DNA of 64,000 nucleotides from Marivita hallyeonensis (GTDB lineage: Bacteria > Pseudomonadota > Alphaproteobacteria > Rhodobacterales > Rhodobacteraceae), in contig NZ_FQXC01000005.1 in assembly GCF_900129875.1 (NCBI RefSeq), positions 62,001 through 126,000 of the forward strand, written 5' to 3'. Below are positions 1 through 64,000 of the stretch, in pieces (within the stretch, counting starts at the first letter, position 1; every line of letters begins with the position of its first letter). The notes below the pieces were generated by a model that ran no database searches, was not told the origin of the DNA, and worked only from the letters and a program-made list of their open reading frames with translations. Made by a program: the position numbers and the translations under genes.

Positions 1-131
1 TGGCGGGGATCCGGCACCTGATCTGGGACGAGGCGAAGATGCTTGAACTGGAGAAGGCCGAGCCGCTGGGCTGGGCCGTGGTGATCGGGTCAGTTGTCCT
101 GACCGTTTTCTCTGTCGTTGTGCTTTGGTGA
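1..131 (+). CDS. sdhC: Succinate dehydrogenase cytochrome b556 subunit, C-terminal fragment
   Basis: Only the last 42 or so codons are present; the 5' end lies left of the window. The reading frame ends at the TGA at 129-131 and begins with GIRHLIWDEAK, the conserved motif before the last transmembrane helix of SdhC, followed by a hydrophobic helix (VVIGSVVLTVFSVVVLW). SdhC is one of the two membrane anchors of complex II and helps to bind haem b and ubiquinone. sdhD starts 10 bases downstream, which confirms the usual sdhCD order. Confidence 0.9.
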   Translation, partial: AGIRHLIWDEAKMLELEKAEPLGWAVVIGSVVLTVFSVVVLW

Positions 132-141
132 GGGGCGAGAC

Positions 142-513
142 ATGGCTTTTCTAACAGACCGTAAACGCGCTGTCGGCTGGGGCGCCGCGAAATCCGGAAC
201 AGAGCATTTCTGGGCGATGAAGAAATCGTCCGTGGCGCTCTTGGTGCTGATCCCGTTCTTTGTCTTTACCTTCGGCAGTGTGCTGGGCTCCTCTTTCGAA
301 GAGGTTCAGGCCTATTACGCACGTCCTTTCCCGGCGATCATCGCGGCGCTGACGCTGATCGTGGGGTTCAAGCACTTCAATGACGGTTTCCAGACGCTGA
401 TCGAAGACTATGTGCACGGGATTTGGGAAAAGGTCCTGATCCTCGGCATGACTTGCATCAGCTACGGCGCGGCCGCCATCGGCGTCTTCGCAATCGCCAA
501 AATGGCCCTTTGA
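142..513 (+). CDS. sdhD: Succinate dehydrogenase, hydrophobic membrane anchor subunit
   Basis: This 123-residue protein is the second membrane anchor of complex II. It has three hydrophobic segments (about residues 30-50, 60-80 and 95-118) and the SdhD signature HFNDGFQTLIEDYVHG between helices 2 and 3, which holds haem- and quinone-site residues. The ATG at 142 is preferred over an upstream TTG at 118, because it is preceded by GAGGGG and the protein then begins MAFLTDRK like its homologues. It lies 10 bases after sdhC and 21 before sdhA, so the three are almost certainly one transcript. Confidence 0.93.
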   Translation: MAFLTDRKRAVGWGAAKSGTEHFWAMKKSSVALLVLIPFFVFTFGSVLGSSFEEVQAYYARPFPAIIAALTLIVGFKHFNDGFQTLIEDYVHGIWEKVLILGMTCISYGAAAIGVFAIAKMAL

Positions 514-534
514 GACATCGGAGCTTCTAAGAAT

Positions 535-2340
535 ATGGCTGCATACGAATACGAGACGCATGAATATGACGTCGTGGTCGTGGGTGCGGGCGGCGCAGGT
601 TTGCGCGCTACGCTGGGCATGGCGGAACAGGGGCTGCGCACGGCGTGCGTGACCAAGGTTTTCCCGACCCGGTCGCACACGGTGGCGGCGCAGGGCGGCA
701 TCGCCGCGTCCTTGTCGAACATGGGCCCGGACCACTGGCAGTGGCACATGTACGACACGGTGAAGGGGTCGGACTGGCTCGGCGACACGGACGCGATGGA
801 GTACCTCGCCCGTGAAGCGCCCAAGGCGGTGTATGAGCTTGAGCATTACGGCGTGCCTTTTTCTCGGACAGAAGACGGCAAGATTTACCAGCGTCCGTTC
901 GGGGGCCATACGACTGAGTTCGGTGAAGGCCCGCCTGTGCAGCGCACCTGTGCGGCTGCGGACCGGACAGGTCACGCGATCCTGCACACGCTGTATGGTC
1001 AGTCGCTCAAGAACAATGCCGAGTTTTACATCGAATATTTCGCCATCGACCTGATCATGTCGGACGATGGGGCGTGTACCGGTGTTATCTGCTGGAAGCT
1101 CGATGACGGCACGATGCATGTCTTCAACGCCAAGATGGTGGTGCTGGCGACGGGTGGCTATGGCCGCGCGTATTTCAGCGCTACGTCTGCGCACACTTGC
1201 ACCGGGGACGGTGGCGGTATGGTGGCGCGGGCCGGTCTGCCGCTGCAGGACATGGAGTTCGTGCAGTTCCACCCGACGGGGATCTACGGTTCCGGCTGTC
1301 TGATCACCGAAGGCGCGCGTGGTGAAGGTGGATATCTCACCAACTCCGAAGGCGAGCGGTTCATGGAGCGGTATGCGCCGAACTACAAAGACCTCGCGCC
1401 GCGGGATTACGTGTCTCGATCCATGACGATGGAGATCCGCGAAGGGCGTGGTGTGGGCGACGAGGGGGATCACATCCATCTCAACCTGTCTCACCTTCCG
1501 GCCGAAGCATTGGCGGAACGGCTGCCGGGCATCTCGGAATCCGCGAAGATCTTTGCCGGTGTGGATGTCACCAAGGAGCCGATCCCGGTTCTGCCGACGG
1601 TGCATTACAACATGGGTGGCATACCGACGAACTACTGGGGCGAGGTGCTGAATCCGACCAAGGACGACCCGAACGCCGTGGTGCCGGGCCTGATGGCCGT
1701 CGGCGAGGCGGGCTGTGCGTCGGTGCATGGTGCAAACCGTCTTGGGTCGAACTCGTTGATCGACCTCGTGGTGTTTGGTCGTGCGGCGGCGATCCGCGCG
1801 GGCAAGGTGGTCGATCCAGAGAGCGCGGTGCCATCGACGAATACAGCTTCGGTGGACAAGGCGTTCGATCGTTTCGACAGCCTGCGCAACGCGTCGGGTA
1901 CCGTGCCGACGGCGGAATTGCGGTTGGAGATGCAGAAGACGATGCAGGCCGATGCTGCCGTGTTCCGCACCGCCAAGACGATGAAAGAGGGCCTCGACAA
2001 GATGGTTTCGATTGCGGGCAAGCTGGATGACCTGCAGGTCACCGACCGCAGCCTTGTCTGGAACAGCGATCTGATGGAGACGCTGGAGCTGACCAACCTG
2101 ATGCCCAACGCTTTGGCGACGATCGCCGGGGCGGAGGCACGCAAGGAAAGCCGCGGCGCACACGCGCACGAGGACTTCACCACACGCGATGATGAGAACT
2201 GGCGCGTGCACACCATTGCGCGGGTCGAGGGCAATAAGACAGAGCTGAGCTATCGTCCGGTTGTGGTTGACCCGCTGACCACCGAAGACCAAGGTGGCAT
2301 CGCACTTAAGAAAATCGCTCCGAAGGAAAGGACGTTCTGA
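535..2340 (+). CDS. sdhA: Succinate dehydrogenase flavoprotein subunit
   Basis: At 601 residues this has the normal length for SdhA, which oxidises succinate to fumarate with covalently bound FAD. Visible are the Rossmann motif [10 protein letters not shown] (residues 13-22), SHTVAAQGG with the FAD-linking histidine at residue 48, the active-site stretch FHPTGIYG near residue 245 and [11 protein letters not shown] near the C-terminal part of the FAD domain. It follows sdhD by 21 bases with a GGAG ribosome site. Its TGA overlaps the ATG of the next gene. sdhB is not next but lies 2.8 kb downstream, after two lipoprotein genes and an inverted gene pair. Confidence 0.97.
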
Positions 2341-2747
2341 TGCGTTTTGTTGCTCTGGTCTCTGTCTGTCTTTTGGGGCTGACAGCCTGTTCCGAGCAAC
2401 AAATCCTGACCTATCAGGACCGTCCGGCCGAAACCGTGCAGGAATGTGAAGCCGCGTATCAGGCGGCACGGCAGCGCGGCAGCGGAACTTACACGGACTA
2501 TTCGAGCGGCGCATCCGTGTTGGGCGCGTCGATCGGGCGAGGCCTTGCTCGGGGCATGATCGATTCGGCTTATCGCAGTTGTCTTGCCCGCGTGACAAAT
2601 GGGCAGCCGGTTGCGCCGATGCGTGCGACCGCGCCGGTTCGGGCTACGAACTACCGGGAGCGCCTCAACGTGGAGACAGGGGTGTCAGCCACCTGTCCTG
2701 CAGGTGCAAACGTGTTGCACGGCGGATCGCGGTATTGCCCCCGATGA
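2340..2747 (+). CDS. Small lipoprotein of unknown function (between sdhA and sdhB)
   Basis: This 135-residue protein begins with a lipoprotein signal peptide, [17 protein letters not shown], with lipobox LTAC, so it is probably anchored in a membrane. A glycine- and serine-rich central part (GASVLGASIGRGLARG) resembles a short glycine zipper. The C-terminal part has two cysteines (CPAGANVLHGGSRYC) that could form a disulfide. Its ATG overlaps the sdhA stop and its own stop overlaps the next ATG, so it is translationally coupled to the sdh operon. The function is not recognised; the position suggests only co-expression with complex II. Confidence 0.75.
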   Translation: MRFVALVSVCLLGLTACSEQQILTYQDRPAETVQECEAAYQAARQRGSGTYTDYSSGASVLGASIGRGLARGMIDSAYRSCLARVTNGQPVAPMRATAPVRATNYRERLNVETGVSATCPAGANVLHGGSRYCPR

Positions 2748-3064
2748 GGACGCGTCTGATCTGGCTCGCCTTGCCACTTTTGGTGGCCTGTTCACCGCAG
2801 GCACAGGACGAGATCGCCCGCGAAGCTGCACGGTCGGCGATCACGCCGGTGCTGGCAGAGCGGTTTCCTGGCGTACCCCTTGAGCCTGCGTTGAACTGCA
2901 TCATCGACAACGCCAGTGCGGTGCAGATCCGGGCGCTGGCGATTGACAGCGTGACCGGACCGACGGAAAGCACCGTGCAGATCGTGACCGACATCGTCTC
3001 GCAGCCCGAAACGCTGACCTGTCTGGCTGCCGAGGGGCTACCGGCGTTGTTGCGTCAGTCCTGA
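2744..3064 (+). CDS. Second small lipoprotein of unknown function
   Basis: This 106-residue protein starts MRTRLIWLALPLLVACS, a clear lipoprotein signal with lipobox LVAC. The mature part is small, acidic and contains two further cysteines (NCIIDNAS and LTCLAAEG). The ATG at 2744 overlaps the preceding stop codon as ATGA, which decides the start against a longer in-frame extension. Its 3' end overlaps the stop region of the opposite-strand FkbM gene by 10 bases, leaving no room for a terminator. Function unknown. Two lipoproteins coupled in tandem to sdhA suggest a shared envelope role. Confidence 0.72.
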   Translation: MRTRLIWLALPLLVACSPQAQDEIAREAARSAITPVLAERFPGVPLEPALNCIIDNASAVQIRALAIDSVTGPTESTVQIVTDIVSQPETLTCLAAEGLPALLRQS

Positions 3065-3855
3065 GTGAGGTGAAAGCGTCCGCTGTCGAAGCGGGCAAAG
3101 AGCACGTCGCAATCCGCGGCATCGGGCCGGATCGGGCGCAGGAATTCGAGGATTTCGAAGCCGTTCTTGGCCATCGCCGCGACCAGTTCGGAAAAGCGAT
3201 AACCGTCCTTGTACCGCATCTGTACGGAGGCTTCGGCGATCACGAATTCAGTTTTCTTGAGCGTCTGCGTCGCGCCTTTGATAACTTCGAGTTCGTAGCC
3301 TTCGGTATCGATCTTGATCCCGAACGTGCCTTTGTACCCCTTTGAGATCTCGTCCAGCCGTTTCATCGGAATTTTGCGTTCCTCGATAGAGGCGAAGACG
3401 TCGTTATAGCCATCTTCGAATTCAAGGATCGAGGCGCGGCTGTGACGGGTCTTGGCCTCGGTCGAGGGGACATTTAGGGTGATGTCACCCTTTTTTGCTC
3501 CAACCGCGCAGCAATGGAACTCATAGTCGATCCGGCCGCGCCAGGATTCGACTTTTTGCTCGCTCTCTTTCACCGGGTCGACGAGGACGAACTTCCGGTC
3601 GGGGAAGGCGTTATAAAGCTCGGGTGTGCCGAAATCGACGCCGATATCGAACACCACATCGGGTTCGAAGCCGTAACCCTGCAGGGTCTTGGTGTCGAGC
3701 CCGGTGCGTTCCACGGTGTAGCCCTGCCGGGCCAGTTTGTTCATCAGCTTGCGCGGTCGACCGGCAAGATCCGCGTCACCACTGCCCGTCGGTTCAAGCC
3801 CAACGCCAAGACGATTAAGGGTTTTCACGAATTCAAAAGGGCGTGCCCGTGCCAT
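3055..3855 (-). CDS. FkbM family methyltransferase
   Basis: This 266-residue protein carries the FkbM-type SAM-dependent O-methyltransferase fold: DVVFDIGVDFGTPELYNAF (motif I region, about residues 68-86), FVLVDPVKE (residues 93-101) and FGIKIDTEGYELEVIKGA, the typical FkbM signature with the acidic IDTEGYE. Enzymes of this family methylate sugar or other hydroxyl groups in exopolysaccharides and secondary metabolites; the substrate here is unknown. It is transcribed against the sdh operon, downstream of a glycosyltransferase on the same strand, which points to surface-glycan modification. It overlaps the end of the lipoprotein gene by 10 bases. Confidence 0.82.
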   Translation of the reverse strand: MARARPFEFVKTLNRLGVGLEPTGSGDADLAGRPRKLMNKLARQGYTVERTGLDTKTLQGYGFEPDVVFDIGVDFGTPELYNAFPDRKFVLVDPVKESEQKVESWRGRIDYEFHCCAVGAKKGDITLNVPSTEAKTRHSRASILEFEDGYNDVFASIEERKIPMKRLDEISKGYKGTFGIKIDTEGYELEVIKGATQTLKKTEFVIAEASVQMRYKDGYRFSELVAAMAKNGFEILEFLRPIRPDAADCDVLFARFDSGRFHLTQD

Positions 3856-3953
3856 GGTCGTTCACTCTCTGCTCTGGCGCGAGATGCGCCGGTCATCCGT
3901 TAGCCGGATTTGGTTGCGATCGAGTTTCCCGGCTTGACCGAAGAATTCAACGC

Positions 3954-5030
3954 TTATTGCGCGGCCTGCAAAAGTTCGGCGATCTCTGTGCTTATCTTGC
4001 TTGGATTTCGGTCCTTTGCGAAGTCAAAGCAGGCTTTGCGGGCCTTCCGAAGTTCCATATCCGGCATCTCGATGAACTGCAGCATACTTCGGATCAGCCC
4101 GCGCGGCGAGGCGGGGTCGTAAAGCAGATGATGACACGCCTCGGGCGTGGTTTCGCGCAGCTCGCGGATATTGGGTCCGATGATCGGCAGGCCGAAGGTC
4201 AGGGCCAGCATGACAGAACCCGAGGTAAAGAGCGACTGGTAGGGCGCAAGGAAGACATGGGAAGCGCCGAAGATGTCGGGGATTTCGTCGTCAGGGATGC
4301 GGTCCGTGCGCAGATCGACATTGGGGTTTGCGTCAAGCCGGCGCAGGAGACGCGCCTGCGAGGAGAACGCTTTGCCGTACATCCGCAAGTGAAATGGCAC
4401 CTCGCGGCGGGTCAGCTTTGCGGCGACGTCCTGAATCGCATGAACTCCTTTCGGACCACGGAACATGCCGAAAAACAGGAATTCCCGCACGTCGCTTTTG
4501 CGCAGGCCACGGGCGAGCGTTTTCTTCGACGTCTCATACGCGCCCAGATAGCTGGGGTGCGGGATGACGGCGATCTTGGATCGCTTGGCCCCGTAGGTTT
4601 CGACCATGTGGTCTGCCGCGTGATCGGCGTGGACATGGATGGCGTCCGCCAGATCGACCAAGGCGCGGCGGCCTCGTTCGAAGATCGCCTGATTGCGTTC
4701 CTTGTGAGGCGCGTCGTTGTGGATGGTCCAGACGATCCGGCCGCCATGTCGCTTGAACGCGCGGAGCTCTTTCAGGGACTCATCGAGTGCGGTTTCGTCC
4801 TCGGCGGTATCCTCGCCGCGCCCGAACATGCGATCGTCCCAATGGACATGGATCACGTCATAATCCGTCGTACGAAGCCGGTCGAGCCCGCCGGGACCCG
4901 CAAAATCGGTGTCGAAGTCGCCCGGGAGTTTGGAGTAGAGCAAAGCCTGATACGGGTTGCCGCCGGTCGAGGGCAGGCACAGCATTTTTTTCTGCTCTAT
5001 CAGAGGCTTTGCCGCTGCGGCATTTTGCAT
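3954..5030 (-). CDS. Glycosyltransferase, GT4-like
   Basis: This 358-residue protein has the two-domain organisation of GT-B glycosyltransferases. The N-terminal half contains YDVIHVHWDDRMFG and IVWTIHNDAPHK, typical of the acceptor domain. The C-terminal half has IAVIPHPSYLG, FLFFGMFRGPKGV and TSGSVMLALTFGLPIIGPN, typical of the nucleotide-sugar domain. A purine-rich site (AAGGGACAAGAG) precedes the ATG at 5030. It and the FkbM methyltransferase form a leftward pair 98 bases apart, inserted between sdhA and sdhB. Donor and acceptor cannot be told from sequence. Confidence 0.8.
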   Translation of the reverse strand: MQNAAAAKPLIEQKKMLCLPSTGGNPYQALLYSKLPGDFDTDFAGPGGLDRLRTTDYDVIHVHWDDRMFGRGEDTAEDETALDESLKELRAFKRHGGRIVWTIHNDAPHKERNQAIFERGRRALVDLADAIHVHADHAADHMVETYGAKRSKIAVIPHPSYLGAYETSKKTLARGLRKSDVREFLFFGMFRGPKGVHAIQDVAAKLTRREVPFHLRMYGKAFSSQARLLRRLDANPNVDLRTDRIPDDEIPDIFGASHVFLAPYQSLFTSGSVMLALTFGLPIIGPNIRELRETTPEACHHLLYDPASPRGLIRSMLQFIEMPDMELRKARKACFDFAKDRNPSKISTEIAELLQAAQ

Positions 5031-5178
5031 CTCTTGTCCCTTTTTGCCTGTGTTTGCCTGTCTTTTTTTGCCTTGATGGCTTAGTTATCTAACGCGAAGA
5101 ATACACGATCCCGCGCGGATGCGGTTGGCATTTTTGCCAGGCCGTGGCGACGATGGCAGGAAGGCAACAGAGACTGTT

Positions 5179-5958
5179 ATGGTTCAACTGACACTCCCCA
5201 AGAATTCGACGATCCGCACCGGCAAGACGTGGCCGAAACCCGAGGGCGCGACAAACGTCCGGAAATTCAGCATTTATCGCTGGAGCCCCGATGATGGCGA
5301 GAACCCGCGTGTGGACACGTATTTTGTCGATATGGACAAATGCGGGCCGATGGTTCTGGACGCGCTGATCAAGATCAAGAACGAGATCGATCCCACGCTG
5401 ACCTTCCGCCGGTCTTGCCGCGAAGGCATATGTGGCTCCTGCGCGATGAACATTGACGGGATCAACACGCTGGCCTGCATTTACGGCTTGGACGAGATTA
5501 AGGGTGACGTCAAAATCTACCCGCTGCCGCACATGCCGGTGGTGCGCGATCTGATCCCCGATCTGACGCATTTCTACGCGCAGCACGCGTCCATCATGCC
5601 CTGGCTCGAGACCAAGACGAACCGTCCGGCAAAGGAATGGAAACAGTCCATCGAGGATCGCAAGAAGCTCGATGGGCTGTACGAATGCGTGATGTGCGCG
5701 TCGTGCTCAACATCCTGCCCTTCGTACTGGTGGAACGGCGACCGCTACCTTGGACCGGCGGCGCTGCTGCATGCATACCGCTGGATCATCGACTCGCGCG
5801 ACGAAGCGACGGGAGAGCGGCTTGATGAGCTTGAAGACCCGTTCAAGCTTTATCGCTGCCACACGATCATGAACTGCACGAAGACCTGTCCGAAAGGCCT
5901 GAACCCGGCCAAGGCGATTGCCGAAATCAAGAAGATGATGGTCGAACGGCACGTGTAA
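5179..5958 (+). CDS. sdhB: Succinate dehydrogenase iron-sulfur subunit
   Basis: At 259 residues this is the usual length for SdhB, which passes electrons from FAD to ubiquinone through three clusters. The 2Fe-2S ligands are in [10 protein letters not shown] plus LAC, the 4Fe-4S ligands in [13 protein letters not shown] and the 3Fe-4S ligands in CHTIMNC followed by [12 protein letters not shown]. The ATG at 5179 gives the normal N-terminus ([10 protein letters not shown]); an upstream in-frame ATG at 5119 would add residues unlike the family. Because two leftward genes separate it from sdhA, it may need its own promoter in 5031-5178. A strong terminator follows at 5996. Confidence 0.97.
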
Positions 5959-5995
5959 ATCGTCAAGCCGACTACAGTCCTCTTAACGAGATAGC

Positions 5996-6020
5996 AAAAA
6001 ACCCGCCTTGGCGGGTTTTT
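5996..6020. terminator. Bidirectional rho-independent terminator after sdhB
   Basis: A run of six A precedes CCCGCC, a TT loop, GGCGGG and five T. The stem is GC-only with A/T tails on both sides, so it can end transcription of sdhB rightward and of the GlcG/TRAP operon leftward. Confidence 0.85.
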
Positions 6021-6065
6021 CGTTACCTTCGTTGAACGGGCTCCCTTTTGCGCAAACGCGTGTGA

Positions 6066-6485
6066 TCAGCCAGTCTCAGCAACAAATCCGTGGTCTTCGA
6101 TGGCGGCTACGGCGCAGGCTTCGTCGTTGTCGGAGCTGTCGCCGGTGATGCCGATGGCGCCGATCAGCGTGCCGTTCTGTTTGATCAGGACGCCGCCCGG
6201 GACGGGAACAAGGCTGCCGTTGTTCAGGGCGTTCATGGCGTCGATGAAGTAAGGTTGTTCTTGCGCGCGGTTGAAGAGTGCGCGGGAACCGAGGCCCATG
6301 GCGACGGCGCCTTTGGCTTTGCCTTGTGCGATCTCGGCGCGCAGGTTGCTGGTGCCGTCTTCGCGTTGCAGGGCGACGAGATGGCCTCCGGCGTCGATGA
6401 CGGCGATGGTCAGGGGCTTCATGTCGTGGTCGCGGCGGTAGTCGAGGGAGGACGTGATCAGGGCGTTGGCGAGATCGAGATTCAT
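6066..6485 (-). CDS. GlcG/HbpS-like haem-binding family protein (DUF336)
   Basis: This 139-residue protein matches the GlcG/HbpS family, seen in LTIAVIDAGGHLVALQREDG near residue 25, the FNRAQEQPYF region and PVPGGVLIKQNGTLIGAIGITGDSSDNDEACA at the end. Members occur in glycolate (glc) operons and some bind haem or corrinoids; the role in glycolate use is unresolved. The ATG at 6485 is chosen because everything upstream in frame runs through the TRAP permease gene. It is the last gene of the leftward aminotransferase-TRAP operon, which supports a link to hydroxyacid metabolism. Confidence 0.83.
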   Translation of the reverse strand: MNLDLANALITSSLDYRRDHDMKPLTIAVIDAGGHLVALQREDGTSNLRAEIAQGKAKGAVAMGLGSRALFNRAQEQPYFIDAMNALNNGSLVPVPGGVLIKQNGTLIGAIGITGDSSDNDEACAVAAIEDHGFVAETG

Positions 6486-6547
6486 GTTGGGGCTTTCGAA
6501 AAAAGGTGGTCTGCCCGCCGGGAGAGAGAGCGGACAGACCGAGGGAG

Positions 6548-7828
6548 TTAGTTGTAGAAGTAATCCACCAGGAACATCGGGATCGCCGGGATGTAGGTGC
6601 ACATCAGGAGCACTGTCAGAAGCACCGCGATGAAGTACACGTTCACCTTGGTCACGTCCCAGATGTTTGCGCGTGCCACGGCGCAGGCGGTGATCAACAC
6701 GCTGGCCACAGGCGGCGTTTGCTGGCCGATGGCAAGATTGAGCGTCACGACGAGGCCGAAATGGATCGGGTTGATGCCCACGGCGTCGATCAGCGGGATC
6801 ACGATCGGTACCACGAGGATGATCGCGGCGGCGGAGTGGAGGAAGAAGCCGATGATCAGGAAGAAGAAGTTCAGGATCAGCAGCACGACCCACTTGTTGT
6901 CGGTGATGCTCAGGATGGCTCCGGCAAGTTCCTGAGGGTATTGCGCCCGCGTCAGGAAACCGCCCATGACAACCGAAGCCGCAACCAGCAGCATGACCAC
7001 CGCCGTCTGCATGCCGCCGTCCAGCATGGAGCGCTGCAGGTGCTTGAGATCGACCTGGCGGTACCAGAGGCTGATCGCGATGGCGGCCAGAACGGCCAGA
7101 CCGGCGGCCTCGGTTGCGGTCACGTACCCGCCGAAGATACCGCCAAGGATGATGACCGGCAGAGCAAAGGTCGGCAGGGCGTCGACGAAGGCTTCCCAAA
7201 GCTTGCGGCCCGAAAACGCCTCTTCCCGTGGCAGGTCGTATTTGACGGCGAAGTAATAGGCGACGCCCATCAGGCCAGCGGCGCCCATGAGGCCCGGGAT
7301 GACACCGGCCACAAACAATTGCTCAACCGACACGTTGGCCGAGGTCGCGTAAAGGATCATCGGGATCGACGGCGGGATGATGATGGCGAGTGAGGCGGAC
7401 GAGGATGTCACGGCGGCCGACAAGGCCCCGGAGTAGCCGCGTTTCTTCATTTGCGGGATCATCACCGATCCCATCGCCGCCACATCTGCCACGGCAGAAC
7501 CGGAAATCTCGGCAAAGAAGAGCGACACTCCGATGTTCACATGGGCGAGACCGCCGCGGATAAACCCGATCAGGGCTGCCACGAAGTTGATCAGACGGTC
7601 GGTGATGCCGCCTGCGTTCATGATGGCCCCGGCAAGGACGAACATGGGGATCGCGATGAGTGAGAACTTGGTCGCGCCGCCATACATGTCCAGAGCCACA
7701 TTCACCAGGGATCCGGCGCCTTCGAGCACCAGCAATCCGAGAATGGCTGACACGGCCAGGGCAACGCCGATTGGCACGTTCAGACAGATCATCGCGACCA
7801 TGGCGATGAAAATACCCAGCATCAGCAT
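6548..7828 (-). CDS. TRAP transporter large permease, DctM type
   Basis: The 426-residue protein is highly hydrophobic with about twelve transmembrane segments and DctM-type stretches such as IPMFVLAGAIMNAGGITDRL and FFAEISGSAVADVAAMGSVMIPQM. It is the sodium-coupled translocating subunit of a tripartite carboxylate or hydroxyacid importer. Its start overlaps the stop of the small permease gene by one base (7828), so the two are translated together. The solute cannot be read from this subunit; the neighbouring dehydrogenase and aminotransferase suggest an organic acid. Confidence 0.93.
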   Translation of the reverse strand: MLMLGIFIAMVAMICLNVPIGVALAVSAILGLLVLEGAGSLVNVALDMYGGATKFSLIAIPMFVLAGAIMNAGGITDRLINFVAALIGFIRGGLAHVNIGVSLFFAEISGSAVADVAAMGSVMIPQMKKRGYSGALSAAVTSSSASLAIIIPPSIPMILYATSANVSVEQLFVAGVIPGLMGAAGLMGVAYYFAVKYDLPREEAFSGRKLWEAFVDALPTFALPVIILGGIFGGYVTATEAAGLAVLAAIAISLWYRQVDLKHLQRSMLDGGMQTAVVMLLVAASVVMGGFLTRAQYPQELAGAILSITDNKWVVLLILNFFFLIIGFFLHSAAAIILVVPIVIPLIDAVGINPIHFGLVVTLNLAIGQQTPPVASVLITACAVARANIWDVTKVNVYFIAVLLTVLLMCTYIPAIPMFLVDYFYN

Positions 7829-8421
7829 CAGGCGTTCCCCGCTTTCTTCATCTCGGTTTCAACTTCTTCTTCGATTTCGGCGTGTTCGAGCGACACACCG
7901 CCCGCTGTCTTCCGCCAGTAATCGGGCAGGCTCAGGGCCTGACAGATCACGAACAGAACGGCGCCGATGGGGATCACGGACTGCGTGAAGCTGATCGGTA
8001 CCCAGGTGAGCGACGTCAGCGACATGCCGCCCAGGATTGTCATCACCGTGTATCCGGCCCAGGCCAGCAGGATGAAGAAACCTGCCGTGATGGCTTCGGC
8101 AAGCATCACCGCCCACATGCGCGCGGGCATTGGAATGGACAGGAGAACGGAGTCGAAGCCGATATGCCGCCGGCGCAGCGCTGCGAGCGCGGAGCCGTAG
8201 TACGTGATCCAGGCCAGCATGATCGCGGCCACCTCGTCGTACCAGGCGAGGCTTGATCCCAGTAGTCGGTAGATGACCGCGACAACCACGATGGCTGTCA
8301 GGATCACCATGAGGAAGATCACGAAATATTCGAGAACGACCTCAAAGAATTTGCGCAGTGAATTGAGCATAGGTGGCCCCCGCCGGGCACTTGGCCCGGT
8401 GATTTCAGAAGAAGCAGTCAT
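7828..8421 (-). CDS. TRAP transporter small permease, DctQ type
   Basis: This 197-residue protein has the four membrane helices of DctQ subunits (hydrophobic stretches near residues 30-55, 65-85, 105-130 and 145-165) and the LAWYDEVAAIMLAWITYYGSALALRR-like loop that marks the family. The start is uncertain: the ATG at 8421 adds a polar 17-residue leader, while the ATG at 8370 gives MLNSLRKFFEVV and a family-typical N-terminus. It lies between the binding protein and the large permease genes, the standard order P-Q-M. Confidence 0.88.
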   Translation of the reverse strand: MTASSEITGPSARRGPPMLNSLRKFFEVVLEYFVIFLMVILTAIVVVAVIYRLLGSSLAWYDEVAAIMLAWITYYGSALAALRRRHIGFDSVLLSIPMPARMWAVMLAEAITAGFFILLAWAGYTVMTILGGMSLTSLTWVPISFTQSVIPIGAVLFVICQALSLPDYWRKTAGGVSLEHAEIEEEVETEMKKAGNA

Positions 8422-8477
8422 GGTTGGTTATCCCAAAGCGGGCAGGGGGCCGTGATTGGCCCCCTGCGCAGTTCAGG

Positions 8478-9458
8478 TCAGGACCCCGATGCGAGGCTCT
8501 GAATGCTCTCGATCAGTTCTGCACCGCCTTCGACGGTGGTTGCGAACTCTTCGTAGATCGGTGCCGAGGCTTCGATAAAGGCCGCATTGTCGGCTTCATT
8601 GACCGCAACACCGGCATCACGGATCACTTGCAGAAGCTCTTCTTCCAGCTTGGCCGCGTGATCGTAGACGAAGTCCTGTGTCTCGGACCCGCAGGCCTCG
8701 AGATCGGCGCGGACATCTTCCGGCAGACGCTGCCAGCGGCTTTCCGCGACCAGTACATACGCGGGGGTGTAGACGTGCCCGGTGATCGACAGGTATTCCT
8801 GCACTTCCTGGAACTTGGCCGACGCGATCTGGGCGTAGGGGTTTTCCTGCCCGTCGATAACGTTGGTCTGAAGCGCGGTGAACACCTCAGAGAACGACAT
8901 CGGCGTCGGGTTCGCGCCATACAGCTGGAACATCTTCACGCGCCATTCACCGTTGGGCGTCCGCAGTTTCACGCCCTGAAGGTCTTCGGGCGTGTTGATC
9001 GGGCGCACGTTGTTGGTGATGTGGCGGAAGCCGTTTTCGAAATAGCCGATGATCCGGTAGCCTTCGCCCATCGCGGCTTCCTGGAACGTGTCGCCCAGTT
9101 CAGCCTGGATCGCGCGCATGTGGTCGCGATCTTGCACGATGTAAGGCATTTCGAACACGCCGAATTCCGGTGCTACCGACGACATGACGGATGATGGCAG
9201 CGAGAAATCGACCTGACCGAGCTTCAGCTTCTGCAGAAGCTCGCGGTCATTGCCAAGCTGGCTCGACCCGAAGGTCTGCACTTCGGCGCGGTCACCCAGT
9301 TTGCCGTTGGCGCATTCCGCGAAGGCGTTGACGGATGCCTCGAACAGCGATCCGGGGTTGCCGACATGGCCGAAGCGCAGTGTCAGGTCCGCAGCGCTTG
9401 CCGCAAGTGGCATCGCGATCGCTGCCGCACTGGCGAGTATGGTTGCTTTGAGTTTCAT
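8478..9458 (-). CDS. TRAP transporter solute-binding protein, DctP family
   Basis: This 326-residue periplasmic protein starts with a Sec signal peptide (MKLKATILASAAAIAMPLAASA) and shows the DctP fold: LTLRFGHVGNPGSLF, then GVKLRTPNGEWRVKMFQLYGANPTPMSFSEVFTALQTNVIDGQENP. The latter contains the conserved substrate-binding arginine (KLRTPN) that pairs with a carboxylate. A strong ribosome site, AGGGAGGA, precedes the ATG. It follows the aminotransferase gene by 32 bases, so the transporter is made with that enzyme. The ligand is inferred to be a 2-hydroxy- or 2-oxo acid from context only. Confidence 0.93.
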   Translation of the reverse strand: MKLKATILASAAAIAMPLAASAADLTLRFGHVGNPGSLFEASVNAFAECANGKLGDRAEVQTFGSSQLGNDRELLQKLKLGQVDFSLPSSVMSSVAPEFGVFEMPYIVQDRDHMRAIQAELGDTFQEAAMGEGYRIIGYFENGFRHITNNVRPINTPEDLQGVKLRTPNGEWRVKMFQLYGANPTPMSFSEVFTALQTNVIDGQENPYAQIASAKFQEVQEYLSITGHVYTPAYVLVAESRWQRLPEDVRADLEACGSETQDFVYDHAAKLEEELLQVIRDAGVAVNEADNAAFIEASAPIYEEFATTVEGGAELIESIQSLASGS

Positions 9459-9490
9459 GGTTTTCCTCCCTTTATGCCCCCTCCCGGGCG

Positions 9491-10678
9491 CTATTCAGCG
9501 GCGAACCGCTCTTCCGTTGTATGCTTGAGATGCTCCATTGCCGCCTGCGCGCCGCCCGCATTGTGCGGGATGCCGGCTTTGGCGAGGCCCATCTCCACGC
9601 CGGACAACGTGGCCATCAGCATCAGATCGTTGAAATCCCCCAAGTGCCCGATCCGGAACACCTTGTCCGCGACCTTGGACAGGCCGTTGCCAAGGGAGAT
9701 ATCGTAATGTTTGAGTGTCGTCGCGCGGAACGCATCGGCCGAATGGCCGTGCGGAACCAGAACGGCGGTCAGGACGCCTGATTCCTCGCCCTGCCGTGCG
9801 CAGAGCACTTCGAGGCCCCAAGCGCGCACAGCCGCACGGGTCGCAGCACCATGACGGGCGTGACGTGCGAAGACGTTGTCCAGCCCTTCTTCGTGCAGCA
9901 TGTCGATCGCTTCGTTCAGGCCATAAAGCAGATTTGTGCCCGGTGTGTACGGGAAGTACCCTGTAGCATTCGGGCCGACCATATCATGCCAATCCCAATA
10001 GCTGCGCGGCATGGTTGTCGACTTGGCGTATTCCAGCGCCTTGTCGCTTACAGCGTTGAAACTAAGCCCCGGTGGCAGCATCAGACCCTTTTGAGAACCG
10101 GAGACACACACGTCGACGCCCCATTCGTCGAAGCGGAAGTCGACGGAGGCGAGGCCGGATATCGAATCGACCATCAAGAGCGCCGGGTGACCTGCCGCGT
10201 CGATAGCCTTGCGCACGTCGGCGATGGGTGAAACGGACCCCGTCGACGTTTCGTTGTGAACGACGCAGACTGCCTTGATTTCGTGATTGGTGTCTTCGCG
10301 TAGACGGGCCTCGATGCGGTCAGGTTCGGCCCCGCCGCGCCAGTCGCCTTCTAGAAACTCCGGCTCAAGCCCGATCTTGCGTGCCATCTTGTTCCACAGG
10401 GTCGCGAAATGCCCGGTTTCGAACATCAGAACCTTGTCTCCGGGAGACATCGTGTTCACCAGCGCCGCTTCCCACGCGCCCGTTCCGGACGAGGGGAAGA
10501 TGAAGACGTGCTGTTTGGTCTTGAAGATGGTCTTCATTCCCTCCAGCGCCTTCTGGCCTACCGCGGCGAAATCGGGTCCGCGATGGTCGATCGTTTGCTG
10601 GCCAATGGCCTTGAGAATGCGATCAGGAACCGCACTGGGCCCCGGAATTTGCAAGAAATGTCTGCCAGCCTGGCGCAT
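9491..10678 (-). CDS. Class V aminotransferase, serine-glyoxylate aminotransferase-like
   Basis: The 395-residue protein is a PLP enzyme of the alanine/serine-glyoxylate aminotransferase family. Seen are IPGPSAVPDRIL and IDHRGPDF at the N-terminus, FPSSGTGAWEAAL, VVHNETSTG, LLMVDSISGLAS with the PLP-contacting aspartate, and SGSQKGLMLPPGL with the Schiff-base lysine at residue 197. The ATG at 10678 has GGGAGGA nine bases upstream and is preferred over a GTG at 10696. It is the first gene of the leftward operon, directly beside the palindrome at 10738. It probably transaminates a 2-oxo acid such as glyoxylate. It is also similar to BhcA of the beta-hydroxyaspartate cycle, but bhcB, bhcC and bhcD are not nearby. 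Confidence 0.85.
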   Translation of the reverse strand: MRQAGRHFLQIPGPSAVPDRILKAIGQQTIDHRGPDFAAVGQKALEGMKTIFKTKQHVFIFPSSGTGAWEAALVNTMSPGDKVLMFETGHFATLWNKMARKIGLEPEFLEGDWRGGAEPDRIEARLREDTNHEIKAVCVVHNETSTGSVSPIADVRKAIDAAGHPALLMVDSISGLASVDFRFDEWGVDVCVSGSQKGLMLPPGLSFNAVSDKALEYAKSTTMPRSYWDWHDMVGPNATGYFPYTPGTNLLYGLNEAIDMLHEEGLDNVFARHARHGAATRAAVRAWGLEVLCARQGEESGVLTAVLVPHGHSADAFRATTLKHYDISLGNGLSKVADKVFRIGHLGDFNDLMLMATLSGVEMGLAKAGIPHNAGGAQAAMEHLKHTTEERFAAE

Positions 10679-10725
10679 CGAATCTGGTCCTCCCACAAGC
10701 GCCGTTTGGTCGGCGCGATTAGCTG

Positions 10726-10754
10726 TTGATAAAACGTAATTATGAATTCATAAT
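10726..10754 (+). promoter_or_regulatory. Predicted sigma-70 promoter for the FAD/Fe-S dehydrogenase operon
   Basis: TTGATA at 10726-10731 and CATAAT at 10749-10754 are separated by exactly 17 bases; each matches consensus in five of six positions. Transcription would start near 10761. The -10 element lies inside the 18-bp palindrome at 10738-10755, so a bound regulator would block it. Because the palindrome is symmetric, a second CATAAT faces the aminotransferase gene on the other strand, with a weaker -35 (TTTAGT) 17 bases away. Confidence 0.6.
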
Positions 10755-10755
10755 T
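10738..10755. promoter_or_regulatory. Perfect 18-bp palindrome, probable GntR operator
   Basis: AATTATGAATTCATAATT reads identically on both strands. It sits between the divergent aminotransferase and dehydrogenase genes, overlapping the predicted -10 elements in both directions. GntR regulators of the FadR/FCD group bind short AT-rich palindromes as dimers, and such a gene lies at 13702-14385 in the same operon. The assignment to that regulator is inference. Confidence 0.65.
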
Positions 10756-10818
10756 CAGTCAACTAAAAAATTTGGCGTCGAAAACAGGATGCCGACAGGG
10801 GAGGATAATCAAAGGCTC

Positions 10819-13692
10819 ATGCGTGAGAATGCCCGTCTTTCCAGCCGTTTGACCGCTGCCATCTCTGGCGATGTGATGACAGATCCCGCGTCGCGCGGAC
10901 GCTACGCGACAGACGCATCGATCTACCAAATGATTCCCGAAGCGGTGGTTGTTCCGCGTTCGGTCGAGGATGTCGAAGCGGCGATGGACATCGCGCGGGA
11001 AGAGGAAACGCCCGTCCTCCCGCGCGGGGGTGGCACCTCGCAATGCGGACAGACCGTGAACCGAGCGGTCGTGCTGGACAACACGCGCCATCTGAACCGT
11101 ATTCTTGACATCGACACCGAGAAACTGACCGCGCGGGTCGAGCCGGGTTTGGTGCTGGACGAGTTGAATCGTGCGCTCAAGCCGCATGGGTTGTGGTTCC
11201 CGGTCGATCCGTCAACAGCGTCGCGATGCACGTTGGGTGGGATGGCGGCGAACAACTCTTCGGGTGGCAAATCGCTACGCTACGGAATCATGCGCGACAA
11301 TGTCCGCGCGATATCGGCCATTTTGCCGGATGGTACGAAGGCCCGGTTCAACGGTGCGAACCCCGAGCCGGGCGTCTACGCCGATCTGGTCAACGACATG
11401 CGTGCGCTTGGGCGGCGCGAGGCCGACGAGATCGATGCGCGCTTTCCGAAGGTTCAGCGCCGGGTCGGGGGCTACAACATCGACGCGCTGACCGGTTACG
11501 AAGTGAATATGGCGCATCTTCTGGTGGGGTCCGAAGGCACGCTTGCCTATTTCACCGAGCTGGAGCTGAGCCTTGCGCATCTGCCGGGCGAAAAGGTGAC
11601 CGGCGTTTGCCATTTCCCGACTTTTTACGCCGCGATGGATGCCGCGCAGCATCTGGTGACGCTGAACCCGCAAGCCGTCGAACTGATCGACGATACGATG
11701 ATCGCCCTGGGTCGGGATATTCCGCTGTTCCGCAAAACCATCGAGGCGTTTGTCGAAGGCGATCCCGCCGCGTTGCTGCTGGTCGAGTTTGCGGAAGGCA
11801 GTGCCGAAGGAAACGCGGCCAAGCTGGCCGAGCTTTCCCAGATGATGGGTGACCTTGGATTTGCCTTCACCGGGACGGGAAAGACGTGGGGCGGCGTGGT
11901 GCCTGTCACCGACAACGGCCTGCAGGGCGCCATCGCCGAATACCGGAAATCCGGCTTGAACGTGATGATGTCGATGAAAGACGCGGGCAAACCGATTTCC
12001 TTTGTCGAAGACTGCGCCGTCGCGCTGCCCGATCTGGCCGAATACACGCAGGGCGTCACCGACGTTTTCACGAAATACGGATCAAAAGGCACATGGTACG
12101 CGCATGCGTCGGTCGGGTGTCTGCATGTGCGCCCGATCCTGAACATGCGCCAAGACAAGGACGTCAAAACCATGCGCGCCATGGCGGACGAGATTTTCGA
12201 TCTCGTGAAGCACTACAAAGGCTCGCATTCTGGCGAACACGGCGACGGGATCGTGCGGTCCGAATTCCACGAAAAGATGTTCGGGCCTCGGATCGTTTCG
12301 GCGTTCGAGGAGGTCAAGGCGCGGTTCGACCCCAAAGGCCTCATGAACCCGGGCAAGATTGTCCATGCACCCGCGATGGATGATCGCCGGGTGTTTCGCT
12401 ACGGACCGAATTACGAGGTGCCAGAATTCGAAACTGCGCTGGACTGGTCTGCCTGGCCGGGTGCTGCCGGCGGTTTTCAGGGCGCGGTTGAAATGTGCAA
12501 CAACAACGGCGCCTGCCGGAAGCTGAAGGGAGGCGTGATGTGTCCGTCCTTCCGCGCGACCCGTAATGAGCGGGACGCCACACGTGGACGGGCGAACACC
12601 CTGCGCTTTGCGATCAGCGGGCAGATGCCGGGTGGCCTGACCTCCGACGCAATGGCCGACACGATGAAGTACTGTGTGTCCTGCAAGGCCTGCCGCCGGG
12701 AATGCCCGACCGGCGTCGACATGGCGCGGATGAAGATCGAAGTGCTGGCAGCGCGGCGGAAGAAGACCGGCCTCACACTGGCAGAAAAGCTGGTGGGCTA
12801 CCTGCCCCGCTATGCACCCAAAGCGGCGAAGTTCGCGTGGCTGATGAACCTGCGAAACAAGATCGGGCCGGTGCGTCGTATGGCCGAGGGTCTGACCGGC
12901 GTGTCGCACCGCCGTGACCTGCCGGTCTGGTCGTCCAATCCGTTCCGGGATGACGAGGCGCAGGATGCAGACCCGGACGTCCTGCTCTTTGCCGACGTGT
13001 TCAACCGCTACTTCGAGCCGGAGAACTTGCGCTCTGCCGTCCGCGTCCTTCGCGCTGCCGGCTTGCGCGTGGCGGTCGCACGGGATGGGTCTGGCACCGC
13101 ACTTGATTGCGGGCGCACCTTGCTGGCCGTCGGTTGTGTCGAGGAGGCCCGGGCCGAGGCGCAGCGCGTCATCGACGCCACCAAGGATGCCATCGCAAAG
13201 GGCATTCCGGTCGTCGGGCTGGAACCGTCCTCGATCCTCACCTTCCGCGATGAATTCCTCGCCCTTTGCCCGGGTCCGGACGCGGAGGCCTTGGCGGGCG
13301 CGACACATACGTTCGAGGAGTTCCTGGCCAAACGGTCCGACCTGCGAATGAAGCCGCTGGGCCGGCCAATCTATGTTCACGGTCACTGCCACCAGAAGGC
13401 GCACGATGCGGTGACGCCGATGCTGGATCTGCTGAAACGCATCCCGGAGGCGGAAGTGCACATGATAGAAAGCAGTTGTTGTGGGATGGCTGGCGCCTTT
13501 GGCTATGCCCCCGACACGATTGACGTGTCGTTGAAGATGGCAAATCTGGACCTCTTCCCCGCTTTGGAGGCGGCACCTACGAACGCTTTTATCGTGGCGG
13601 ACGGCACGTCCTGTCGCCACCAGATCGCAGATGGCACACCGCGCCGCGCAATGCACGTGGCGCGCTTGCTGGATCAGGCCCTTGATGGATAG
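10819..13692 (+). CDS. FAD and Fe-S two-domain D-2-hydroxyacid dehydrogenase (YdiJ/GlcD-GlcF-like fusion)
   Basis: This 957-residue protein joins a GlcD-like flavin oxidase to a GlcF-like Fe-S part. The N-terminal FAD-binding (PCMH) domain shows VLPRGGGTSQCGQTV and LGGMAANNSSGGKSLRYG. The oxidase C-terminal domain ends with HSGEHGDGIVRSEF. Then come CNNNGACRK, a 4Fe-4S motif CVSCKACRRECPTGVDM, and two cysteine-rich CCG-type regions (YVHGHCHQKAHD and SSCCGMAGAFGY). Enzymes of this type oxidise D-lactate, D-2-hydroxyglutarate or glycolate and pass electrons to the membrane. The ATG at 10819 gives the family N-terminus; an ATG at 10789 is possible and has a poorer ribosome site. It is the first gene of the rightward operon. 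Confidence 0.87.
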   Translation: MRENARLSSRLTAAISGDVMTDPASRGRYATDASIYQMIPEAVVVPRSVEDVEAAMDIAREEETPVLPRGGGTSQCGQTVNRAVVLDNTRHLNRILDIDTEKLTARVEPGLVLDELNRALKPHGLWFPVDPSTASRCTLGGMAANNSSGGKSLRYGIMRDNVRAISAILPDGTKARFNGANPEPGVYADLVNDMRALGRREADEIDARFPKVQRRVGGYNIDALTGYEVNMAHLLVGSEGTLAYFTELELSLAHLPGEKVTGVCHFPTFYAAMDAAQHLVTLNPQAVELIDDTMIALGRDIPLFRKTIEAFVEGDPAALLLVEFAEGSAEGNAAKLAELSQMMGDLGFAFTGTGKTWGGVVPVTDNGLQGAIAEYRKSGLNVMMSMKDAGKPISFVEDCAVALPDLAEYTQGVTDVFTKYGSKGTWYAHASVGCLHVRPILNMRQDKDVKTMRAMADEIFDLVKHYKGSHSGEHGDGIVRSEFHEKMFGPRIVSAFEEVKARFDPKGLMNPGKIVHAPAMDDRRVFRYGPNYEVPEFETALDWSAWPGAAGGFQGAVEMCNNNGACRKLKGGVMCPSFRATRNERDATRGRANTLRFAISGQMPGGLTSDAMADTMKYCVSCKACRRECPTGVDMARMKIEVLAARRKKTGLTLAEKLVGYLPRYAPKAAKFAWLMNLRNKIGPVRRMAEGLTGVSHRRDLPVWSSNPFRDDEAQDADPDVLLFADVFNRYFEPENLRSAVRVLRAAGLRVAVARDGSGTALDCGRTLLAVGCVEEARAEAQRVIDATKDAIAKGIPVVGLEPSSILTFRDEFLALCPGPDAEALAGATHTFEEFLAKRSDLRMKPLGRPIYVHGHCHQKAHDAVTPMLDLLKRIPEAEVHMIESSCCGMAGAFGYAPDTIDVSLKMANLDLFPALEAAPTNAFIVADGTSCRHQIADGTPRRAMHVARLLDQALDG

Positions 13693-13701
13693 GATGCGGA
13701 T

Positions 13702-14385
13702 ATGAACCTGACTGAAAGCATCAAACGCCCGACGCTGCACGAAGAACTTGTAGAACGGTTGCGCAACCTCGTCGTCGAAGACGCGTTGAAGCCGGGCGAG
13801 AAAGTGCCTGAAAAGGACCTGTGCGAATCTTTCGGAGTGTCGCGGACGCCGCTGCGCGAAGCGTTGAAGGTGCTGGCGTCAGAGGGGCTGGTGGTGCTGC
13901 AGGCAAACCGTGGCGCACGCGTGGCCGAGGTGACGCGTGAAGAACTTGAAAACACGTTCCCCGTCATCGCGATGCTGGAACAGCTTGCCGGTGAGCTTGC
14001 GTGCCGAAACCTGTCGGATGCGGGCATCGCCCACATCGAAAAGCGCCATGATGCGATGGTCAAAGCCTTCATCTCGCGAGACCGGAAATCGTATTTTCAG
14101 GCCAATCAGGACATTCACAACGCCCTGATCGAAGGTGCGCAGAACGAAATCCTTGAATCCCATCACCGCATGCTCGCCGCCCGTGTTCGTCGCGCGCGGT
14201 TCATGGTGAACCTGTCAGAAGAACGCTGGGCGCAGGCGATCCAGGAACACGAGCAGATGATGGAAAAGCTGCGGGCACGGGATGCCGAAGGGTTGGGTCA
14301 GCTCATGAAGACCCACATGATGAACAAATACGCCGCGCATATCAAAGCCATGGCCGAGACGTCGGATGAGGTCGAGCAGCACTGA
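13702..14385 (+). CDS. GntR family regulator with FCD ligand-binding domain
   Basis: The 227-residue protein has a winged helix-turn-helix in residues 10-75 (ESFGVSRTPLREALKVLASEGLV, typical of GntR/FadR) and an all-helical FCD domain after residue 85, with ENTFPVIAMLEQLAGELA and the metal- and ligand-binding region YFQANQDIHNALIEGAQNEIL plus later histidines. FCD regulators commonly sense carboxylic acids. It starts nine bases after the dehydrogenase gene and is therefore co-transcribed, consistent with autoregulation from the palindrome at 10738. The sensed ligand is likely the TRAP substrate or a product, which is inference. Confidence 0.9.
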   Translation: MNLTESIKRPTLHEELVERLRNLVVEDALKPGEKVPEKDLCESFGVSRTPLREALKVLASEGLVVLQANRGARVAEVTREELENTFPVIAMLEQLAGELACRNLSDAGIAHIEKRHDAMVKAFISRDRKSYFQANQDIHNALIEGAQNEILESHHRMLAARVRRARFMVNLSEERWAQAIQEHEQMMEKLRARDAEGLGQLMKTHMMNKYAAHIKAMAETSDEVEQH

Positions 14386-14470
14386 CGCGGCATGCGGTGC
14401 CACAAGGCCTGATCCACAACAATTCCATCACATCAGCAGTCAGTTGCGCTCATAGGGGAGGTGAGAACAG

Positions 14471-15247
14471 ATGACCGAGGACCTGATATCCGAAAAACGG
14501 GGTCACACGCTCTGGGTGACGTTCAACCGACCTGAGGCGCGAAACGCGATCACCTTCGGCATGTACGAAGCGCTCGCTGAATTGTGCGCATCGGTGCCGA
14601 CCGATGGATCCGTGCGTGCGATGGTCATCATGGGCGCGGGCGGAAAAGCGTTTGCCGCTGGCACCGACATGACCCAGTTCCGCGCCTTCGAGACAGAACA
14701 GGATGCGCTGGATTACGAAGACGAGATCACGCGCGTTCTGACAGCGGTCGATCAGTGCCCGGTTCCCACCGTGGCGGCGATGCACGGCGCCTGCACAGGC
14801 GGTGGCGCGTCCATCGCGGCGGCCTGCGATATCCGGATCGCCAGTGCGCAGCTCAAGTTCGGCTTTCCCATTGCGCGGACGCTGGGCAATTGCCTGAACG
14901 CCGGGAACCTCGCACGGCTGAGCGAGCTTATGGGCGCGGGCCGCGTCCGTGAGATGATCTTTACCGCACGCCTCATGGGGGCGGATGAGGCTTTGGCGTG
15001 TGGCCTGATCTCTGAAGTGCTGCCTGACGAGGCCGCACTTCTGGACCGCGCCGATGTCCTGGCACAGCACCTTGCTGGGATGGCGCCGCTGACACTTCGC
15101 GCAACCAAGGAAGCCATGCGTCGCAACCGCGCCGCGTTGGCGGTCGAGGACAATGACCTGATTGCCCTGTGCTACATGAGCAACGACTTCAAGCACGGGC
15201 TCGAAGCGTTCCTCGCCAAGCAAAAGCCGGAATGGAGCGGGACATGA
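14471..15247 (+). CDS. Enoyl-CoA hydratase/isomerase family protein
   Basis: At 258 residues this is a normal crotonase-fold protein. It has VTFNRPEARNAITFGMYEAL at the start, the oxyanion-hole stretch AGGKAFAAGTDMTQF near residue 60, and VAAMHGACTGGGASIAAACDIRIAS near residue 105. The usual catalytic glutamate positions are not both obvious, so hydration is not certain and isomerase, lyase or thioesterase activity is possible. An AGGGGAGGTGA-type ribosome site precedes the ATG. Its stop overlaps the start of the CoA-transferase gene, so the two enzymes are made together and probably act on the same CoA ester. Confidence 0.86.
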   Translation: MTEDLISEKRGHTLWVTFNRPEARNAITFGMYEALAELCASVPTDGSVRAMVIMGAGGKAFAAGTDMTQFRAFETEQDALDYEDEITRVLTAVDQCPVPTVAAMHGACTGGGASIAAACDIRIASAQLKFGFPIARTLGNCLNAGNLARLSELMGAGRVREMIFTARLMGADEALACGLISEVLPDEAALLDRADVLAQHLAGMAPLTLRATKEAMRRNRAALAVEDNDLIALCYMSNDFKHGLEAFLAKQKPEWSGT

Positions 15248-16446
15248 GCGGTCACGGTCCCCTCAGGGGAATGAAAGTCATCGAATTGGCCCATATCATG
15301 GCTGGTCCCGCCTGCGGCATGATGCTGGCCGATATGGGCGCAGATGTGATCAAGGTCGAAAAACCGGACGGTGACGACAGCCGCCGCTTTCTGCCGCCCG
15401 AAATCAACGGTGAAAGCGCCGCCTATATGATGATGAACCGCAACAAGCGCGGTATTTCGTTGAACCTGAAGGACCCGGACGCGATCGAGGTCTTGCGCAC
15501 CCTGCTGGATAGCGCCGACGTGGTGGTTGAGAACTACCGGCACGACACGATGCAGAAGCTCGGTCTTGGATACGAGACGCTGCGCCAGAGCAATCCGAAA
15601 CTCGTCTATTGTGCCATTTCCGGGTTTGGCCGTACCGGACCTTATGCGGAGCGTGGTGGGTTTGACCTGATTGCGCAGGGCATGTCTGGCCTCATGTCGA
15701 TCACCGGGGAAGGCCCCGGTCGCCCGCCGGTGAAACCGGGAGCTCCGATCTCTGACATTACGGCAGGGTTTCTTGCGGCGATGGGGTGCATCGCGGCGTA
15801 TTCGCACGCGCAAAAGACCGGAGAAGGCCAGATGGTCGATACGTCGCTCTTCGAGGCCGGGATATCCCTTACCTACTGGCAATCCGCGATTGCCTTCGCG
15901 ACCGGCGAAGCCCCAGGCGCACTTGGGTCGGCCCACCCTTTGAACGCACCCTACCAATCATTCCGCACACGCGATGGCTGGATCAATATCGGCGCAGCGA
16001 ACCAACGCAACTGGCTGCGTCTGCTCGACGTCATCGACGCGCCCGAGCTTGAAAGCGATGCCCGTTTCGCCACCAATCGGGATCGCATGACGAACCTTGC
16101 CGCGCTGGTTCCGCTGCTCGAAGACCACCTTAGGACGCGCGACACCGACGACTGGTTGGACCGTATGGAGGCTGCAGGCCTGCCCGCCGGACCCGTCATG
16201 GATATCTGCGAGATGCATCAGGATCCGCAAGCCCACGCGAGGGACATGATCGTCGAGACGCAGCACCCGAAAGCAGGAACGGTGAAGGCCATCGGCCTGC
16301 CGGTGAAATTCAGCGAAACCCCCGGCGCGGTGACCCGCCCGGCCCCCGTACTGGGCGAGCACGGCCCGGAGATCCTTTCCGAGTACGGCTACTCGCCGGA
16401 TCACATTGATGCGCTTCGCCGACAGGGGGCTTTGATCGTAGCATGA
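15244..16446 (+). CDS. Class III (CaiB/BaiF) CoA-transferase
   Basis: This 400-residue protein has the family signature from its start: LRGMKVIELAHIMAGPACGMMLADMGADVIKVEKPDGDD, then NRNKRGISLNLKDP and VVENYRHDTMQKLGLGYE, which carries the region of the catalytic aspartate. Class III enzymes move CoA between carboxylic acids through a mixed anhydride. The ATG at 15244 overlaps the hydratase stop as ATGA, which decides the start against longer in-frame versions. With the upstream hydratase it suggests CoA activation and hydration or dehydration of a short organic acid made or imported by this locus; the acid is unknown. Confidence 0.9.
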   Translation: MSGHGPLRGMKVIELAHIMAGPACGMMLADMGADVIKVEKPDGDDSRRFLPPEINGESAAYMMMNRNKRGISLNLKDPDAIEVLRTLLDSADVVVENYRHDTMQKLGLGYETLRQSNPKLVYCAISGFGRTGPYAERGGFDLIAQGMSGLMSITGEGPGRPPVKPGAPISDITAGFLAAMGCIAAYSHAQKTGEGQMVDTSLFEAGISLTYWQSAIAFATGEAPGALGSAHPLNAPYQSFRTRDGWINIGAANQRNWLRLLDVIDAPELESDARFATNRDRMTNLAALVPLLEDHLRTRDTDDWLDRMEAAGLPAGPVMDICEMHQDPQAHARDMIVETQHPKAGTVKAIGLPVKFSETPGAVTRPAPVLGEHGPEILSEYGYSPDHIDALRRQGALIVA

Positions 16447-16535
16447 CCCTGCAGACTTGAGGCTACTGGAACGCCCGATTGCCGAATTGCGGCGCCTGCT
16501 TGCATCTCCGGACTTGTCGTCAGAGAAGGTCCGCT

Positions 16536-16742
16536 ATGCCTGTTCTCCTGATACTGCTCCTGATTGGTGTCCTCGGATATCTATACTGGCAGCGCCGCAC
16601 CACAACTCTGACACGGGCCTGCCGATGGCGGCGGACTGCGCCCGGGCGGTGGCGTTGTGCGTTTTGTGGTGCGGAGATGGGGGCGGAGGAGAGCCCGAAG
16701 ATGTGTTTGAGACACGAAAACGATCCCTCGGAAAAAAATTGA
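16536..16742 (+). CDS. Small membrane-anchored protein with a Cys-rich (zinc-ribbon-like) tail
   Basis: This 68-residue protein has one N-terminal helix (PVLLILLLIGVLGYLYW) and a basic tail with CRWRR, CAFCGAE and MCLRH, four cysteines and a histidine arranged like a small metal-binding knuckle. I recall similar short proteins (helix plus TRACRWRR and a CxxCGAE pair) in other Rhodobacteraceae, but no function. The ATG at 16536 follows AGAGAAGG about eight bases away. It stands alone after the CoA-transferase gene. Confidence 0.6.
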   Translation: MPVLLILLLIGVLGYLYWQRRTTTLTRACRWRRTAPGRWRCAFCGAEMGAEESPKMCLRHENDPSEKN

Positions 16743-16940
16743 ATCTGCACGATTTTTTCTATTGCTTCGACTCGCGATCGGCCCCATATGCGCCTCCACA
16801 GACGCCAACGCACGCGCCTCTGGCGAGGTGGGCAAGCAGGACCTGCACCCACGCGGTTACGTAGCGACGGTAACGTCTCCCTTGGAACTGAGCGGTCTGC
16901 GCCGAGCAATCGGAATGGCCGGGTCTTTTGGAGATGACCA
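16743..16940 (+). other. 198-base leader region before the ornithine decarboxylase gene
   Basis: No convincing gene lies here. It holds an A-run and T-run around 16733-16768 and a small inverted repeat, GTTAC at 16856-16860 and GTAAC at 16870-16874. A GGAG ribosome site precedes the ATG at 16941. Alphaproteobacterial ornithine decarboxylase genes are known to carry a structured speF-type leader, but I cannot confirm that fold by eye. Confidence 0.3.
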
Positions 16941-18110
16941 ATGAACGCATACGTAACCGGGCTTTCGGCCCGCGATTCCGCATCTGTATCCCGTGCGGAA
17001 GCCTTTATCCTGAGCAATCGTTTCGAGCGCCCGACGCTGGTGATCGACACCGAGGCGGTGGCGCGGCAATACGCGGCGCTGGCACAGGGTCTGGGGCGTG
17101 CGCGCATCCACTATGCGGTCAAGGCGAACCCGGCTCCGGAAATCCTGCGGACGCTCGCCGCGCTGGGCAGCAATTTCGACGCGGCGTCGCGGGTCGAGAT
17201 CGAGATGTGCCTTGCGGCAGGTGCCGATGTATCTCGCATTTCCTTCGGCAATACGATCAAACGCGCGTCCGACATTGCGTGGGCGCATGATCGCGGGATC
17301 ACGCATTTCGCCGCCGACTCCGAAGAAGAGCTGCGCAAACTGGCGCAGAACGCACCCGGCGCGCAGGTCTACATTCGTCTGATCGTCGGATCGCTTCAGG
17401 CCGACTGGCCGCTGTCGCGCAAGTTTGGCTGTGCGCTCGACAAGACGCCGGCGCTGTTCCGTCTGGCCATCGACCTTGGTCTCAAGCCGGTCGGTTTGTC
17501 GTTTCACGTTGGATCGCAGACACGCAAAGCCGAGATGTGGGGCGAAACGCTTGATCAGGTGGCGGGTGTCTGGAACTGGCTCAAAGCCGAAGGGTTCGAG
17601 CTGTCGCTGCTGAACATCGGCGGTGGCTTCCCGGCGTTCTACGGTCAGGAACTGGACGCGCCGCAGAACTATGCAGCGGCTGTCATGCGCCAAATCCACG
17701 CGCGTTTTGGTGACATCGCAGAGATCATGGCGGAGCCGGGTCGCGGTTTGGTGGCCGAAGCTGGTGCGATTGCGGCAGAGGTGCTGCTCGTGTCCCGCAA
17801 GTCGGACAGCGATCTGCACCGCTGGGTGTATCTGGATATCGGCAAGTTCTCCGGGCTGGCCGAGACGATGGATGAGGCGATCCGCTATCAGTTCATCACT
17901 GACCGTGACCACGAGCCGACGGGAGCCTGTATTCTTGCGGGTCCGTCTTGCGACAGTGCGGATGTGCTGTACGAAAAGCAGCCGGTTCAACTGCCGCTGG
18001 GTCTGCAGTCCGGCGACCGGATCGTGATCCGCAACTGCGGGGCCTATACCTCGACCTATGCGTCGGTCGGCTTCAACGGTTTCCCGCCGCTGGACGTCAT
18101 CGCGATTTAA
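16941..18110 (+). CDS. Type III PLP-dependent ornithine/lysine decarboxylase
   Basis: This 389-residue protein belongs to the alanine-racemase-fold decarboxylases (ODC/DAPDC group). Visible are the PLP lysine at residue 61 in YAVKANPAPEIL, SFGNTIKRASDI, the phosphate-binding VGSQT and NIGGGFPAFYG, EPGRGLVAEAG, and GPSCDSADVLYE carrying the ODC-type catalytic cysteine and aspartate. It would make putrescine (or cadaverine) for polyamine synthesis. The GPxCDSxD motif favours ODC over diaminopimelate decarboxylase. It stands alone with a long leader, and a hairpin plus T-run follows at 18149. Confidence 0.9.
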   Translation: MNAYVTGLSARDSASVSRAEAFILSNRFERPTLVIDTEAVARQYAALAQGLGRARIHYAVKANPAPEILRTLAALGSNFDAASRVEIEMCLAAGADVSRISFGNTIKRASDIAWAHDRGITHFAADSEEELRKLAQNAPGAQVYIRLIVGSLQADWPLSRKFGCALDKTPALFRLAIDLGLKPVGLSFHVGSQTRKAEMWGETLDQVAGVWNWLKAEGFELSLLNIGGGFPAFYGQELDAPQNYAAAVMRQIHARFGDIAEIMAEPGRGLVAEAGAIAAEVLLVSRKSDSDLHRWVYLDIGKFSGLAETMDEAIRYQFITDRDHEPTGACILAGPSCDSADVLYEKQPVQLPLGLQSGDRIVIRNCGAYTSTYASVGFNGFPPLDVIAI

Positions 18111-18148
18111 GATTTTGCCTTTCGCGCCAGGGAGGGGCGCGGCGGGCC

Positions 18149-18189
18149 GTGTAGGTCGGACAGAACTGTCCGGCCTACGCTTGTTTTTG
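18149..18189 (+). terminator. Hairpin terminator made from a dispersed palindromic repeat (copy 1)
   Basis: The arms at 18149-18162 (GTGTAGGTCGGACA) and 18167-18180 pair over 14 positions with G-U wobbles around the loop GAAC. TTGTTTTTG follows, so it can end transcription of the decarboxylase gene. The same core sequence occurs at 29881-29907 and, decayed, at 45144-45155. Confidence 0.65.
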
Positions 18190-18232
18190 TGGTGGGCTTC
18201 GCGTTTCGTGTTCAAAAGACCCGGAGCTGCCT

Positions 18233-19078
18233 ATGTTTCTTCCCCCTGACGATGCCGACGCGCGCCGTGCGATTGCGCCGGTGATCTGTTATCCGACCGA
18301 CACCCTGCCGCAGCCGGACATGGCGTTGTATCAAGCTGCGTTGGCTGGTGCGGAGATTGTGGATGCGGTCACCGCGGCCCCGCGCGAGGCCTGCACGTTC
18401 CGGGTCTCCGCTGGCGGGTTCTTTCGCATTGTCAGCATCGACGGGCCGCAAGTGGGTGATCTGAACCTCTGGCACGCGGATGATCTGTCGGAGCGGTTCT
18501 ATTCCGGCAAGACACGCGCGCTGCATGGGACGCATGTTTCCACCGGCGACCGGCTGTGGTCTTCATTTCCGACGCTGCGGCCGATGGCGACGGTCGTCGA
18601 GGACAGTCTGGATTGGTACGGGATCGACGATTTCGGCGGGTCGGTGCATGACGTGATCGGCACGCGCTGTGATCCGTACACGGGCAACCTTCTTGCCGGC
18701 ACGCAGTACCATCATTGCTGCCATTCGAACCTGACGCGGGCGCTGGCTGATGTGACGGGCCTATCTTTGGCCGATGCGGAACCGTATGTGCACGACGTCC
18801 TGAACGTGTTCATGTGTACGGGGTTCACGCGGGACACCGGGCAGTATTTCATGAAGGCCAGCCCGGTGCGGCCGGGCGATCACATCACGTTCTTTGCCGA
18901 GATTGACGTATTGGGCGCCTTGAGCGCGTGTCCGGGCGGCGATTGCTCGGCGGAGCATTCGAGCGATGCTGCGGCGTGTTTTCCGTTGAGGGTGGAGATA
19001 TTGCGCCCGGCGGACGGTGCTTTGGAAGGGTGGACGTCGCCTGCGGTCAATGCCTATGACCGCAGTCACGGAAGGTGA
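18233..19078 (+). CDS. DUF1989 (urea carboxylase-associated family) protein
   Basis: The 281-residue protein matches the DUF1989 family, seen in FRVSAGGFFRIVSIDGPQVGDLNLWHADDLSERF, TRALHGTHVSTGDRLWSSF, RCDPYTGNLL and CCHSNLTRAL. Relatives accompany urea carboxylase or guanidine-metabolism genes; their reaction is not well established, and conserved Cys, His and Asp residues suggest metal binding. Its position after a polyamine-forming decarboxylase suggests a nitrogen-metabolism role, but hairpin copy 1 lies between the two genes, so it may be transcribed alone. Confidence 0.82.
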   Translation: MFLPPDDADARRAIAPVICYPTDTLPQPDMALYQAALAGAEIVDAVTAAPREACTFRVSAGGFFRIVSIDGPQVGDLNLWHADDLSERFYSGKTRALHGTHVSTGDRLWSSFPTLRPMATVVEDSLDWYGIDDFGGSVHDVIGTRCDPYTGNLLAGTQYHHCCHSNLTRALADVTGLSLADAEPYVHDVLNVFMCTGFTRDTGQYFMKASPVRPGDHITFFAEIDVLGALSACPGGDCSAEHSSDAAACFPLRVEILRPADGALEGWTSPAVNAYDRSHGR

Positions 19079-19081
19079 AGA

Positions 19082-19714
19082 TCAGTCCTGCCGGAAATCG
19101 TCGTTCCGGTTCTCGTACGGGTGGGTGACGATGATAGTCCAATACATCAGGTAGTGCAGGGCGATAGGCCCGAGGCACATGGCGATGACCCAATCTGTCG
19201 GCGTGCCGGTGCGGGAGACAAGCTCATTCCCCACGATCAGTGCGACCAGGCGGGCGACATGCCAGTTGGCGGCGTTGCGTTTGCCCTCGTCCCAGCCTTC
19301 GCCGAAGAGTTCCGATTTCGAATTGGATGGCCCACCAATGGTGAAGATTGCAAAGACCATGGCGACGCCTGCAAGCAGCAGGCTGATGGCGTGCTGCGCC
19401 CATTCGAGACTGGGTGCAAAGATCGCGACCGAGCACAGAATGAACGGAACGGCAAAGGCGCGTGGACCCGTGACTTTGCCGTTTTCGCGCTCAAGGCGCT
19501 CGACCGTTGCCGGTACGTTCAAACCGACCACGAAAACATATCCGAAGAGCGCGCACAGCACCGGGAGAATCAATCCGATTTCGGTGAAGGCGGCGTAGTA
19601 CGGGGCCAGGAGCGTGTAGGCTGCCAATGTCGACATGCCGAACAGCATCGTGTTCGTGGGGATTGGCACGCGGGTGGTCAACAGGACGTAGAGGCCGATA
19701 AGGAAATTTGGCAT
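19082..19714 (-). CDS. Membrane protein of unknown function
   Basis: This 210-residue protein has about six hydrophobic segments: near residues 3-20, 25-45, 47-65, 85-105, 108-125 and 175-195. A conserved-looking polar loop, GPSNSKSELFGEGWDEGKRNAAN, joins segments 5 and 6. I do not recognise the family. It is convergent with the DUF1989 gene, only three bases apart, and lies 49 bases downstream of deoD on the same strand, so it could be the last gene of an H-NS-deoD transcript. Confidence 0.6.
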   Translation of the reverse strand: MPNFLIGLYVLLTTRVPIPTNTMLFGMSTLAAYTLLAPYYAAFTEIGLILPVLCALFGYVFVVGLNVPATVERLERENGKVTGPRAFAVPFILCSVAIFAPSLEWAQHAISLLLAGVAMVFAIFTIGGPSNSKSELFGEGWDEGKRNAANWHVARLVALIVGNELVSRTGTPTDWVIAMCLGPIALHYLMYWTIIVTHPYENRNDDFRQD

Positions 19715-19763
19715 GTCCGTTGAGTGCCAACGGAATGCGGCAGGAATACGGGTTGGATTGCGG

Positions 19764-20471
19764 CTATTCGGTGAAAGCTGCGGTCAGCGCGATGTCGATC
19801 ATGTCGCCGAAGCTGCGTTCGCGATCTTCGGAGGGCAAGGCTTCGCCGGTTTGCAGGTGGTCCGAGACGGTCAGGACGGCCAAGGCCCGGACCGAATGGC
19901 GCGCTGCAAGGTTGTAAAGCTCGGCGGCTTCCATCTCGACCCCCAGGATGCCGTGGCGCGTCATCTGTTCATTCAGATCGGGGCGTTCGTCATAGAACAC
20001 GTCTGACGAGTATATCCCGCCGATATGCGTGGTGATACCTTTGACTTGCGCGGCGTCAGCGGCGGCGCGCAAGAGGCCGTAATCGGCGCACGGTGCGAAG
20101 TTCAGTTCGCGGAAGATCCCGGTCGACGGTGTTGAAATCGAACTGGCGGTCATGGCGATGATGACATCGCGAATGCTCACCTGTTTTTGCATCCCGCCGC
20201 AAGAGCCGATCCGGATCAGGGTTTTCGCCCCGTAATCCCGGATCAGTTCATTTGCGTAGATGGATAAAGAAGGCATGCCCATGCCGGAGCCTTGGATCGT
20301 AACGCGGTGGCCCTTCCACATGCCGGTGAACCCCAGCATGCCGCGCACCTCGTTGACCAGTTTGACGTCTTCGAGAAACGTCTCTGCGGCCCACTTCGCG
20401 CGATATGGATCGCCGGGCATGAGAACGGTTTCGGCGATATCGCCGGGGGCTGCTCCGATATGGACAGTCAT
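19764..20471 (-). CDS. deoD: Purine nucleoside phosphorylase, DeoD type
   Basis: The 235-residue protein shows the trimeric/hexameric PNP family motifs: [17 protein letters not shown] (phosphate contact), [52 protein letters not shown] with the ribose-binding MEAAEL, and LTVSDHL with the catalytic aspartate. It splits purine nucleosides into base and ribose-1-phosphate for salvage. Its ATG directly abuts the TAA of the H-NS-type gene, so translation is probably coupled. Confidence 0.95.
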
Positions 20472-20786
20472 TTAGATTGCAAGATCGTCCAGCGACTTCC
20501 CGCTTTTGAGCGCGTCATTCACCCAGTTTGGTTTGCGACCGCGACCTGTCCAGGTCTGGCTTGCATCCGCCGGGTTGGCGTATTTCGGCGCGCTTTTTGC
20601 GCCTTTTTTCTTCGGCGATCCACCCAGGAGTTCGTCGAGCGAAAAACCATATTCCTTCGCGGCTGTTTCAGCGGCTTTCTTGGCTTCCGCAAGGCGGCGT
20701 GTTTCCAGGGATTTCAGGGCTTTTTCGGCGTCTTTGATCAGCTTTTTGAGCTCGTCTTTCGACATTTTGTCCAAATTGACGGCCAT
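20472..20786 (-). CDS. H-NS/HvrA family nucleoid-associated protein
   Basis: This 104-residue protein has an N-terminal coiled coil (residues 5-45, rich in KSLETRRLAEAKKAAETAAKEYG) for oligomerisation and a C-terminal DNA-binding motif TWTGRGRKPNWVNDALKSGKSLDDL, the H-NS signature (here TGRGRKP). Such proteins bind AT-rich, curved DNA and silence or modulate promoters; HvrA in Rhodobacter affects photosynthesis and nitrogen genes. AGGAGAGA precedes the ATG. A perfect inverted repeat lies about 80-105 bases upstream. Confidence 0.92.
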   Translation of the reverse strand: MAVNLDKMSKDELKKLIKDAEKALKSLETRRLAEAKKAAETAAKEYGFSLDELLGGSPKKKGAKSAPKYANPADASQTWTGRGRKPNWVNDALKSGKSLDDLAI

Positions 20787-20865
20787 AGGTCTCTCCTACC
20801 ACGTGTTCTTTTTATGTAGCCGGGATGAGAGGAGTTTCGACAAAAGTCAATTCATATCCCAAAAA

Positions 20866-20890
20866 TGCAATTTATGGGCGTGAAATTGCA
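20866..20890. promoter_or_regulatory. Inverted repeat upstream of the H-NS-type gene
   Basis: TGCAATTT at 20866-20873 and AAATTGCA at 20883-20890 are perfect complements around nine bases. The stretch is AT-rich, of the kind H-NS proteins prefer, and lies in the 138-base gap between the H-NS-type gene and the secreted-protein gene. It may be an operator, for example for autoregulation. Confidence 0.4.
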
Positions 20891-20924
20891 ATTCGAGGTT
20901 GTTCGTCTTTGATGCGGTTTGGCG

Positions 20925-21404
20925 TCAGTTACCAGCCATGGATTGCATCATCGCGGCCATAAAGCCGGATTGCTCCATCCTGTCCAACATTAAATCGGTC
21001 AATCCGCATTCCTCATTTACCTGAATCGAAAAGTCTTCGGAAATACCCTCAGGCAGGAAATCGTTATCCTGACCCATGGCGTCGAGATCCATGTTCGCCA
21101 ATTGCGGGATGAACGCTTCCATCTTGTCGAGCATGTCATCCACGGCACCGGCGCTCGAAGCCTCTGTGAAACGGTCGAGCATGCAGGCCCCGGCGTCGCG
21201 GTATTCATCATTCCACGCGCTGTCTGGAACTTTCTCGCGGAGAGGTTCGGGATTGCCGCCTTCGTTTTCCACCATGCGGATCATCGCGTCGAACATGGCG
21301 TCGTTCATTTGTTCCGAAATGACCTCAAGACGTTCGAGCTGCGTTTCGGCTGTTGCGGCAAACGGAAAAAGGGCTGCGGTGAGGACGAGAGAAAAGCGGA
21401 TCAT
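20925..21404 (-). CDS. Secreted protein of unknown function
   Basis: This 159-residue protein has a Sec signal peptide (MIRFSLVLTAALFPFAATA) and an acidic, helical mature part rich in Met, Asp and Glu (SEQMNDAMFDAMIRMVENEGG, DDMLDKMEAFIPQL, DLMLDRMEQSGFMAAMMQSM). Two cysteines (GACMLDRF and EECGLTD) could pair. It looks like a small periplasmic protein; no enzyme motif is visible. The gene lies alone between the H-NS-type gene and ecm, all on the same strand. Confidence 0.7.
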   Translation of the reverse strand: MIRFSLVLTAALFPFAATAETQLERLEVISEQMNDAMFDAMIRMVENEGGNPEPLREKVPDSAWNDEYRDAGACMLDRFTEASSAGAVDDMLDKMEAFIPQLANMDLDAMGQDNDFLPEGISEDFSIQVNEECGLTDLMLDRMEQSGFMAAMMQSMAGN

Positions 21405-21459
21405 GAATGCCCCTTGGACTGGTGGATTGAAACAATGAGCGCGGAATATGGCGCAGCTT

Positions 21460-23436
21460 TCATTCGGCTGCCACCGCTTTGGGATCGGCGAGGGTCACGA
21501 TATCCATCATGATGGCGTTCAGTTCGAAGTCTTTAGGGGTGTAGACCTTTGCAACGCCCATTGCGCGGAGGCGGTCGGCATCGTCGTCGGGAATGATACC
21601 ACCAACAATGACCGGCACATGGCCAAGCCCGGCTTCGCGCATTTTGGTCATCATGTCTTCGACCAAGGGGATGTGGCTGCCCGAAAGGATCGACAGGCCG
21701 ACGACATGAACTTCGTTGTCCTGCGCGGCCGCCACAATCTGATCGGGGGTGAGGCGGATGCCTTCGTAATCGATGTCCATGCCACAATCGCGGGCGCGGA
21801 AGGCGATTTGTTCTGCACCGTTCGAGTGGCCGTCGAGGCCCGGTTTGCCGACGAGGAATTTCAGGCGGCGACCAAGCTTGTCACTGACGGCGTCAACAGC
21901 GGCGCGCAGGTCTTCGAGGCCTTCTGTCTTGTTGCTGACAGACTTTGAGACACCGGTCGGACCGCGGTATTCGCCGAAGACGGCGCGCATTTCGCCGGCC
22001 CATTCACCGGTGGTCACGCCAGCCTTTGCGCAGGCAATGGAAGCGGGCATGACGTTTTTGCCTTCCTTGGCGGCGGCGCGCAGGTCGGCCAGTGCGGCTT
22101 TGACTTCGCCATCGTTGCGCTCGGCCCGCCACGCGTTCAGGCGGTCAATCTGTTCCTGTTCTACGGCTGGGTCGACAACCATGATGCCGCCATCTTCGGT
22201 TTGCAGCGGGCTTGGTTCGCCATCGGTCCATTTGTTCACGCCGACAACGATGGTTTCGTTGCGTTCGATGCGGTTCAGGCGATCGGCGTTGGAGTCGACC
22301 AGACGGCCTTTCATGTATTCGATAGAGCCGATTGCACCGCCCATAGCATCAAGGTTGGCAAGTTCGGCGCGCGCGCCTTCTTTCAAGGCTTCAACCTTGC
22401 GGTCTACTGCCGGGTTGCCGTCGAACAGGTCGTCGTATTCAAGAAGATCGGTTTCGTAGGCGAGGATCTGCTGCATGCGCATTGACCATTGCTGATCCCA
22501 CGGGCGGGGCAGACCTAGCGCTTCGTTCCAAGCGGGCAACTGCACCGCACGGGCGCGGGCATTTTTCGACAGGGTCACGGCGAGCATTTCAATCAAAATG
22601 CGGTAGACGTTGTTTTCGGGCTGCTGTTCGGTCAGGCCAAGCGAGTTGACCTGCACGCCATACCGGAAGCGGCGGAACTTGGGGTTTTCGACGCCGTATC
22701 GCTGTTCGAGGATTTCGTCCCAGAGGTCCACAAAGGCGCGCATCTTGCACATCTCGGTGACGAAGCGGATGCCTGCGTTGACGAAGAAGGAGATACGACC
22801 GCAGAGCGCCGGGAAGTCTTCGGCTGGGACGCGGGGTTTTAGCTCGTCCAGTACGGCGATGGCAGTGGCGAGAGCGAAGGAGAGTTCCTGTTCCGGTGTC
22901 GCGCCGGCCTCTTGCAAGTGGTAGGAACAGACGTTCATCGGGTTCCATTTGGGAATGTTGGTGTAGCAGTACTCGGCGACATCCCCGATCATCTTGAGCG
23001 ATGGCTTCGGTGGGCAGATATAGGTGCCGCGCGACAGGTATTCCTTGATGAGGTCGTTCTGCACGGTGCCCTGGAGTTTCGAGATATCCGCGCCCTGTTC
23101 TTCGGCTACGGCAACGTAAAGCGCGAGCAACCATGGCGCAGTCGCGTTGATCGTCATCGAGGTATTCATCTGTTCCAGCGGGATCTGGTCGAAAAGCGTG
23201 CGCATATCGCCCAGATGGCTGACCGGCACGCCCACCTTGCCGACCTCACCGCGTGCCAGCACGTGGTCGCTGTCGTAGCCAGTTTGCGTGGGCAGGTCGA
23301 AAGCGACGGAAAGACCGGTTTGACCCTTGGCGAGATTCGACCGGTAAAGCGCGTTGGAGGCCTGAGCGGTCGAGTGCCCGGCATAGGTACGAATGAGCCA
23401 CGGGCGGTCACGGGTCGGGGTCTGTGCGTCGGTCAT
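21460..23436 (-). CDS. ecm: Ethylmalonyl-CoA mutase
   Basis: At 658 residues this is a one-chain, B12-dependent acyl-CoA mutase. The N-terminal TIM barrel has RTYAGHST, GLSVAFDLPTQTGYDSD and the mutase stretch NVCSYHLQEAGATPEQELSFAL. The C-terminal cobalamin domain has GLDGHSNGAEQ with the cobalt-ligating histidine near residue 537, GLSILSGSH and VGGIIPDDD. Length and sequence fit ethylmalonyl-CoA mutase (MeaA type), which converts (2R)-ethylmalonyl-CoA to (2S)-methylsuccinyl-CoA in the ethylmalonyl-CoA pathway, rather than classical methylmalonyl-CoA mutase. ccr, making its substrate, is 1.7 kb away and mcd, using its product, is in the window. Confidence 0.93.
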   Translation of the reverse strand: MTDAQTPTRDRPWLIRTYAGHSTAQASNALYRSNLAKGQTGLSVAFDLPTQTGYDSDHVLARGEVGKVGVPVSHLGDMRTLFDQIPLEQMNTSMTINATAPWLLALYVAVAEEQGADISKLQGTVQNDLIKEYLSRGTYICPPKPSLKMIGDVAEYCYTNIPKWNPMNVCSYHLQEAGATPEQELSFALATAIAVLDELKPRVPAEDFPALCGRISFFVNAGIRFVTEMCKMRAFVDLWDEILEQRYGVENPKFRRFRYGVQVNSLGLTEQQPENNVYRILIEMLAVTLSKNARARAVQLPAWNEALGLPRPWDQQWSMRMQQILAYETDLLEYDDLFDGNPAVDRKVEALKEGARAELANLDAMGGAIGSIEYMKGRLVDSNADRLNRIERNETIVVGVNKWTDGEPSPLQTEDGGIMVVDPAVEQEQIDRLNAWRAERNDGEVKAALADLRAAAKEGKNVMPASIACAKAGVTTGEWAGEMRAVFGEYRGPTGVSKSVSNKTEGLEDLRAAVDAVSDKLGRRLKFLVGKPGLDGHSNGAEQIAFRARDCGMDIDYEGIRLTPDQIVAAAQDNEVHVVGLSILSGSHIPLVEDMMTKMREAGLGHVPVIVGGIIPDDDADRLRAMGVAKVYTPKDFELNAIMMDIVTLADPKAVAAE

Positions 23437-23675
23437 ATCACCTCCGATGGGGCAGATTCGCCCAGGTAATCTTGTTGCGTTCTGCGCTCAATACGCGAAA
23501 CATTATGTCTCTGTCAATTCGCTGCGCTGCGGCGCATTTTGAATTGCTGCATTGCCGAAGGCTAGCGGAATTTGGGTCGGATTGGCAGGGCCAATTGCGC
23601 GCAGTTGGCGGGAATGGCGTCATGCTTTGGTCTTGAGGCTTGCAGTTGTGCACGGGCCTCGCCACGGTGGTGCGC

Positions 23676-25043
23676 ATGACACAGTCCGTGACGCTTCCGC
23701 TTTGGGCCTTCCTGCTCATCTTGTTGTTCGCGGGTGTCACCTTTGCGTCGCATTTCCTGTTTCCGTCCGTGCGCTGGTTCTTTCGGCGACGTATGGAAAA
23801 GGCCGTGGCACAGCTGAACCAGCGGTTGGAGCGGCCCATTCAGCCGTTCAAGCTGCTTCGGCGGCAGGACATGATCCAGCGACTGGTGTACGACCCCGAA
23901 GTGACCGAAGCGATTGTGGCGCATGCCAAAGAAACTGGTGTGCGCGAGGACGTGGCTTTCGAGCGGGCACGGCGGTACGCGCGTGAGATTGTGCCGTCAT
24001 TCTCGGCGTGGGCCTATTTCGGATTTGCGATCCGCGCGGCCCGGCTTTTGAGCACGTCCCTGTATCGGGTGCGCATGGTGCATCATGATGTGGGGCTCGC
24101 GGATGTCGACCCCGAAGCGACGGTGGTCTTCGTCATGAATCACCGGTCGAACATGGATTATGTCTTGGTCACGTATCTTGCGGCGGATCGGTCCGCCTTG
24201 TCTTATGCCGTGGGTGAATGGGCGCGTGTCTGGCCGCTGTCGCGGCTGATCCGTGCGATGGGCGCGTACTTCATCCGGCGGAAATCGCGCGATCATCTGT
24301 ATCGCAAGGTTCTGGCGCGCTACGTTCAGCAATCTACGGGCGCGGGCGTGACGCAAGCGGTGTTTCCCGAGGGTGGGTTGAGCCTAAACGGGAGCCTGGC
24401 GCAGCCGAAGGTGGGTATCCTGAAATACATCCTCGAAGGATCGGACGCGGCCAATCGCGATGTGGTGTTCGTACCTGTGGCGTTAAACTACGACCGCGTG
24501 TTGGAGGACACCATCCTGATCAAAGCTCAGGAGGCCGGAACACGGCGGTTCCGGGCGCGGATCAGCGTGGTGTTCAAGGCGATCCTGCGGCAACTCTGGT
24601 TGCGGATCACCCGACGTTTCCATCGGTTCGGCTATGCTGCGGTGAGTTTCGGAAAGCCTGTGCTGCTGAGTGAAGTGCCGGGTGGTATCGACCGACCAGA
24701 GGCGGTTTCCGAGCTGATCATGCAGCGCATTGCAGAGGCTGTGCCCATTCTGCCGGTGCCGTTGGTGACGTCACTGCTTTTGGACAAAGGTCCACTATCG
24801 CGCGAGATGCTGTCCATGGCATTCACCGAGGAGTTGGACCGGTTGAAGGATGCTCAGGTTCATTTGCCGCGAAATGATGCGGCCTATGCCTGCGAATTCG
24901 GTCTACGGACCCTGATCGAACGGGGAATCGTGATGGAGGAAGACGAGGCCTTGTCCATTGCCCCGTCCAAGCGCGCGCTGGCTTTGTTCTATGCGAATTC
25001 AATTGCGCATGTTGTGGGCGATCGTTCTGCGGCTGCACAATGA
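23676..25043 (+). CDS. Glycerol-3-phosphate/1-acylglycerol-3-phosphate acyltransferase-like protein
   Basis: The 455-residue protein has one N-terminal membrane helix (LWAFLLILLFAGVTFASHFLF) and a PlsB/PlsC-type catalytic domain: NHRSNMDY gives the HX4D motif, YFIRRKSRD and FPEGGLSLNG give the other two acyltransferase blocks. It probably transfers a fatty acyl group onto glycerol-phosphate or a related acceptor at the inner membrane. The ATG at 23676 is more likely than a TTG 36 bases upstream. It lies between the divergent ecm and ccr genes, 139 bases before ccr, an unusual place for a lipid enzyme. Confidence 0.83.
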   Translation: MTQSVTLPLWAFLLILLFAGVTFASHFLFPSVRWFFRRRMEKAVAQLNQRLERPIQPFKLLRRQDMIQRLVYDPEVTEAIVAHAKETGVREDVAFERARRYAREIVPSFSAWAYFGFAIRAARLLSTSLYRVRMVHHDVGLADVDPEATVVFVMNHRSNMDYVLVTYLAADRSALSYAVGEWARVWPLSRLIRAMGAYFIRRKSRDHLYRKVLARYVQQSTGAGVTQAVFPEGGLSLNGSLAQPKVGILKYILEGSDAANRDVVFVPVALNYDRVLEDTILIKAQEAGTRRFRARISVVFKAILRQLWLRITRRFHRFGYAAVSFGKPVLLSEVPGGIDRPEAVSELIMQRIAEAVPILPVPLVTSLLLDKGPLSREMLSMAFTEELDRLKDAQVHLPRNDAAYACEFGLRTLIERGIVMEEDEALSIAPSKRALALFYANSIAHVVGDRSAAAQ

Positions 25044-25076
25044 ATTCTGCATCCGCTCGGTCATAAAATTACAAAA

Positions 25077-25106
25077 TTGACTTAAATCTTGTTGCAAAAT
25101 TTCAAT
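25077..25106 (+). promoter_or_regulatory. Predicted ccr promoter with an overlapping TTGCAAAATTTCAA element
   Basis: TTGACT at 25077-25082 and TTCAAT at 25101-25106 with an 18-base spacer form a plausible promoter 77 bases before the ccr start. TTGCAAAATTTCAA (25092-25105), a quasi-palindrome, overlaps the -10. AATCTTGTTGC (25085-25095) recurs upstream of ecm, and CTGCGATTCTG (25132-25142) recurs upstream of etfB. RamB-type regulators of acetate and C2 metabolism recognise TTTGCAAA-like sites, so such control is possible but unproven. Confidence 0.4.
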
Positions 25107-25182
25107 CTGGGTCATATTGCAGGGTCAGATGCTGCGATTCTGCGTTGCGGCACAGTTGTGACATAACCTTATGGAGGCTTCG

Positions 25183-26469
25183 ATGGCTCTCGACCAGCAA
25201 ACCGGAATTGCGGAATACGACGCGCCGGAAAAGGATTTGTACGAAATCGGTGAGATGCCGCCGCTGGGCTACGTCCCGAAGCAGATGTACGCGTGGGCCA
25301 TTCGCCGCGAGCGTCATGGTGAGCCGGAGAAGGCGTTCGAGATTGAAGTCGTCGACACGTGGGAGATCGACAGCCACGAAGTGCTGGTCCTCGTGATGGC
25401 CGCTGGCGTGAACTACAACGGTGTCTGGGCCGGTTTGGGCCAGCCGATCAGCCCGTTTGACGGCCACAAGCAACCGTATCACATTGCAGGCTCTGACGCG
25501 TCGGGCATCGTCTGGAAAGTCGGCGACAAGGTGAAGCGCTGGAAAGTGGGAGACGAGGTGGTCATCCACTGCAACCAGGATGACGGCGACGACGAGCACT
25601 GCAACGGTGGCGACCCGATGTATTCGCCGAGCCAGCGCATTTGGGGTTACGAGACGCATGACGGATCGTTTTCGCAGTTCACCCGTGTGCAAGCCCAGCA
25701 GCTTATGCCGCGCCCCAAGCACCTGACCTGGGAAGAGGCAGCGTGCTATACGCTGACGCTCGCCACGGCATACCGGATGTTGTTCGGGCACGAGCCGCAT
25801 GACCTGAAGCCCGGCCAGAACGTTCTGGTGTGGGGCGCGTCGGGTGGCCTTGGGTCCTATGCGATCCAGTTGGCGAACACGGCTGGCGCGAACGCGATTG
25901 GTGTGATCTCGGACGAGAGCAAGCGTGACTTCGTGATGTCGATGGGGGCCAAGGGCGTCATCAACCGCAAAGACTTCAAATGCTGGGGTCAGCTTCCAAC
26001 GGTGAATACGCCGGAATATAACGAATGGCTCAAGGAAGCGCGCAAGTTCGGCAAGGCGATCTGGGATATCACCGGCAAGGGTGTGAACGTCGACATGGTG
26101 TTCGAGCATCCCGGTGAAAGCACGTTCCCGGTTTCTACGCTTGTCTGTAAAAAGGGCGGCATGGTCGTGATTTGTGCGGGAACCACCGGGTTCAACTGTA
26201 CCTTCGACGTGCGCTACATGTGGATGCACCAGAAGCGCCTCCAAGGATCGCACTTTGCGCACCTGAAACAGGCATCTTCGGCCAACCAGCTCATGGTGGA
26301 GCGTCGTCTCGACCCGTGCATGTCGGAAGTGTTCCCATGGGACGAGATTCCGCAGGCGCACACGAAGATGCTGCGCAATGAACACAAGCCGGGAAATATG
26401 GCGGTTTTGGTACAATCGCCGAAGACTGGATTGCGCACATTTGAAGACGCTTTGGCGGCCAGATCGTAA
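25183..26469 (+). CDS. ccr: Crotonyl-CoA carboxylase/reductase
   Basis: This 428-residue MDR-family enzyme reductively carboxylates crotonyl-CoA to (2S)-ethylmalonyl-CoA with NADPH and CO2, the committed step of the ethylmalonyl-CoA pathway. The N-terminus (KDLYEIGEMPPLGYVPKQMYAWAIRRE) is characteristic of Ccr. NADPH binding is seen in VLVWGASGGLGSYAIQLA near residue 215, and the C-terminal EVFPWDEIPQAHTKML is conserved. The ATG at 25183 has GGAGG six bases upstream and gives MALDQQTG; the ATG at 25171 overlaps that ribosome site and is unlikely. A strong terminator follows. Confidence 0.96.
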   Translation: MALDQQTGIAEYDAPEKDLYEIGEMPPLGYVPKQMYAWAIRRERHGEPEKAFEIEVVDTWEIDSHEVLVLVMAAGVNYNGVWAGLGQPISPFDGHKQPYHIAGSDASGIVWKVGDKVKRWKVGDEVVIHCNQDDGDDEHCNGGDPMYSPSQRIWGYETHDGSFSQFTRVQAQQLMPRPKHLTWEEAACYTLTLATAYRMLFGHEPHDLKPGQNVLVWGASGGLGSYAIQLANTAGANAIGVISDESKRDFVMSMGAKGVINRKDFKCWGQLPTVNTPEYNEWLKEARKFGKAIWDITGKGVNVDMVFEHPGESTFPVSTLVCKKGGMVVICAGTTGFNCTFDVRYMWMHQKRLQGSHFAHLKQASSANQLMVERRLDPCMSEVFPWDEIPQAHTKMLRNEHKPGNMAVLVQSPKTGLRTFEDALAARS

Positions 26470-26498
26470 CGAACTGATTACTTCTTCCTGCTAGATCG

Positions 26499-26533
26499 AA
26501 CCCGCGTGGCAATGACTGCCGCGCGGGTTTTTT
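26499..26533 (+). terminator. Rho-independent terminator after ccr
   Basis: AACCCGCGTGGCA at 26499-26511 pairs with TGCCGCGCGGGTT at 26517-26529 through 13 positions (one G-U) around ATGAC, followed by T residues to 26533. It separates ccr from the quorum-sensing genes. Confidence 0.9.
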
Positions 26534-26645
26534 CACGCGAAAGGTCGATGCAGCCAAATCCAAATTGTGCAGATCTCTGTCTCACCATTTCTGGGGAGGG
26601 GAAATCAGGGAATTTTGTCAAATATGTGTACATGCTATGGTTGTA

Positions 26646-26664
26646 TTAACGATCTATTAACCAT
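26646..26664 (+). promoter_or_regulatory. CtrA-type binding site upstream of the luxR-luxI genes
   Basis: TTAA, seven bases, then TTAACCAT satisfies both known CtrA forms: the spaced TTAA-N7-TTAAC and the 8-mer TTAACCAT. It lies 18 bases upstream of the ATG at 26682 and just upstream of its ribosome site. CtrA is the alphaproteobacterial response regulator of cell-cycle, motility and gene-transfer genes and is linked to quorum sensing in roseobacters. Confidence 0.6.
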
Positions 26665-26681
26665 CTGGAGGTGACGCTTAT

Positions 26682-26897
26682 ATGGGACATGATTGGATCA
26701 TAGATGTGTTGACCGACCTCAAGACATTCGCATCGGCGAATGGTCTCGAAGCCCTGGCAGATAAGCTGGACGATACCCAGCTCGTTGCGCAGGCAGAGCT
26801 TGTGTCACACGGTAAAGGGACAGACCGTGGGATTCTTACAGAAAGTACCGCAATTGGACGACGTGATCGCGCGGTTGGAATGCGCGGATCGTCTTGA
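26682..26897 (+). CDS. Small protein of unknown function upstream of luxR
   Basis: This 71-residue protein begins MGHDWIIDVLTDLKTFASANGLEAL and continues with an acidic, helical stretch (ADKLDDTQLVAQAELVSH), then a polar tail. A GGAGGTGA ribosome site sits seven bases before the ATG. Its last 71 bases overlap the start of luxR in another frame, and the tail loses regular composition there, so the conserved part is probably the first 50 residues. Similar short proteins occur in other Rhodobacteraceae, with no known role. Confidence 0.6.
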   Translation: MGHDWIIDVLTDLKTFASANGLEALADKLDDTQLVAQAELVSHGKGTDRGILTESTAIGRRDRAVGMRGSS

Positions 26898-27555
26898 TGA
26901 ATTGCAAAGCGCAATCGAATGGCTGCGCGATCACTACGCCATCGAAGACATGGTGTATCACTGGGTTTCGAGCAACGGTGAACAATACGGTTGCGGAACT
27001 TACGACCCGAAATGGGTCGTGCGATACCTAGAAAAGGGATATCTGCGGATCGATCCGGTTGTCATCGGGTGTTACCAGCGGTTCCATCCGGTAGACTGGA
27101 AACGCCTCGACTGGTCCAGCAAAGCCGCCCGCGCGTTTCAGAAAGACGCGGCTGACCACGGGATTGGCAACCAGGGGTTCTCCATCCCGATCCGTGGGCC
27201 GAACGGTCAATTCGCCCTTTTCACCGTTTCGCATACCTGCGGCGATGAGGAGTGGGACAGTTTCACCGAATTGAACCGTCGCGACCTGATCCTGTACGCG
27301 CATTACTTCAATCAAACCGCCCTGCGGCTTGAGCCGGGCCGGAAGCCCGAACCGACGCAGCAACTGTCGCCGCGTGAGGTGGAAACGATGACATTGCTTG
27401 CGGTCGGGTACAGCCGTGCCCAGGTGGCGGATACGCTGAATATCTCGGAGCATACGTTGCGGGTTTATATCGAAAGCGCGCGCTTCAAGCTTGGCGCGCT
27501 GAACACGACGCATGCCGTGGCGCGCGCCATGTCGCGCGGGCAGATTGTGGTGTGA
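26827..27555 (+). CDS. LuxR family quorum-sensing regulator
   Basis: This 242-residue protein has an N-terminal autoinducer-binding domain with the TraR-like pattern WVVRYLEKGYLRIDPVV (Trp, Tyr and the Asp-Pro pair that contact the acyl-homoserine lactone), then FSIPIRGPNGQFALF. A C-terminal LuxR helix-turn-helix follows (LSPREVETMTLLAVGYSRAQVADTLNISEHTLRVYIESARFKLGA). The start is taken as the GTG at 26827, preceded by AAAGGGA at a suitable distance; an ATG at 26740 lies deep in the upstream small gene and gives atypical residues. luxI follows after 113 bases. Confidence 0.88.
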   Translation: MGFLQKVPQLDDVIARLECADRLDELQSAIEWLRDHYAIEDMVYHWVSSNGEQYGCGTYDPKWVVRYLEKGYLRIDPVVIGCYQRFHPVDWKRLDWSSKAARAFQKDAADHGIGNQGFSIPIRGPNGQFALFTVSHTCGDEEWDSFTELNRRDLILYAHYFNQTALRLEPGRKPEPTQQLSPREVETMTLLAVGYSRAQVADTLNISEHTLRVYIESARFKLGALNTTHAVARAMSRGQIVV

Positions 27556-27668
27556 TGTGCTTCGGGGCGGCGGGCGCGCATTACGTGCGCAACACCCGCA
27601 GCGCGGTAAGGCAGGATATCGTTTACCACTGAGCCTCAGCTTGGCCTCCAGCAACGGAGGACGCGCTG

Positions 27669-28307
27669 ATGATTCGATACCTGTATGCCGACCAACTGAC
27701 GAAGTTTCCGAGACTTGCCCGCACGATGTTCGAAGACCGCGCCGATCAGTTCAAGACGCGGCTGGGCTGGGAGGTCGAGGTCGACGCGGCGGGGCAGGAG
27801 CGCGACATCTACGACACGCTCAATCCGCTCTACGTGATCTGGGAGAGGGCGGATGGCACGCATGGCGGGTCGATGCGGTTTTTGCCGACAACCGGGCGCA
27901 CCATGGTGAACGAGCATTTCCTCGATTCGACCGGGGGCGTCGCCTTCCAAAGCCCGTTCATCTGGGAATGCACACGGTTCTGCCTCTCGCGCAACACAGA
28001 GCCGGGCACCGCAGCGGCGCTGATGTTGGCCGGGGGCGAGATCATGGAGGGCTTCGGCATCAAGCATTTCGTCGGTGTCTTCGACGCACGCATGGTGCGC
28101 ATTTACAACCGGATCGGGGCGGCGCCCGAAGTCCTGGGGACGACCGGGTTCGGCAGGCAGGCGATCAGCGTCGGTTTGTGGGAGTTTTCCGAGGCGGCGC
28201 AACGACGTGTGGCGCGGGTTGCGGGCGTGTCATTGGAGGCGTCAAGACGATGGTTCGAGGCATCGTTCGGAGACGCGCAGCGATTGCCCGAAACAAGCGT
28301 CGCCTGA
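27669..28307 (+). CDS. Acyl-homoserine-lactone synthase (LuxI family)
   Basis: All family-invariant residues are present at canonical positions: Arg24, Phe28, Trp34, Asp46, Asp49, Arg70, Glu100 and Arg103. The 212-residue protein makes an N-acyl-homoserine lactone from S-adenosylmethionine and acyl-ACP (or acyl-CoA). GGAGG lies eight bases before the ATG. It is preceded by luxR, and the 113-base gap holds the inverted repeat GCGCA-N5-TGCGC (27576-27590), which may take part in regulation but does not look like a standard lux box. Acyl chain length cannot be predicted here. Confidence 0.95.
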   Translation: MIRYLYADQLTKFPRLARTMFEDRADQFKTRLGWEVEVDAAGQERDIYDTLNPLYVIWERADGTHGGSMRFLPTTGRTMVNEHFLDSTGGVAFQSPFIWECTRFCLSRNTEPGTAAALMLAGGEIMEGFGIKHFVGVFDARMVRIYNRIGAAPEVLGTTGFGRQAISVGLWEFSEAAQRRVARVAGVSLEASRRWFEASFGDAQRLPETSVA

Positions 28308-28345
28308 CGCTGGCACCTCTCGGCCCGGGCGGATAGGGTCCGGGC

Positions 28346-29875
28346 ATGACCACCGCATTGACCTATTCCGACGACCAGGCCGAAGCGCATGACCGCGTGT
28401 CGGACATGCTGCGCGAGGCGGGGATCGATCTGGATGAGGGGCTTTTGCTGCCGCCGCGAGACGGCAAAACGAAGATCATGGCGATCACGGGCAAGGCCGG
28501 ATCGGGCAAGACGCTTTTGCTGGCGGAACTGTTCAAGGCATTACAGGCGGCGGGCGTTGATGTGGTCTCGGGCGATTACGAGGGGCGGCGGCGCAAAGAT
28601 CGTCGGACGCTGGCGATCCTTGCGCCGACCAACAAGGCGGCGAGTGTCCTTAGGATGCGCGGTGTGCCGGCGACGACCATTCACCGCATCCTCTACACGC
28701 CGGTCTACGATCCCGAATACGAACGGATCGCGGAATGGCTGATGGGGCAGGGGGATCAGCCCGAGATCGAAGGGCTGACCGAGGTCGGGCTGGAGCGGGC
28801 GAAGGCATCCTACGAGGCGCATAAGTCCATCCCGGCGGCATTGGCGGCGGCAGGGTTGCGCGGGTCGGACTTCATCACCGGGTGGAAGCGGCGGGAAGAC
28901 CCGCTCGACATCGGGTTCATCGACGAGGCGTCGATGTTGGACGAACGGCAGGTGGAGGATCTGCGCGAGATCTTCCCGAACCTGCTATTGTTCGGAGACC
29001 CGGCGCAGCTTGCTCCTGTCAATCAGTCCGGCAAGATGGTGTTCGAAACGCTGGCCGAGAGCCAGATCGTCAACCTGAACCGCATTCACCGGCAGGACGC
29101 GGATAACCCGATCCTCGATCTGGCTCATGCCCTGGCAGATCCGGACCTGGGTTTCGAGGATTTCGAGCGCATGGTGGAGGACACGGCGCGTCGCGATGAT
29201 CGCGTTGTCTGGGGCCAGCGGGTCGAGGTTGACCTGATGGCACGGTCTCCGGTTCTGGTCTGGCGGAACGCAACGCGCATTCGGCTGATCCACGCTTTCC
29301 GGTCGGTACATGGTGCGCCGGAAGAAGCGCTGCTGGAGGGCGAGCCGTTGATCTGCGACGGGATCGAATTGCCGCTCAAGCATCGCAAGAAGCGGTTGGA
29401 CCTTGAGGCGCGCGGGCTTATAAAAGGGGCGCAGGTGATCTATCTCGGACCGGGGCGCAAGCCCGGGTTTTCGCGCCTGCACGTGATGGGCGCCGAAGAC
29501 CCGCAGGTGTCAGCGGCGTCGATCGTGAAGATCGAAAAGCCCGACGAGGAAGAGCCGTTCATTCCTTTCGCAGCCCGCATGGGGGCGACGTTCCTGCATG
29601 GCGCGGCGGTGACGATCCACAAGGCGCAAGGGTCGCAATGGGACGAGGTTCAGGTGTTCGCGCCTGATCTTTATGCGGCGGCCCGGATGGGGCGGGTCGA
29701 AGCGGGTCAGCCGCTCTGGAAACGGCTGGCCTATGTCGCGATCACACGGGCGTCAGAGCGGTTGCACTGGGTGGTGCGGAACCGGTTGTCGAAACCGTCC
29801 GGGCCATTGCAGATCGACGATCTGCGCGCGGCTCCGGCTGCGCCATTGGCGCTCGAGGTCGAAGCGGAGTTCTAG
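28346..29875 (+). CDS. ATP-dependent helicase, RecD/Dda-like superfamily 1
   Basis: The 509-residue protein carries SF1B helicase motifs: Walker A GKAGSGKTLL near residue 50, ILAPTNKAASVLR (Ia), FIDEASMLD (Walker B, II), LFGDPAQLAPV (III), a motif IV-V region with TIHKAQGSQWDEVQVF and AYVAITRASERLHWVV (VI). It resembles phage T4 Dda and stand-alone RecD2-like proteins, so a role in DNA repair or replication restart is likely. It follows luxI by 38 bases. GCCCGG/CCGGGC arms (28323-28345) flank its ribosome-site region and could hide it in a hairpin. Confidence 0.85.
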   Translation: MTTALTYSDDQAEAHDRVSDMLREAGIDLDEGLLLPPRDGKTKIMAITGKAGSGKTLLLAELFKALQAAGVDVVSGDYEGRRRKDRRTLAILAPTNKAASVLRMRGVPATTIHRILYTPVYDPEYERIAEWLMGQGDQPEIEGLTEVGLERAKASYEAHKSIPAALAAAGLRGSDFITGWKRREDPLDIGFIDEASMLDERQVEDLREIFPNLLLFGDPAQLAPVNQSGKMVFETLAESQIVNLNRIHRQDADNPILDLAHALADPDLGFEDFERMVEDTARRDDRVVWGQRVEVDLMARSPVLVWRNATRIRLIHAFRSVHGAPEEALLEGEPLICDGIELPLKHRKKRLDLEARGLIKGAQVIYLGPGRKPGFSRLHVMGAEDPQVSAASIVKIEKPDEEEPFIPFAARMGATFLHGAAVTIHKAQGSQWDEVQVFAPDLYAAARMGRVEAGQPLWKRLAYVAITRASERLHWVVRNRLSKPSGPLQIDDLRAAPAAPLALEVEAEF

Positions 29876-29880
29876 CGACT

Positions 29881-29907
29881 TGGGTCGGACATGGGTGTCC
29901 GACCTAC
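29881..29907. terminator. Hairpin from the dispersed palindromic repeat (copy 2) between convergent genes
   Basis: TGGGTCGGACA at 29881-29891 and TGTCCGACCTA at 29896-29906 pair over 11 positions around TGGG. It lies between the 3' ends of the helicase and the oxidoreductase and overlaps the latter's stop codon. The right arm continues as CAGCTTG, close to copy 1 at 18149. There is no clear T-run, so termination in either direction is only possible. Confidence 0.5.
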
Positions 29908-30923
29908 AGCTTGACGATCTGTTTTCCGGTGTTGCCGCCCTTCAGCATTGCGATGAAGGCGTAGGGCGCGTTTTCCAATCCTTCGGCCACGTCTTCGAGA
30001 TAGGCGATCTCGCCCGCCGCAACCTTGGGGCCGACATCGGCGAGGAACGCGGGATACTGATCCCAGTGGTCGAAGATGATGAAGCCGGAGACCTGTAGCC
30101 GCTTCACGAGGATACTGCGCCACATCGCGGGCAGCTGGTTGGTGTCCTCGACATTCGCGCCGCCGTACCACGCGATCATCCCGCACACCGGGATGCGTCC
30201 GTGCACGTTCATCAATGGCATGACGGCATCGAGCACCTTGCCGCCCACGTTCTCCCAATAGATGTCGACGCCGTCTGGCGCGGCCTCTGCGATGGTCTTG
30301 CGCAACGATCGCGCATCGTCATGCGCACGGTGGTCGATGGCGGCGTCAAAGCCGAACGTGTCCGTGGCAAGCGCGCACTTCTCAGGTCCACCCGCAATGG
30401 CGACTGTGCGAAGGCCCACCGCCTTGGCAAGTTGACCGACCATCGACCCGACCGGGCCCGTTGCGGCCGCGACCACCAGCGTCTCGCCCGCCTTGGGTTG
30501 ACCGAATCTGTGCAACCCGACCCAGCCGGTCAGGCCTGGCATGCCCAGAACGCCAAGAGCCGTCGAAGGCGGTAGAGTGCCGTCGAGTTTGTGAAGCTCG
30601 GACGCAGGCAGGCAAGCATGGCTGGCCCACCCGGTCATGCCGGTGACCATGTCACCTTTGGTGAACCCGTCCGCCTTGCTGGCGATCACACGTCCGACGC
30701 CCTGACCGGTCATCGTGCCGCCGATATCAACCGAGGGTGCGTAGCTTTTCGCGTCATCCATGCGTCCGCGCATGTACGGATCGAGCGAGAGGTGGGTGAC
30801 TTCGATCAGCACCTCGCCTTCTGCAGGTTCGGGACGCGCCTCTGTCACCAATTTGAAATCGTCGGGAACGGGGGCGCCAGAGGGGCGTCGGGCGAGCGTG
30901 ATGCGGGACATTTGGTCGGACAT
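29904..30923 (-). CDS. NADP-dependent oxidoreductase, MDR (zinc-independent) family
   Basis: The 339-residue protein matches the leukotriene/prostaglandin-reductase-like MDR branch (CurA type). Seen are THLSLDPYMRGRMDD, GGTMTGQGVGRVIAS, GMPGLTGWVGLHRFGQPKAGETLVVAAATGPVGSMVGQLAK (the NADPH Rossmann motif) and GVDIYWENVGG. Such enzymes reduce alpha,beta-double bonds of enones or alkenals, often in detoxification. It is transcribed away from the acyl-CoA ligase gene with an 89-base gap. Substrate unknown. Confidence 0.88.
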   Translation of the reverse strand: MSDQMSRITLARRPSGAPVPDDFKLVTEARPEPAEGEVLIEVTHLSLDPYMRGRMDDAKSYAPSVDIGGTMTGQGVGRVIASKADGFTKGDMVTGMTGWASHACLPASELHKLDGTLPPSTALGVLGMPGLTGWVGLHRFGQPKAGETLVVAAATGPVGSMVGQLAKAVGLRTVAIAGGPEKCALATDTFGFDAAIDHRAHDDARSLRKTIAEAAPDGVDIYWENVGGKVLDAVMPLMNVHGRIPVCGMIAWYGGANVEDTNQLPAMWRSILVKRLQVSGFIIFDHWDQYPAFLADVGPKVAAGEIAYLEDVAEGLENAPYAFIAMLKGGNTGKQIVKL

Positions 30924-31012
30924 GAAAAACCTCTGCGCGGTTTGCGGTTGCGTGTGTCGGGTTCGCGCCTAGTGTATCGGGACAAGGGATGCAGAAGGCA
31001 AGGGAGGGCCGG

Positions 31013-32644
31013 ATGCTGGGACAGATGATGAATCGCCCGTTATCGGTGATTGAGATCCTGAAATACGGGGCGGAAATTCATGCAGATGCAGAGATCGTTT
31101 CGGTGCGGACCGAAGGTGATCTGCACCGTCAGAGCTATCGTGAAACATATGCGCGGACAGGCAAGCTGGCCCATGCGCTGAAGGCGCTGGGGGTCGGGCA
31201 TGGTGACCGGGTGGCGACGCTGGCCTGGAACGGGTATCGCCATTTCGAGCTGTACTACGCGATTTCCGGGATGGGCGCGGTCTGCCACACGATCAACCCG
31301 CGCCTGTCGGCGGGACAGATGATCTACATCCTGAGCCACGCCGATGATCGGGTGCTCTTCACCGATGTGACCTTCATTCCAATCCTCGAGGCGTTGCAGG
31401 ATCAATTGCCGTCAGATTTGCAGATCGTGGCGATGACGGATGCCGCGCATATGCCGGACACAACGCTGGATGTCCTGTGTTACGAAGACCTTCTTGCACC
31501 GCAGGACACAGACTATGACTGGCCCGAGTTGCCGGAGGAAACGGCGGCCGGGCTGTGTTACACGTCCGGCACGACCGGCCATCCGAAGGGATCGCTCTAC
31601 TCTCATCGGTCGACGGTCTTGCACGCCTTGTTTGTGGCCGTCACCATCCCACGGTCGCTGCACGAAGGCGCGCGTCTTTTGCCCGTGGTGCCGATGTTCC
31701 ACGTCAATTCCTGGGGCATGCCCTATGCCGCGCCGATTGTCGGGGCGTCCTTGATCATGCCGGGCGGAAAACTGGACGGCCCGTCGCTTTACGATCTCAT
31801 GGAGAACGAGAAGGTCACGGCAAGCTGGGGTGTGCCGACCGTCTGGCTTGGCCTGCGCGCCGAGATCGACGCGCGGGGCAAACCGCCTTCTGCACTGGAT
31901 CAGGTCGTGATTGGTGGCTCTGCCGCGCCGCGCAGCATGATCGAGTTCTTTGAGAAGATGGATATCGACGTCTGCCACGCCTGGGGCATGACCGAGATGA
32001 GCCCGGTAGGAACAACCGGTCAGTTGCCGGTCACGATGCAGGACAAGCCATTTGAAGATCGCATGGCGCTGAAATCGCTTCAGGGTCGGCGGATGTTCGG
32101 CGTTGATCTGAAGATCGTTGGCGACGATGGACAGCGCCTGCCGCATGACGGAGAGGCCGTTGGTGAGCTTTACGTGCGCGGCAACGGTGTTGTCGCTGGG
32201 TATTTCGACAATGACGAGGCGACGAAGGGTGCTGTCGATGCCGAGGGTTGGTTCGGCACAGGTGACGTGGCGAGCATTTCGCCGGACGGGTATCTGAGCA
32301 TTCAGGACCGGTCGAAGGACCTGATCAAGTCGGGCGGCGAGTGGATCAGCTCCATTGATTTGGAGAATGTCGCGATGTCCCATCCCGACGTGGCTAATTG
32401 TGCGGTGATCGCGATTGCGCATCCGAAATGGGACGAGCGCCCCGTATTGGTGGTCGTTGGTAAGGACGGGAAGCATCCGCCGCTGGAGGAATTCCACACC
32501 CTCATGGAGCCGCATTTCGCGAAGTGGCAGTTGCCGGATGATGTGCTTTATGTCGATGCCCTGCCGCTGACGGCGACGGGCAAGGTATCGAAACTGACCC
32601 TGCGAAAGCAGTTTGCGGATTACACGCTGCCCGATGTCGGCTGA
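31013..32644 (+). CDS. Fatty-acid/short-chain acyl-CoA ligase (AMP-forming, DmdB-like)
   Basis: This 543-residue adenylate-forming enzyme shows [19 protein letters not shown] (AMP/P-loop), [32 protein letters not shown] (A5), [35 protein letters not shown] (A7-A8) and the catalytic lysine in LTATGKVSK. It activates a carboxylic acid as its CoA thioester. Start [10 protein letters not shown] and overall sequence resemble the medium-chain/methylmercaptopropionate ligases (DmdB) of roseobacters, but this family is broad, so DMSP use is only a possibility. GGGAGGG precedes the ATG. A MaoC protein follows. Confidence 0.88.
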
Positions 32645-32657
32645 TGCCTTGCGAAAC

Positions 32658-33068
32658 ATGCCGATGTCCTATTCGCGCTGGTACGAGATGAGCCAGACGC
32701 GGATCGACGCCTTTGCCGGCGTGACCGAGGATTGGCAGCATATCCATCTCGACGTCGCGCGGATGGCGCCGCAAGGCGGGACGATGGCGCACGGATTTCT
32801 GACCCTGTCGATGCTGTCGGCCATGTCCTACGATGTGCAACCCGATGTGCCGGGATTGGTGCAAAGCCTGAACTACGGGTTCGACCGTATTCGGTTCGTC
32901 TCTCCGGTGCGGGCCGGACAGCAGATCCGAGGGCGGTTCGAGGTCGGTGACGTGACCGAGAAGCCGGGACGCTATGACGTTGTTTGGGACGTCGCGGTCG
33001 AGATCGACGGGGTCGACAAACCCGCGCTTGTTGCGAAGTGGATCAATGTGTTCGAGGTGAACGGCTGA
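32658..33068 (+). CDS. MaoC-like hot-dog domain protein
   Basis: The 136-residue protein has the MaoC hydratase pattern: ISQ-like YEMSQTRIDAFAGVTEDWQHIHLD with the catalytic Asp/His (DWQHIHLD), MAPQGGTMAHGFLTLSMLSAM, and NYGFDRIRFVSPVRAGQQIRGRFEV. Such proteins hydrate or dehydrate CoA esters, for example R-specific enoyl-CoA. It follows the acyl-CoA ligase directly; alternative starts are the ATG at 32634, which overlaps the ligase stop, and 32664. The pair probably works on one CoA thioester. It ends three bases before rpe, which runs the other way. Confidence 0.85.
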   Translation: MPMSYSRWYEMSQTRIDAFAGVTEDWQHIHLDVARMAPQGGTMAHGFLTLSMLSAMSYDVQPDVPGLVQSLNYGFDRIRFVSPVRAGQQIRGRFEVGDVTEKPGRYDVVWDVAVEIDGVDKPALVAKWINVFEVNG

Positions 33069-33071
33069 GTG

Positions 33072-33752
33072 CTACTCTGCCGCGTCGCGGATCGCCTTGA
33101 TGTTTTCGCCGTACGGCGCCGGGTTCGACACGGAGCCGCCCTTGAACGCGGCGGAGCCTGCCACCAGAACGTCCGCCCCGGCGGCCCGGACCAGCGGTGC
33201 GGTGGTTGGATCGACGCCACCGTCGATTTCGATATGGATCTCTCGGTCCCCGATCATCTCGCGCAGTTCGGTCACTTTCTGCACGCAGGAATGAATGAAC
33301 TTCTGACCACCAAACCCGGGGTTCACGGTCATCACGCAGATCAGATCGACCAGATCAAGCACCGGGGCCGCGGCTTCGGCCGGGGTGCCGGGGTTTAGCG
33401 CCAGCCCGGCCTTAGCACCGGTCGCGCGGATTGCCTGAAGGGTGCGGTGGATGTGCGGGCCCGCCTCCAGGTGTGCCGTAATCACGTCCGCGCCGGCGTC
33501 GGCGAAGGCCTGAATATACGGATCGACCGGGGCAATCATCAGGTGCACATCCATGACTGTCTTGATATGCGGGCGGATCGCGGCACACATCGCCGGACCG
33601 AAAGTGATGTTCGGCACGTAGTGCCCGTCCATCACGTCGACATGGATCCAGTCCGCGCCCTGCGCCTCGACCGCTTCGATCTCGGCCCCGAAATTGGCGA
33701 AATCGGCGGCGAGGATGGAGGGGGCGATTTTTACCGAACGGTCAAATTTCAT
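33072..33752 (-). CDS. rpe: Ribulose-phosphate 3-epimerase
   Basis: This 226-residue TIM barrel has the family motifs KIAPSILAADFANFG, DWIHVDVMDGHYVPNITFGP, DVHLMI, MTVNPGFGGQKFI and IEIDGGVDPTTAP, holding the metal-binding histidines and aspartates. It interconverts ribulose-5-phosphate and xylulose-5-phosphate. AGGAG lies before the ATG at 33752; a longer in-frame upstream extension lies out of family length and inside the next gene. It is the last gene of the leftward mre/rod operon, 25 bases after the hydroxyacid dehydrogenase. Confidence 0.95.
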   Translation of the reverse strand: MKFDRSVKIAPSILAADFANFGAEIEAVEAQGADWIHVDVMDGHYVPNITFGPAMCAAIRPHIKTVMDVHLMIAPVDPYIQAFADAGADVITAHLEAGPHIHRTLQAIRATGAKAGLALNPGTPAEAAAPVLDLVDLICVMTVNPGFGGQKFIHSCVQKVTELREMIGDREIHIEIDGGVDPTTAPLVRAAGADVLVAGSAAFKGGSVSNPAPYGENIKAIRDAAE

Positions 33753-33777
33753 GGGGCAGCTCCTTTGGCCAAAGCCC

Positions 33778-34713
33778 TTAGTAGCCTGCGTCGCGATCCA
33801 CAAGGTACAAGAACGGCTCACCGGCTTCGCCTCGACGGATGTTCTCGGCAATGGCACGGGCCGCGCTGGGTGGACGCGTCTCGGACGCGATATGCGGGGT
33901 GACCGTGACCTTCGGATGGGACCAGTAGGGGTGGTCCTTGGGCAGCGGTTCTTGCCGGAACACATCAAGCGTCGCGTGGGCAATGTGTCCGCTGTCGAGT
34001 GCCGCAAGAAGCGCGTCGTCGTCGATCAGCGGACCGCGGCCCGGATTGATGATGAACGCGCCCTTTGGCAGCATTGCGAGTGTGTCCGCATTCAGCGTGT
34101 TCTCGGTTGCTTGTGTGCTGGGCAGAAGCAGGATCAGGATTTGCGACTGACGTAACACGCGTTCCAGACCGTCCTGCCCCGTTTCGCAGGGGATGCCGTC
34201 CACCGATTTGGGGCTGCGTGCCCAGCCGGTGACCGGGAAGCCGAGACGACGGAGGGCCTGACCACAGGCGGAGCCGAGCTCTCCCAGTCCCAGGATACCG
34301 ACGGGGCGGTCGGCCGATACGGGCGGCGCATCGGCATTCCAGACGTGATTCGGGTTCACAATATGCGCGTCCATTCCGAGGTGGTGGCGCAGCGTGTGAC
34401 CTGTAACCCATTCAACCATGCCTTGCGTAAGACCCTCTTCATCGACCATCCGGGCGTAAGGGACCGTGAGTGTCGGGTTGCCAACGGCGTCTTCGACACC
34501 GGCCCAAAGGTTCAGGACGGCTTTCAGGCGGGTATAAGGCGTGAAATCCTGTACGTGCGAGTTCGGCGCGTAGACGATGTAGTCCACATCTTCGGGTGGA
34601 CATTCCGTTGCCAGAGCGTAATCGATACCGATGTCGTCAAGCGCCGTGCGCAAGGGCGCCTCGTATTGCGCCCAGCGGGATTTGTGGGCCGCGAACAGGA
34701 CATTGACGGGCAT
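33778..34713 (-). CDS. D-2-hydroxyacid dehydrogenase, glyoxylate/hydroxypyruvate reductase A-like
   Basis: The 311-residue protein has the NAD-binding motif VGILGLGELGSACGQALRRLG, then LLPSTQATENTLN, KGAFIINPGRGPLIDDDALLAALDSGHIAHATLDVFRQEPLP and HIAS, typical of the GhrA subgroup, with catalytic Arg, Glu and His in these blocks. It likely reduces glyoxylate or hydroxypyruvate with NADPH. Three bases separate it from rodA, so it belongs to the rod-shape operon, a surprising but not unknown neighbour. Substrate choice is inferred from family only. Confidence 0.88.
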   Translation of the reverse strand: MPVNVLFAAHKSRWAQYEAPLRTALDDIGIDYALATECPPEDVDYIVYAPNSHVQDFTPYTRLKAVLNLWAGVEDAVGNPTLTVPYARMVDEEGLTQGMVEWVTGHTLRHHLGMDAHIVNPNHVWNADAPPVSADRPVGILGLGELGSACGQALRRLGFPVTGWARSPKSVDGIPCETGQDGLERVLRQSQILILLLPSTQATENTLNADTLAMLPKGAFIINPGRGPLIDDDALLAALDSGHIAHATLDVFRQEPLPKDHPYWSHPKVTVTPHIASETRPPSAARAIAENIRRGEAGEPFLYLVDRDAGY

Positions 34714-34716
34714 GGT

Positions 34717-35856
34717 TTACCTCGGGCGGTGGATATGTGCGCTCTGTACCAGCCCGAACGCAATCATCAAGACCAGCATGGCCGATCCACCGTAGCTCAC
34801 CAGCGGCAGAGGCACACCGACGACCGGTGCAAGTCCCATGACCATCGACATGTTGACGGCGAAGAACAGGAAGAATGTCACGCCGATCCCGAGGATCAGA
34901 AGCGAGGAGTATCGGTCGCGGTTCTGAAGTGCGGAGACAATGCAGAAGATGAGGATCAGCACGTACAGGATCAGCAGAGACATGCCACCGATGAAGCCGA
35001 ACTCTTCGGCCAGCGTGTTGAAGATGAAGTCGGTGTGTTTTTCCGGCAGGAAGTTGAGCCGCGATTGCGTGCCTTGCATGAAGCCCCGCCCGGTCCAGCC
35101 GCCGGAGCCCATGGCGATCTTGGCTTGAGTGATGTGATAGCCCGCGCCCAAGGGATCGGAGCTTGGGTCGAGAAAGGTATCGATGCGTCGAAACTGGTAG
35201 TCTTTGAGCAACTGCCAATCCGTACCGCGGCTCAGGAAGACCGTGTAGATGCCGCCGATCCCTGCCGCCAAGAGCGTGGCGAAATACGCCCAGTGCACAC
35301 CAGCCAGAAACATCATCAACCCGCCGCCCGCGACGAGCAGGATCGCAGTGCCGAGGTCGGGTTGGGTCAGGACAAGGAAGGTTGGCAGCAGGATGATGAA
35401 CACCGGCACCAGCACCCAGAACGGGTGTGAGACCCGCTTCATCGGCAACCAGTCGTAATAACCGGCAAGAACCATCACCATCGCGATCTTCATCAGTTCC
35501 GACGGCTGCAGTCGCATGAACCCGAGGTCGATCCAGCGTTGGGCGCCCATACCGACGGAGCCGAAAAACTCGACAGCGATCAAAAGCGCAAGCGCCACGA
35601 GGTAGGCCATCACGGACATATTGCGCCAGAACCAGATCGGCACCATCGCGACAATGAACATGAGCGCGAGGCCAAGCGCGAAGCGTTTCAATTGCGGCTC
35701 GGCCCAGGGGGTCATGGAGCCACCGGCGACCGAATAGAGCATGAGGATGCCGACGCCAGTGATCGCGGTCAGAAGGACGACCAGCGGCCAGTTGATGAAG
35801 AGCATCTTGCGCCAGCCCGCCGGGACGGTTTTGACGGTATATTCAAGATAACTCAT
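34717..35856 (-). CDS. rodA: Rod-shape peptidoglycan glycosyltransferase RodA
   Basis: The 379-residue SEDS protein has about ten membrane helices and the family stretches LKRFALGLALMF, DLGFMRLQPSELMKIAMVM, LTQPDLGTAILLV and LPLVSYGGSAMLVLM. It polymerises lipid II during cell elongation with its partner PBP2. Its ATG overlaps the mrdA stop by four bases. The gene order mreB-mreC-mreD-mrdA-rodA is the standard elongasome operon. Confidence 0.96.
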   Translation of the reverse strand: MSYLEYTVKTVPAGWRKMLFINWPLVVLLTAITGVGILMLYSVAGGSMTPWAEPQLKRFALGLALMFIVAMVPIWFWRNMSVMAYLVALALLIAVEFFGSVGMGAQRWIDLGFMRLQPSELMKIAMVMVLAGYYDWLPMKRVSHPFWVLVPVFIILLPTFLVLTQPDLGTAILLVAGGGLMMFLAGVHWAYFATLLAAGIGGIYTVFLSRGTDWQLLKDYQFRRIDTFLDPSSDPLGAGYHITQAKIAMGSGGWTGRGFMQGTQSRLNFLPEKHTDFIFNTLAEEFGFIGGMSLLILYVLILIFCIVSALQNRDRYSSLLILGIGVTFFLFFAVNMSMVMGLAPVVGVPLPLVSYGGSAMLVLMIAFGLVQSAHIHRPR

Positions 35857-37796
35857 GCGCGGCCGCGTCCGTCGGTGTCATTGGCTCGCAAAACCTGTTG
35901 CAGACGCTCCTGCTGTTCGCGAATGCGGTCGCGGTCCTTCGCTGGGTAGGCTTCAAGTGGGGGATCATCCCCGAACAAGGCTTGCAGGGTGACGTCCCGC
36001 CCGATGGGCGCTGCCGCGCGCGACCCGCCTCCGCCGTGTTCGACCACGACCGACACAGCGATCCGCGGATTGTCGAACGGCGCGTAATTCACGAACAGTG
36101 CGTGGTCGCGTCGGTTCCATGGCAGATCTTCGTTGCGCGTCACACCGCGTGCGCGTTCGGCGGCAGTGATGTTGCGAACCTGGCTGGTGCCGGTCTTGCC
36201 TGCCATGCGCACCGCGTCGTCGATGATACGCGAGCCATAGGCGGTCCCGCGCCTGTTGTTGGACACGGCGTACATGGCGCGGCGGATCTGGCGCAGGTGG
36301 TTTTCGTTGAAGCCTAGGCTCTCACCGCCCCGGAGCGCCTTTTCCACACCATCGACACTGCGGACAAGGCGCGGCTCGACCGCGGTGCCGGTGGCGAGCC
36401 GGGCCGTCATCACGGCCAGTTGCAGCGGCGAAGACAGAACGTAGCCTTGTCCAATAGATGCGTTGACCGTATCGCCGATGCGCCAGTCCGCATCGCGTTC
36501 GGCACGCTTCCATTCCTTGTTGGGGATCAACCCTTGCGTAACCGCCGACATGCCGATCGGAAACACCTGACCGAGCCCGAGGCGCTTTGCGGTCGCCGCG
36601 ATACGGTCGATGCCGACTTTCAGGGCGAGATCGTAGTAGTAGACGTCGCAGCTTTCGCGCAAAGACAGTTCGAGGTTCATGTGCCCGTGACCGGCGCGTT
36701 TCCAGCAGTGGAATCGGCGGCCGCCGACCTCCATGTGGCCGGGGCACCAGACGGTTTCGTCGGGCGCGACCAGACCCGCATCCATCGCGGCGAGTGCGGT
36801 CACCATCTTGAAGGTCGATCCCGGTGGATAGGCGTCCTGCACGGTTTTCGAGGCAAGCGGACGGTGATCATTGTCGCGCAATTCGCCGAAATCAGCGACC
36901 GAGATGCCGCGCACGAATTTGTTCGGGTCGTACGACGGGGACGACGCGATGCCCAGAAGGTCGCCATTCTGAACGTCCATCACAACGACGGATGCGCTTT
37001 CCTCGCCAAGGCGGGCCTGAATGTAGCTTTGCAGCTTGCTGTCGACGGTAAGCTGAAGATCGGCACCCGGTGTGCCTTCACGCCGGTCGAGTTCGCGCAT
37101 AACGCGGCCGACGGCGTTGACCTCGACGCGCTTCGCGCCGGCACGCCCGCGCAGGTCTTCTTCGTGTCGTGCCTCGATCCCGACCTTGCCGATCTGGAAG
37201 CGCGGGATGCGCAGAACCGGGTCCGGCGTTTCGTACCGCGCGAGATCGCGTTCGCTGACCGGGCCAACATAGCCCACGACATGGGCAAAGTCGCCGCGAC
37301 GGGGGTAGAAGCGGGACAGGCCGACCTCTGGTGTGACACCGGGTAGGGCGGGGGCGTTGACCGCGACGCGGCTGATGTCCTCCCACGTAACGCGTTCGGC
37401 CACAGTGACGGGTAGGAACGGCGCGCTGCGCTCCATTTCGGCCAGAGCGCGGTTCAATTCGTCTTCGTCCAGTTCAACCAGCGAGGACAGTCGCAGGATC
37501 ACGTCATCGACGTTTCCGGCGTCCTCGCGCACGATGGTGATCCGGTAGGACGGTTCGTTCGCCGCCAGGATCGCGCCGTTGCGGTCGAAAATCTGACCAC
37601 GGGTGGGCGGGATCAGGCGGATATTGATGCGGTTTTCTTCGGCGAGCAGGCGGAATTCATCGGCCTGATCGACCTGCAGGTGCTGCATGCGAAGGCCAAG
37701 CGCACCGGCAAACGCCAATTGTACGCCGCCGAGGATCACACCCCGTCGCGAGATTTTGCGGATGCTTTCCGCGGTATCTTTCGGTGCCCTCCTCAT
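35853..37796 (-). CDS. mrdA: Penicillin-binding protein 2 (elongation transpeptidase)
   Basis: This 647-residue class B PBP has an N-terminal membrane anchor, a pedestal region and a transpeptidase domain with the active-site motifs PPGSTFKMV (SxxK), ESCDVYYYD (SxN as SCD) and AGKTGTSQV (KTG). It cross-links peptidoglycan in the cylinder wall with RodA. Start and stop overlap the neighbouring mreD and rodA genes by four bases each, showing coupled translation. Confidence 0.95.
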   Translation of the reverse strand: MRRAPKDTAESIRKISRRGVILGGVQLAFAGALGLRMQHLQVDQADEFRLLAEENRINIRLIPPTRGQIFDRNGAILAANEPSYRITIVREDAGNVDDVILRLSSLVELDEDELNRALAEMERSAPFLPVTVAERVTWEDISRVAVNAPALPGVTPEVGLSRFYPRRGDFAHVVGYVGPVSERDLARYETPDPVLRIPRFQIGKVGIEARHEEDLRGRAGAKRVEVNAVGRVMRELDRREGTPGADLQLTVDSKLQSYIQARLGEESASVVVMDVQNGDLLGIASSPSYDPNKFVRGISVADFGELRDNDHRPLASKTVQDAYPPGSTFKMVTALAAMDAGLVAPDETVWCPGHMEVGGRRFHCWKRAGHGHMNLELSLRESCDVYYYDLALKVGIDRIAATAKRLGLGQVFPIGMSAVTQGLIPNKEWKRAERDADWRIGDTVNASIGQGYVLSSPLQLAVMTARLATGTAVEPRLVRSVDGVEKALRGGESLGFNENHLRQIRRAMYAVSNNRRGTAYGSRIIDDAVRMAGKTGTSQVRNITAAERARGVTRNEDLPWNRRDHALFVNYAPFDNPRIAVSVVVEHGGGGSRAAAPIGRDVTLQALFGDDPPLEAYPAKDRDRIREQQERLQQVLRANDTDGRGRA

Positions 37797-38329
37797 AGCC
37801 CGCGTCCCAACCGATCCACATCACCGGGGGCGCTCCGGCGCACCCCGAACACGAAGTAGGACACTCCGACAACCAGCGGGTAGACCGCGATGGTCATGGC
37901 CACCTGAATAAGGCTCAGCGTGAGTGTGCCCGGGGCCAGAATAAGGACCATCATCACCGCCCGGTAGAGGAGCGTAATCACAATCAGGGTACCGGCAAAG
38001 GTCAGCCATTCAAGCGCAAAGGTCGTTTCGCGCTGACGGCGTTCGCGGGATTTGAGCCATTCTGCTGCGCAGAGGACCAGCACGGACCAAAGACCCGGCG
38101 GGCGCTGTAGCAGGAAATCCGCAATCAGCATGACGAGCGCGATCAGCACGATGGGCACGTAATCCGGTCGGCGCACCGCCCAGGCAAAGACCATGGCCGT
38201 CAGGACGTCTGGTCCGGCCCAGCGGCTGGGTGCGGCGTCGAGCGGCAAGAGGTGAAAGAACAGGATCACGAGAGCCGTGAATGCGAAGGCAGCGCGCATG
38301 CCCCAGAGTTGCAGGAGGTTCTGGTCCAT
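37793..38329 (-). CDS. mreD: Rod shape-determining protein MreD
   Basis: The 178-residue membrane protein has five hydrophobic segments and lies between mreC and mrdA, where MreD is always found. Sequence is poorly conserved in this family, so position and topology carry the call: ALVILFFHLLPLDA, FAWAVRRPDYVPIVLIALVMLIADFLLQRPPGLW and ITLLYRAVMMVLI. It shares one base with the end of mreC and four with mrdA. It is an inner-membrane part of the elongasome. Confidence 0.88.
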   Translation of the reverse strand: MDQNLLQLWGMRAAFAFTALVILFFHLLPLDAAPSRWAGPDVLTAMVFAWAVRRPDYVPIVLIALVMLIADFLLQRPPGLWSVLVLCAAEWLKSRERRQRETTFALEWLTFAGTLIVITLLYRAVMMVLILAPGTLTLSLIQVAMTIAVYPLVVGVSYFVFGVRRSAPGDVDRLGRGL

Positions 38330-39234
38330 TACTGGCTGACCTCGGTGTCCGGCGTGGCGGTTTGACTCGGTGGTGCTTCCGGCAGGATCAGCGCCGACGG
38401 ATTAGATACACGGCGCGCTCCGTGGTCGCGGAGGACGCGCAGGAATTCCAGCCGTTCATAATCTGCCGCAAGCCGTGTGCGCAGGCGTCCGCCGGGGTCT
38501 TGTGCGACCTGACCAATCAGAAGTCCCGGTGGGAAGACGTCTCCGTCCCCGGAAGTCACGATCCGGTCGCCGGGACGCACCTGATCGGGATCTTCAAGGA
38601 AGTCGATTGGCGGTGCAGAGGTGTTGTCGCCGACGATCAGTGCGCGTTGGCCCGAGGGTTGGATGGTTGCCGGAATGCGGCTGGTGGCATCGGTCAGCAG
38701 GATCACGCGGCTGGTATTTGCGCCAACACCAGAGATGCGGCCGACGAGCCCGGTGCCATCCATTGTTGCCCATCCGTCAACAATCCCGTCGCGCGACCCG
38801 ACATTGATCAAAACGGATTGACGGAAGGGAGAGCCGGAATCGGCAAGGACAACCCCGGTAATATAGGTCAGGCGCGGGTCAAGGCGCACGTTGTTCAGGT
38901 CCCGTAGCTTGGCGTTTTCCTGTTCCAGCTGAAGCGCGGCTTCCTTCCAAGCGGTCATTTGGCGCAGTTCGCGGCGCAATTCCTGGTTCTGCTCGTAGAT
39001 CCGCTGGTAGCTTTGGAAATCTCGAACGATGTTCACGGTGGCGGTGACGGGGGCCATCGCCCAGTCGAAGCTGGGCATCACGGTGTCGATCACTGCCGCG
39101 CGGAAGCGTTCGACCCGGGGGCTATCGATGCGCCACAGGAAGAACAGGCCAAGCAGGCACATCACCATGATCGCCAAGAGCAAGCGCCTTAGCGGTGTGG
39201 TGTAGTCTTCGCTATTGGATCTGTCCTTTGCCAA
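38329..39234 (-). CDS. mreC: Rod shape-determining protein MreC
   Basis: The 301-residue protein has one membrane helix (LLLAIMVMCLLGLFFLW), a periplasmic coiled coil (YQRIYEQNQELRRELRQMTAWKEAALQLEQENAKLRDL) and the beta-rich MreC domain with VLADSGSPFRQSVLINVGSRDGI and GLVGRISGVGANTSRVILLTDA. It links MreB to PBP2. It lies 29 bases after mreB on the same strand. Confidence 0.95.
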   Translation of the reverse strand: MAKDRSNSEDYTTPLRRLLLAIMVMCLLGLFFLWRIDSPRVERFRAAVIDTVMPSFDWAMAPVTATVNIVRDFQSYQRIYEQNQELRRELRQMTAWKEAALQLEQENAKLRDLNNVRLDPRLTYITGVVLADSGSPFRQSVLINVGSRDGIVDGWATMDGTGLVGRISGVGANTSRVILLTDATSRIPATIQPSGQRALIVGDNTSAPPIDFLEDPDQVRPGDRIVTSGDGDVFPPGLLIGQVAQDPGGRLRTRLAADYERLEFLRVLRDHGARRVSNPSALILPEAPPSQTATPDTEVSQ

Positions 39235-39263
39235 AGATCCCCCTTCCCGAAAGGGTGATGGGT

Positions 39264-40352
<1,089 letters not shown>

Positions 40353-40513
40353 CTATCGGGTCGCAGGCCGAGGGTCTTATAGGCTTGGTTTCGCAGGTGC
40401 GAAAGGGCCTCTGGACGCATTGCTGGCATGAATTTGCCGCGTGTTTCGCAACGTCGCTCTGGCGCAGATTTTCCTTGGCCTCTTGGTTTTGACCGCGCCG
40501 GAGGTCGGGTGTC

Positions 40514-40954
40514 TTATTGTGTCACGCGAGCTCGAGGAAGAAGGGATGTCTCCGGGGCCAGATGCCCGGCAGCGGAGGCCATCTGCACAACTGCACCTTC
40601 AGTGGCAATCGCCGCCTCGATGGCTGGCTCTGCCTGGGGCGCAATCAGCATCTGAAGGCTCTTGGCGTGCTCTTCGATGCCGAGTTTTTCAATCGCACCA
40701 GTGTTTTGCGCCCATTCGAGCCCGGCGGTCAGACCGGTCTTAGCAGTTTCAAGTGCAACTTCGGTCGCGGCCTGCACGTCGTCGCCGTAGCGGTCCGTCA
40801 GCGATGCCACGTAGCGTTCCATTGTGTAGTCGGGTTCCGGCGTCAGGCGGGCTGCTTCAGCCTCTCGGGTGAAGTCCCAAACGCCGATCACCGCCACGGT
40901 TCCAAGGGCGTAGAACGTGAATTTGACGAGTGTTCCGAACAGTTTACCAAGCAT
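40514..40954 (-). CDS. Membrane-anchored protein of unknown function (paralogue of the 41223 gene)
   Basis: This 146-residue protein has an N-terminal helix (LVKFTFYALGTVAVIGVWDF) and a helical soluble part with PEPDYTMERYVASLTDRYGDD and GLTAGLEWAQNTGAIEKLG. The start at 40954 follows a GAGG site; longer versions add atypical sequence. Its N-terminal pattern (VAVxGVWDF, then YVxxLTDRYGD) and its GLEW segment match the divergent gene at 41223 (VAVWDYW, YVTTVMDRFGD, GIEW). I recognise no family or motif for catalysis. Confidence 0.65.
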   Translation of the reverse strand: MLGKLFGTLVKFTFYALGTVAVIGVWDFTREAEAARLTPEPDYTMERYVASLTDRYGDDVQAATEVALETAKTGLTAGLEWAQNTGAIEKLGIEEHAKSLQMLIAPQAEPAIEAAIATEGAVVQMASAAGHLAPETSLLPRARVTQ

Positions 40955-41222
40955 GGGGAGCCTCATTTCGCTTTGCGTCAATTCTTGGTTTCGAACGAGG
41001 CGCGCATGCGTCGTAACTTTGCCATTTTCGCGGCATCTTGCACATTTCAATGGTAGAAAAAGAGACGATCTTGGGCATGTCTGACGACTGTTTCCGTTGA
41101 TTGCCCAACACCGGTAAGCGGTCACTTCGCACCTTGGTGAATGACCCGCCATTTTCGCAGCATTGCCAAAACCTCGCCCTGATTTGCGATCAGCATGTTG
41201 CCGTTTGGTAAGGAGATTTCCG

Positions 41223-42047
41223 ATGTGGGTTTTGCGGGCTTTGTCGATTGCATTCTTTGTAGTCGGTATCGGACTTCTGGTGGCCGTCTGGGATTATTGG
41301 ACCCAGATGGAACGGGCAGAGGGTGAGTTCGACACCCGCGTTTATGTCACCACAGTGATGGATCGCTTCGGCGACATGGGTGGCGCGATGACGGTCGCCC
41401 TGAGCCGGTCGCAACTGGTATTGATCGCTTTGCCAGATGCCCCGGAAGGGTGGACGGCAGAAGCTTATATTGACACGGATGATAACGAGCTCTTCAGCAC
41501 GTCACAGTGGAACGCAAGCGACGAAATCCTCGATGCCGCTATTGGTCATATGGAGCCGGAGTTGCAGCGCTTGTCGCAAACGGATCACGCGATTTTCAAC
41601 GCCTACCTGCGCAACACGACACGGACCTACAGGCTGGGAGACAGCCGTATTGACCTCTATGTGACCGATCCCGACAAGCCGGTCGCACACCCGGTCTGGC
41701 AGCGCTACGATCAGGCCATCACGAACCATTTCGACAGTATCTCTGACACAATGCCGTTCGGCATGATGCAGGGCATCGAGTGGGTGGAGCATGTAAGCGC
41801 GTTGGAACGGGCCAGCAACGGACCGCTTCCGCACGAATTGCGGGCCTTTGTCGGGTATATCGGGGATGTGCGTCTCGACCTTATCACGCGGGCGAGTGAC
41901 GATGCGCTGAATGCGTTTCTGAACACAACTGACTGGTCGGAATTGCGAGACCTGTCCGCCGCGTCGGCACCAAAGCAAGTGGCCGTGGTCCAACAATCTG
42001 GCGATGTTTCGTCATCCGTGACCCCACGCGCCCGTTCCGAGGACTGA
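41223..42047 (+). CDS. Membrane-anchored protein of unknown function
   Basis: This 274-residue protein starts with a helix (ALSIAFFVVGIGLLVAVWDYW) and a long periplasmic-looking helical part. AAGGAG sits before the ATG at 41223; a longer in-frame start at 41163 lacks a site and disrupts the signal. The segments VAVWDYWTQMERAEGEFDTRVYVTTVMDRFGDM and GMMQGIEWVEHVSALERASN resemble those of the oppositely oriented gene ending at 40514, so the two seem related by duplication or shared domain. Function unknown. Confidence 0.7.
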   Translation: MWVLRALSIAFFVVGIGLLVAVWDYWTQMERAEGEFDTRVYVTTVMDRFGDMGGAMTVALSRSQLVLIALPDAPEGWTAEAYIDTDDNELFSTSQWNASDEILDAAIGHMEPELQRLSQTDHAIFNAYLRNTTRTYRLGDSRIDLYVTDPDKPVAHPVWQRYDQAITNHFDSISDTMPFGMMQGIEWVEHVSALERASNGPLPHELRAFVGYIGDVRLDLITRASDDALNAFLNTTDWSELRDLSAASAPKQVAVVQQSGDVSSSVTPRARSED

Positions 42048-42170
42048 CGACGCGTTTCAAGTCACCGTTTCAACGGCGCGTCGTTTTCCTGCTGCAACGG
42101 GTCGGGAAGGTTTCGCGCGGCGTGCAGGGGCAGGGTATTCACTTGGGCAAACGCCTTGGAGTGAAGACCC

Positions 42171-44672
42171 ATGAAAACGCATGTCAAAGCTTTGGTTGTC
42201 GGTGGCGGTGCCGTTGGCACGTCGATTGCCTATCACCTCGCGCGGGCGGGCTGGGACGACGTAATGCTGCTGGAGCGTGACGAGCTCACGTCGGGCTCGA
42301 CCTGGCATGCGGCGGGTTTGCTGCCCTACTTCAACATGTCCTACGCGACGACGCATATCCACGACTATTCGATCAAGTTCTACAAGACGCTTGAAGAGGA
42401 AACGGGGCTGAACGCCGGTTTTTCGGTCGTCGGCAACCTGCGCATGGCGCAAAGCCAGGCGCGGATGGACGAATACATGCTCTACGCCACGACGGCCGAG
42501 ACCTGTGATGTGCCGTACGAGTGGCTCTCGCCCGCGCAGATCAAGGAGCGGTATCCTCTGGTGCGGACGGAAGACCTCGTCGGCGCGATCTATCATCCGA
42601 CGGATGGCTACATCAATCCGGCCGATGTGACGATGGCGATGGCCAAGGGCGCGCGGCAGCGAGGTGTCGTGATCGAACGCAAGTGGCAAGTGGATTCGTA
42701 TCACTGGACCGGCGACCACTGGGATGTCACCGTGACCAAGATGGTCGAGAAGGGCGGCAACCTTGTGCCGTCTGATGAGCAGACGGTGATCCACGCCCAA
42801 CATGTCGTCACAGCAACCGGAAACCACGCGCAGCGCACGGCGCAGCTTTTGGGGATCAAGATCCCGGCGATCCCGGTGGAACACCAGTATATCGTGACAG
42901 AGCCCGACCCGGCTCTGGTGGAATGGCGGAAGGCAGGTAACCCGGAACATCCGGTCCTGCGTGATGCCGATGCCAAGTGGTATGTGCGCGAGGAACGCGG
43001 TGGCTGGATTCTTGGCCCCTATGAGCGCAATGCGCCCGCGCGGTTCGAATATGGTGTGCCGGACAGTTTCCGGGCCGACCTGTTCCCACTCGATCTGGAG
43101 CGGATCGAGGAAGAGTACATGAGCATGATCCACCGTATCCCGACATCGGAAACGGTGGGGCTGAAAGACGATTTCAACGGTCCGATTTGCTACACGCCGG
43201 ATGGCAACCCGCTTCTTGGGCCTGCGCCGGGCTTGCAGAACATGTGGCTAGCCGAGGGCTTTTCCTTCGGCATCACGGCGGCGGGTGGCACAGGGTACTA
43301 CCTTGCGCAATTGATGGTGAACGGTGAGGCCGAGATCGACATGGCGTCGCTTGACCCCAAGCGTTACGGGTCGTGGATGACCACCGAATACGCCGCGCGG
43401 AAGAACGAAGAGGCGTATGAGCACGTCTATATCCTGCACCACCCGGATGAAGAACGCCCCGCCTGTCGTCCGCTTCGTACGGCGCCAGCGTACGATCGGC
43501 AAAAGGCGCTGGGCGCGCAGTTTGGCTGCGTGAACGGATGGGAACGGCCGAACTATTACGGGCCTCTGGAAGTAGGTGAAACTTTCGATCACGACGCACG
43601 GTCGTTCCGGCGCGGGGGATGGTGGCAATATGCGGTCAAGGAGGCCAAGGCGATCCGGGAAGGTGTTGGCCTGATTGACGCCACCGCCTTTGCCAAGCAC
43701 CGCATCAGCGGTCCGGGTGCGACGGCGTTTCTGGATTGGTTCACCACCAACAAGCTGCCCAAAGTCGGGCGCATCAACCTGACCTATGCGTTGACTTCGC
43801 ACGGCACGACGCGGACGGAGTACACGATCGTGCGGGTGGCCGAGGATGATTATTACCTTGTCAGCGCAGGAGGTTGGCACGCCTATGACGAGGATTTCCT
43901 CTACAAGGCGATCATGGAAAAGGAAGCCGAGTTCGGGCGCATCAACGAAGAGGATGTGACCACGAAATGGGGTGTGTTCGCCATCGCCGGTCCGAAATCG
44001 CGGGATGTCCTGAACGAGTTGGTCAAGGATGCCGATCCGTCGACGGTGCTCGGTAACAAGCGCTTCCCGTGGCTGTCGATGCGCGAGATTGAACTGGGCA
44101 TGTGCCCGGTGCGGGCGATCCGTGTGGCCTATACCGGTGAGTTGGGTTGGGAATTGCACCATCCCATCGAGATGCAAAACTACCTTTGGGACCAGTTAAT
44201 GGCGGCCGGGGCGAAGCACGGGATGAAGCTCGTAGGGGCGCGCGCGCAAAACTGGTTGCGGCAGGAAAAATCCTACCGTGCTTTCGGCACCGAACTGGGC
44301 CGGGATGCGACGCCGCTGGAGGCGGATCTGCCTCGGTTTGTGGACCTATCCAAGGACTTCTACGGAAAGGCGGCGCTGGAGAAGACCGGTGTTCGGGTCA
44401 AGTGCTGCACGCTGTTGATTGACGGGCCGGACGATGCCGATCCGTGGGGACGCGAGGCGCTCTATGACGGAGAGGTACGCGTCGGGCGTTTGACGTCTGG
44501 CGGCTACTCGGTGGCCTTCGGAAAGTCGATTGGCATTGGCTACGTGACGCCCGATCTGGCTGTGCCGGGGACCAAGCTGAAGGTGAAGATGTTCGATCAG
44601 CTTTGGGATGCCGAAGTTGTCGAGGACAGCCCGTACGATCCCAAGAACGAGCGTATCCGGATCGACGGCTGA
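42171..44672 (+). CDS. FAD-dependent oxidoreductase, dimethylglycine/sarcosine dehydrogenase-like, with GcvT domain
   Basis: The 833-residue protein has an N-terminal FAD domain (VKALVVGGGAVGTSIAYHLARAG, then STWHAAGL with the covalent FAD-linking histidine at residue 46 as in dimethylglycine dehydrogenase) and a C-terminal folate-binding GcvT-like domain (GPGATAFLDWFTTNKLPK, YTGELGWELHHPIE, LRQEKSYRAFGTELGRDATPLEA). It likely demethylates dimethylglycine or sarcosine, giving methylene-tetrahydrofolate, in glycine-betaine breakdown. Related enzymes reduce ETF; etfAB is in the window. Exact substrate not resolved. Confidence 0.85.
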   Translation: MKTHVKALVVGGGAVGTSIAYHLARAGWDDVMLLERDELTSGSTWHAAGLLPYFNMSYATTHIHDYSIKFYKTLEEETGLNAGFSVVGNLRMAQSQARMDEYMLYATTAETCDVPYEWLSPAQIKERYPLVRTEDLVGAIYHPTDGYINPADVTMAMAKGARQRGVVIERKWQVDSYHWTGDHWDVTVTKMVEKGGNLVPSDEQTVIHAQHVVTATGNHAQRTAQLLGIKIPAIPVEHQYIVTEPDPALVEWRKAGNPEHPVLRDADAKWYVREERGGWILGPYERNAPARFEYGVPDSFRADLFPLDLERIEEEYMSMIHRIPTSETVGLKDDFNGPICYTPDGNPLLGPAPGLQNMWLAEGFSFGITAAGGTGYYLAQLMVNGEAEIDMASLDPKRYGSWMTTEYAARKNEEAYEHVYILHHPDEERPACRPLRTAPAYDRQKALGAQFGCVNGWERPNYYGPLEVGETFDHDARSFRRGGWWQYAVKEAKAIREGVGLIDATAFAKHRISGPGATAFLDWFTTNKLPKVGRINLTYALTSHGTTRTEYTIVRVAEDDYYLVSAGGWHAYDEDFLYKAIMEKEAEFGRINEEDVTTKWGVFAIAGPKSRDVLNELVKDADPSTVLGNKRFPWLSMREIELGMCPVRAIRVAYTGELGWELHHPIEMQNYLWDQLMAAGAKHGMKLVGARAQNWLRQEKSYRAFGTELGRDATPLEADLPRFVDLSKDFYGKAALEKTGVRVKCCTLLIDGPDDADPWGREALYDGEVRVGRLTSGGYSVAFGKSIGIGYVTPDLAVPGTKLKVKMFDQLWDAEVVEDSPYDPKNERIRIDG

Positions 44673-44690
44673 AGCATCGGTTCCCAAGAG

Positions 44691-44721
44691 CGCCGGACGT
44701 CACAAGGATGACGATCCGGCG
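44691..44721. terminator. Strong hairpin between convergent genes
   Basis: CGCCGGACGTCA at 44691-44702 pairs with TGACG at 44709-44713 and TCCGGCG at 44715-44721, with a single bulged A and loop CAAGGA. It lies between the 3' ends of the oxidoreductase (44672) and the small secreted-protein gene (44724). No T-run is present, so termination is possible rather than sure. Confidence 0.45.
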
Positions 44722-44723
44722 AT

Positions 44724-45047
44724 CTAGAACTTCGCGCATCCCGTGAAGCCTTCGGCTTTGAGGAAATCCTCGAAGTCGACATCGGTCGCGCTGTTGATCT
44801 TCAGATTGAGGTTCAGCGAAGCGGCGAGAATGCGGTCTTGGTCGTATTCATCGTCGCAGCGGTACTGGGTGGACCAGTCGCTCCAACGCACGTCGAACAC
44901 CATGCGTTGATCGCTTTGACGGTAGAAATAGCCACGAACAGTGTCTTTCGGAACGACATAGCGTCCGTTGACGACGATCATCTCGGCCACGGCGCCGGTT
45001 GCCGTGATCGAAGTCAGGAGCGCCAAGGCAAGCGTGCGTCGTTTCAT
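44724..45047 (-). CDS. Small secreted protein of unknown function
   Basis: This 107-residue protein has a signal peptide (MKRRTLALALLTSITATGAVA) and a mature part with two cysteines (QYRCDDEYDQDRI and GFTGCAKF) and many aromatic residues. It is probably periplasmic. I do not recognise a family. It faces the oxidoreductase gene, and its upstream side is a 181-base gap before mcd's end, which contains repeat copy 3. Confidence 0.62.
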   Translation of the reverse strand: MKRRTLALALLTSITATGAVAEMIVVNGRYVVPKDTVRGYFYRQSDQRMVFDVRWSDWSTQYRCDDEYDQDRILAASLNLNLKINSATDVDFEDFLKAEGFTGCAKF

Positions 45048-45143
45048 GTCCGGCCACCCGTGAAACCCGTTCGATTATCTCGATCACGATGCACGGTGGC
45101 TGCCGCCGTGGCAATTTTGAAGTTTATGACCCGGCAAGTAATC

Positions 45144-45155
45144 GCTGTAGGTCGG
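45144..45155. repeat. Decayed copy 3 of the dispersed palindromic repeat
   Basis: GCTGTAGGTCGG at 45144-45155 is the exact reverse complement of the right arm at 29900-29911 (copy 2), but the partner arm is degenerate. It lies in the gap between the small secreted gene and the end of mcd. Confidence 0.45.
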
Positions 45156-45184
45156 TTCGGCTGACGGTTGTGGGCAACAGAAGA

Positions 45185-45202
45185 TGCCCCGCCGAAGCGG
45201 GG
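45185..45202 (-). terminator. Hairpin downstream of mcd
   Basis: GCCCCGC at 45185-45191 and GCGGGGC at 45196-45202 form a perfect seven-base stem with loop CGAA. There is no clear T-run after it on the minus strand, so it could be a terminator or an RNA-stabilising hairpin for mcd mRNA. Confidence 0.5.
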
Positions 45203-45228
45203 CTCAACACTGTCTGCGACGGTTGGGG

Positions 45229-46917
45229 TTACCCCAGAAGCCGTCGCGCGATGACCTGAGCCTGAATCTCGGCGGCACCCTCAAAGATGTTCAGGATCCG
45301 CGCGTCACACAGGATGCGGCTGATCTTGTATTCAAGCGCAAACCCGTTGCCACCGTGGATTTGCAGCGCGTTGTCGGCGGCGGCCCAAGCGACGCGCGCG
45401 CCAAGCAGCTTGGCCATGCCAGCCTCGAGGTCGCAGCGACGGCCTTCATCCTTTTCGCGAGCCGAGAAGTAGGTGAGCTGGCGCGCGATCATGATCTCGA
45501 CTGCCATCATCGCCAGTTTCGACGCGACGCGCGGGAAGTGGATGAGCGCCTTGCCAAACTGCTTGCGGTCCTGCGCGTAGGCCATGCCTTCGTCCAGCGC
45601 GGATTGTGCCACACCAATGGCGCGGGCGGCGGTCTGGATGCGGGCGCTTTCGAAGGTCTCCATCAGCTGTTTGAAGCCTTTGCCCTCTTCCATGCCCAAG
45701 AGGTTCTCACCCTTCACTTTGAAATCGTCAAAGTTAACGGTGTATTCCTTCATGCCGCGATAGCCGAGCACCTCGATCTCTCCGCCCGAGATGCCGGGGT
45801 CCTGCCACGGCGCCTCGTCGGTGCCCGGCGTTTTCTCTGCCATGAACATCGACAGGCCTTTGTAGTTGTCGGTGTCGGGCACGGTGCGGGCGAGGACGGT
45901 CATCACATGGGTGCGCGCGGCGTGGGTGATCCACGTCTTGTTGCCATTGATGATCCAGTCACCGTTTTCGTCTTTCACAGCCTTCGTGCGGAGCGAGCCG
46001 AGGTCGGAGCCCGTGTTCGGTTCCGTGAACACGGCGGTCGGAAGGATTTCGCCGGACGCGAGACCCGGGAGCCACTTTTCTTTTTGCTCATCCGTGCCGC
46101 CAGCGATCACCAACTCCGCCGCGATCTCGGACCGGGTGCCGAGCGAGCCGACGCCGATGTAACCCCGAGATAGTTCTTCCGAAACGACGCACATGGAATT
46201 CTTCGTTAGACCAAAACCGCCATGCTCCTCGGGGATGGTCAGGCCGAAGACACCCATTTCGGCCAACTCGTCGATGATTTCCATCGGGATGAGTTCATCC
46301 TTAAGGTGCCATTCGTGGGCGTAGGGTTCGACCTTGTCGACCGAGAAGCGGCGGAACTGTTCGCGGATCATGTCAAGCTCGTCATCAAGGCCGCACGCCC
46401 CGACGGTCAATTCAGCGCTGCGTTCCTGCATCAATTCTACGAGGCGGACCCGTGCGGCCTGCGTGTTGCCTTCTTGCGTGAGACGCATGACTTCGGGCGC
46501 CATCAGTGCGCGCATGTCGTCCTGGCCCAGCCCGATATCCTGCAGGCGTACGATTTCGCCCTGATTCATCTGGATGCCGCCATAGATCTGCCAGAGGTAT
46601 TCGCCAAAGGCGATTTGGTGGATCAGCTGCTCGACCTCGCCGAATTTGCCATCGGCCTGCAGACGTTCGGCCCAGCCCTGCATCTGGCGGAGCGATTCGA
46701 CATACGTGGCAAGCCATGCCAGGCCATGCGCCGCAGTCTGATTGTCCTCGATCAGCGCGCCAGAGACGCGGCCATCGGCCTCGACCATCTCCCGGACGCG
46801 GGTCGTCGCAAGCTCAAGCACCTTGTTGGCCGGATCAACGGCGGCCGCGGTCAGCGTCAGCAGATCGGGCAGAATGATGTCCGTGGTCAGGGTGAGGTCT
46901 TGTCCGTCGTGGGCCAT
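45229..46917 (-). CDS. mcd: (2S)-Methylsuccinyl-CoA dehydrogenase
   Basis: The 562-residue protein is an acyl-CoA dehydrogenase with a long N-terminal helical extension of about 160 residues, which is the mark of methylsuccinyl-CoA dehydrogenase; ordinary members have about 380. Core motifs are FGLTIPEEHGGFG, FTEPNTGSDLGSLRT, GNKTWITHAA, YRGMKEYTVNFDD and IHGGNGFALEYKISRILCDARILNIFEGAAEIQ (substrate and flavin contacts). It forms mesaconyl-CoA in the ethylmalonyl-CoA pathway. The ATG at 46917 has AAAGG nine bases upstream and is preferred over 46926. Electrons should pass to ETF. Confidence 0.88.
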   Translation of the reverse strand: MAHDGQDLTLTTDIILPDLLTLTAAAVDPANKVLELATTRVREMVEADGRVSGALIEDNQTAAHGLAWLATYVESLRQMQGWAERLQADGKFGEVEQLIHQIAFGEYLWQIYGGIQMNQGEIVRLQDIGLGQDDMRALMAPEVMRLTQEGNTQAARVRLVELMQERSAELTVGACGLDDELDMIREQFRRFSVDKVEPYAHEWHLKDELIPMEIIDELAEMGVFGLTIPEEHGGFGLTKNSMCVVSEELSRGYIGVGSLGTRSEIAAELVIAGGTDEQKEKWLPGLASGEILPTAVFTEPNTGSDLGSLRTKAVKDENGDWIINGNKTWITHAARTHVMTVLARTVPDTDNYKGLSMFMAEKTPGTDEAPWQDPGISGGEIEVLGYRGMKEYTVNFDDFKVKGENLLGMEEGKGFKQLMETFESARIQTAARAIGVAQSALDEGMAYAQDRKQFGKALIHFPRVASKLAMMAVEIMIARQLTYFSAREKDEGRRCDLEAGMAKLLGARVAWAAADNALQIHGGNGFALEYKISRILCDARILNIFEGAAEIQAQVIARRLLG

Positions 46918-47057
46918 GAATCGCATCCTTTTCAGCTTTGCGCTTGAATAGGCACTTTGCAGGTGCAGCGCAACAAAAATACCAAGTCGGCGCCGGATTT
47001 GTTCAAAAATTGCGCCTTGAAATGCTGCGTCGCGGCGTTAGGGGCGGCGCTGCACAC

Positions 47058-47095
47058 AAAAAAACCGGGTACAGCACATATGGCGCACCCGGTTT
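47058..47095 (-). terminator. Rho-independent terminator after pckA
   Basis: AAACCGGGT at 47062-47070 pairs with ACCCGGTTT at 47087-47095, with A residues at 47058-47064 (a T-run on the minus strand). It ends the leftward pckA transcript. Confidence 0.85.
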
Positions 47096-47126
47096 CAAAG
47101 TATATTGGACGTGCTGACGCAGCAGT

Positions 47127-48725
47127 TCAGCCGATGGCAGCGGCCTTCACGTCGTCATCGATAAACGGCACGTACTGCGCGAAATTGTCCGCGAACATCT
47201 GCACCAGCTTTTGCGCCTGAGCATCGTAGGCGTCCTTGTCGTTCCACGTGCGGCGCGGATCGAGCAGCATATCCGTCACGCCTTCGACGCGCACCGGAAC
47301 TTCGAAGCCGAAATTCGGGTCCTTGCGGAACTCGGCCTCGGCCAGGCTACCATCGAGTGCGGCGGTCAGCAGGGCGCGCGTGGCCTTGATCGGCATTCTC
47401 TGCCCTTGGCCATAGGCGCCACCTGTCCAGCCGGTATTCACCAGCCAGCAAGTTGCGCCATGCGAGGCGATTTTTTCTCGAAGCAGGTTGCCGTAGACTT
47501 CAGGGCGGCGCGGCATGAAAGGCGCGCCAAAGCAGGTCGAGAATGTGGGTTCAGGTTCGGTGACACCACGCTCTGTCCCGGCCACCTTGGAGGTAAAGCC
47601 CGACAGGAAGTGATACATCGCTTGCGCCGGTGTCAGGCGCGAAATCGGAGGAAGAACACCAAATGCGTCACAGGTCAGCATGATGATGTTTTTTGGGTGC
47701 CCACCCAGCGCAGTGGAAGACGCGTTCGAAATGTAATCGAGCGGGTAAGCACAGCGCATGTTGGCAGTGAGGCTGTCATCCTGAAAGTCGAGCTCGAACG
47801 TTTCCGGATCAAAGACCATGTTTTCGATCACCGTGCCGAACTTGGTCGTCGTGGCGTAAATCTCCGGCTCTGCCTCGGCGCTCAGGTTGATCGTCTTGGC
47901 GTAGCAGCCGCCTTCGAAGTTGAAGGTGCCACGGTCGGACCAGCCGTGTTCGTCGTCGCCGATCAACACGCGGTTCGGATCGGCGGACAGTGTCGTTTTG
48001 CCGGTACCCGACAGACCAAAGAAGATGGCGGTATCGACCGGGTTGCCGACGGCGTGGTTGGCCGAGCAATGCATCGGCATGATGCCCTTGTCCGGCAACA
48101 GGTAATTCAGCAGCGAGAAGATCGATTTCTTGTTTTCACCCGCGTATTCCGTGCCACCAATCAGGATCAGCTTCCTGTCGAAGTTCATTGCGATCACGGT
48201 TTCGGACCGGCAGTCGTGCCGCTTCGGGTCTGCCTGGAAGGACGGGCAGTTGATGACCGTGAAGTCGGCCTGGAAGGTGTCGAGGTCCTCGCGATCGGGA
48301 CGGCGCATCATGTGGCGGATGAACAGGTTGTGCCACGCGAGCTCCTGAACGAAGCGCACGTCGATGGAATGCTTCGGGTCTGCCCCGCCGGTCAGATCCT
48401 GAACGAAGTATTCGCGACCCTTCATGTGATCGAGCATGTCGGCGTACAGCGCGTCGAACCCTTCGGGTGACATTTCGGCGTTGTTTTCCCACCAGATCGT
48501 ATCGGCAACGCTGTCCGTCTTGACGACGTGCTTGTCCTTGGGAGAGCGGCCGGTGAACTTGCCGGTGGTGACAAGGAAGGCTCCGCCGTTGCCCAATGTG
48601 CCTTCGCCGCGTTTCAGTGCGGCCTCGATCAGCGCCGGCTCTGTGAGGTTGTAATAGACATTGCCGAGCCCGTTGATCTGCTGATCTTCAAGTCGGAATT
48701 CCGGGTTCACCCGTCCAAATGTCAT
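47127..48725 (-). CDS. pckA: Phosphoenolpyruvate carboxykinase (ATP)
   Basis: The 532-residue protein has the ATP-PEPCK signatures [48 protein letters not shown] (kinase P-loops 1 and 2) and [18 protein letters not shown]. It turns oxaloacetate into PEP, the first step of gluconeogenesis, needed for growth on acetate and TCA acids, consistent with the ethylmalonyl-CoA pathway genes nearby. The ATG at 48725 gives the family start ([10 protein letters not shown]). It is divergent from chvI over a 344-base region. Confidence 0.96.
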
Positions 48726-49069
48726 TTGCCAAGCTCCTGTAGCCGCGCCCAGTGCGGCGGTGGTAGATTGGGCCGCAAAACAAAGCGCCCACCCGTCAAC
48801 ATCGCGTCGAAGGTGCTCGGGTCTTAACACGCACATTCCAAAGCTGAACAGGACGCAAACGCGCAGTTAGCGCAACCAAATCGGGTTTAGCGCAACCATG
48901 GCGATGTCCCGCCGGACAAGGTGATGCAAATTAGCCATTCGTAAGGACTTTTCGGTCTGAATAGGGCGGTGAGACCAAAGTGATTCGCAAAATTGGATTG
49001 GCGCAAAGGGAAAAAAGACGCATAATGGCGGAAAAAAGATAAATGAGAGCAGAACAAGGAACACAATCC
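48726..49069. promoter_or_regulatory. Divergent pckA/chvI control region with 20-bp-spaced direct repeats
   Basis: This 344-base gap holds no gene. TTAGCGCAACCA occurs at 48867-48878 and again at 48887-48898, exactly 20 bases apart, and GCGCAA recurs at 49001. OmpR-type regulators bind direct repeats placed on one face of the helix. In Agrobacterium, pckA expression depends on ChvG/ChvI, so these are candidate ChvI sites for both genes. AAGGA precedes the chvI ATG. Confidence 0.55.
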
Positions 49070-49774
49070 ATGTCGAAAATCGCCCTTGTGGACGATGACA
49101 GGAATATCCTGACATCCGTTGCGATCACCCTTGAGGCAGAGGGGTTCGAGGTCGAAACATATAATGATGGGCAGGCCGCGCTGGATGCCTTCAACAAGAA
49201 GATGCCGGATATGGCCGTCTTTGACATCAAGATGCCAAGGATGGATGGCATGGACCTGCTACAGCGGGTGCGCCAAAAGTCGAAAATGCCAGTCATTTTC
49301 CTCACCTCCAAAGATGACGAAATCGACGAGGTTCTCGGACTGCGCATGGGGGCAGATGACTACGTCAAAAAGCCGTTTTCCCAGCGCCTTCTGGTGGAGC
49401 GTATTCGTGCGCTTCTGCGTCGGCAGGATGCCGTTGCAGGTGACGCCGCAGGCGGAGAGGTCGAAGAGGCCAAGCTCATGGTGCGCGGTGATCTGACGAT
49501 GGATCCGTTGCGCCATTCGGTGTCCTGGAAAGGCCAGGATGTGTCGCTGACCGTCACCGAATTCCTTTTGCTGCAGGCGCTTGCCCAACGCCCCGGTTTC
49601 GTGAAGTCGCGGGATCAGCTGATGGATGTCGCCTACGACGATCAGGTCTATGTCGATGATCGCACGATCGATAGTCATATCAAGCGCTTGCGCAAGAAGA
49701 TGCGCACGGTCGATAATGAATTCTCGGCTATCGAAACGCTCTACGGGATCGGGTACCGTTACAACGAAGAGTGA
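49070..49774 (+). CDS. chvI: Response regulator ChvI
   Basis: The 234-residue protein has an OmpR/PhoB organisation: receiver domain with acidic DDD (residues 8-10), phospho-acceptor Asp52 in [17 protein letters not shown] and KKPF near residue 103, then a winged helix ([44 protein letters not shown]). It is the partner of ChvG; this acid- and envelope-sensing pair controls exopolysaccharide, motility and carbon genes in alphaproteobacteria. The start at 49070 gives [10 protein letters not shown] with AAGGA upstream. Confidence 0.93.
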
Positions 49775-49776
49775 CC

Positions 49777-51492
49777 ATGGCTTTGGTTGAAGGCGCCAAC
49801 ACCGGAAACTCCGGCGGGCGCAAAGATGCAGATGTGGTGCTCGGGGACGACTGGGTCGCCCCCGACAAAACCGTTGAGTCCGAAGTTCGCGACAGTCGCG
49901 AAAGGCGGGGGCTATTTTCGCTCAATCGGTCACCGCTGACACGCAAGATCATCACGTTCAACCTTGTCGCCCTCAACTTTCTGGTTGCGGGCATTCTCTT
50001 TTTGAATTCGTCGCGCGACACGCTGGCTGAGCAGAAGGCGAATGCTGTCCGCGTCGAAGCGGAACTGATCGCGGACGTGTTCGAGGCAGAGGCATCCGGG
50101 ATCAATACCGTCAACCTTGGGACCGGTCAGGGCGTCGATGTGGCCAGAACCCTGAATGAAATCGAGGTGCGCCCTGGGCTGCGTGTTTTCGTGTTCGATT
50201 CCGCCCGGTTCCTTGTGGGCGATATCGATGGCGGCACGGCGGGATTTGCCGATCTGGGCGGTGCAGAGCGCCCCACCGTCATTTCTGATTTCCTGTTGAC
50301 CGTCTGGACCGGCGTCTCCTCCATCTTCCGCCCCGAAGTTGGAGGCGAAGATCTGACACTGGAGGACGGTCTACGCCGGCAAATCGAGGAAACAGACCCA
50401 TCCGTGACGCGGGTGGACCGGAGCGAAGGTCCCAGCGGTGAGACCATCTTTACCGCCTTGAGCCCGATCGAGGTCGACAGCGGCGTCGCAGGGACGATTG
50501 CGCTTGTCAGTTTTGCGCCGGAAATCGATGCCGCGGTGCGGCTGGAACGCGAGAACGTCCTGCAGATGTTCGTGATCGCGACGCTCGTATCGATCGGTCT
50601 TAGCCTTGTGCTAGCCTCGACAATCACTAACCCGATTTCGAACCTCGCTGACGCGGCCGAAGTGGGTCGCGAACGGAACCGCCGGAACGTCGCTTCCGGG
50701 CGGATCCGCATCCCGGACCTTACGGCTCGCCCGGATGAGATCGGTCGTCTGTCCGGCGCGTTGCGCGGCATGGTTGCGGCGCTTTACGACCGGATCGATG
50801 CAAATGAACAGTTCGCGGCGGACGTGGCCCACGAAATCAAGAACCCGCTGGCCTCCTTGCGCTCTGCCGTTGGGACTTTGCGGCTTGCCAAGCGGCCGGA
50901 CCAGGTGAACCGCCTTCTTGACGTGATTGACCACGACGTGCGCCGGTTGGACCGGCTGGTCAGCGACATCTCGAACGCTTCCCGCCTCGATAGCGAACTG
51001 GTGAAAGAGGAAGAGGCAGAGTTCAACCTTCTGGACATGCTCGCAAATCTTGCGCAGTTCCTCGGCGAAGATGCCAAGCGGCAGGGGATCGAATTCATCT
51101 CTGACTTGCCGCCGCGCGCAATCATGGTGCACGGGCTTGAGGCACGTCTGGCGCAGGTTTTTGTCAACCTGATCACCAATGCGATCAGCTTTTGTGAAGA
51201 CGGTGATGCGATCCGCCTTTGGGCTCGCAGGCGCGAAAACCGTGTTCTGATCGTGGTTGAAGATACGGGTCCCGGTATCCCGGATGAGGCACTGACGAAG
51301 ATCTTCAAACGCTTCTATTCCCAGCGGCCGGAAAACGACTTCGGCAACAATTCCGGGCTTGGCCTCGCCATCTCCAAGCAAATCGTCGAGGCGCATGGCG
51401 GGGTGATCTGGGCCGAAAACATTCGCCCGACCGAAGCTGATGCCACATCCGAACCTCTCGGCGCGCGATTTGTGGTCGGCTTGCCGCTCTAG
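49777..51492 (+). CDS. chvG: Sensor histidine kinase ChvG
   Basis: This 571-residue protein has an N-terminal helix (ITFNLVALNFLVAGILFL), a large periplasmic loop, a second helix (MFVIATLVSIGLSLVLA), a HAMP linker, the phosphorylated His352 in DVAHEIKNPLASLRSA, and ATPase motifs NLITNAISF (N), VEDTGPGIPD (G1) and FGNNSGLGLAISKQIVEAHGG (G2). It starts just after chvI (ATG at 49777, or GTG at 49771 overlapping the chvI stop). HPr kinase follows after nine bases, a known alphaproteobacterial arrangement. Confidence 0.93.
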   Translation: MALVEGANTGNSGGRKDADVVLGDDWVAPDKTVESEVRDSRERRGLFSLNRSPLTRKIITFNLVALNFLVAGILFLNSSRDTLAEQKANAVRVEAELIADVFEAEASGINTVNLGTGQGVDVARTLNEIEVRPGLRVFVFDSARFLVGDIDGGTAGFADLGGAERPTVISDFLLTVWTGVSSIFRPEVGGEDLTLEDGLRRQIEETDPSVTRVDRSEGPSGETIFTALSPIEVDSGVAGTIALVSFAPEIDAAVRLERENVLQMFVIATLVSIGLSLVLASTITNPISNLADAAEVGRERNRRNVASGRIRIPDLTARPDEIGRLSGALRGMVAALYDRIDANEQFAADVAHEIKNPLASLRSAVGTLRLAKRPDQVNRLLDVIDHDVRRLDRLVSDISNASRLDSELVKEEEAEFNLLDMLANLAQFLGEDAKRQGIEFISDLPPRAIMVHGLEARLAQVFVNLITNAISFCEDGDAIRLWARRRENRVLIVVEDTGPGIPDEALTKIFKRFYSQRPENDFGNNSGLGLAISKQIVEAHGGVIWAENIRPTEADATSEPLGARFVVGLPL

Positions 51493-51501
51493 CCATTTCC
51501 C

Positions 51502-51927
51502 ATGACCCGAACGGACCCGCTCACGATCCACGCCACCGCCGTTGCAGTGGCAGGGCAAGCGGCGATGTTCATCGGTGCATCCGGGTCTGGGAAATCCTCA
51601 CTTGCCCTTGAGATGATGGCGCGCGGTGCTGATCTGGTGGCCGATGATCGGGTCATCGTGACACGAGAGAGCGACAGTCTTTGGGTCTCTTGTCCGGACC
51701 CGTTGCGGGGCAGAATTGAGGCGCGAGGGCTGGGCATTCTTCATGCGCGGTCCGTCGACCGGGCGCGCCTAGCCGTGGTGGTCGACATGGATCAGACGGA
51801 GCAGACACGCATGCCGCCCGAGCGGAGCATCGAATACCTTAACGTCAAGCTCCCGCTGCTTCACAATGTTGCGTCGCAGCATTTTCCTGCCGCCCTTATA
51901 CAATATCTAAAGTCCGAGGCCCTTTAG
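51502..51927 (+). CDS. hprK: HPr kinase/phosphorylase, short alphaproteobacterial form
   Basis: At 141 residues this is much shorter than the roughly 310-residue HprK of Firmicutes; only the catalytic C-terminal domain remains, with Walker A GASGSGKSSLALEMM and DDRVIVTRE. This is the usual alphaproteobacterial type. It would phosphorylate HPr on a serine (Ser49 region of the HPr encoded at 53304). It lies in the chvI-chvG-hprK-rapZ-EIIA-HPr run, linking PTS state to this two-component system. Confidence 0.9.
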   Translation: MTRTDPLTIHATAVAVAGQAAMFIGASGSGKSSLALEMMARGADLVADDRVIVTRESDSLWVSCPDPLRGRIEARGLGILHARSVDRARLAVVVDMDQTEQTRMPPERSIEYLNVKLPLLHNVASQHFPAALIQYLKSEAL

Positions 51928-51946
51928 GCGGGACTCGGGACACATA

Positions 51947-52879
51947 ATGGGGAATGGCGCTGCCATGTCGGTTCGCAGTCGAATTGTTCTGGTCACGGGG
52001 CCTTCGGGCGCAGGGCGATCCACTGCGATCAACGTGCTGGAAGACGTAGGCTTTGAAGCCATCGACAACATTCCGTTGCGGATCGTGCCGCATCTTTTCG
52101 ATGATGCCCCGCAGGATCGGCGTCTGGCCATCGGCATCGATGTGCGGAATCGCGATTTTTCGATGAAGCGGTTGCTGCGCCTTCACACTGATTTGCTGAA
52201 ACAGGAGGATGGCGCGGTCACGTTGCTGTATCTTGATTGCCGTCCCGACATCCTCGTGCGCCGGTTCTCCGAGACGCGTCGCCGCCACCCCCTGTCGCCG
52301 GAGGAGACGCCGGAGCTTGGCATTGCACAGGAAATCGCACTTCTGGGGCCGGTTCAGGCCCGCGCCGACATCGTCATTGATACATCAAAGCTAAGCCCGC
52401 ACGACCTCAAGTCCGAGCTTCACCGTTGGTTTGTCGACAGTTCAGACCAGCGTATGGCGGTATCGTTGCAGTCTTTTTCGTACAAACGGGGCATACCGCA
52501 CGGTGTCGACATGGTTTTCGACTGCCGTTTCCTGTCGAACCCGCATTGGGAGTCAGACTTGCGGTCCAAAACCGGCCTTGACGCCGAAGTGCGCGATTTT
52601 GTGATGCAAGACACTCGACTCGCGCCATTTTTGAACCAAATCACTCGAATGTTGGCATTTCTGCTTCCAGAATTTGAAACTGAAGGCAAAACGCATGTGT
52701 CTGTCGGTTTCGGGTGTACCGGAGGGCAACACCGATCAGTTGCCGTGACGGAAGATGTGGCACAGACCCTTGCAGAGCAGGGCTGGCGGGTGTCAACTCA
52801 TCACAAGGAACTGTCGCGCCGGGAAGGGGTGGCGACCGGCGGTGTGACCATGCCGCAAGCTGGAAAGGCAACTCGGTGA
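51947..52879 (+). CDS. rapZ: RNase adapter / nucleotide-binding protein RapZ (YvcJ family)
   Basis: The 310-residue protein has an N-terminal P-loop domain (VTGPSGAGRSTAINVLED) and the RapZ C-terminal domain (SFSYKRGIPHGVDMVFDCRFLSNPHW, VSVGFGCTGGQHRSV). In enterobacteria RapZ guides RNase E to the GlmZ sRNA; in other groups the family is only known to bind nucleotides. The start may be 51947 or 51965 (MSVRSRIVLV). The ending GTGA overlaps the EIIA start. It belongs to the PTS/ChvIG cluster. Confidence 0.9.
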   Translation: MGNGAAMSVRSRIVLVTGPSGAGRSTAINVLEDVGFEAIDNIPLRIVPHLFDDAPQDRRLAIGIDVRNRDFSMKRLLRLHTDLLKQEDGAVTLLYLDCRPDILVRRFSETRRRHPLSPEETPELGIAQEIALLGPVQARADIVIDTSKLSPHDLKSELHRWFVDSSDQRMAVSLQSFSYKRGIPHGVDMVFDCRFLSNPHWESDLRSKTGLDAEVRDFVMQDTRLAPFLNQITRMLAFLLPEFETEGKTHVSVGFGCTGGQHRSVAVTEDVAQTLAEQGWRVSTHHKELSRREGVATGGVTMPQAGKATR

Positions 52880-53277
52880 TTGGGATCGTGATCGTGGCCC
52901 ATGGGGGTTTGGCGCAGGAGTACCTGTCCGCCGTCGAACACGTTGTCGGTCACCAACCCGGAATGGCCGCAGTTTCAATTGCCGCCGATCACAACCGCGA
53001 GGCAAAGCAGCTTGAAATCTGTTCGGTCGCGGATGCCGTGGACACCGGAGACGGCGTCGTCATCGTCACGGACATGTTCGGGGGCTCGCCATCGAACCTT
53101 AGCCTGCGGGCCTGCCAACCGGAAAATCGCCGGATCGTCTACGGCGCAAATCTGCCTATGCTGATCAAACTGGCGAAAAGCCGCAACAAAACCGTGCCGG
53201 AAGCGGTGCGCGCGGCATTGGACGCAGGTCGGAAATACATTGACAGCCAGAACATATCCTTGGATCAGAGCGCCTGA
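52876..53277 (+). CDS. PTS EIIA domain protein, mannose type
   Basis: The 133-residue protein begins VIGIVIVAHGGLAQEYL with the phospho-accepting His9 and has VVIVTDMFGGSPSNLSL, typical of the mannose EIIA fold. No EIIB/EIIC sugar-transport genes are adjacent, so it is probably regulatory. The GTG start at 52876 overlaps the rapZ stop as GTGA and is the only sensible start. It receives phosphate from HPr, encoded just downstream. Confidence 0.9.
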   Translation: MIGIVIVAHGGLAQEYLSAVEHVVGHQPGMAAVSIAADHNREAKQLEICSVADAVDTGDGVVIVTDMFGGSPSNLSLRACQPENRRIVYGANLPMLIKLAKSRNKTVPEAVRAALDAGRKYIDSQNISLDQSA

Positions 53278-53303
53278 TCACAGGGAGTGGGAGGCCCGTC
53301 CGT

Positions 53304-53582
53304 ATGTCGGCGACTGCAAAGCGCGTATTGAAAATCATCAATGAGAAGGGGTTGCACGCTCGCGCTTCCGCCAAACTGGTTGAAGTGGTAGAAGGGTTCG
53401 ATGCAACGGCCGAGGTCCAGAAAGACGGGATGAGCGCGTCCGGCGACAGCATCATGGGGCTTTTGATGTTGGCAGCCTCCAAAGGAAGCTCTATTGAGGT
53501 GCACACCTCGGGCCCAGACGCAGAACCGCTAGCCGCCGCGATCGAGACGCTGGTGGCCGATCGTTTCGGCGAGGGATGCTGA
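53304..53582 (+). CDS. ptsH: Phosphocarrier protein HPr
   Basis: This 92-residue protein has the HPr active site KGLHARASAKL with phospho-His18 and the HprK recognition region ASGDSIMGLLMLAASKG, with Ser49 as the likely regulatory site. It carries phosphate from enzyme I (not in this window) to EIIA. GGGAGG sits upstream of the ATG. It is the last gene of the chvI-to-HPr run. Confidence 0.94.
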   Translation: MSATAKRVLKIINEKGLHARASAKLVEVVEGFDATAEVQKDGMSASGDSIMGLLMLAASKGSSIEVHTSGPDAEPLAAAIETLVADRFGEGC

Positions 53583-53629
53583 CCATCGGGTGAGCGCAGG
53601 CAACCGGAAACAGGACGTAACACTGGCCT

Positions 53630-54511
53630 ATGGTTGACAGCTACCAGCATACATCTGCGGACGCGCAACCTTTGGCGCCTGCCGAGGTGCCGTATGACAA
53701 GCGCAAGCTCAGCTACGCCAATACGTTCACCAACCCCTGGAAAGCCAACACCATTCGGACGCTCGAATGGATGACGGGCAAGATCCCTCTGCTGCGGTTG
53801 GTGCGCCGGTTCGAGCGGATGGGACCAGCCGAGGGACAGGCGTTCTGGGGGCAGGCGCTTGATTTGATGAAGATCGCCCTGGAAACCCCGCCGGAACAGA
53901 TTGCGCGCATTCCCAAAGAAGGACCGGTGATCGTCGTGGCCAATCATCCGCATGGATTGGTGGACGGCATGATCCTTGCCGAACTGATTGGCAAGGTACG
54001 AACCGACTACAAGATCCTTACGAGATCTCTGTTGACCGGTGTGACCGAAGTCGAAGAGTTCATGATCCCGGTGCCGTTCCCCCACGAAGAGGACGCCCGC
54101 GAACAAAGCCTTGAGATGCGCAGTCGGGCGATGGCCCATCTGAAGCAGGGTGGCGTGATCGCGCTGTTCCCTTCGGGTGTCGTTGCCTCAAGCGACACAA
54201 TGTTCGGTCCCGCGATCGAGCGGACGTGGAACCCGTTCACTGCCAATCTGATCCAAAGATCCAAAGCGACAGTGGTGCCGCTTTTCTTTCCGGGTCAGAA
54301 TTCCCGCGCGTATCAGATCGCCAATCGCATCTCGCCGACCGTGCGTCAGGGGCTGCTGATCCACGAAGTCATCCACGCTTGCGGCAAACCGCAAAAGCCG
54401 GTCGTCGGAGAGCCGATCAGCCCAGACATGATCGAAAGCTTTAGCGGCCGTGGCCGCGACTTCGTAGCAGCGCTGCGCGAGATCACGATGGGATTGGGCG
54501 ACACGGCCTAG
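53630..54511 (+). CDS. Lysophospholipid/1-acylglycerol-3-phosphate acyltransferase family protein
   Basis: The 293-residue protein carries the PlsC-type blocks VVANHPHGLVDGM (the NHPxGxxDG form of the acyltransferase motif), LTRSLLTGVTEVEEFMIPVPF, LFPSGVVASSD and TVVPLFFPGQNSRAYQIANRI. It is likely an inner-membrane acyltransferase for phospholipid or ornithine-lipid synthesis. Its stop codon overlaps, in the sequence CTAG, the stop of the convergent 3-hydroxybutyryl-CoA dehydrogenase gene. Confidence 0.85.
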   Translation: MVDSYQHTSADAQPLAPAEVPYDKRKLSYANTFTNPWKANTIRTLEWMTGKIPLLRLVRRFERMGPAEGQAFWGQALDLMKIALETPPEQIARIPKEGPVIVVANHPHGLVDGMILAELIGKVRTDYKILTRSLLTGVTEVEEFMIPVPFPHEEDAREQSLEMRSRAMAHLKQGGVIALFPSGVVASSDTMFGPAIERTWNPFTANLIQRSKATVVPLFFPGQNSRAYQIANRISPTVRQGLLIHEVIHACGKPQKPVVGEPISPDMIESFSGRGRDFVAALREITMGLGDTA

Positions 54512-55383
54512 CGCGTCGGAACGGGCGTTTCCCCACGATAGTCATAGAACCCACGCTGCGTCTTTCGACCCAGCCAACCGGCTTCGACATATTTGGTCAA
54601 AAGCGGGCAGGGGCGGTACTTTGTGTCGGCCAGCCCATCGTGCAGCACGTTCATGATCGCGAGGCAGGTGTCCAGACCAATGAAATCGGCAAGCTCCAGC
54701 GGGCCCATGGGGTGGTTCGCACCAAGCTTCATCGACTGATCGATGGAGTTCACATTTCCGACGCCTTCGTAAAGCGTGTAGACTGCCTCGTTGATCATCG
54801 GCATCAGGATGCGGTTCACGATGAAGGCGGGAAAGTCTTCGGCGGACGCGGCCGTTTTACCGAGCTTTTGCACGACGCCAAGGCAGGTCTCATAGGTGTC
54901 CTTGTCGGTCGCGATGCCACGGATCAGCTCTACCAGTTGCATCACCGGGACGGGGTTCATGAAATGAAAGCCCATGAATTTTTCGGGGCGATCCGTCCGG
55001 CTGGCCAGTCGTGTGATCGAGATCGACGATGTGTTCGACGTAAGGATCGTCTCCGCACCAAGGTGGGGTAGAAGCCCGTCGAAGATTTTCTGCTTGATCG
55101 ACTCGTCTTCGGTGGCGGCTTCGATGACCAGATCGGTTTGCGCGACCTGGGGCAAATCCTGCGTGGCGACGATGCGGGCCATGGCCTGGTCCCGGTCGGC
55201 TGCCGAGATCTTCTCGCGGCTGACCTGGCGGTCCATGTTGCCCTGAATCAGCTCCATGGCCTTCTTCAGCGCGTCTTCATTGATGTCATTCAGAACAACG
55301 TCATAGCCTGCCAAGGCCATCACATGCGCGATGCCATTGCCCATCTGTCCGGCACCGATAACACCGATTGAATTGACCGCCAT
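54508..55383 (-). CDS. 3-Hydroxybutyryl-CoA dehydrogenase
   Basis: This 291-residue protein has the NAD motif IGVIGAGQMGNGIAHVMALAGYDVVLNDIN and the HAD signatures AATEDESIKQKIF, SNTSSISITRLAS, GFHFMNPVPVMQLVELI and DFPAFIVNRILMPMINEAVYTL. It interconverts acetoacetyl-CoA and 3-hydroxybutyryl-CoA, and so can feed crotonyl-CoA to Ccr. The ATG at 55383 (GGAG eight bases upstream) gives MAVNSIGVIG; a longer start is not family-like. Confidence 0.94.
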   Translation of the reverse strand: MAVNSIGVIGAGQMGNGIAHVMALAGYDVVLNDINEDALKKAMELIQGNMDRQVSREKISAADRDQAMARIVATQDLPQVAQTDLVIEAATEDESIKQKIFDGLLPHLGAETILTSNTSSISITRLASRTDRPEKFMGFHFMNPVPVMQLVELIRGIATDKDTYETCLGVVQKLGKTAASAEDFPAFIVNRILMPMINEAVYTLYEGVGNVNSIDQSMKLGANHPMGPLELADFIGLDTCLAIMNVLHDGLADTKYRPCPLLTKYVEAGWLGRKTQRGFYDYRGETPVPTR

Positions 55384-55531
55384 CAGAAAGCTCCGTCCGT
55401 TTCGCGCAACAATGGCGTGTGGGTCAGGGGGCTGCAAGGCGGATCGGCCGGTTGCGTCGAAATTTAGCTTTAGCCGTTTGAGAACCGAATCGGAGCATCT
55501 TGATCAACGGGATTATTCGAGGGGTGAAACC

Positions 55532-56347
55532 ATGACGGTTTCTTTGGCGCCGGATCGTGGCGTTGATTATGCGCCGTGCCGATACAACGGATCGCGGCTT
55601 TGGTTTCGGGGACCGCGACAATCGTTGCGAACTCCGTATGTGGCCTGCCTTGGCGGGTCTGAGGTTTATGGCCGGTATCTTGCGGCGCCTTTCACGGCGG
55701 AGTTGGGTGACCGTATCAATCGCACGGTGGTGAACCTTGGTGTCGAACATGCGGGGCTGGACGCGTTTGTGAACGATCCCGGTTGCATGACCACGGCGGC
55801 CTCTGCCGCTGTCACACTTGTCCAACTGACCGGCGCGCATAACACGTCCAACCGCTACTATGCCGTGCATCCCCGTCGAAACGATCGGTTTTTAAGGGCG
55901 TCGGGCGCATTGAAAGCGCTTTACCCGGAAATGGACTTCACCGAGGTGCATTTCACACGGCATTTGCTGGAACGGCTGAATGGCATCTGTCCAGATCGGT
56001 TCGCGGACATCGCTCAAGAAATCCGGCAGGCATGGCAGGCCCGGATGCGGTATCTCATCAGCCAGATGAACGGAAAAGTCGTCCTGTTCTGGTTCGCGCC
56101 GACATCCTTGACGGAGACATCGGGTGAGTACCTGGCAGACTGCGTCGTGTCGGAAGCGGTGATCGCTCCGCTCAGTCCATTGGTGGCGCGGTTGGTCGAA
56201 ATCGTGCCGGAGAACTGGCAGGCCGGTCGCACGGAGATGCACATCCCGAAGGTGGAGGAAGTGCGGGCGGCTGAATTGCCTGGTCCAGTGGCCCACCGAC
56301 AGGCGGCAACAGCCCTGTCAGATATCGTCGCGCCTATGCTCGCATGA
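55532..56347 (+). CDS. DUF6473 family protein
   Basis: The 271-residue protein starts VDYAPCRYNGSRLWFRGPRQSL and contains VACLGGSEVYGRYLAAPFTAELGD and NLGVEHAGLDAFVND, the typical features of this Rhodobacteraceae-rich family; no catalytic role is known. The GSEVYG stretch resembles a loop of SGNH hydrolases, which makes a hydrolase fold possible. It lies divergently from the 3-hydroxybutyryl-CoA dehydrogenase gene, 148 bases away, and convergently with etfA. The ATG at 55532 is chosen by family start and GAGGGGTG upstream. Confidence 0.8.
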   Translation: MTVSLAPDRGVDYAPCRYNGSRLWFRGPRQSLRTPYVACLGGSEVYGRYLAAPFTAELGDRINRTVVNLGVEHAGLDAFVNDPGCMTTAASAAVTLVQLTGAHNTSNRYYAVHPRRNDRFLRASGALKALYPEMDFTEVHFTRHLLERLNGICPDRFADIAQEIRQAWQARMRYLISQMNGKVVLFWFAPTSLTETSGEYLADCVVSEAVIAPLSPLVARLVEIVPENWQAGRTEMHIPKVEEVRAAELPGPVAHRQAATALSDIVAPMLA

Positions 56348-56380
56348 AAAAACGGCGCACTTGTTACAAGCGCGCCGTTC
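56345..56380 (-). terminator. Terminator of the etfB-etfA operon
   Basis: AACGGCGCACTTG at 56351-56363 and CAAGCGCGCCGTT at 56367-56379 pair over 13 positions (one G-U when read on the minus strand) around TTA. The A-run at 56347-56352 becomes the T-run on the minus strand. Confidence 0.85.
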
Positions 56381-56402
56381 AAACAGGTCTTGAGGAAGGT
56401 TG

Positions 56403-57332
56403 TTAGCCAAGCTTTTCCGTCAATTCCGGTACGGCCTCGAACAAGTCGGCAACAAGCCCGTAGTCGGCCACCTGGAAGATCGGGGCCTCTTCGTCTTTGT
56501 TGATCGCGACGATGATCTTGCTGTCCTTCATACCGGCAAGGTGCTGGATCGCGCCCGAAATGCCGACAGCGATATAGAGATCCGGGGCAACGACTTTGCC
56601 CGTCTGTCCGACCTGCCAGTCGTTCGGTGCGAAACCCGAGTCGACCGCCGCACGGGACGCGCCGACCGCTGCGCCAAGGGTGTCGGCGAGCTTTTCGATC
56701 ATCGCGAAATCGTCTTCCGATCCGACGCCGCGGCCACCGGACACAACGATGCCTGCTGATGTGAGTTCGGGGCGATCGCTTTCGGCGACCTTGTCCTCGA
56801 CCCATTCGCTGAGGCCGGGGTTGTCGCCGGCTGCGATGGCTTCGACGGCAGCAGAGCCGCCTGTCGGCGCGGCATCGAAGGTCGAAGTCCGGAAGGAGAT
56901 CACCTTGGTCGGGTCAGAGGATTTCACCGTCTGGATCGCGTTACCCGCGTAGATCGGACGTTCGAACGTGTCGGCGTCGACGACGGCGGTTACGTCAGTC
57001 AGAACCATCACATCGAGAAGCGCGGCAACGCGCGGCAGGATGTTTTTGGCGTCCGTCGTCGCTGGGGCGACGATGTGCGAATAGTCGCCCGCGAGCGAGG
57101 CGATCAGCGCTGCGACCGGTTCGGCGAGACGGTGACCGTAGAGGTCATCTTCCGCGACGAGCACCTTGGAGACGCCGTCAATCGTGGCAGCCTCGTCGGC
57201 GGCCGCCTTGGCGGATGCACCTGCGGCCAGAACGGTTACGTCACCCAACGACTTCGCCGCTGTCACAGTCTTGGCGGTTGCGTCCATTGCAAGCGCGCCA
57301 TCGGAAATCTCGGCAATCAGAAGTACAGCCAT
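56403..57332 (-). CDS. etfA: Electron transfer flavoprotein alpha subunit
   Basis: The 309-residue protein has the ETF-alpha FAD-binding motifs [38 protein letters not shown] and [19 protein letters not shown] followed by [16 protein letters not shown]. It carries electrons from acyl-CoA and dimethylglycine-type dehydrogenases to ETF-quinone oxidoreductase. Its ATG abuts the etfB stop (TAAATG), so subunits are co-translated. Mcd and the dehydrogenase at 42171 are possible electron donors in this window. Confidence 0.97.
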
Positions 57333-58091
57333 TTACACAGCCCCCGCTTCTTTGAGTTTCTCAACCAATTCGTCGACAGAGCCGACCTTGATACCTGCGG
57401 CCCGTTCTTCCGGCTCGGACGTCTTCACGATCTCGAGCCGCGGCGTTACGTCAACGCCGTAGTCGGCAGCCGTCTTTTCATCCAGCGGCTTCTTCTTGGC
57501 CTTCATGATGTTCGGCAACGATGCGTAGCGCGGTTCGTTCAGGCGGAGGTCGGTGGAGATGATGGTCGGCATCTTGACCTTCACGGTCTGCAAACCGCCG
57601 TCAACCTCACGGGTCACCACGGCGTGGTCCCCGTCGATATCGACCTTGTTGGCATACATCGCCTGCGACCAGCCCAGAAGCGCGGACAGCATTTGCCCCG
57701 TCGCACCAAGGTCATTGTCGATCGCCTGCTTGCCGCAGAGCACGAGGCCAGGCTCTTCTTCCTTGATGATCGCGGCGAGAATTTTCGCCACGGCCAGCGG
57801 TTCGATGTCAGTGTGCACATCGTCGGCGGCCACAACGAGGATCGCCCGGTCTGCGCCCATCGCCAATGCGGTGCGCAGCGTTTCCTGGCTTTGTTTCACG
57901 CCAATGCTGACTGCGATGATCTCATCCGCCTTACCCGCTTCCTTGAGACGGATGGCCTCTTCGACAGCAATCTCATCGAAGGGGTTCATCGACATTTTCA
58001 CGTTGGCGAGATCGACACCGGAGCCGTCCGCTTTGACGCGGACTTTGACGTTGTAGTCGATCACGCGTTTGACAGGCACCAAGACCTTCAT
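57333..58091 (-). CDS. etfB: Electron transfer flavoprotein beta subunit
   Basis: This 252-residue protein begins [20 protein letters not shown] and shows [47 protein letters not shown] and [29 protein letters not shown]-like recognition loop residues (here [16 protein letters not shown]). It binds AMP and docks on partner dehydrogenases. The ATG at 58091 is chosen; upstream in-frame residues are unlike the family. A 20-bp dyad lies at 58113-58132. Confidence 0.97.
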
Positions 58092-58112
58092 AATCGCGTT
58101 CCTCTCGTTGGT

Positions 58113-58132
58113 ATCGCAGCAAACTCTGCGAT
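58113..58132. promoter_or_regulatory. Inverted repeat upstream of etfB
   Basis: ATCGCAG at 58113-58119 and CTGCGAT at 58126-58132 are perfect complements around CAAACT, about 22-41 bases upstream of the etfB start. CTGCGATTCTG (58126-58136) occurs identically upstream of ccr (25132-25142). A shared regulator is conceivable. Confidence 0.4.
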
Positions 58133-58263
58133 TCTGGCATTCCGTTCCGGGCAAGGGATACCCAACACTGGGCAGGGGAAACAGGGCAAAATCGTCACGT
58201 TAGCGCCATCGGACGTCGCGTTTTTCAGGAACTCCGGATTGTTACGTTGCGTGCCGAACGTCG

Positions 58264-59379
58264 TCAGTCGCAAATCGACTGCAGCGCGCGCCATTCCGCC
58301 GCGGTGAGTACTGGGACGGATTGAAATCCGTTGGGCGTTGCATCCACGGCTGCCTGTATCCGGTCCCCCAAGGCCGGGTGGCTGAGGAAGTGGGCGACAA
58401 AGGGGTTGGCATCGCCACCCAATTCGCGGAAGCGTTCGAACATGGTGGCAAGCGCCGATGGCGCAATCTGCGCATCCCGCAAAACCTGATGGGCAAAGAC
58501 GTCTGCCTGTGCTTCGGCGTCCTGGCTGTAATTAGCTTCGATCAGCCGCTCGGCCAGGAGAAGCACTGCTGCACCCCCCGCGAAATCGCCGAACAGCAAA
58601 CCAAGGACACCGAGCGATCCTGCGGAGCGCAAGGCATGGCGCGTGGGGTCGCGGCTGACGACATGGCCGATTTCGTGGGCAAAGACTGCCGCCACTTCCT
58701 CTGGCGTTTGCGCGTTGTCGATGAGGCCGCGGAAAAACACGACGTAATTGCCCGGTAGCGCAAAGGCATTGATCATGTCGTGGTCCAGAACGGCCACTGT
58801 CAGCCCGTGTTCTTCGGGCAGGGCATCCTGCAAGCGCGTTTCCATTTTCTCAAGCGCTGCCAGACCGGCCCGGTTTTCACAGACCGGAACGGGGTTCAGA
58901 CCGGTCTGATCTAACGCGCTGCGGATCTGATTGAAGGTCACCTCTCCCAAGGCGCGTTCACCTTCGGGAGGAATGAAACGGGCCAATTGGTTGGCCATTG
59001 CGGGTACCAGAACGAAGATGATCAGCGCCACTGAGGCCACTGCGGCGAACGCCCATCCCACAAGGGGGCCGCGATTTGTGACCTTCGGACGTTTCGTCCG
59101 ATTTGGCAGACGAGGTTCAAGGGCGCGATCCGGCAGGATGAGACGTTGCACAGGGTCCGTTGCCAGTTGGATCACCATCTGGTCACCCCCGGCCTGATCC
59201 AGCACCTCGCGAATTTCGGACAGCGGCCATCGAAAATCAGCGCCGGCATGTGCAACGAGTGCGTGCGCCTCTTCATCGACCGTGACCGATACGGGCACGG
59301 GATGCGCGCTGGTGCCGTCGAAATACGTGGCGCTTGTCGAGAATGTTTCGGGCGTACGGCCGATGCGAAGCGTGGTCAT
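58264..59379 (-). CDS. M48 family metalloprotease
   Basis: The 371-residue protein has a membrane helix (GWAFAAVASVALIIFVLVPAMA) near residue 110 and a zinc-protease domain with VFAHEIGHVVSRDP (HExxH) and a downstream EAQAD motif (NYSQDAEAQADVFA) supplying the third ligand. It resembles BepA/HtpX-type peptidases of envelope quality control. The ATG at 59379 overlaps the stop of the DUF898 gene as ATGA and is preferred over longer forms. Confidence 0.9.
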   Translation of the reverse strand: MTTLRIGRTPETFSTSATYFDGTSAHPVPVSVTVDEEAHALVAHAGADFRWPLSEIREVLDQAGGDQMVIQLATDPVQRLILPDRALEPRLPNRTKRPKVTNRGPLVGWAFAAVASVALIIFVLVPAMANQLARFIPPEGERALGEVTFNQIRSALDQTGLNPVPVCENRAGLAALEKMETRLQDALPEEHGLTVAVLDHDMINAFALPGNYVVFFRGLIDNAQTPEEVAAVFAHEIGHVVSRDPTRHALRSAGSLGVLGLLFGDFAGGAAVLLLAERLIEANYSQDAEAQADVFAHQVLRDAQIAPSALATMFERFRELGGDANPFVAHFLSHPALGDRIQAAVDATPNGFQSVPVLTAAEWRALQSICD

Positions 59380-60551
59380 AGCGAGGCTCCCACGTCCAGC
59401 GCATCCGCAAACCCTTCGGCCTCTGCGAATTCGTCCCGTGGGCGTTGCCGGATATTTGCTACCCCATCCTGCGGCGAGAGCGTCAGGGTTGAGAAGTAAT
59501 GCCGCACGACCGGTAGCGTGACAAACACGTTGGTAAGAGCCGACCACAGCAGGAAAATCGTGAAGTAGATCACCACGCTCGCGCCGATGATCATGTATCG
59601 GCCTGCACCGGCAATCGGTGCCACGATATCTTCCATACCCACCTCAGCCAGCACATCCGCAGATTGGATCGTGAGCAGGAGCAACCCAAGGATCACCAAG
59701 GGAAGGAACACGGCAGCAGCGGCCAGAAGCGTGCCGAGCACATAGATCATTGTGACGCGGAACGGGCTTGGCGAGAGCGCAAGGGAAACGCCATTGACGG
59801 TTTTCGCATTGGTCAAAAGACGCAGCGTGACAACCCGATAATGAACAAAGCCGTATAAGGCGATCATTGCGGCAATAACCCAGAGGCCGGCTGCCACCTC
59901 TGGTTCTCCGAAGTTGAAACTTGCGGTTCCGAGTGCGCCGATCACAGCGGCGATGACGAGCGGAATGATCGCCGGGTAGAGCATCTGCCAACGGCCACCC
60001 TGGTTCATGCGGGCCGATCCGAAGAAAGTGCGGTCGGTCTTGTACTTTTCGAGCCAGAACGTCATGCGAGGCCAGAGGATACCGAGGGTCAAAATCGTCA
60101 GCGCCCAGTGCCAAAGCGCGCGTCCCGCATATCCCCAGGCGCCGGGTTCAAGCCCGAACCGCAGGCCGCGCCAGCGCGTGCGCGCAAGAATGTATCGCCG
60201 TGCGCGGTATTGAGCGAAGAACCAGAGTGGAATAACGCCGACCAAGCTCGCTGTGTAGGCGGCGAAGTTGTCCTGAAACAGCGAGAAGCTCAGGAACATG
60301 AGGATCAGATTGACGATGCCGATGTAGAACGCCAGCACGACTACCGCGAAAAGGAAGCCAAGCAGTTTTTCAACCGGATCGCCGACGTATTCGAGAGGGT
60401 GCCCGCCAGGCCGGATGGCAGACCAGTACCAGCGGCGCAGGCGGGTTTTCATCCAGAAACGATAGAACCCGAGAGTCAGAACCGTCAGCAGACCCGTTTT
60501 TAACGCCAGCCAGAACAGCGCGCCGCGACTGCCGGCAAGCTCGGTGGTCAA
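59376..60551 (-). CDS. DUF898 (YjgN-like) membrane protein
   Basis: This multi-pass protein (about 391 residues from the TTG at 60551) has repeated YjgN-type segments LWLALKTGLLTVLTLGFYRFWMKTRLRRWYWSA and TRWRGLRFGLEPGAWGYAGRALWHWALTILTLGILWPRM, plus some ten hydrophobic helices. The start is uncertain: a GTG/ATG-type longer form beginning with the ATG at 60710 would overlap parC by 155 bases, and its extra residues look like an out-of-frame reading of the parC end. It sits between parC and the M48 protease gene. E. coli YjgN has no known function. Confidence 0.75.
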   Translation of the reverse strand: MTTELAGSRGALFWLALKTGLLTVLTLGFYRFWMKTRLRRWYWSAIRPGGHPLEYVGDPVEKLLGFLFAVVVLAFYIGIVNLILMFLSFSLFQDNFAAYTASLVGVIPLWFFAQYRARRYILARTRWRGLRFGLEPGAWGYAGRALWHWALTILTLGILWPRMTFWLEKYKTDRTFFGSARMNQGGRWQMLYPAIIPLVIAAVIGALGTASFNFGEPEVAAGLWVIAAMIALYGFVHYRVVTLRLLTNAKTVNGVSLALSPSPFRVTMIYVLGTLLAAAAVFLPLVILGLLLLTIQSADVLAEVGMEDIVAPIAGAGRYMIIGASVVIYFTIFLLWSALTNVFVTLPVVRHYFSTLTLSPQDGVANIRQRPRDEFAEAEGFADALDVGASL

Positions 60552-60555
60552 ACGA

Positions 60556-62865
60556 TCAGGTGAAGGTGTTGTCTCTTGGGAAGCCGCGCGGGGCCATACG
60601 TCCGGCGCTGGCCCGCTTTCCGGTCCACTCGGCCAGTTCGGTCTCTGTTCGGGTGCGTCCTGCTGGGTCGCGCCAGGAGAGGCCTTCTGCCAGGGTGAAG
60701 GTGGTTGCATCCGAGAGGCCCCCGTCCTTGTATTTCTGCAGACGCACGCCTTTCCCGCGTCCCATCTCAGGTAGTTCGTCCAGTGCGAAGATCAGCACTT
60801 TTCGGTTTTCGCCGACCACCGCCACACTATCACCGGCGACGGGTTTGCACACCTTGGCGCGTGTATCGCCCTTGACGTTCAATACCTGTTTGCCCGCGCG
60901 CGTCTGTGCGACGACCTCGTTTTCAGGCACGACGAACCCGTCACCCGCGCTGGAGGCGACCAGCAGTTTGCGCTCCGGATCGTGGATGAACAAGTCCACT
61001 ATGGCGGCTTCGTTCGGCAGGTCGACCATCAAACGCACGGGTTCGCCCATGCCACGCCCGCCCGGCAGGTTGGCGGCACTGAGCGTGTAGAACCGTCCGT
61101 TCGAACCGAACATCAGCAGGCGATCCGTCGTTTCGGCGTGGAAAATGAATCGCGGGCCGTCGCCGTCCTTGAACTTCAACTCTCGCGTGAGGTCGATATG
61201 GCCGGTCATCGCGCGAATCCAGCCCATTTGAGAGCAGACAACCGTGATCGGTTCCCGTTCGATCATGGCTTCCAGAGGCACATCTTCGATTTCGTCGGCC
61301 TCTTCGATCAGCGTCCGGCGCGCACCACCTTCGTAACTTTTGCCAAAGGTCTTTTTGACCTCTTTCAGCTGATCCGAGATAGCCTCCCACTGCAGGTCGC
61401 CGCTTTCGAGAAGGTCCTCCAGCCCGGCGCGCTCCTCCATCAGGCGGTCGCGTTCGGACACAAGCTCCATCTCTTCGAGCTTGCGAAGGGACCGGAGACG
61501 CATGTTCAGGATCGCTTCGGTCTGGACTTCGGTCAGGCCGAATTCTCCGTCGCTTGCCGGAGGCGAGACATAATCCGCCTCGTCGCGCGCGCGGGGATGG
61601 TCCTTACCCCAGTCTTCGCGCATCAGGGCCGCTTTGGGGTCTTCGTCATAGCGGATGATGTCGATCACGCGGTCGAGGTTCAGGAAGGCGACGATCAGCC
61701 CTTCCAGCACTTCGAGCCGGTGGTCGATCTTGTCCATCCGGTGCTGGCTGCGCCGGATCAGCACCTCGCGCCGGAAATCTAGGAAGGCGCGCAGCACCTC
61801 CTTCATCGAACAGACCTTGGGTGTCAGCCCGTCGATCAGCACGTTCATGTTGAGACTGAAGCGCACTTCCAGATCGGAATTGCGGAACAGCATGCCCATG
61901 AGCAAGTCGGGATCCACATTCTTGGAGCGCGGCTCCAGCACCATGCGAATATCGTCGGCGCTCTCGTCGCGAATGTCGGCGAGGATCGGCACCTTCTTGG
62001 TCTGGATTAATTCGGCGAGCCGTTCGACCAATTTGGATTTCTGCACCTGATAGGGGATTTCGGTCACGACAATCTGCCATTGACCGCGGCCCAGATCCTC
62101 GATCTCCCACTTCGCCCGCACGCGCATCGACCCGCGTCCGGTTCGGTAAGCCTGAGCAATCGTTTCTCGCGATTCGACGATGACACCGCCGGTCGGGAAG
62201 TCCGGTCCGGGCACGTAGTTAAGCAGCGTGTCGTCGCGGGCGTCGGGTACCTTGATGAGATGAAGACAGGCGTCGATGAGTTCGGCGATGTTGTGCGGTG
62301 GAATGTTGGTGGCCATGCCGACTGCGATGCCGGACGAGCCGTTGGCCAGAAGATTGGGGAATTGTGCGGGCAGGACGACCGGTTCCTGCAGCGTGCCATC
62401 GTAATTGTCGCGAAAATCGACGGCGTTTTCGTTCAGGCCATCAAGCAGGGCTTCTGCCACAGAGGTCAGCCGCGCTTCGGTGTAGCGGGCCGCGGCCGGG
62501 TTGTCGCCGTCGATGTTGCCGAAATTGCCCTGTCCATCCACGAGCGGGTAGCGAACGTTAAAGTCCTGTGCGAGACGCGCCATCGCATCGTAGATCGCGG
62601 CGTCGCCATGCGGATGGTAGTTGCCCATCACGTCACCGGAGATCTTGGCCGATTTTCGGAAGCCACCGGTGGAACTCAGACGCAACTCGCGCATTGCATA
62701 AAGGATACGACGATGTACCGGTTTCAACCCGTCACGCGCATCGGGCAAAGCGCGGTGCATGATCGTCGACAACGCATAGGTCAGATATCTCTCGCCGATG
62801 GCACGGCGTAGCGGTTCTGCCACATCTTTGGGCGTCATCTTGGGGTCGTCGACATCATCGGCCAT
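60556..62865 (-). CDS. parC: DNA topoisomerase IV subunit A
   Basis: The 769-residue protein has the type IIA topoisomerase breakage domain: [60 protein letters not shown], and the catalytic tyrosine in [10 protein letters not shown], plus [18 protein letters not shown]. The beta-propeller C-terminal domain lacks the GyrA box (QRRGGKG), and the length fits ParC, not GyrA. It decatenates daughter chromosomes with ParE. The ATG at 62865 gives [10 protein letters not shown]; residues upstream are not family-like. Confidence 0.94.
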
Positions 62866-63003
62866 AGATGATGTGATACGCGGCCCCTGAAAGGCCGTAA
62901 AGCAATTGCGGGAAAAATTTTCGCCTTTCCCCGTCGGCGCGTCCAAAGAATCGCGTTAATGTAAGTAAATGCTGCTCGGGCGAGGGGCGGTTGGGGGATA
63001 GGA

Positions 63004-63552
63004 ATGAACAAGTATATCGTGATCGCGTTCGCATTCATGGGCGTGTGGTTTTATGAAGCCTCCGGCGGCGCGGATTTCGAACCCGGCGAAAACACACTTG
63101 TCGTGTTTGCCGAGCCCAAACCAATTCCTTCCAGAGCTGAACCGCGTGCCGAAGTCGTGGCCCGCGCCGACACCTCCGCTACTCTCCTGACCGACGTCGT
63201 CGAAGCGCGCGGGACTGTTGAAATCGAGCAGCCAGCCGCGACCGAAGGTTTGGCTATCGCACGGATGGAGGCGTCGGAGCCGGTCACAGTCGCCGATGAA
63301 CCAGATCAAGTCGCCGCAATCGAACCGATCGCACCGGCACCAGAGCCGGTCCGCGATATTCGCTTTGTCGATGCGGACCGCGTGAATATGCGTAGCGGAC
63401 CGGGGACAGATTTCGATGTCGTCGGCAAGCTGTTGCGCGACGACATGATCGAAATCCTGGATGATGCCGGGACAGGATGGTTGCGCCTGCGCGTCACGGC
63501 GACAGGTGAAGAAGGCTGGATGGCTGACTGGCTGGTGACGGCCGCAAACTGA
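63004..63552 (+). CDS. SH3 domain-containing secreted protein
   Basis: The 182-residue protein has an N-terminal hydrophobic segment (KYIVIAFAFMGVWFY), a low-complexity Pro/Ala/Glu-rich linker, and a C-terminal bacterial SH3 domain (DADRVNMRSGPGTDFDVVGKLLRDDMIEILDDAGTGWLRLRV, EEGWMADWLV). The domain is known to bind peptidoglycan or other cell-wall parts in secreted proteins. It is transcribed away from parC and is followed by an SDR gene whose start lies two bases after its stop. Confidence 0.85.
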   Translation: MNKYIVIAFAFMGVWFYEASGGADFEPGENTLVVFAEPKPIPSRAEPRAEVVARADTSATLLTDVVEARGTVEIEQPAATEGLAIARMEASEPVTVADEPDQVAAIEPIAPAPEPVRDIRFVDADRVNMRSGPGTDFDVVGKLLRDDMIEILDDAGTGWLRLRVTATGEEGWMADWLVTAAN

Positions 63553-63553
63553 C

Positions 63554-64000
63554 GTGACCGCACGGACCATTCTTATCACCGGTTGCTCGTCCGGCATCGG
63601 CCTCGATACAGCGCGCCGCTTGCAGACCAAAGGCTGGCAGGTGTTCGCCTCCTGCCGCAGGGAAGATGACTGCGAACGTTTGCGCGCAGAGGGTTTCGGC
63701 GCGCCCTGGCTCGACTACGAGGATCCGGATAGTATCGCGCGCTGCGCGGATGAGGTGTTGTCACGCACCGGTGGAACGATCGACGCGGTGTTTCACAACG
63801 GTGCCTACGCTTTGCCCGGCCCGATCGAAGACATCCCGGCCGACGGGATGCGAGCGCAATTCGAGGCGAATTTTCTTGGATGGCACGATCTCAACCGACA
63901 TGTCATCCCGGCGATGCGGGCGCAGGGCCATGGCCGAATTCTGTTCAATTCGTCCGTTCTTGGTCTCGTGGGCATGAAGTGGCGTGGTCCCTATGTGGCC
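63554..64000 (+). CDS. Short-chain dehydrogenase/reductase, N-terminal part (cut by window end)
   Basis: A GTG at 63554, two bases after the SH3 gene stop, opens a frame of 149 codons that runs off the right edge. It has the SDR NAD(P) motif ITGCSSGIG (TGxxxGIG), FHNGAYAL (in place of NAG), ANFLGWHDLNRHVIPAMR, and ILFNSSVLGLVGMKWRGPYVA, with the catalytic Ser and Tyr. The YxxxK lysine would lie just past the window. The substrate cannot be predicted. The GTG start is used because no ATG is placed well. Confidence 0.85.
   Translation, partial: MTARTILITGCSSGIGLDTARRLQTKGWQVFASCRREDDCERLRAEGFGAPWLDYEDPDSIARCADEVLSRTGGTIDAVFHNGAYALPGPIEDIPADGMRAQFEANFLGWHDLNRHVIPAMRAQGHGRILFNSSVLGLVGMKWRGPYVA

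Follow-up and report, generated by a model that had tools for sequence, protein, structure and literature searches.

A perfect 18-bp palindrome, AATTATGAATTCATAATT, lies about mid-way in the 140-bp gap between the starts of two divergent genes of Marivita hallyeonensis, encoding an aminotransferase and a dehydrogenase, and is placed over two overlapping promoters. We propose that the GntR/FCD protein encoded from position 13702 (the 13702 protein) uses this palindrome as its operator, that one bound dimer would block transcription in both directions, and that a metabolite of the pathway would release it. The position and conservation of the site, its tie to the regulator gene and the VanR-type architecture of the modelled regulator are observed, and they make this reading quite likely. 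That the locus is a new instance of a known arrangement, an ordinary kind of genetic switch, is well supported. A catabolic locus that recurs in many genera gains a defined candidate operator and the prediction of a single-site regulon. A candidate GntR operator outside the usual GT..AC signature is also documented, together with candidate specificity residues, and the general picture of GntR regulation is unchanged.

Table 1 Features of the divergent locus, in positions of the window (the whole 64,000-nt stretch of DNA analysed here).
Feature	Positions	Strand	Details
DctP-DctQ-DctM TRAP transporter genes	6548-9458	-	leftward operon
Class V aminotransferase gene (serine-glyoxylate/BhcA type)	9491-10678	-	first leftward gene; start ATG 10678 by ribosome-binding site and relatives
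Rightward promoter, TTGATA-N17-CATAAT	10726-10754	+	-35 at 10726-10731, -10 at 10749-10754; 10/12
Leftward promoter	10733-10762	-	conserved TTGACT -35 at 10762-10757, 18-nt spacer, weak -10 TACGTT at 10738-10733
Candidate operator, perfect 18-bp palindrome	10738-10755	.	10-bp core ATGAATTCAT at 10742-10751
FAD/4Fe-4S 2-hydroxyacid dehydrogenase gene (YdiJ/GlcD-like)	10819-13692	+	first rightward gene; start ATG 10819 by ribosome-binding site and relatives
GntR/FCD regulator gene, predicted VanR type	13702-14385	+	Pfam GntR and FCD; candidate operator binder
Enoyl-CoA hydratase-family gene and CaiB-type CoA-transferase gene	14471-16446	+	downstream of the regulator gene, same strand

Organization of the locus

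The genes of the two arms are listed in Table 1; the leftward set also includes a GlcG/HbpS-like protein. For the dehydrogenase, an alternative TTG start at 10726 was rejected in favour of the downstream ATG, on the ribosome-binding site and comparison with relatives. The dehydrogenase scores 494 bits, where the YdiJ cut-off is 1350, and the NCBIfam, Pfam and PDB matches of the locus proteins do not fix one substrate. For the solute-binding protein, the best relatives in the PDB are 4nq8 and 4p9k/4pak, which we take to be pantoate/erythronate binders, a lead that is not used in the argument. The two arms probably serve one pathway, because the hydratase and CoA-transferase genes are found on either arm in different genera. 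Among L068-L116, these two genes lie 3′ of the regulator gene in close relatives of the window, whereas most of the other loci have them as the last genes of the TRAP arm. In one relative (G007; L041/L091), an in-frame TAA occurs once within the reading-frame stretch that gave the dehydrogenase match.

Promoters and palindrome

A sequence-only reading of the window had described the rightward promoter as close to consensus, and our scoring agrees. TTGATA-N17-CATAAT matches 10 of 12 letters and is the better of two promoter-like matches between positions 9500 and 12000, where shuffled sequences give 0.6. The same reading had placed a CATAAT box on each strand. The rightward box stands, with its -35 element at N17, whereas the leftward CATAAT (10743-10738) is without a matching -35: only TTAGTT (2/6) lies at the right distance, and the conserved TTGACT is 13 nt away. 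A leftward promoter built on that box was rejected. The leftward promoter assigned here uses TTGACT, and the palindrome fills its 18-nt spacer; its -10 element, TACGTT, matches consensus at only 3 of 6 positions.

Both -35 elements are conserved. The 26 loci whose sites belong to the TGAATTCA type have an almost invariant core, accompanied by two further conserved elements, the rightward -35 TTG at -21 from the palindrome centre (T in 25, T in 22 and G in 22 loci) and the leftward -35, seen as GTCAA at +11 (TTGAC on the other strand; 23, 23, 24, 23 and 26 loci by column). Beyond the palindrome, the TTG and the GTCAA, these loci show little conservation. In L098, L099, L101, L104 and L105, GTCAA is found at +18 to +27 from the centre, not at +11, and the promoter-operator geometry differs.

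The palindrome is present at the divergent promoter as first described, but the rarity implied for it does not hold: the 64-kb window contains one perfect 18-bp palindrome, and its dinucleotide shuffles (30 made) contain 0.83 on average. Rarity was rejected as evidence and, since such a palindrome is not above chance, the weight of the argument rests on position and conservation. In the 4.19-Mb genome, AATTATGAATTCATAATT is the sole copy within three mismatches; the looser pattern ATTNTGNATNCANAAT, with one mismatch allowed, adds two imperfect places. On the motif derived later from the orthologous loci, the site is the sole 12/12 score in the window. Where the GntR-type consensus places GT and AC on either side of a centre of 2-3 nt, the window site reads GA-AT-TC. 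Other GntR family members with non-consensus sites are named in PMC4494728, and literature searches, including one on four motif strings that gave 0 records, turned up no paper on this motif in a GntR setting.

Conservation of the site with the regulator

Of 394 family genomes, 45 contain a match to the dehydrogenase at E <= 1e-250. We read 48 orthologous loci, leaving out L037 and L038 as non-orthologs (31% dehydrogenases of the same genus) and G224, where the gene is partial at a contig start. Within the genus, close dehydrogenase orthologs occur in 5 of 17 genomes, and the site lies directly before the gene in all five; among the other 12 genomes the pattern matches in one (G263), at another location. 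The block GTAATTATGAATTCATAATTCAGTCAA recurs with few changes across the family, at loci with dehydrogenases 62 to 92% identical to that of the window.

A site was counted when at least 10 of the 12 motif letters were found no more than 250 bp before a gene. Such a site precedes the dehydrogenase gene in 34 of the 38 family loci with an adjacent ortholog of the regulator gene, against 1 of 10 without. In four of the family loci with the regulator (L069, L104, L105 and L109), a good site was not found. Among loci from named genomes (the best 80 of 580 relatives), the complete ones have the site before the dehydrogenase in 12 of the 28 that carry the regulator and in 1 of the 39 that do not, and the incomplete ones in 0 of 2 and 2 of 10, respectively. 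When the gaps next to genes are scanned, 58 of 68 regulator-bearing loci reach 10/12; this count and the residue table leave out L231, where the regulator is on the other strand.

The site also relocates. In 17 named loci (again from the best 80 of 580) the regulator gene lies upstream of the dehydrogenase gene, and in 11 of these the motif is found no more than 250 bp before the regulator. Comparison of the two gaps in these 17 loci gives the better score before the regulator, in the aminotransferase gap, in 13, including all nine with betaproteobacterial record titles; two Bradyrhizobium loci (L178, L182) score better before the dehydrogenase, L179 ties, and a single gap was scanned in L169. 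The site usually follows the regulator when gene order changes. The expectation that the palindrome would recur at orthologous loci is borne out: it is kept beside the ortholog of the 13702 gene across the family, and the two also occur together elsewhere in the Alphaproteobacteria and in records whose titles point to Beta- or Gammaproteobacteria.

Two loci without an adjacent regulator gene, L083 and L224, retain a weaker site, and the genome of L083 (G136) gives no match to the regulator at 1e-20. GTCAA is kept in the regulator-less L072 and L083, where the palindrome is absent or degraded, so that promoter and operator parts can be distinguished. In L083 and L224, GTCAA is in place and the symmetry of the palindrome is lost, as if the operator had decayed after loss of the regulator.

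Sites elsewhere in the family genomes

The pattern ATTNTGAATTCANNAT occurs in 41 of the 394 family genomes, and a reversed control pattern in 1; 22 of its 43 sites fall in the dehydrogenase gap. There are 21 relaxed sites off the locus, of which 16 were examined, plus G192. Most look like chance, with 14 of the 16 inside open frames of at least 100 codons. Sites read on both strands number 19 in the 394 genomes, 16 at this locus and three elsewhere (G027, G192 and G222), and all three of the latter adjoin a gene for another GntR/FCD protein and one for an acyl-CoA synthetase, as read from translations. The palindrome class is not unique to the 13702-type regulator, and this locus dominates among strict sites.

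A related palindrome, ATTCTGAATTCAGAAT, is found beside another FCD regulator gene in L136/L161 (G027), L160 (G192) and L145/L162 (G222), and in one-sided form, also by another FCD regulator gene, in L163 (G336:C14). The recognition helix of these regulators is a different one; in the three that were read it is SRQPIQQ.

The regulator and its operator bases

The 13702 protein matches the Pfam GntR and FCD families at 65.9 bits (cut-off 27) and 82.4 bits (cut-off 24.3). Its structural model (pLDDT 93.4) has six effector-domain helices (residues 79-103, 106-124, 128-145, 149-169, 173-191 and 195-226), which indicates a VanR-type FCD protein without the extra helix of the FadR group. The best structural match is AlkR/VanR 9ISW (Z 24.5, rmsd 1.9, 207 aligned; 24% identity), and further best matches are a Brucella regulator, PmiR and McbR. 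The model aligns with the Atu1419-DNA complex at Z 19.4 and rmsd 4.7 (213 aligned; ~20% identity). The residues of a predicted Asn and three His metal site (N135, H139, H183 and H205) are conserved in 67 of 67 orthologs, as are the equivalents of DNA-contact residues, E37, S47, R48, T49 and R52.

PMC7797058 gives the zinc ligands of Atu1419 as Asn137, His141, His192 and His214, and describes Arg45 reading G3 and Thr46 reading A5 on ATGTATACAT; for base 4, it lists a phosphate contact alone. Compared with ATGTATACAT, ATGAATTCAT keeps G3 and A5 and is changed at base 4. The window site is thus off the GT..AC signature, yet keeps the bases read in the nearest VanR-type DNA complex.

Base 4 of the operator is A, C or T among the orthologs, and mixed sites also occur. 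At all ten sites of the TGTATACA type (TT), which carry the GT..AC signature, residue 56 of the regulator is R or Q, and it is K at 54 of 55 non-TT sites; the sole exception, L235, has a tied TT candidate site. The tree and residue counts leave out L169 (regulator 34% identical, helix not aligned), and the covariation test also leaves out two loci scoring below 9/12. On the effector-domain tree each trait changes four times and, because only two independent pairs fall on supported branches, we claim no phylogenetic significance for the covariation. As a pattern among aligned sequences, it supports, but does not prove, the pairing of regulator and site. Residue 38, aligned with FadR Arg35, also tracks base 4, more loosely and with more exceptions. 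Tentatively, and with somewhat less than even confidence, the orthologous loci of Alpha-, Beta- and Gammaproteobacteria may form a single regulon. Its operator would drift at one position of the half-site, base 4, which may be A, C or T, with sites of mixed type such as TGAATACA standing between them, and regulator residues 38 and 56 would change in step. If true, this would provide a natural series for reading how VanR-type regulators shift DNA specificity outside the GT..AC rule.

Proposed switch and alternatives

In the proposed switch, a dimer of the 13702 protein would bind the two half-sites of the core and cover both the rightward -10 element, which serves the dehydrogenase-regulator operon, and the spacer of the opposing promoter, which faces the aminotransferase and TRAP genes. 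Through this overlap, one dimer on 10738-10755 could block RNA polymerase both ways. A pathway metabolite, probably a carboxylate reaching the FCD metal site, would release the dimer. The earlier suggestion of a single operator for both operons draws support from conservation of the site with the regulator, and it fits both the anatomy of the gap and the single-site divergons described in PMC4494728; the rarity of the palindrome and the leftward CATAAT box no longer count towards it.

The 13702 protein could instead bind here and control one arm only, or repress the rightward promoter and act as an activator at the weak leftward one. Such asymmetry would suit a rightward promoter near consensus and a poor leftward -10. 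We regard it as unlikely, given that the site lies inside both promoters, that the hydratase and CoA-transferase genes sit on one arm or the other by genus, making the arms look like one pathway, and that the site occupies the aminotransferase gap in rearranged loci. A different possibility is that the palindrome is an A+T-rich promoter element only, two overlapping -10 sequences of incidental symmetry read by RNA polymerase alone. Conserved -35 elements do flank the site, palindromes of this length are expected at 0.83 per window, and GTCAA at +11 persists in L072 and L083. The palindrome nevertheless tracks the regulator (34/38 against 1/10), moves with it in rearranged loci, and preserves its symmetry with different letters in the TGTATACA types, which makes a promoter element alone very unlikely.

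The operator might also belong to a regulator encoded elsewhere, for example another FCD protein; in G027, G192 and G222, a site of the same palindrome class adjoins an FCD gene of another kind. However, the ortholog of the 13702 protein is favoured by its co-occurrence with the site, by their shared relocation and by the pairing of residue and site, and the source genome contains a single match to this protein at 1e-40; we consider an outside regulator highly improbable.

Relation to known systems

Two of the closest known systems are VanR-type regulators. Atu1419 of Agrobacterium fabrum (PMC7797058) shares the six helices, the Asn and three His metal site and the same contact residues, and its 10-bp palindrome ATGTATACAT lies over a -10 element or between -35 and -10 at a divergent gene pair. 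It differs in having two sites 190 bp apart, where the Marivita locus has one site with base 4 of the core changed. AlkR of Pseudomonas aeruginosa, the closest structure, likewise has an operator over -10 regions; according to PMC12042122, that operator is ATTGTCAGACAAT and the genes controlled are alkane genes.

DhdR of Achromobacter denitrificans is a GntR/FCD protein whose gene adjoins a D-2-hydroxyacid dehydrogenase gene that it represses (PMC8651671). The same work describes an operator, GTTATCAGATAAC, that overlaps a -35 element, a dehydrogenase of another kind, and genes in the same direction, not divergent. The Marivita locus falls outside the DhdR type, defined by operator GTTATCAGATAAC and a D-2-hydroxyglutarate dehydrogenase partner: its palindrome differs, and its dehydrogenase has the 494-bit score against the YdiJ cut-off given above.

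In the FadR-subfamily divergons of PMC4494728, both operons are served by a single palindrome placed about half-way along the gap, under a published consensus of TKGT..ACMA; the Marivita site reads TGA-AT-TCA. It has the layout of these single-site divergons: the gene starts lie 68.5 and 72.5 bp from the palindrome centre, and the genome has one site within three mismatches.
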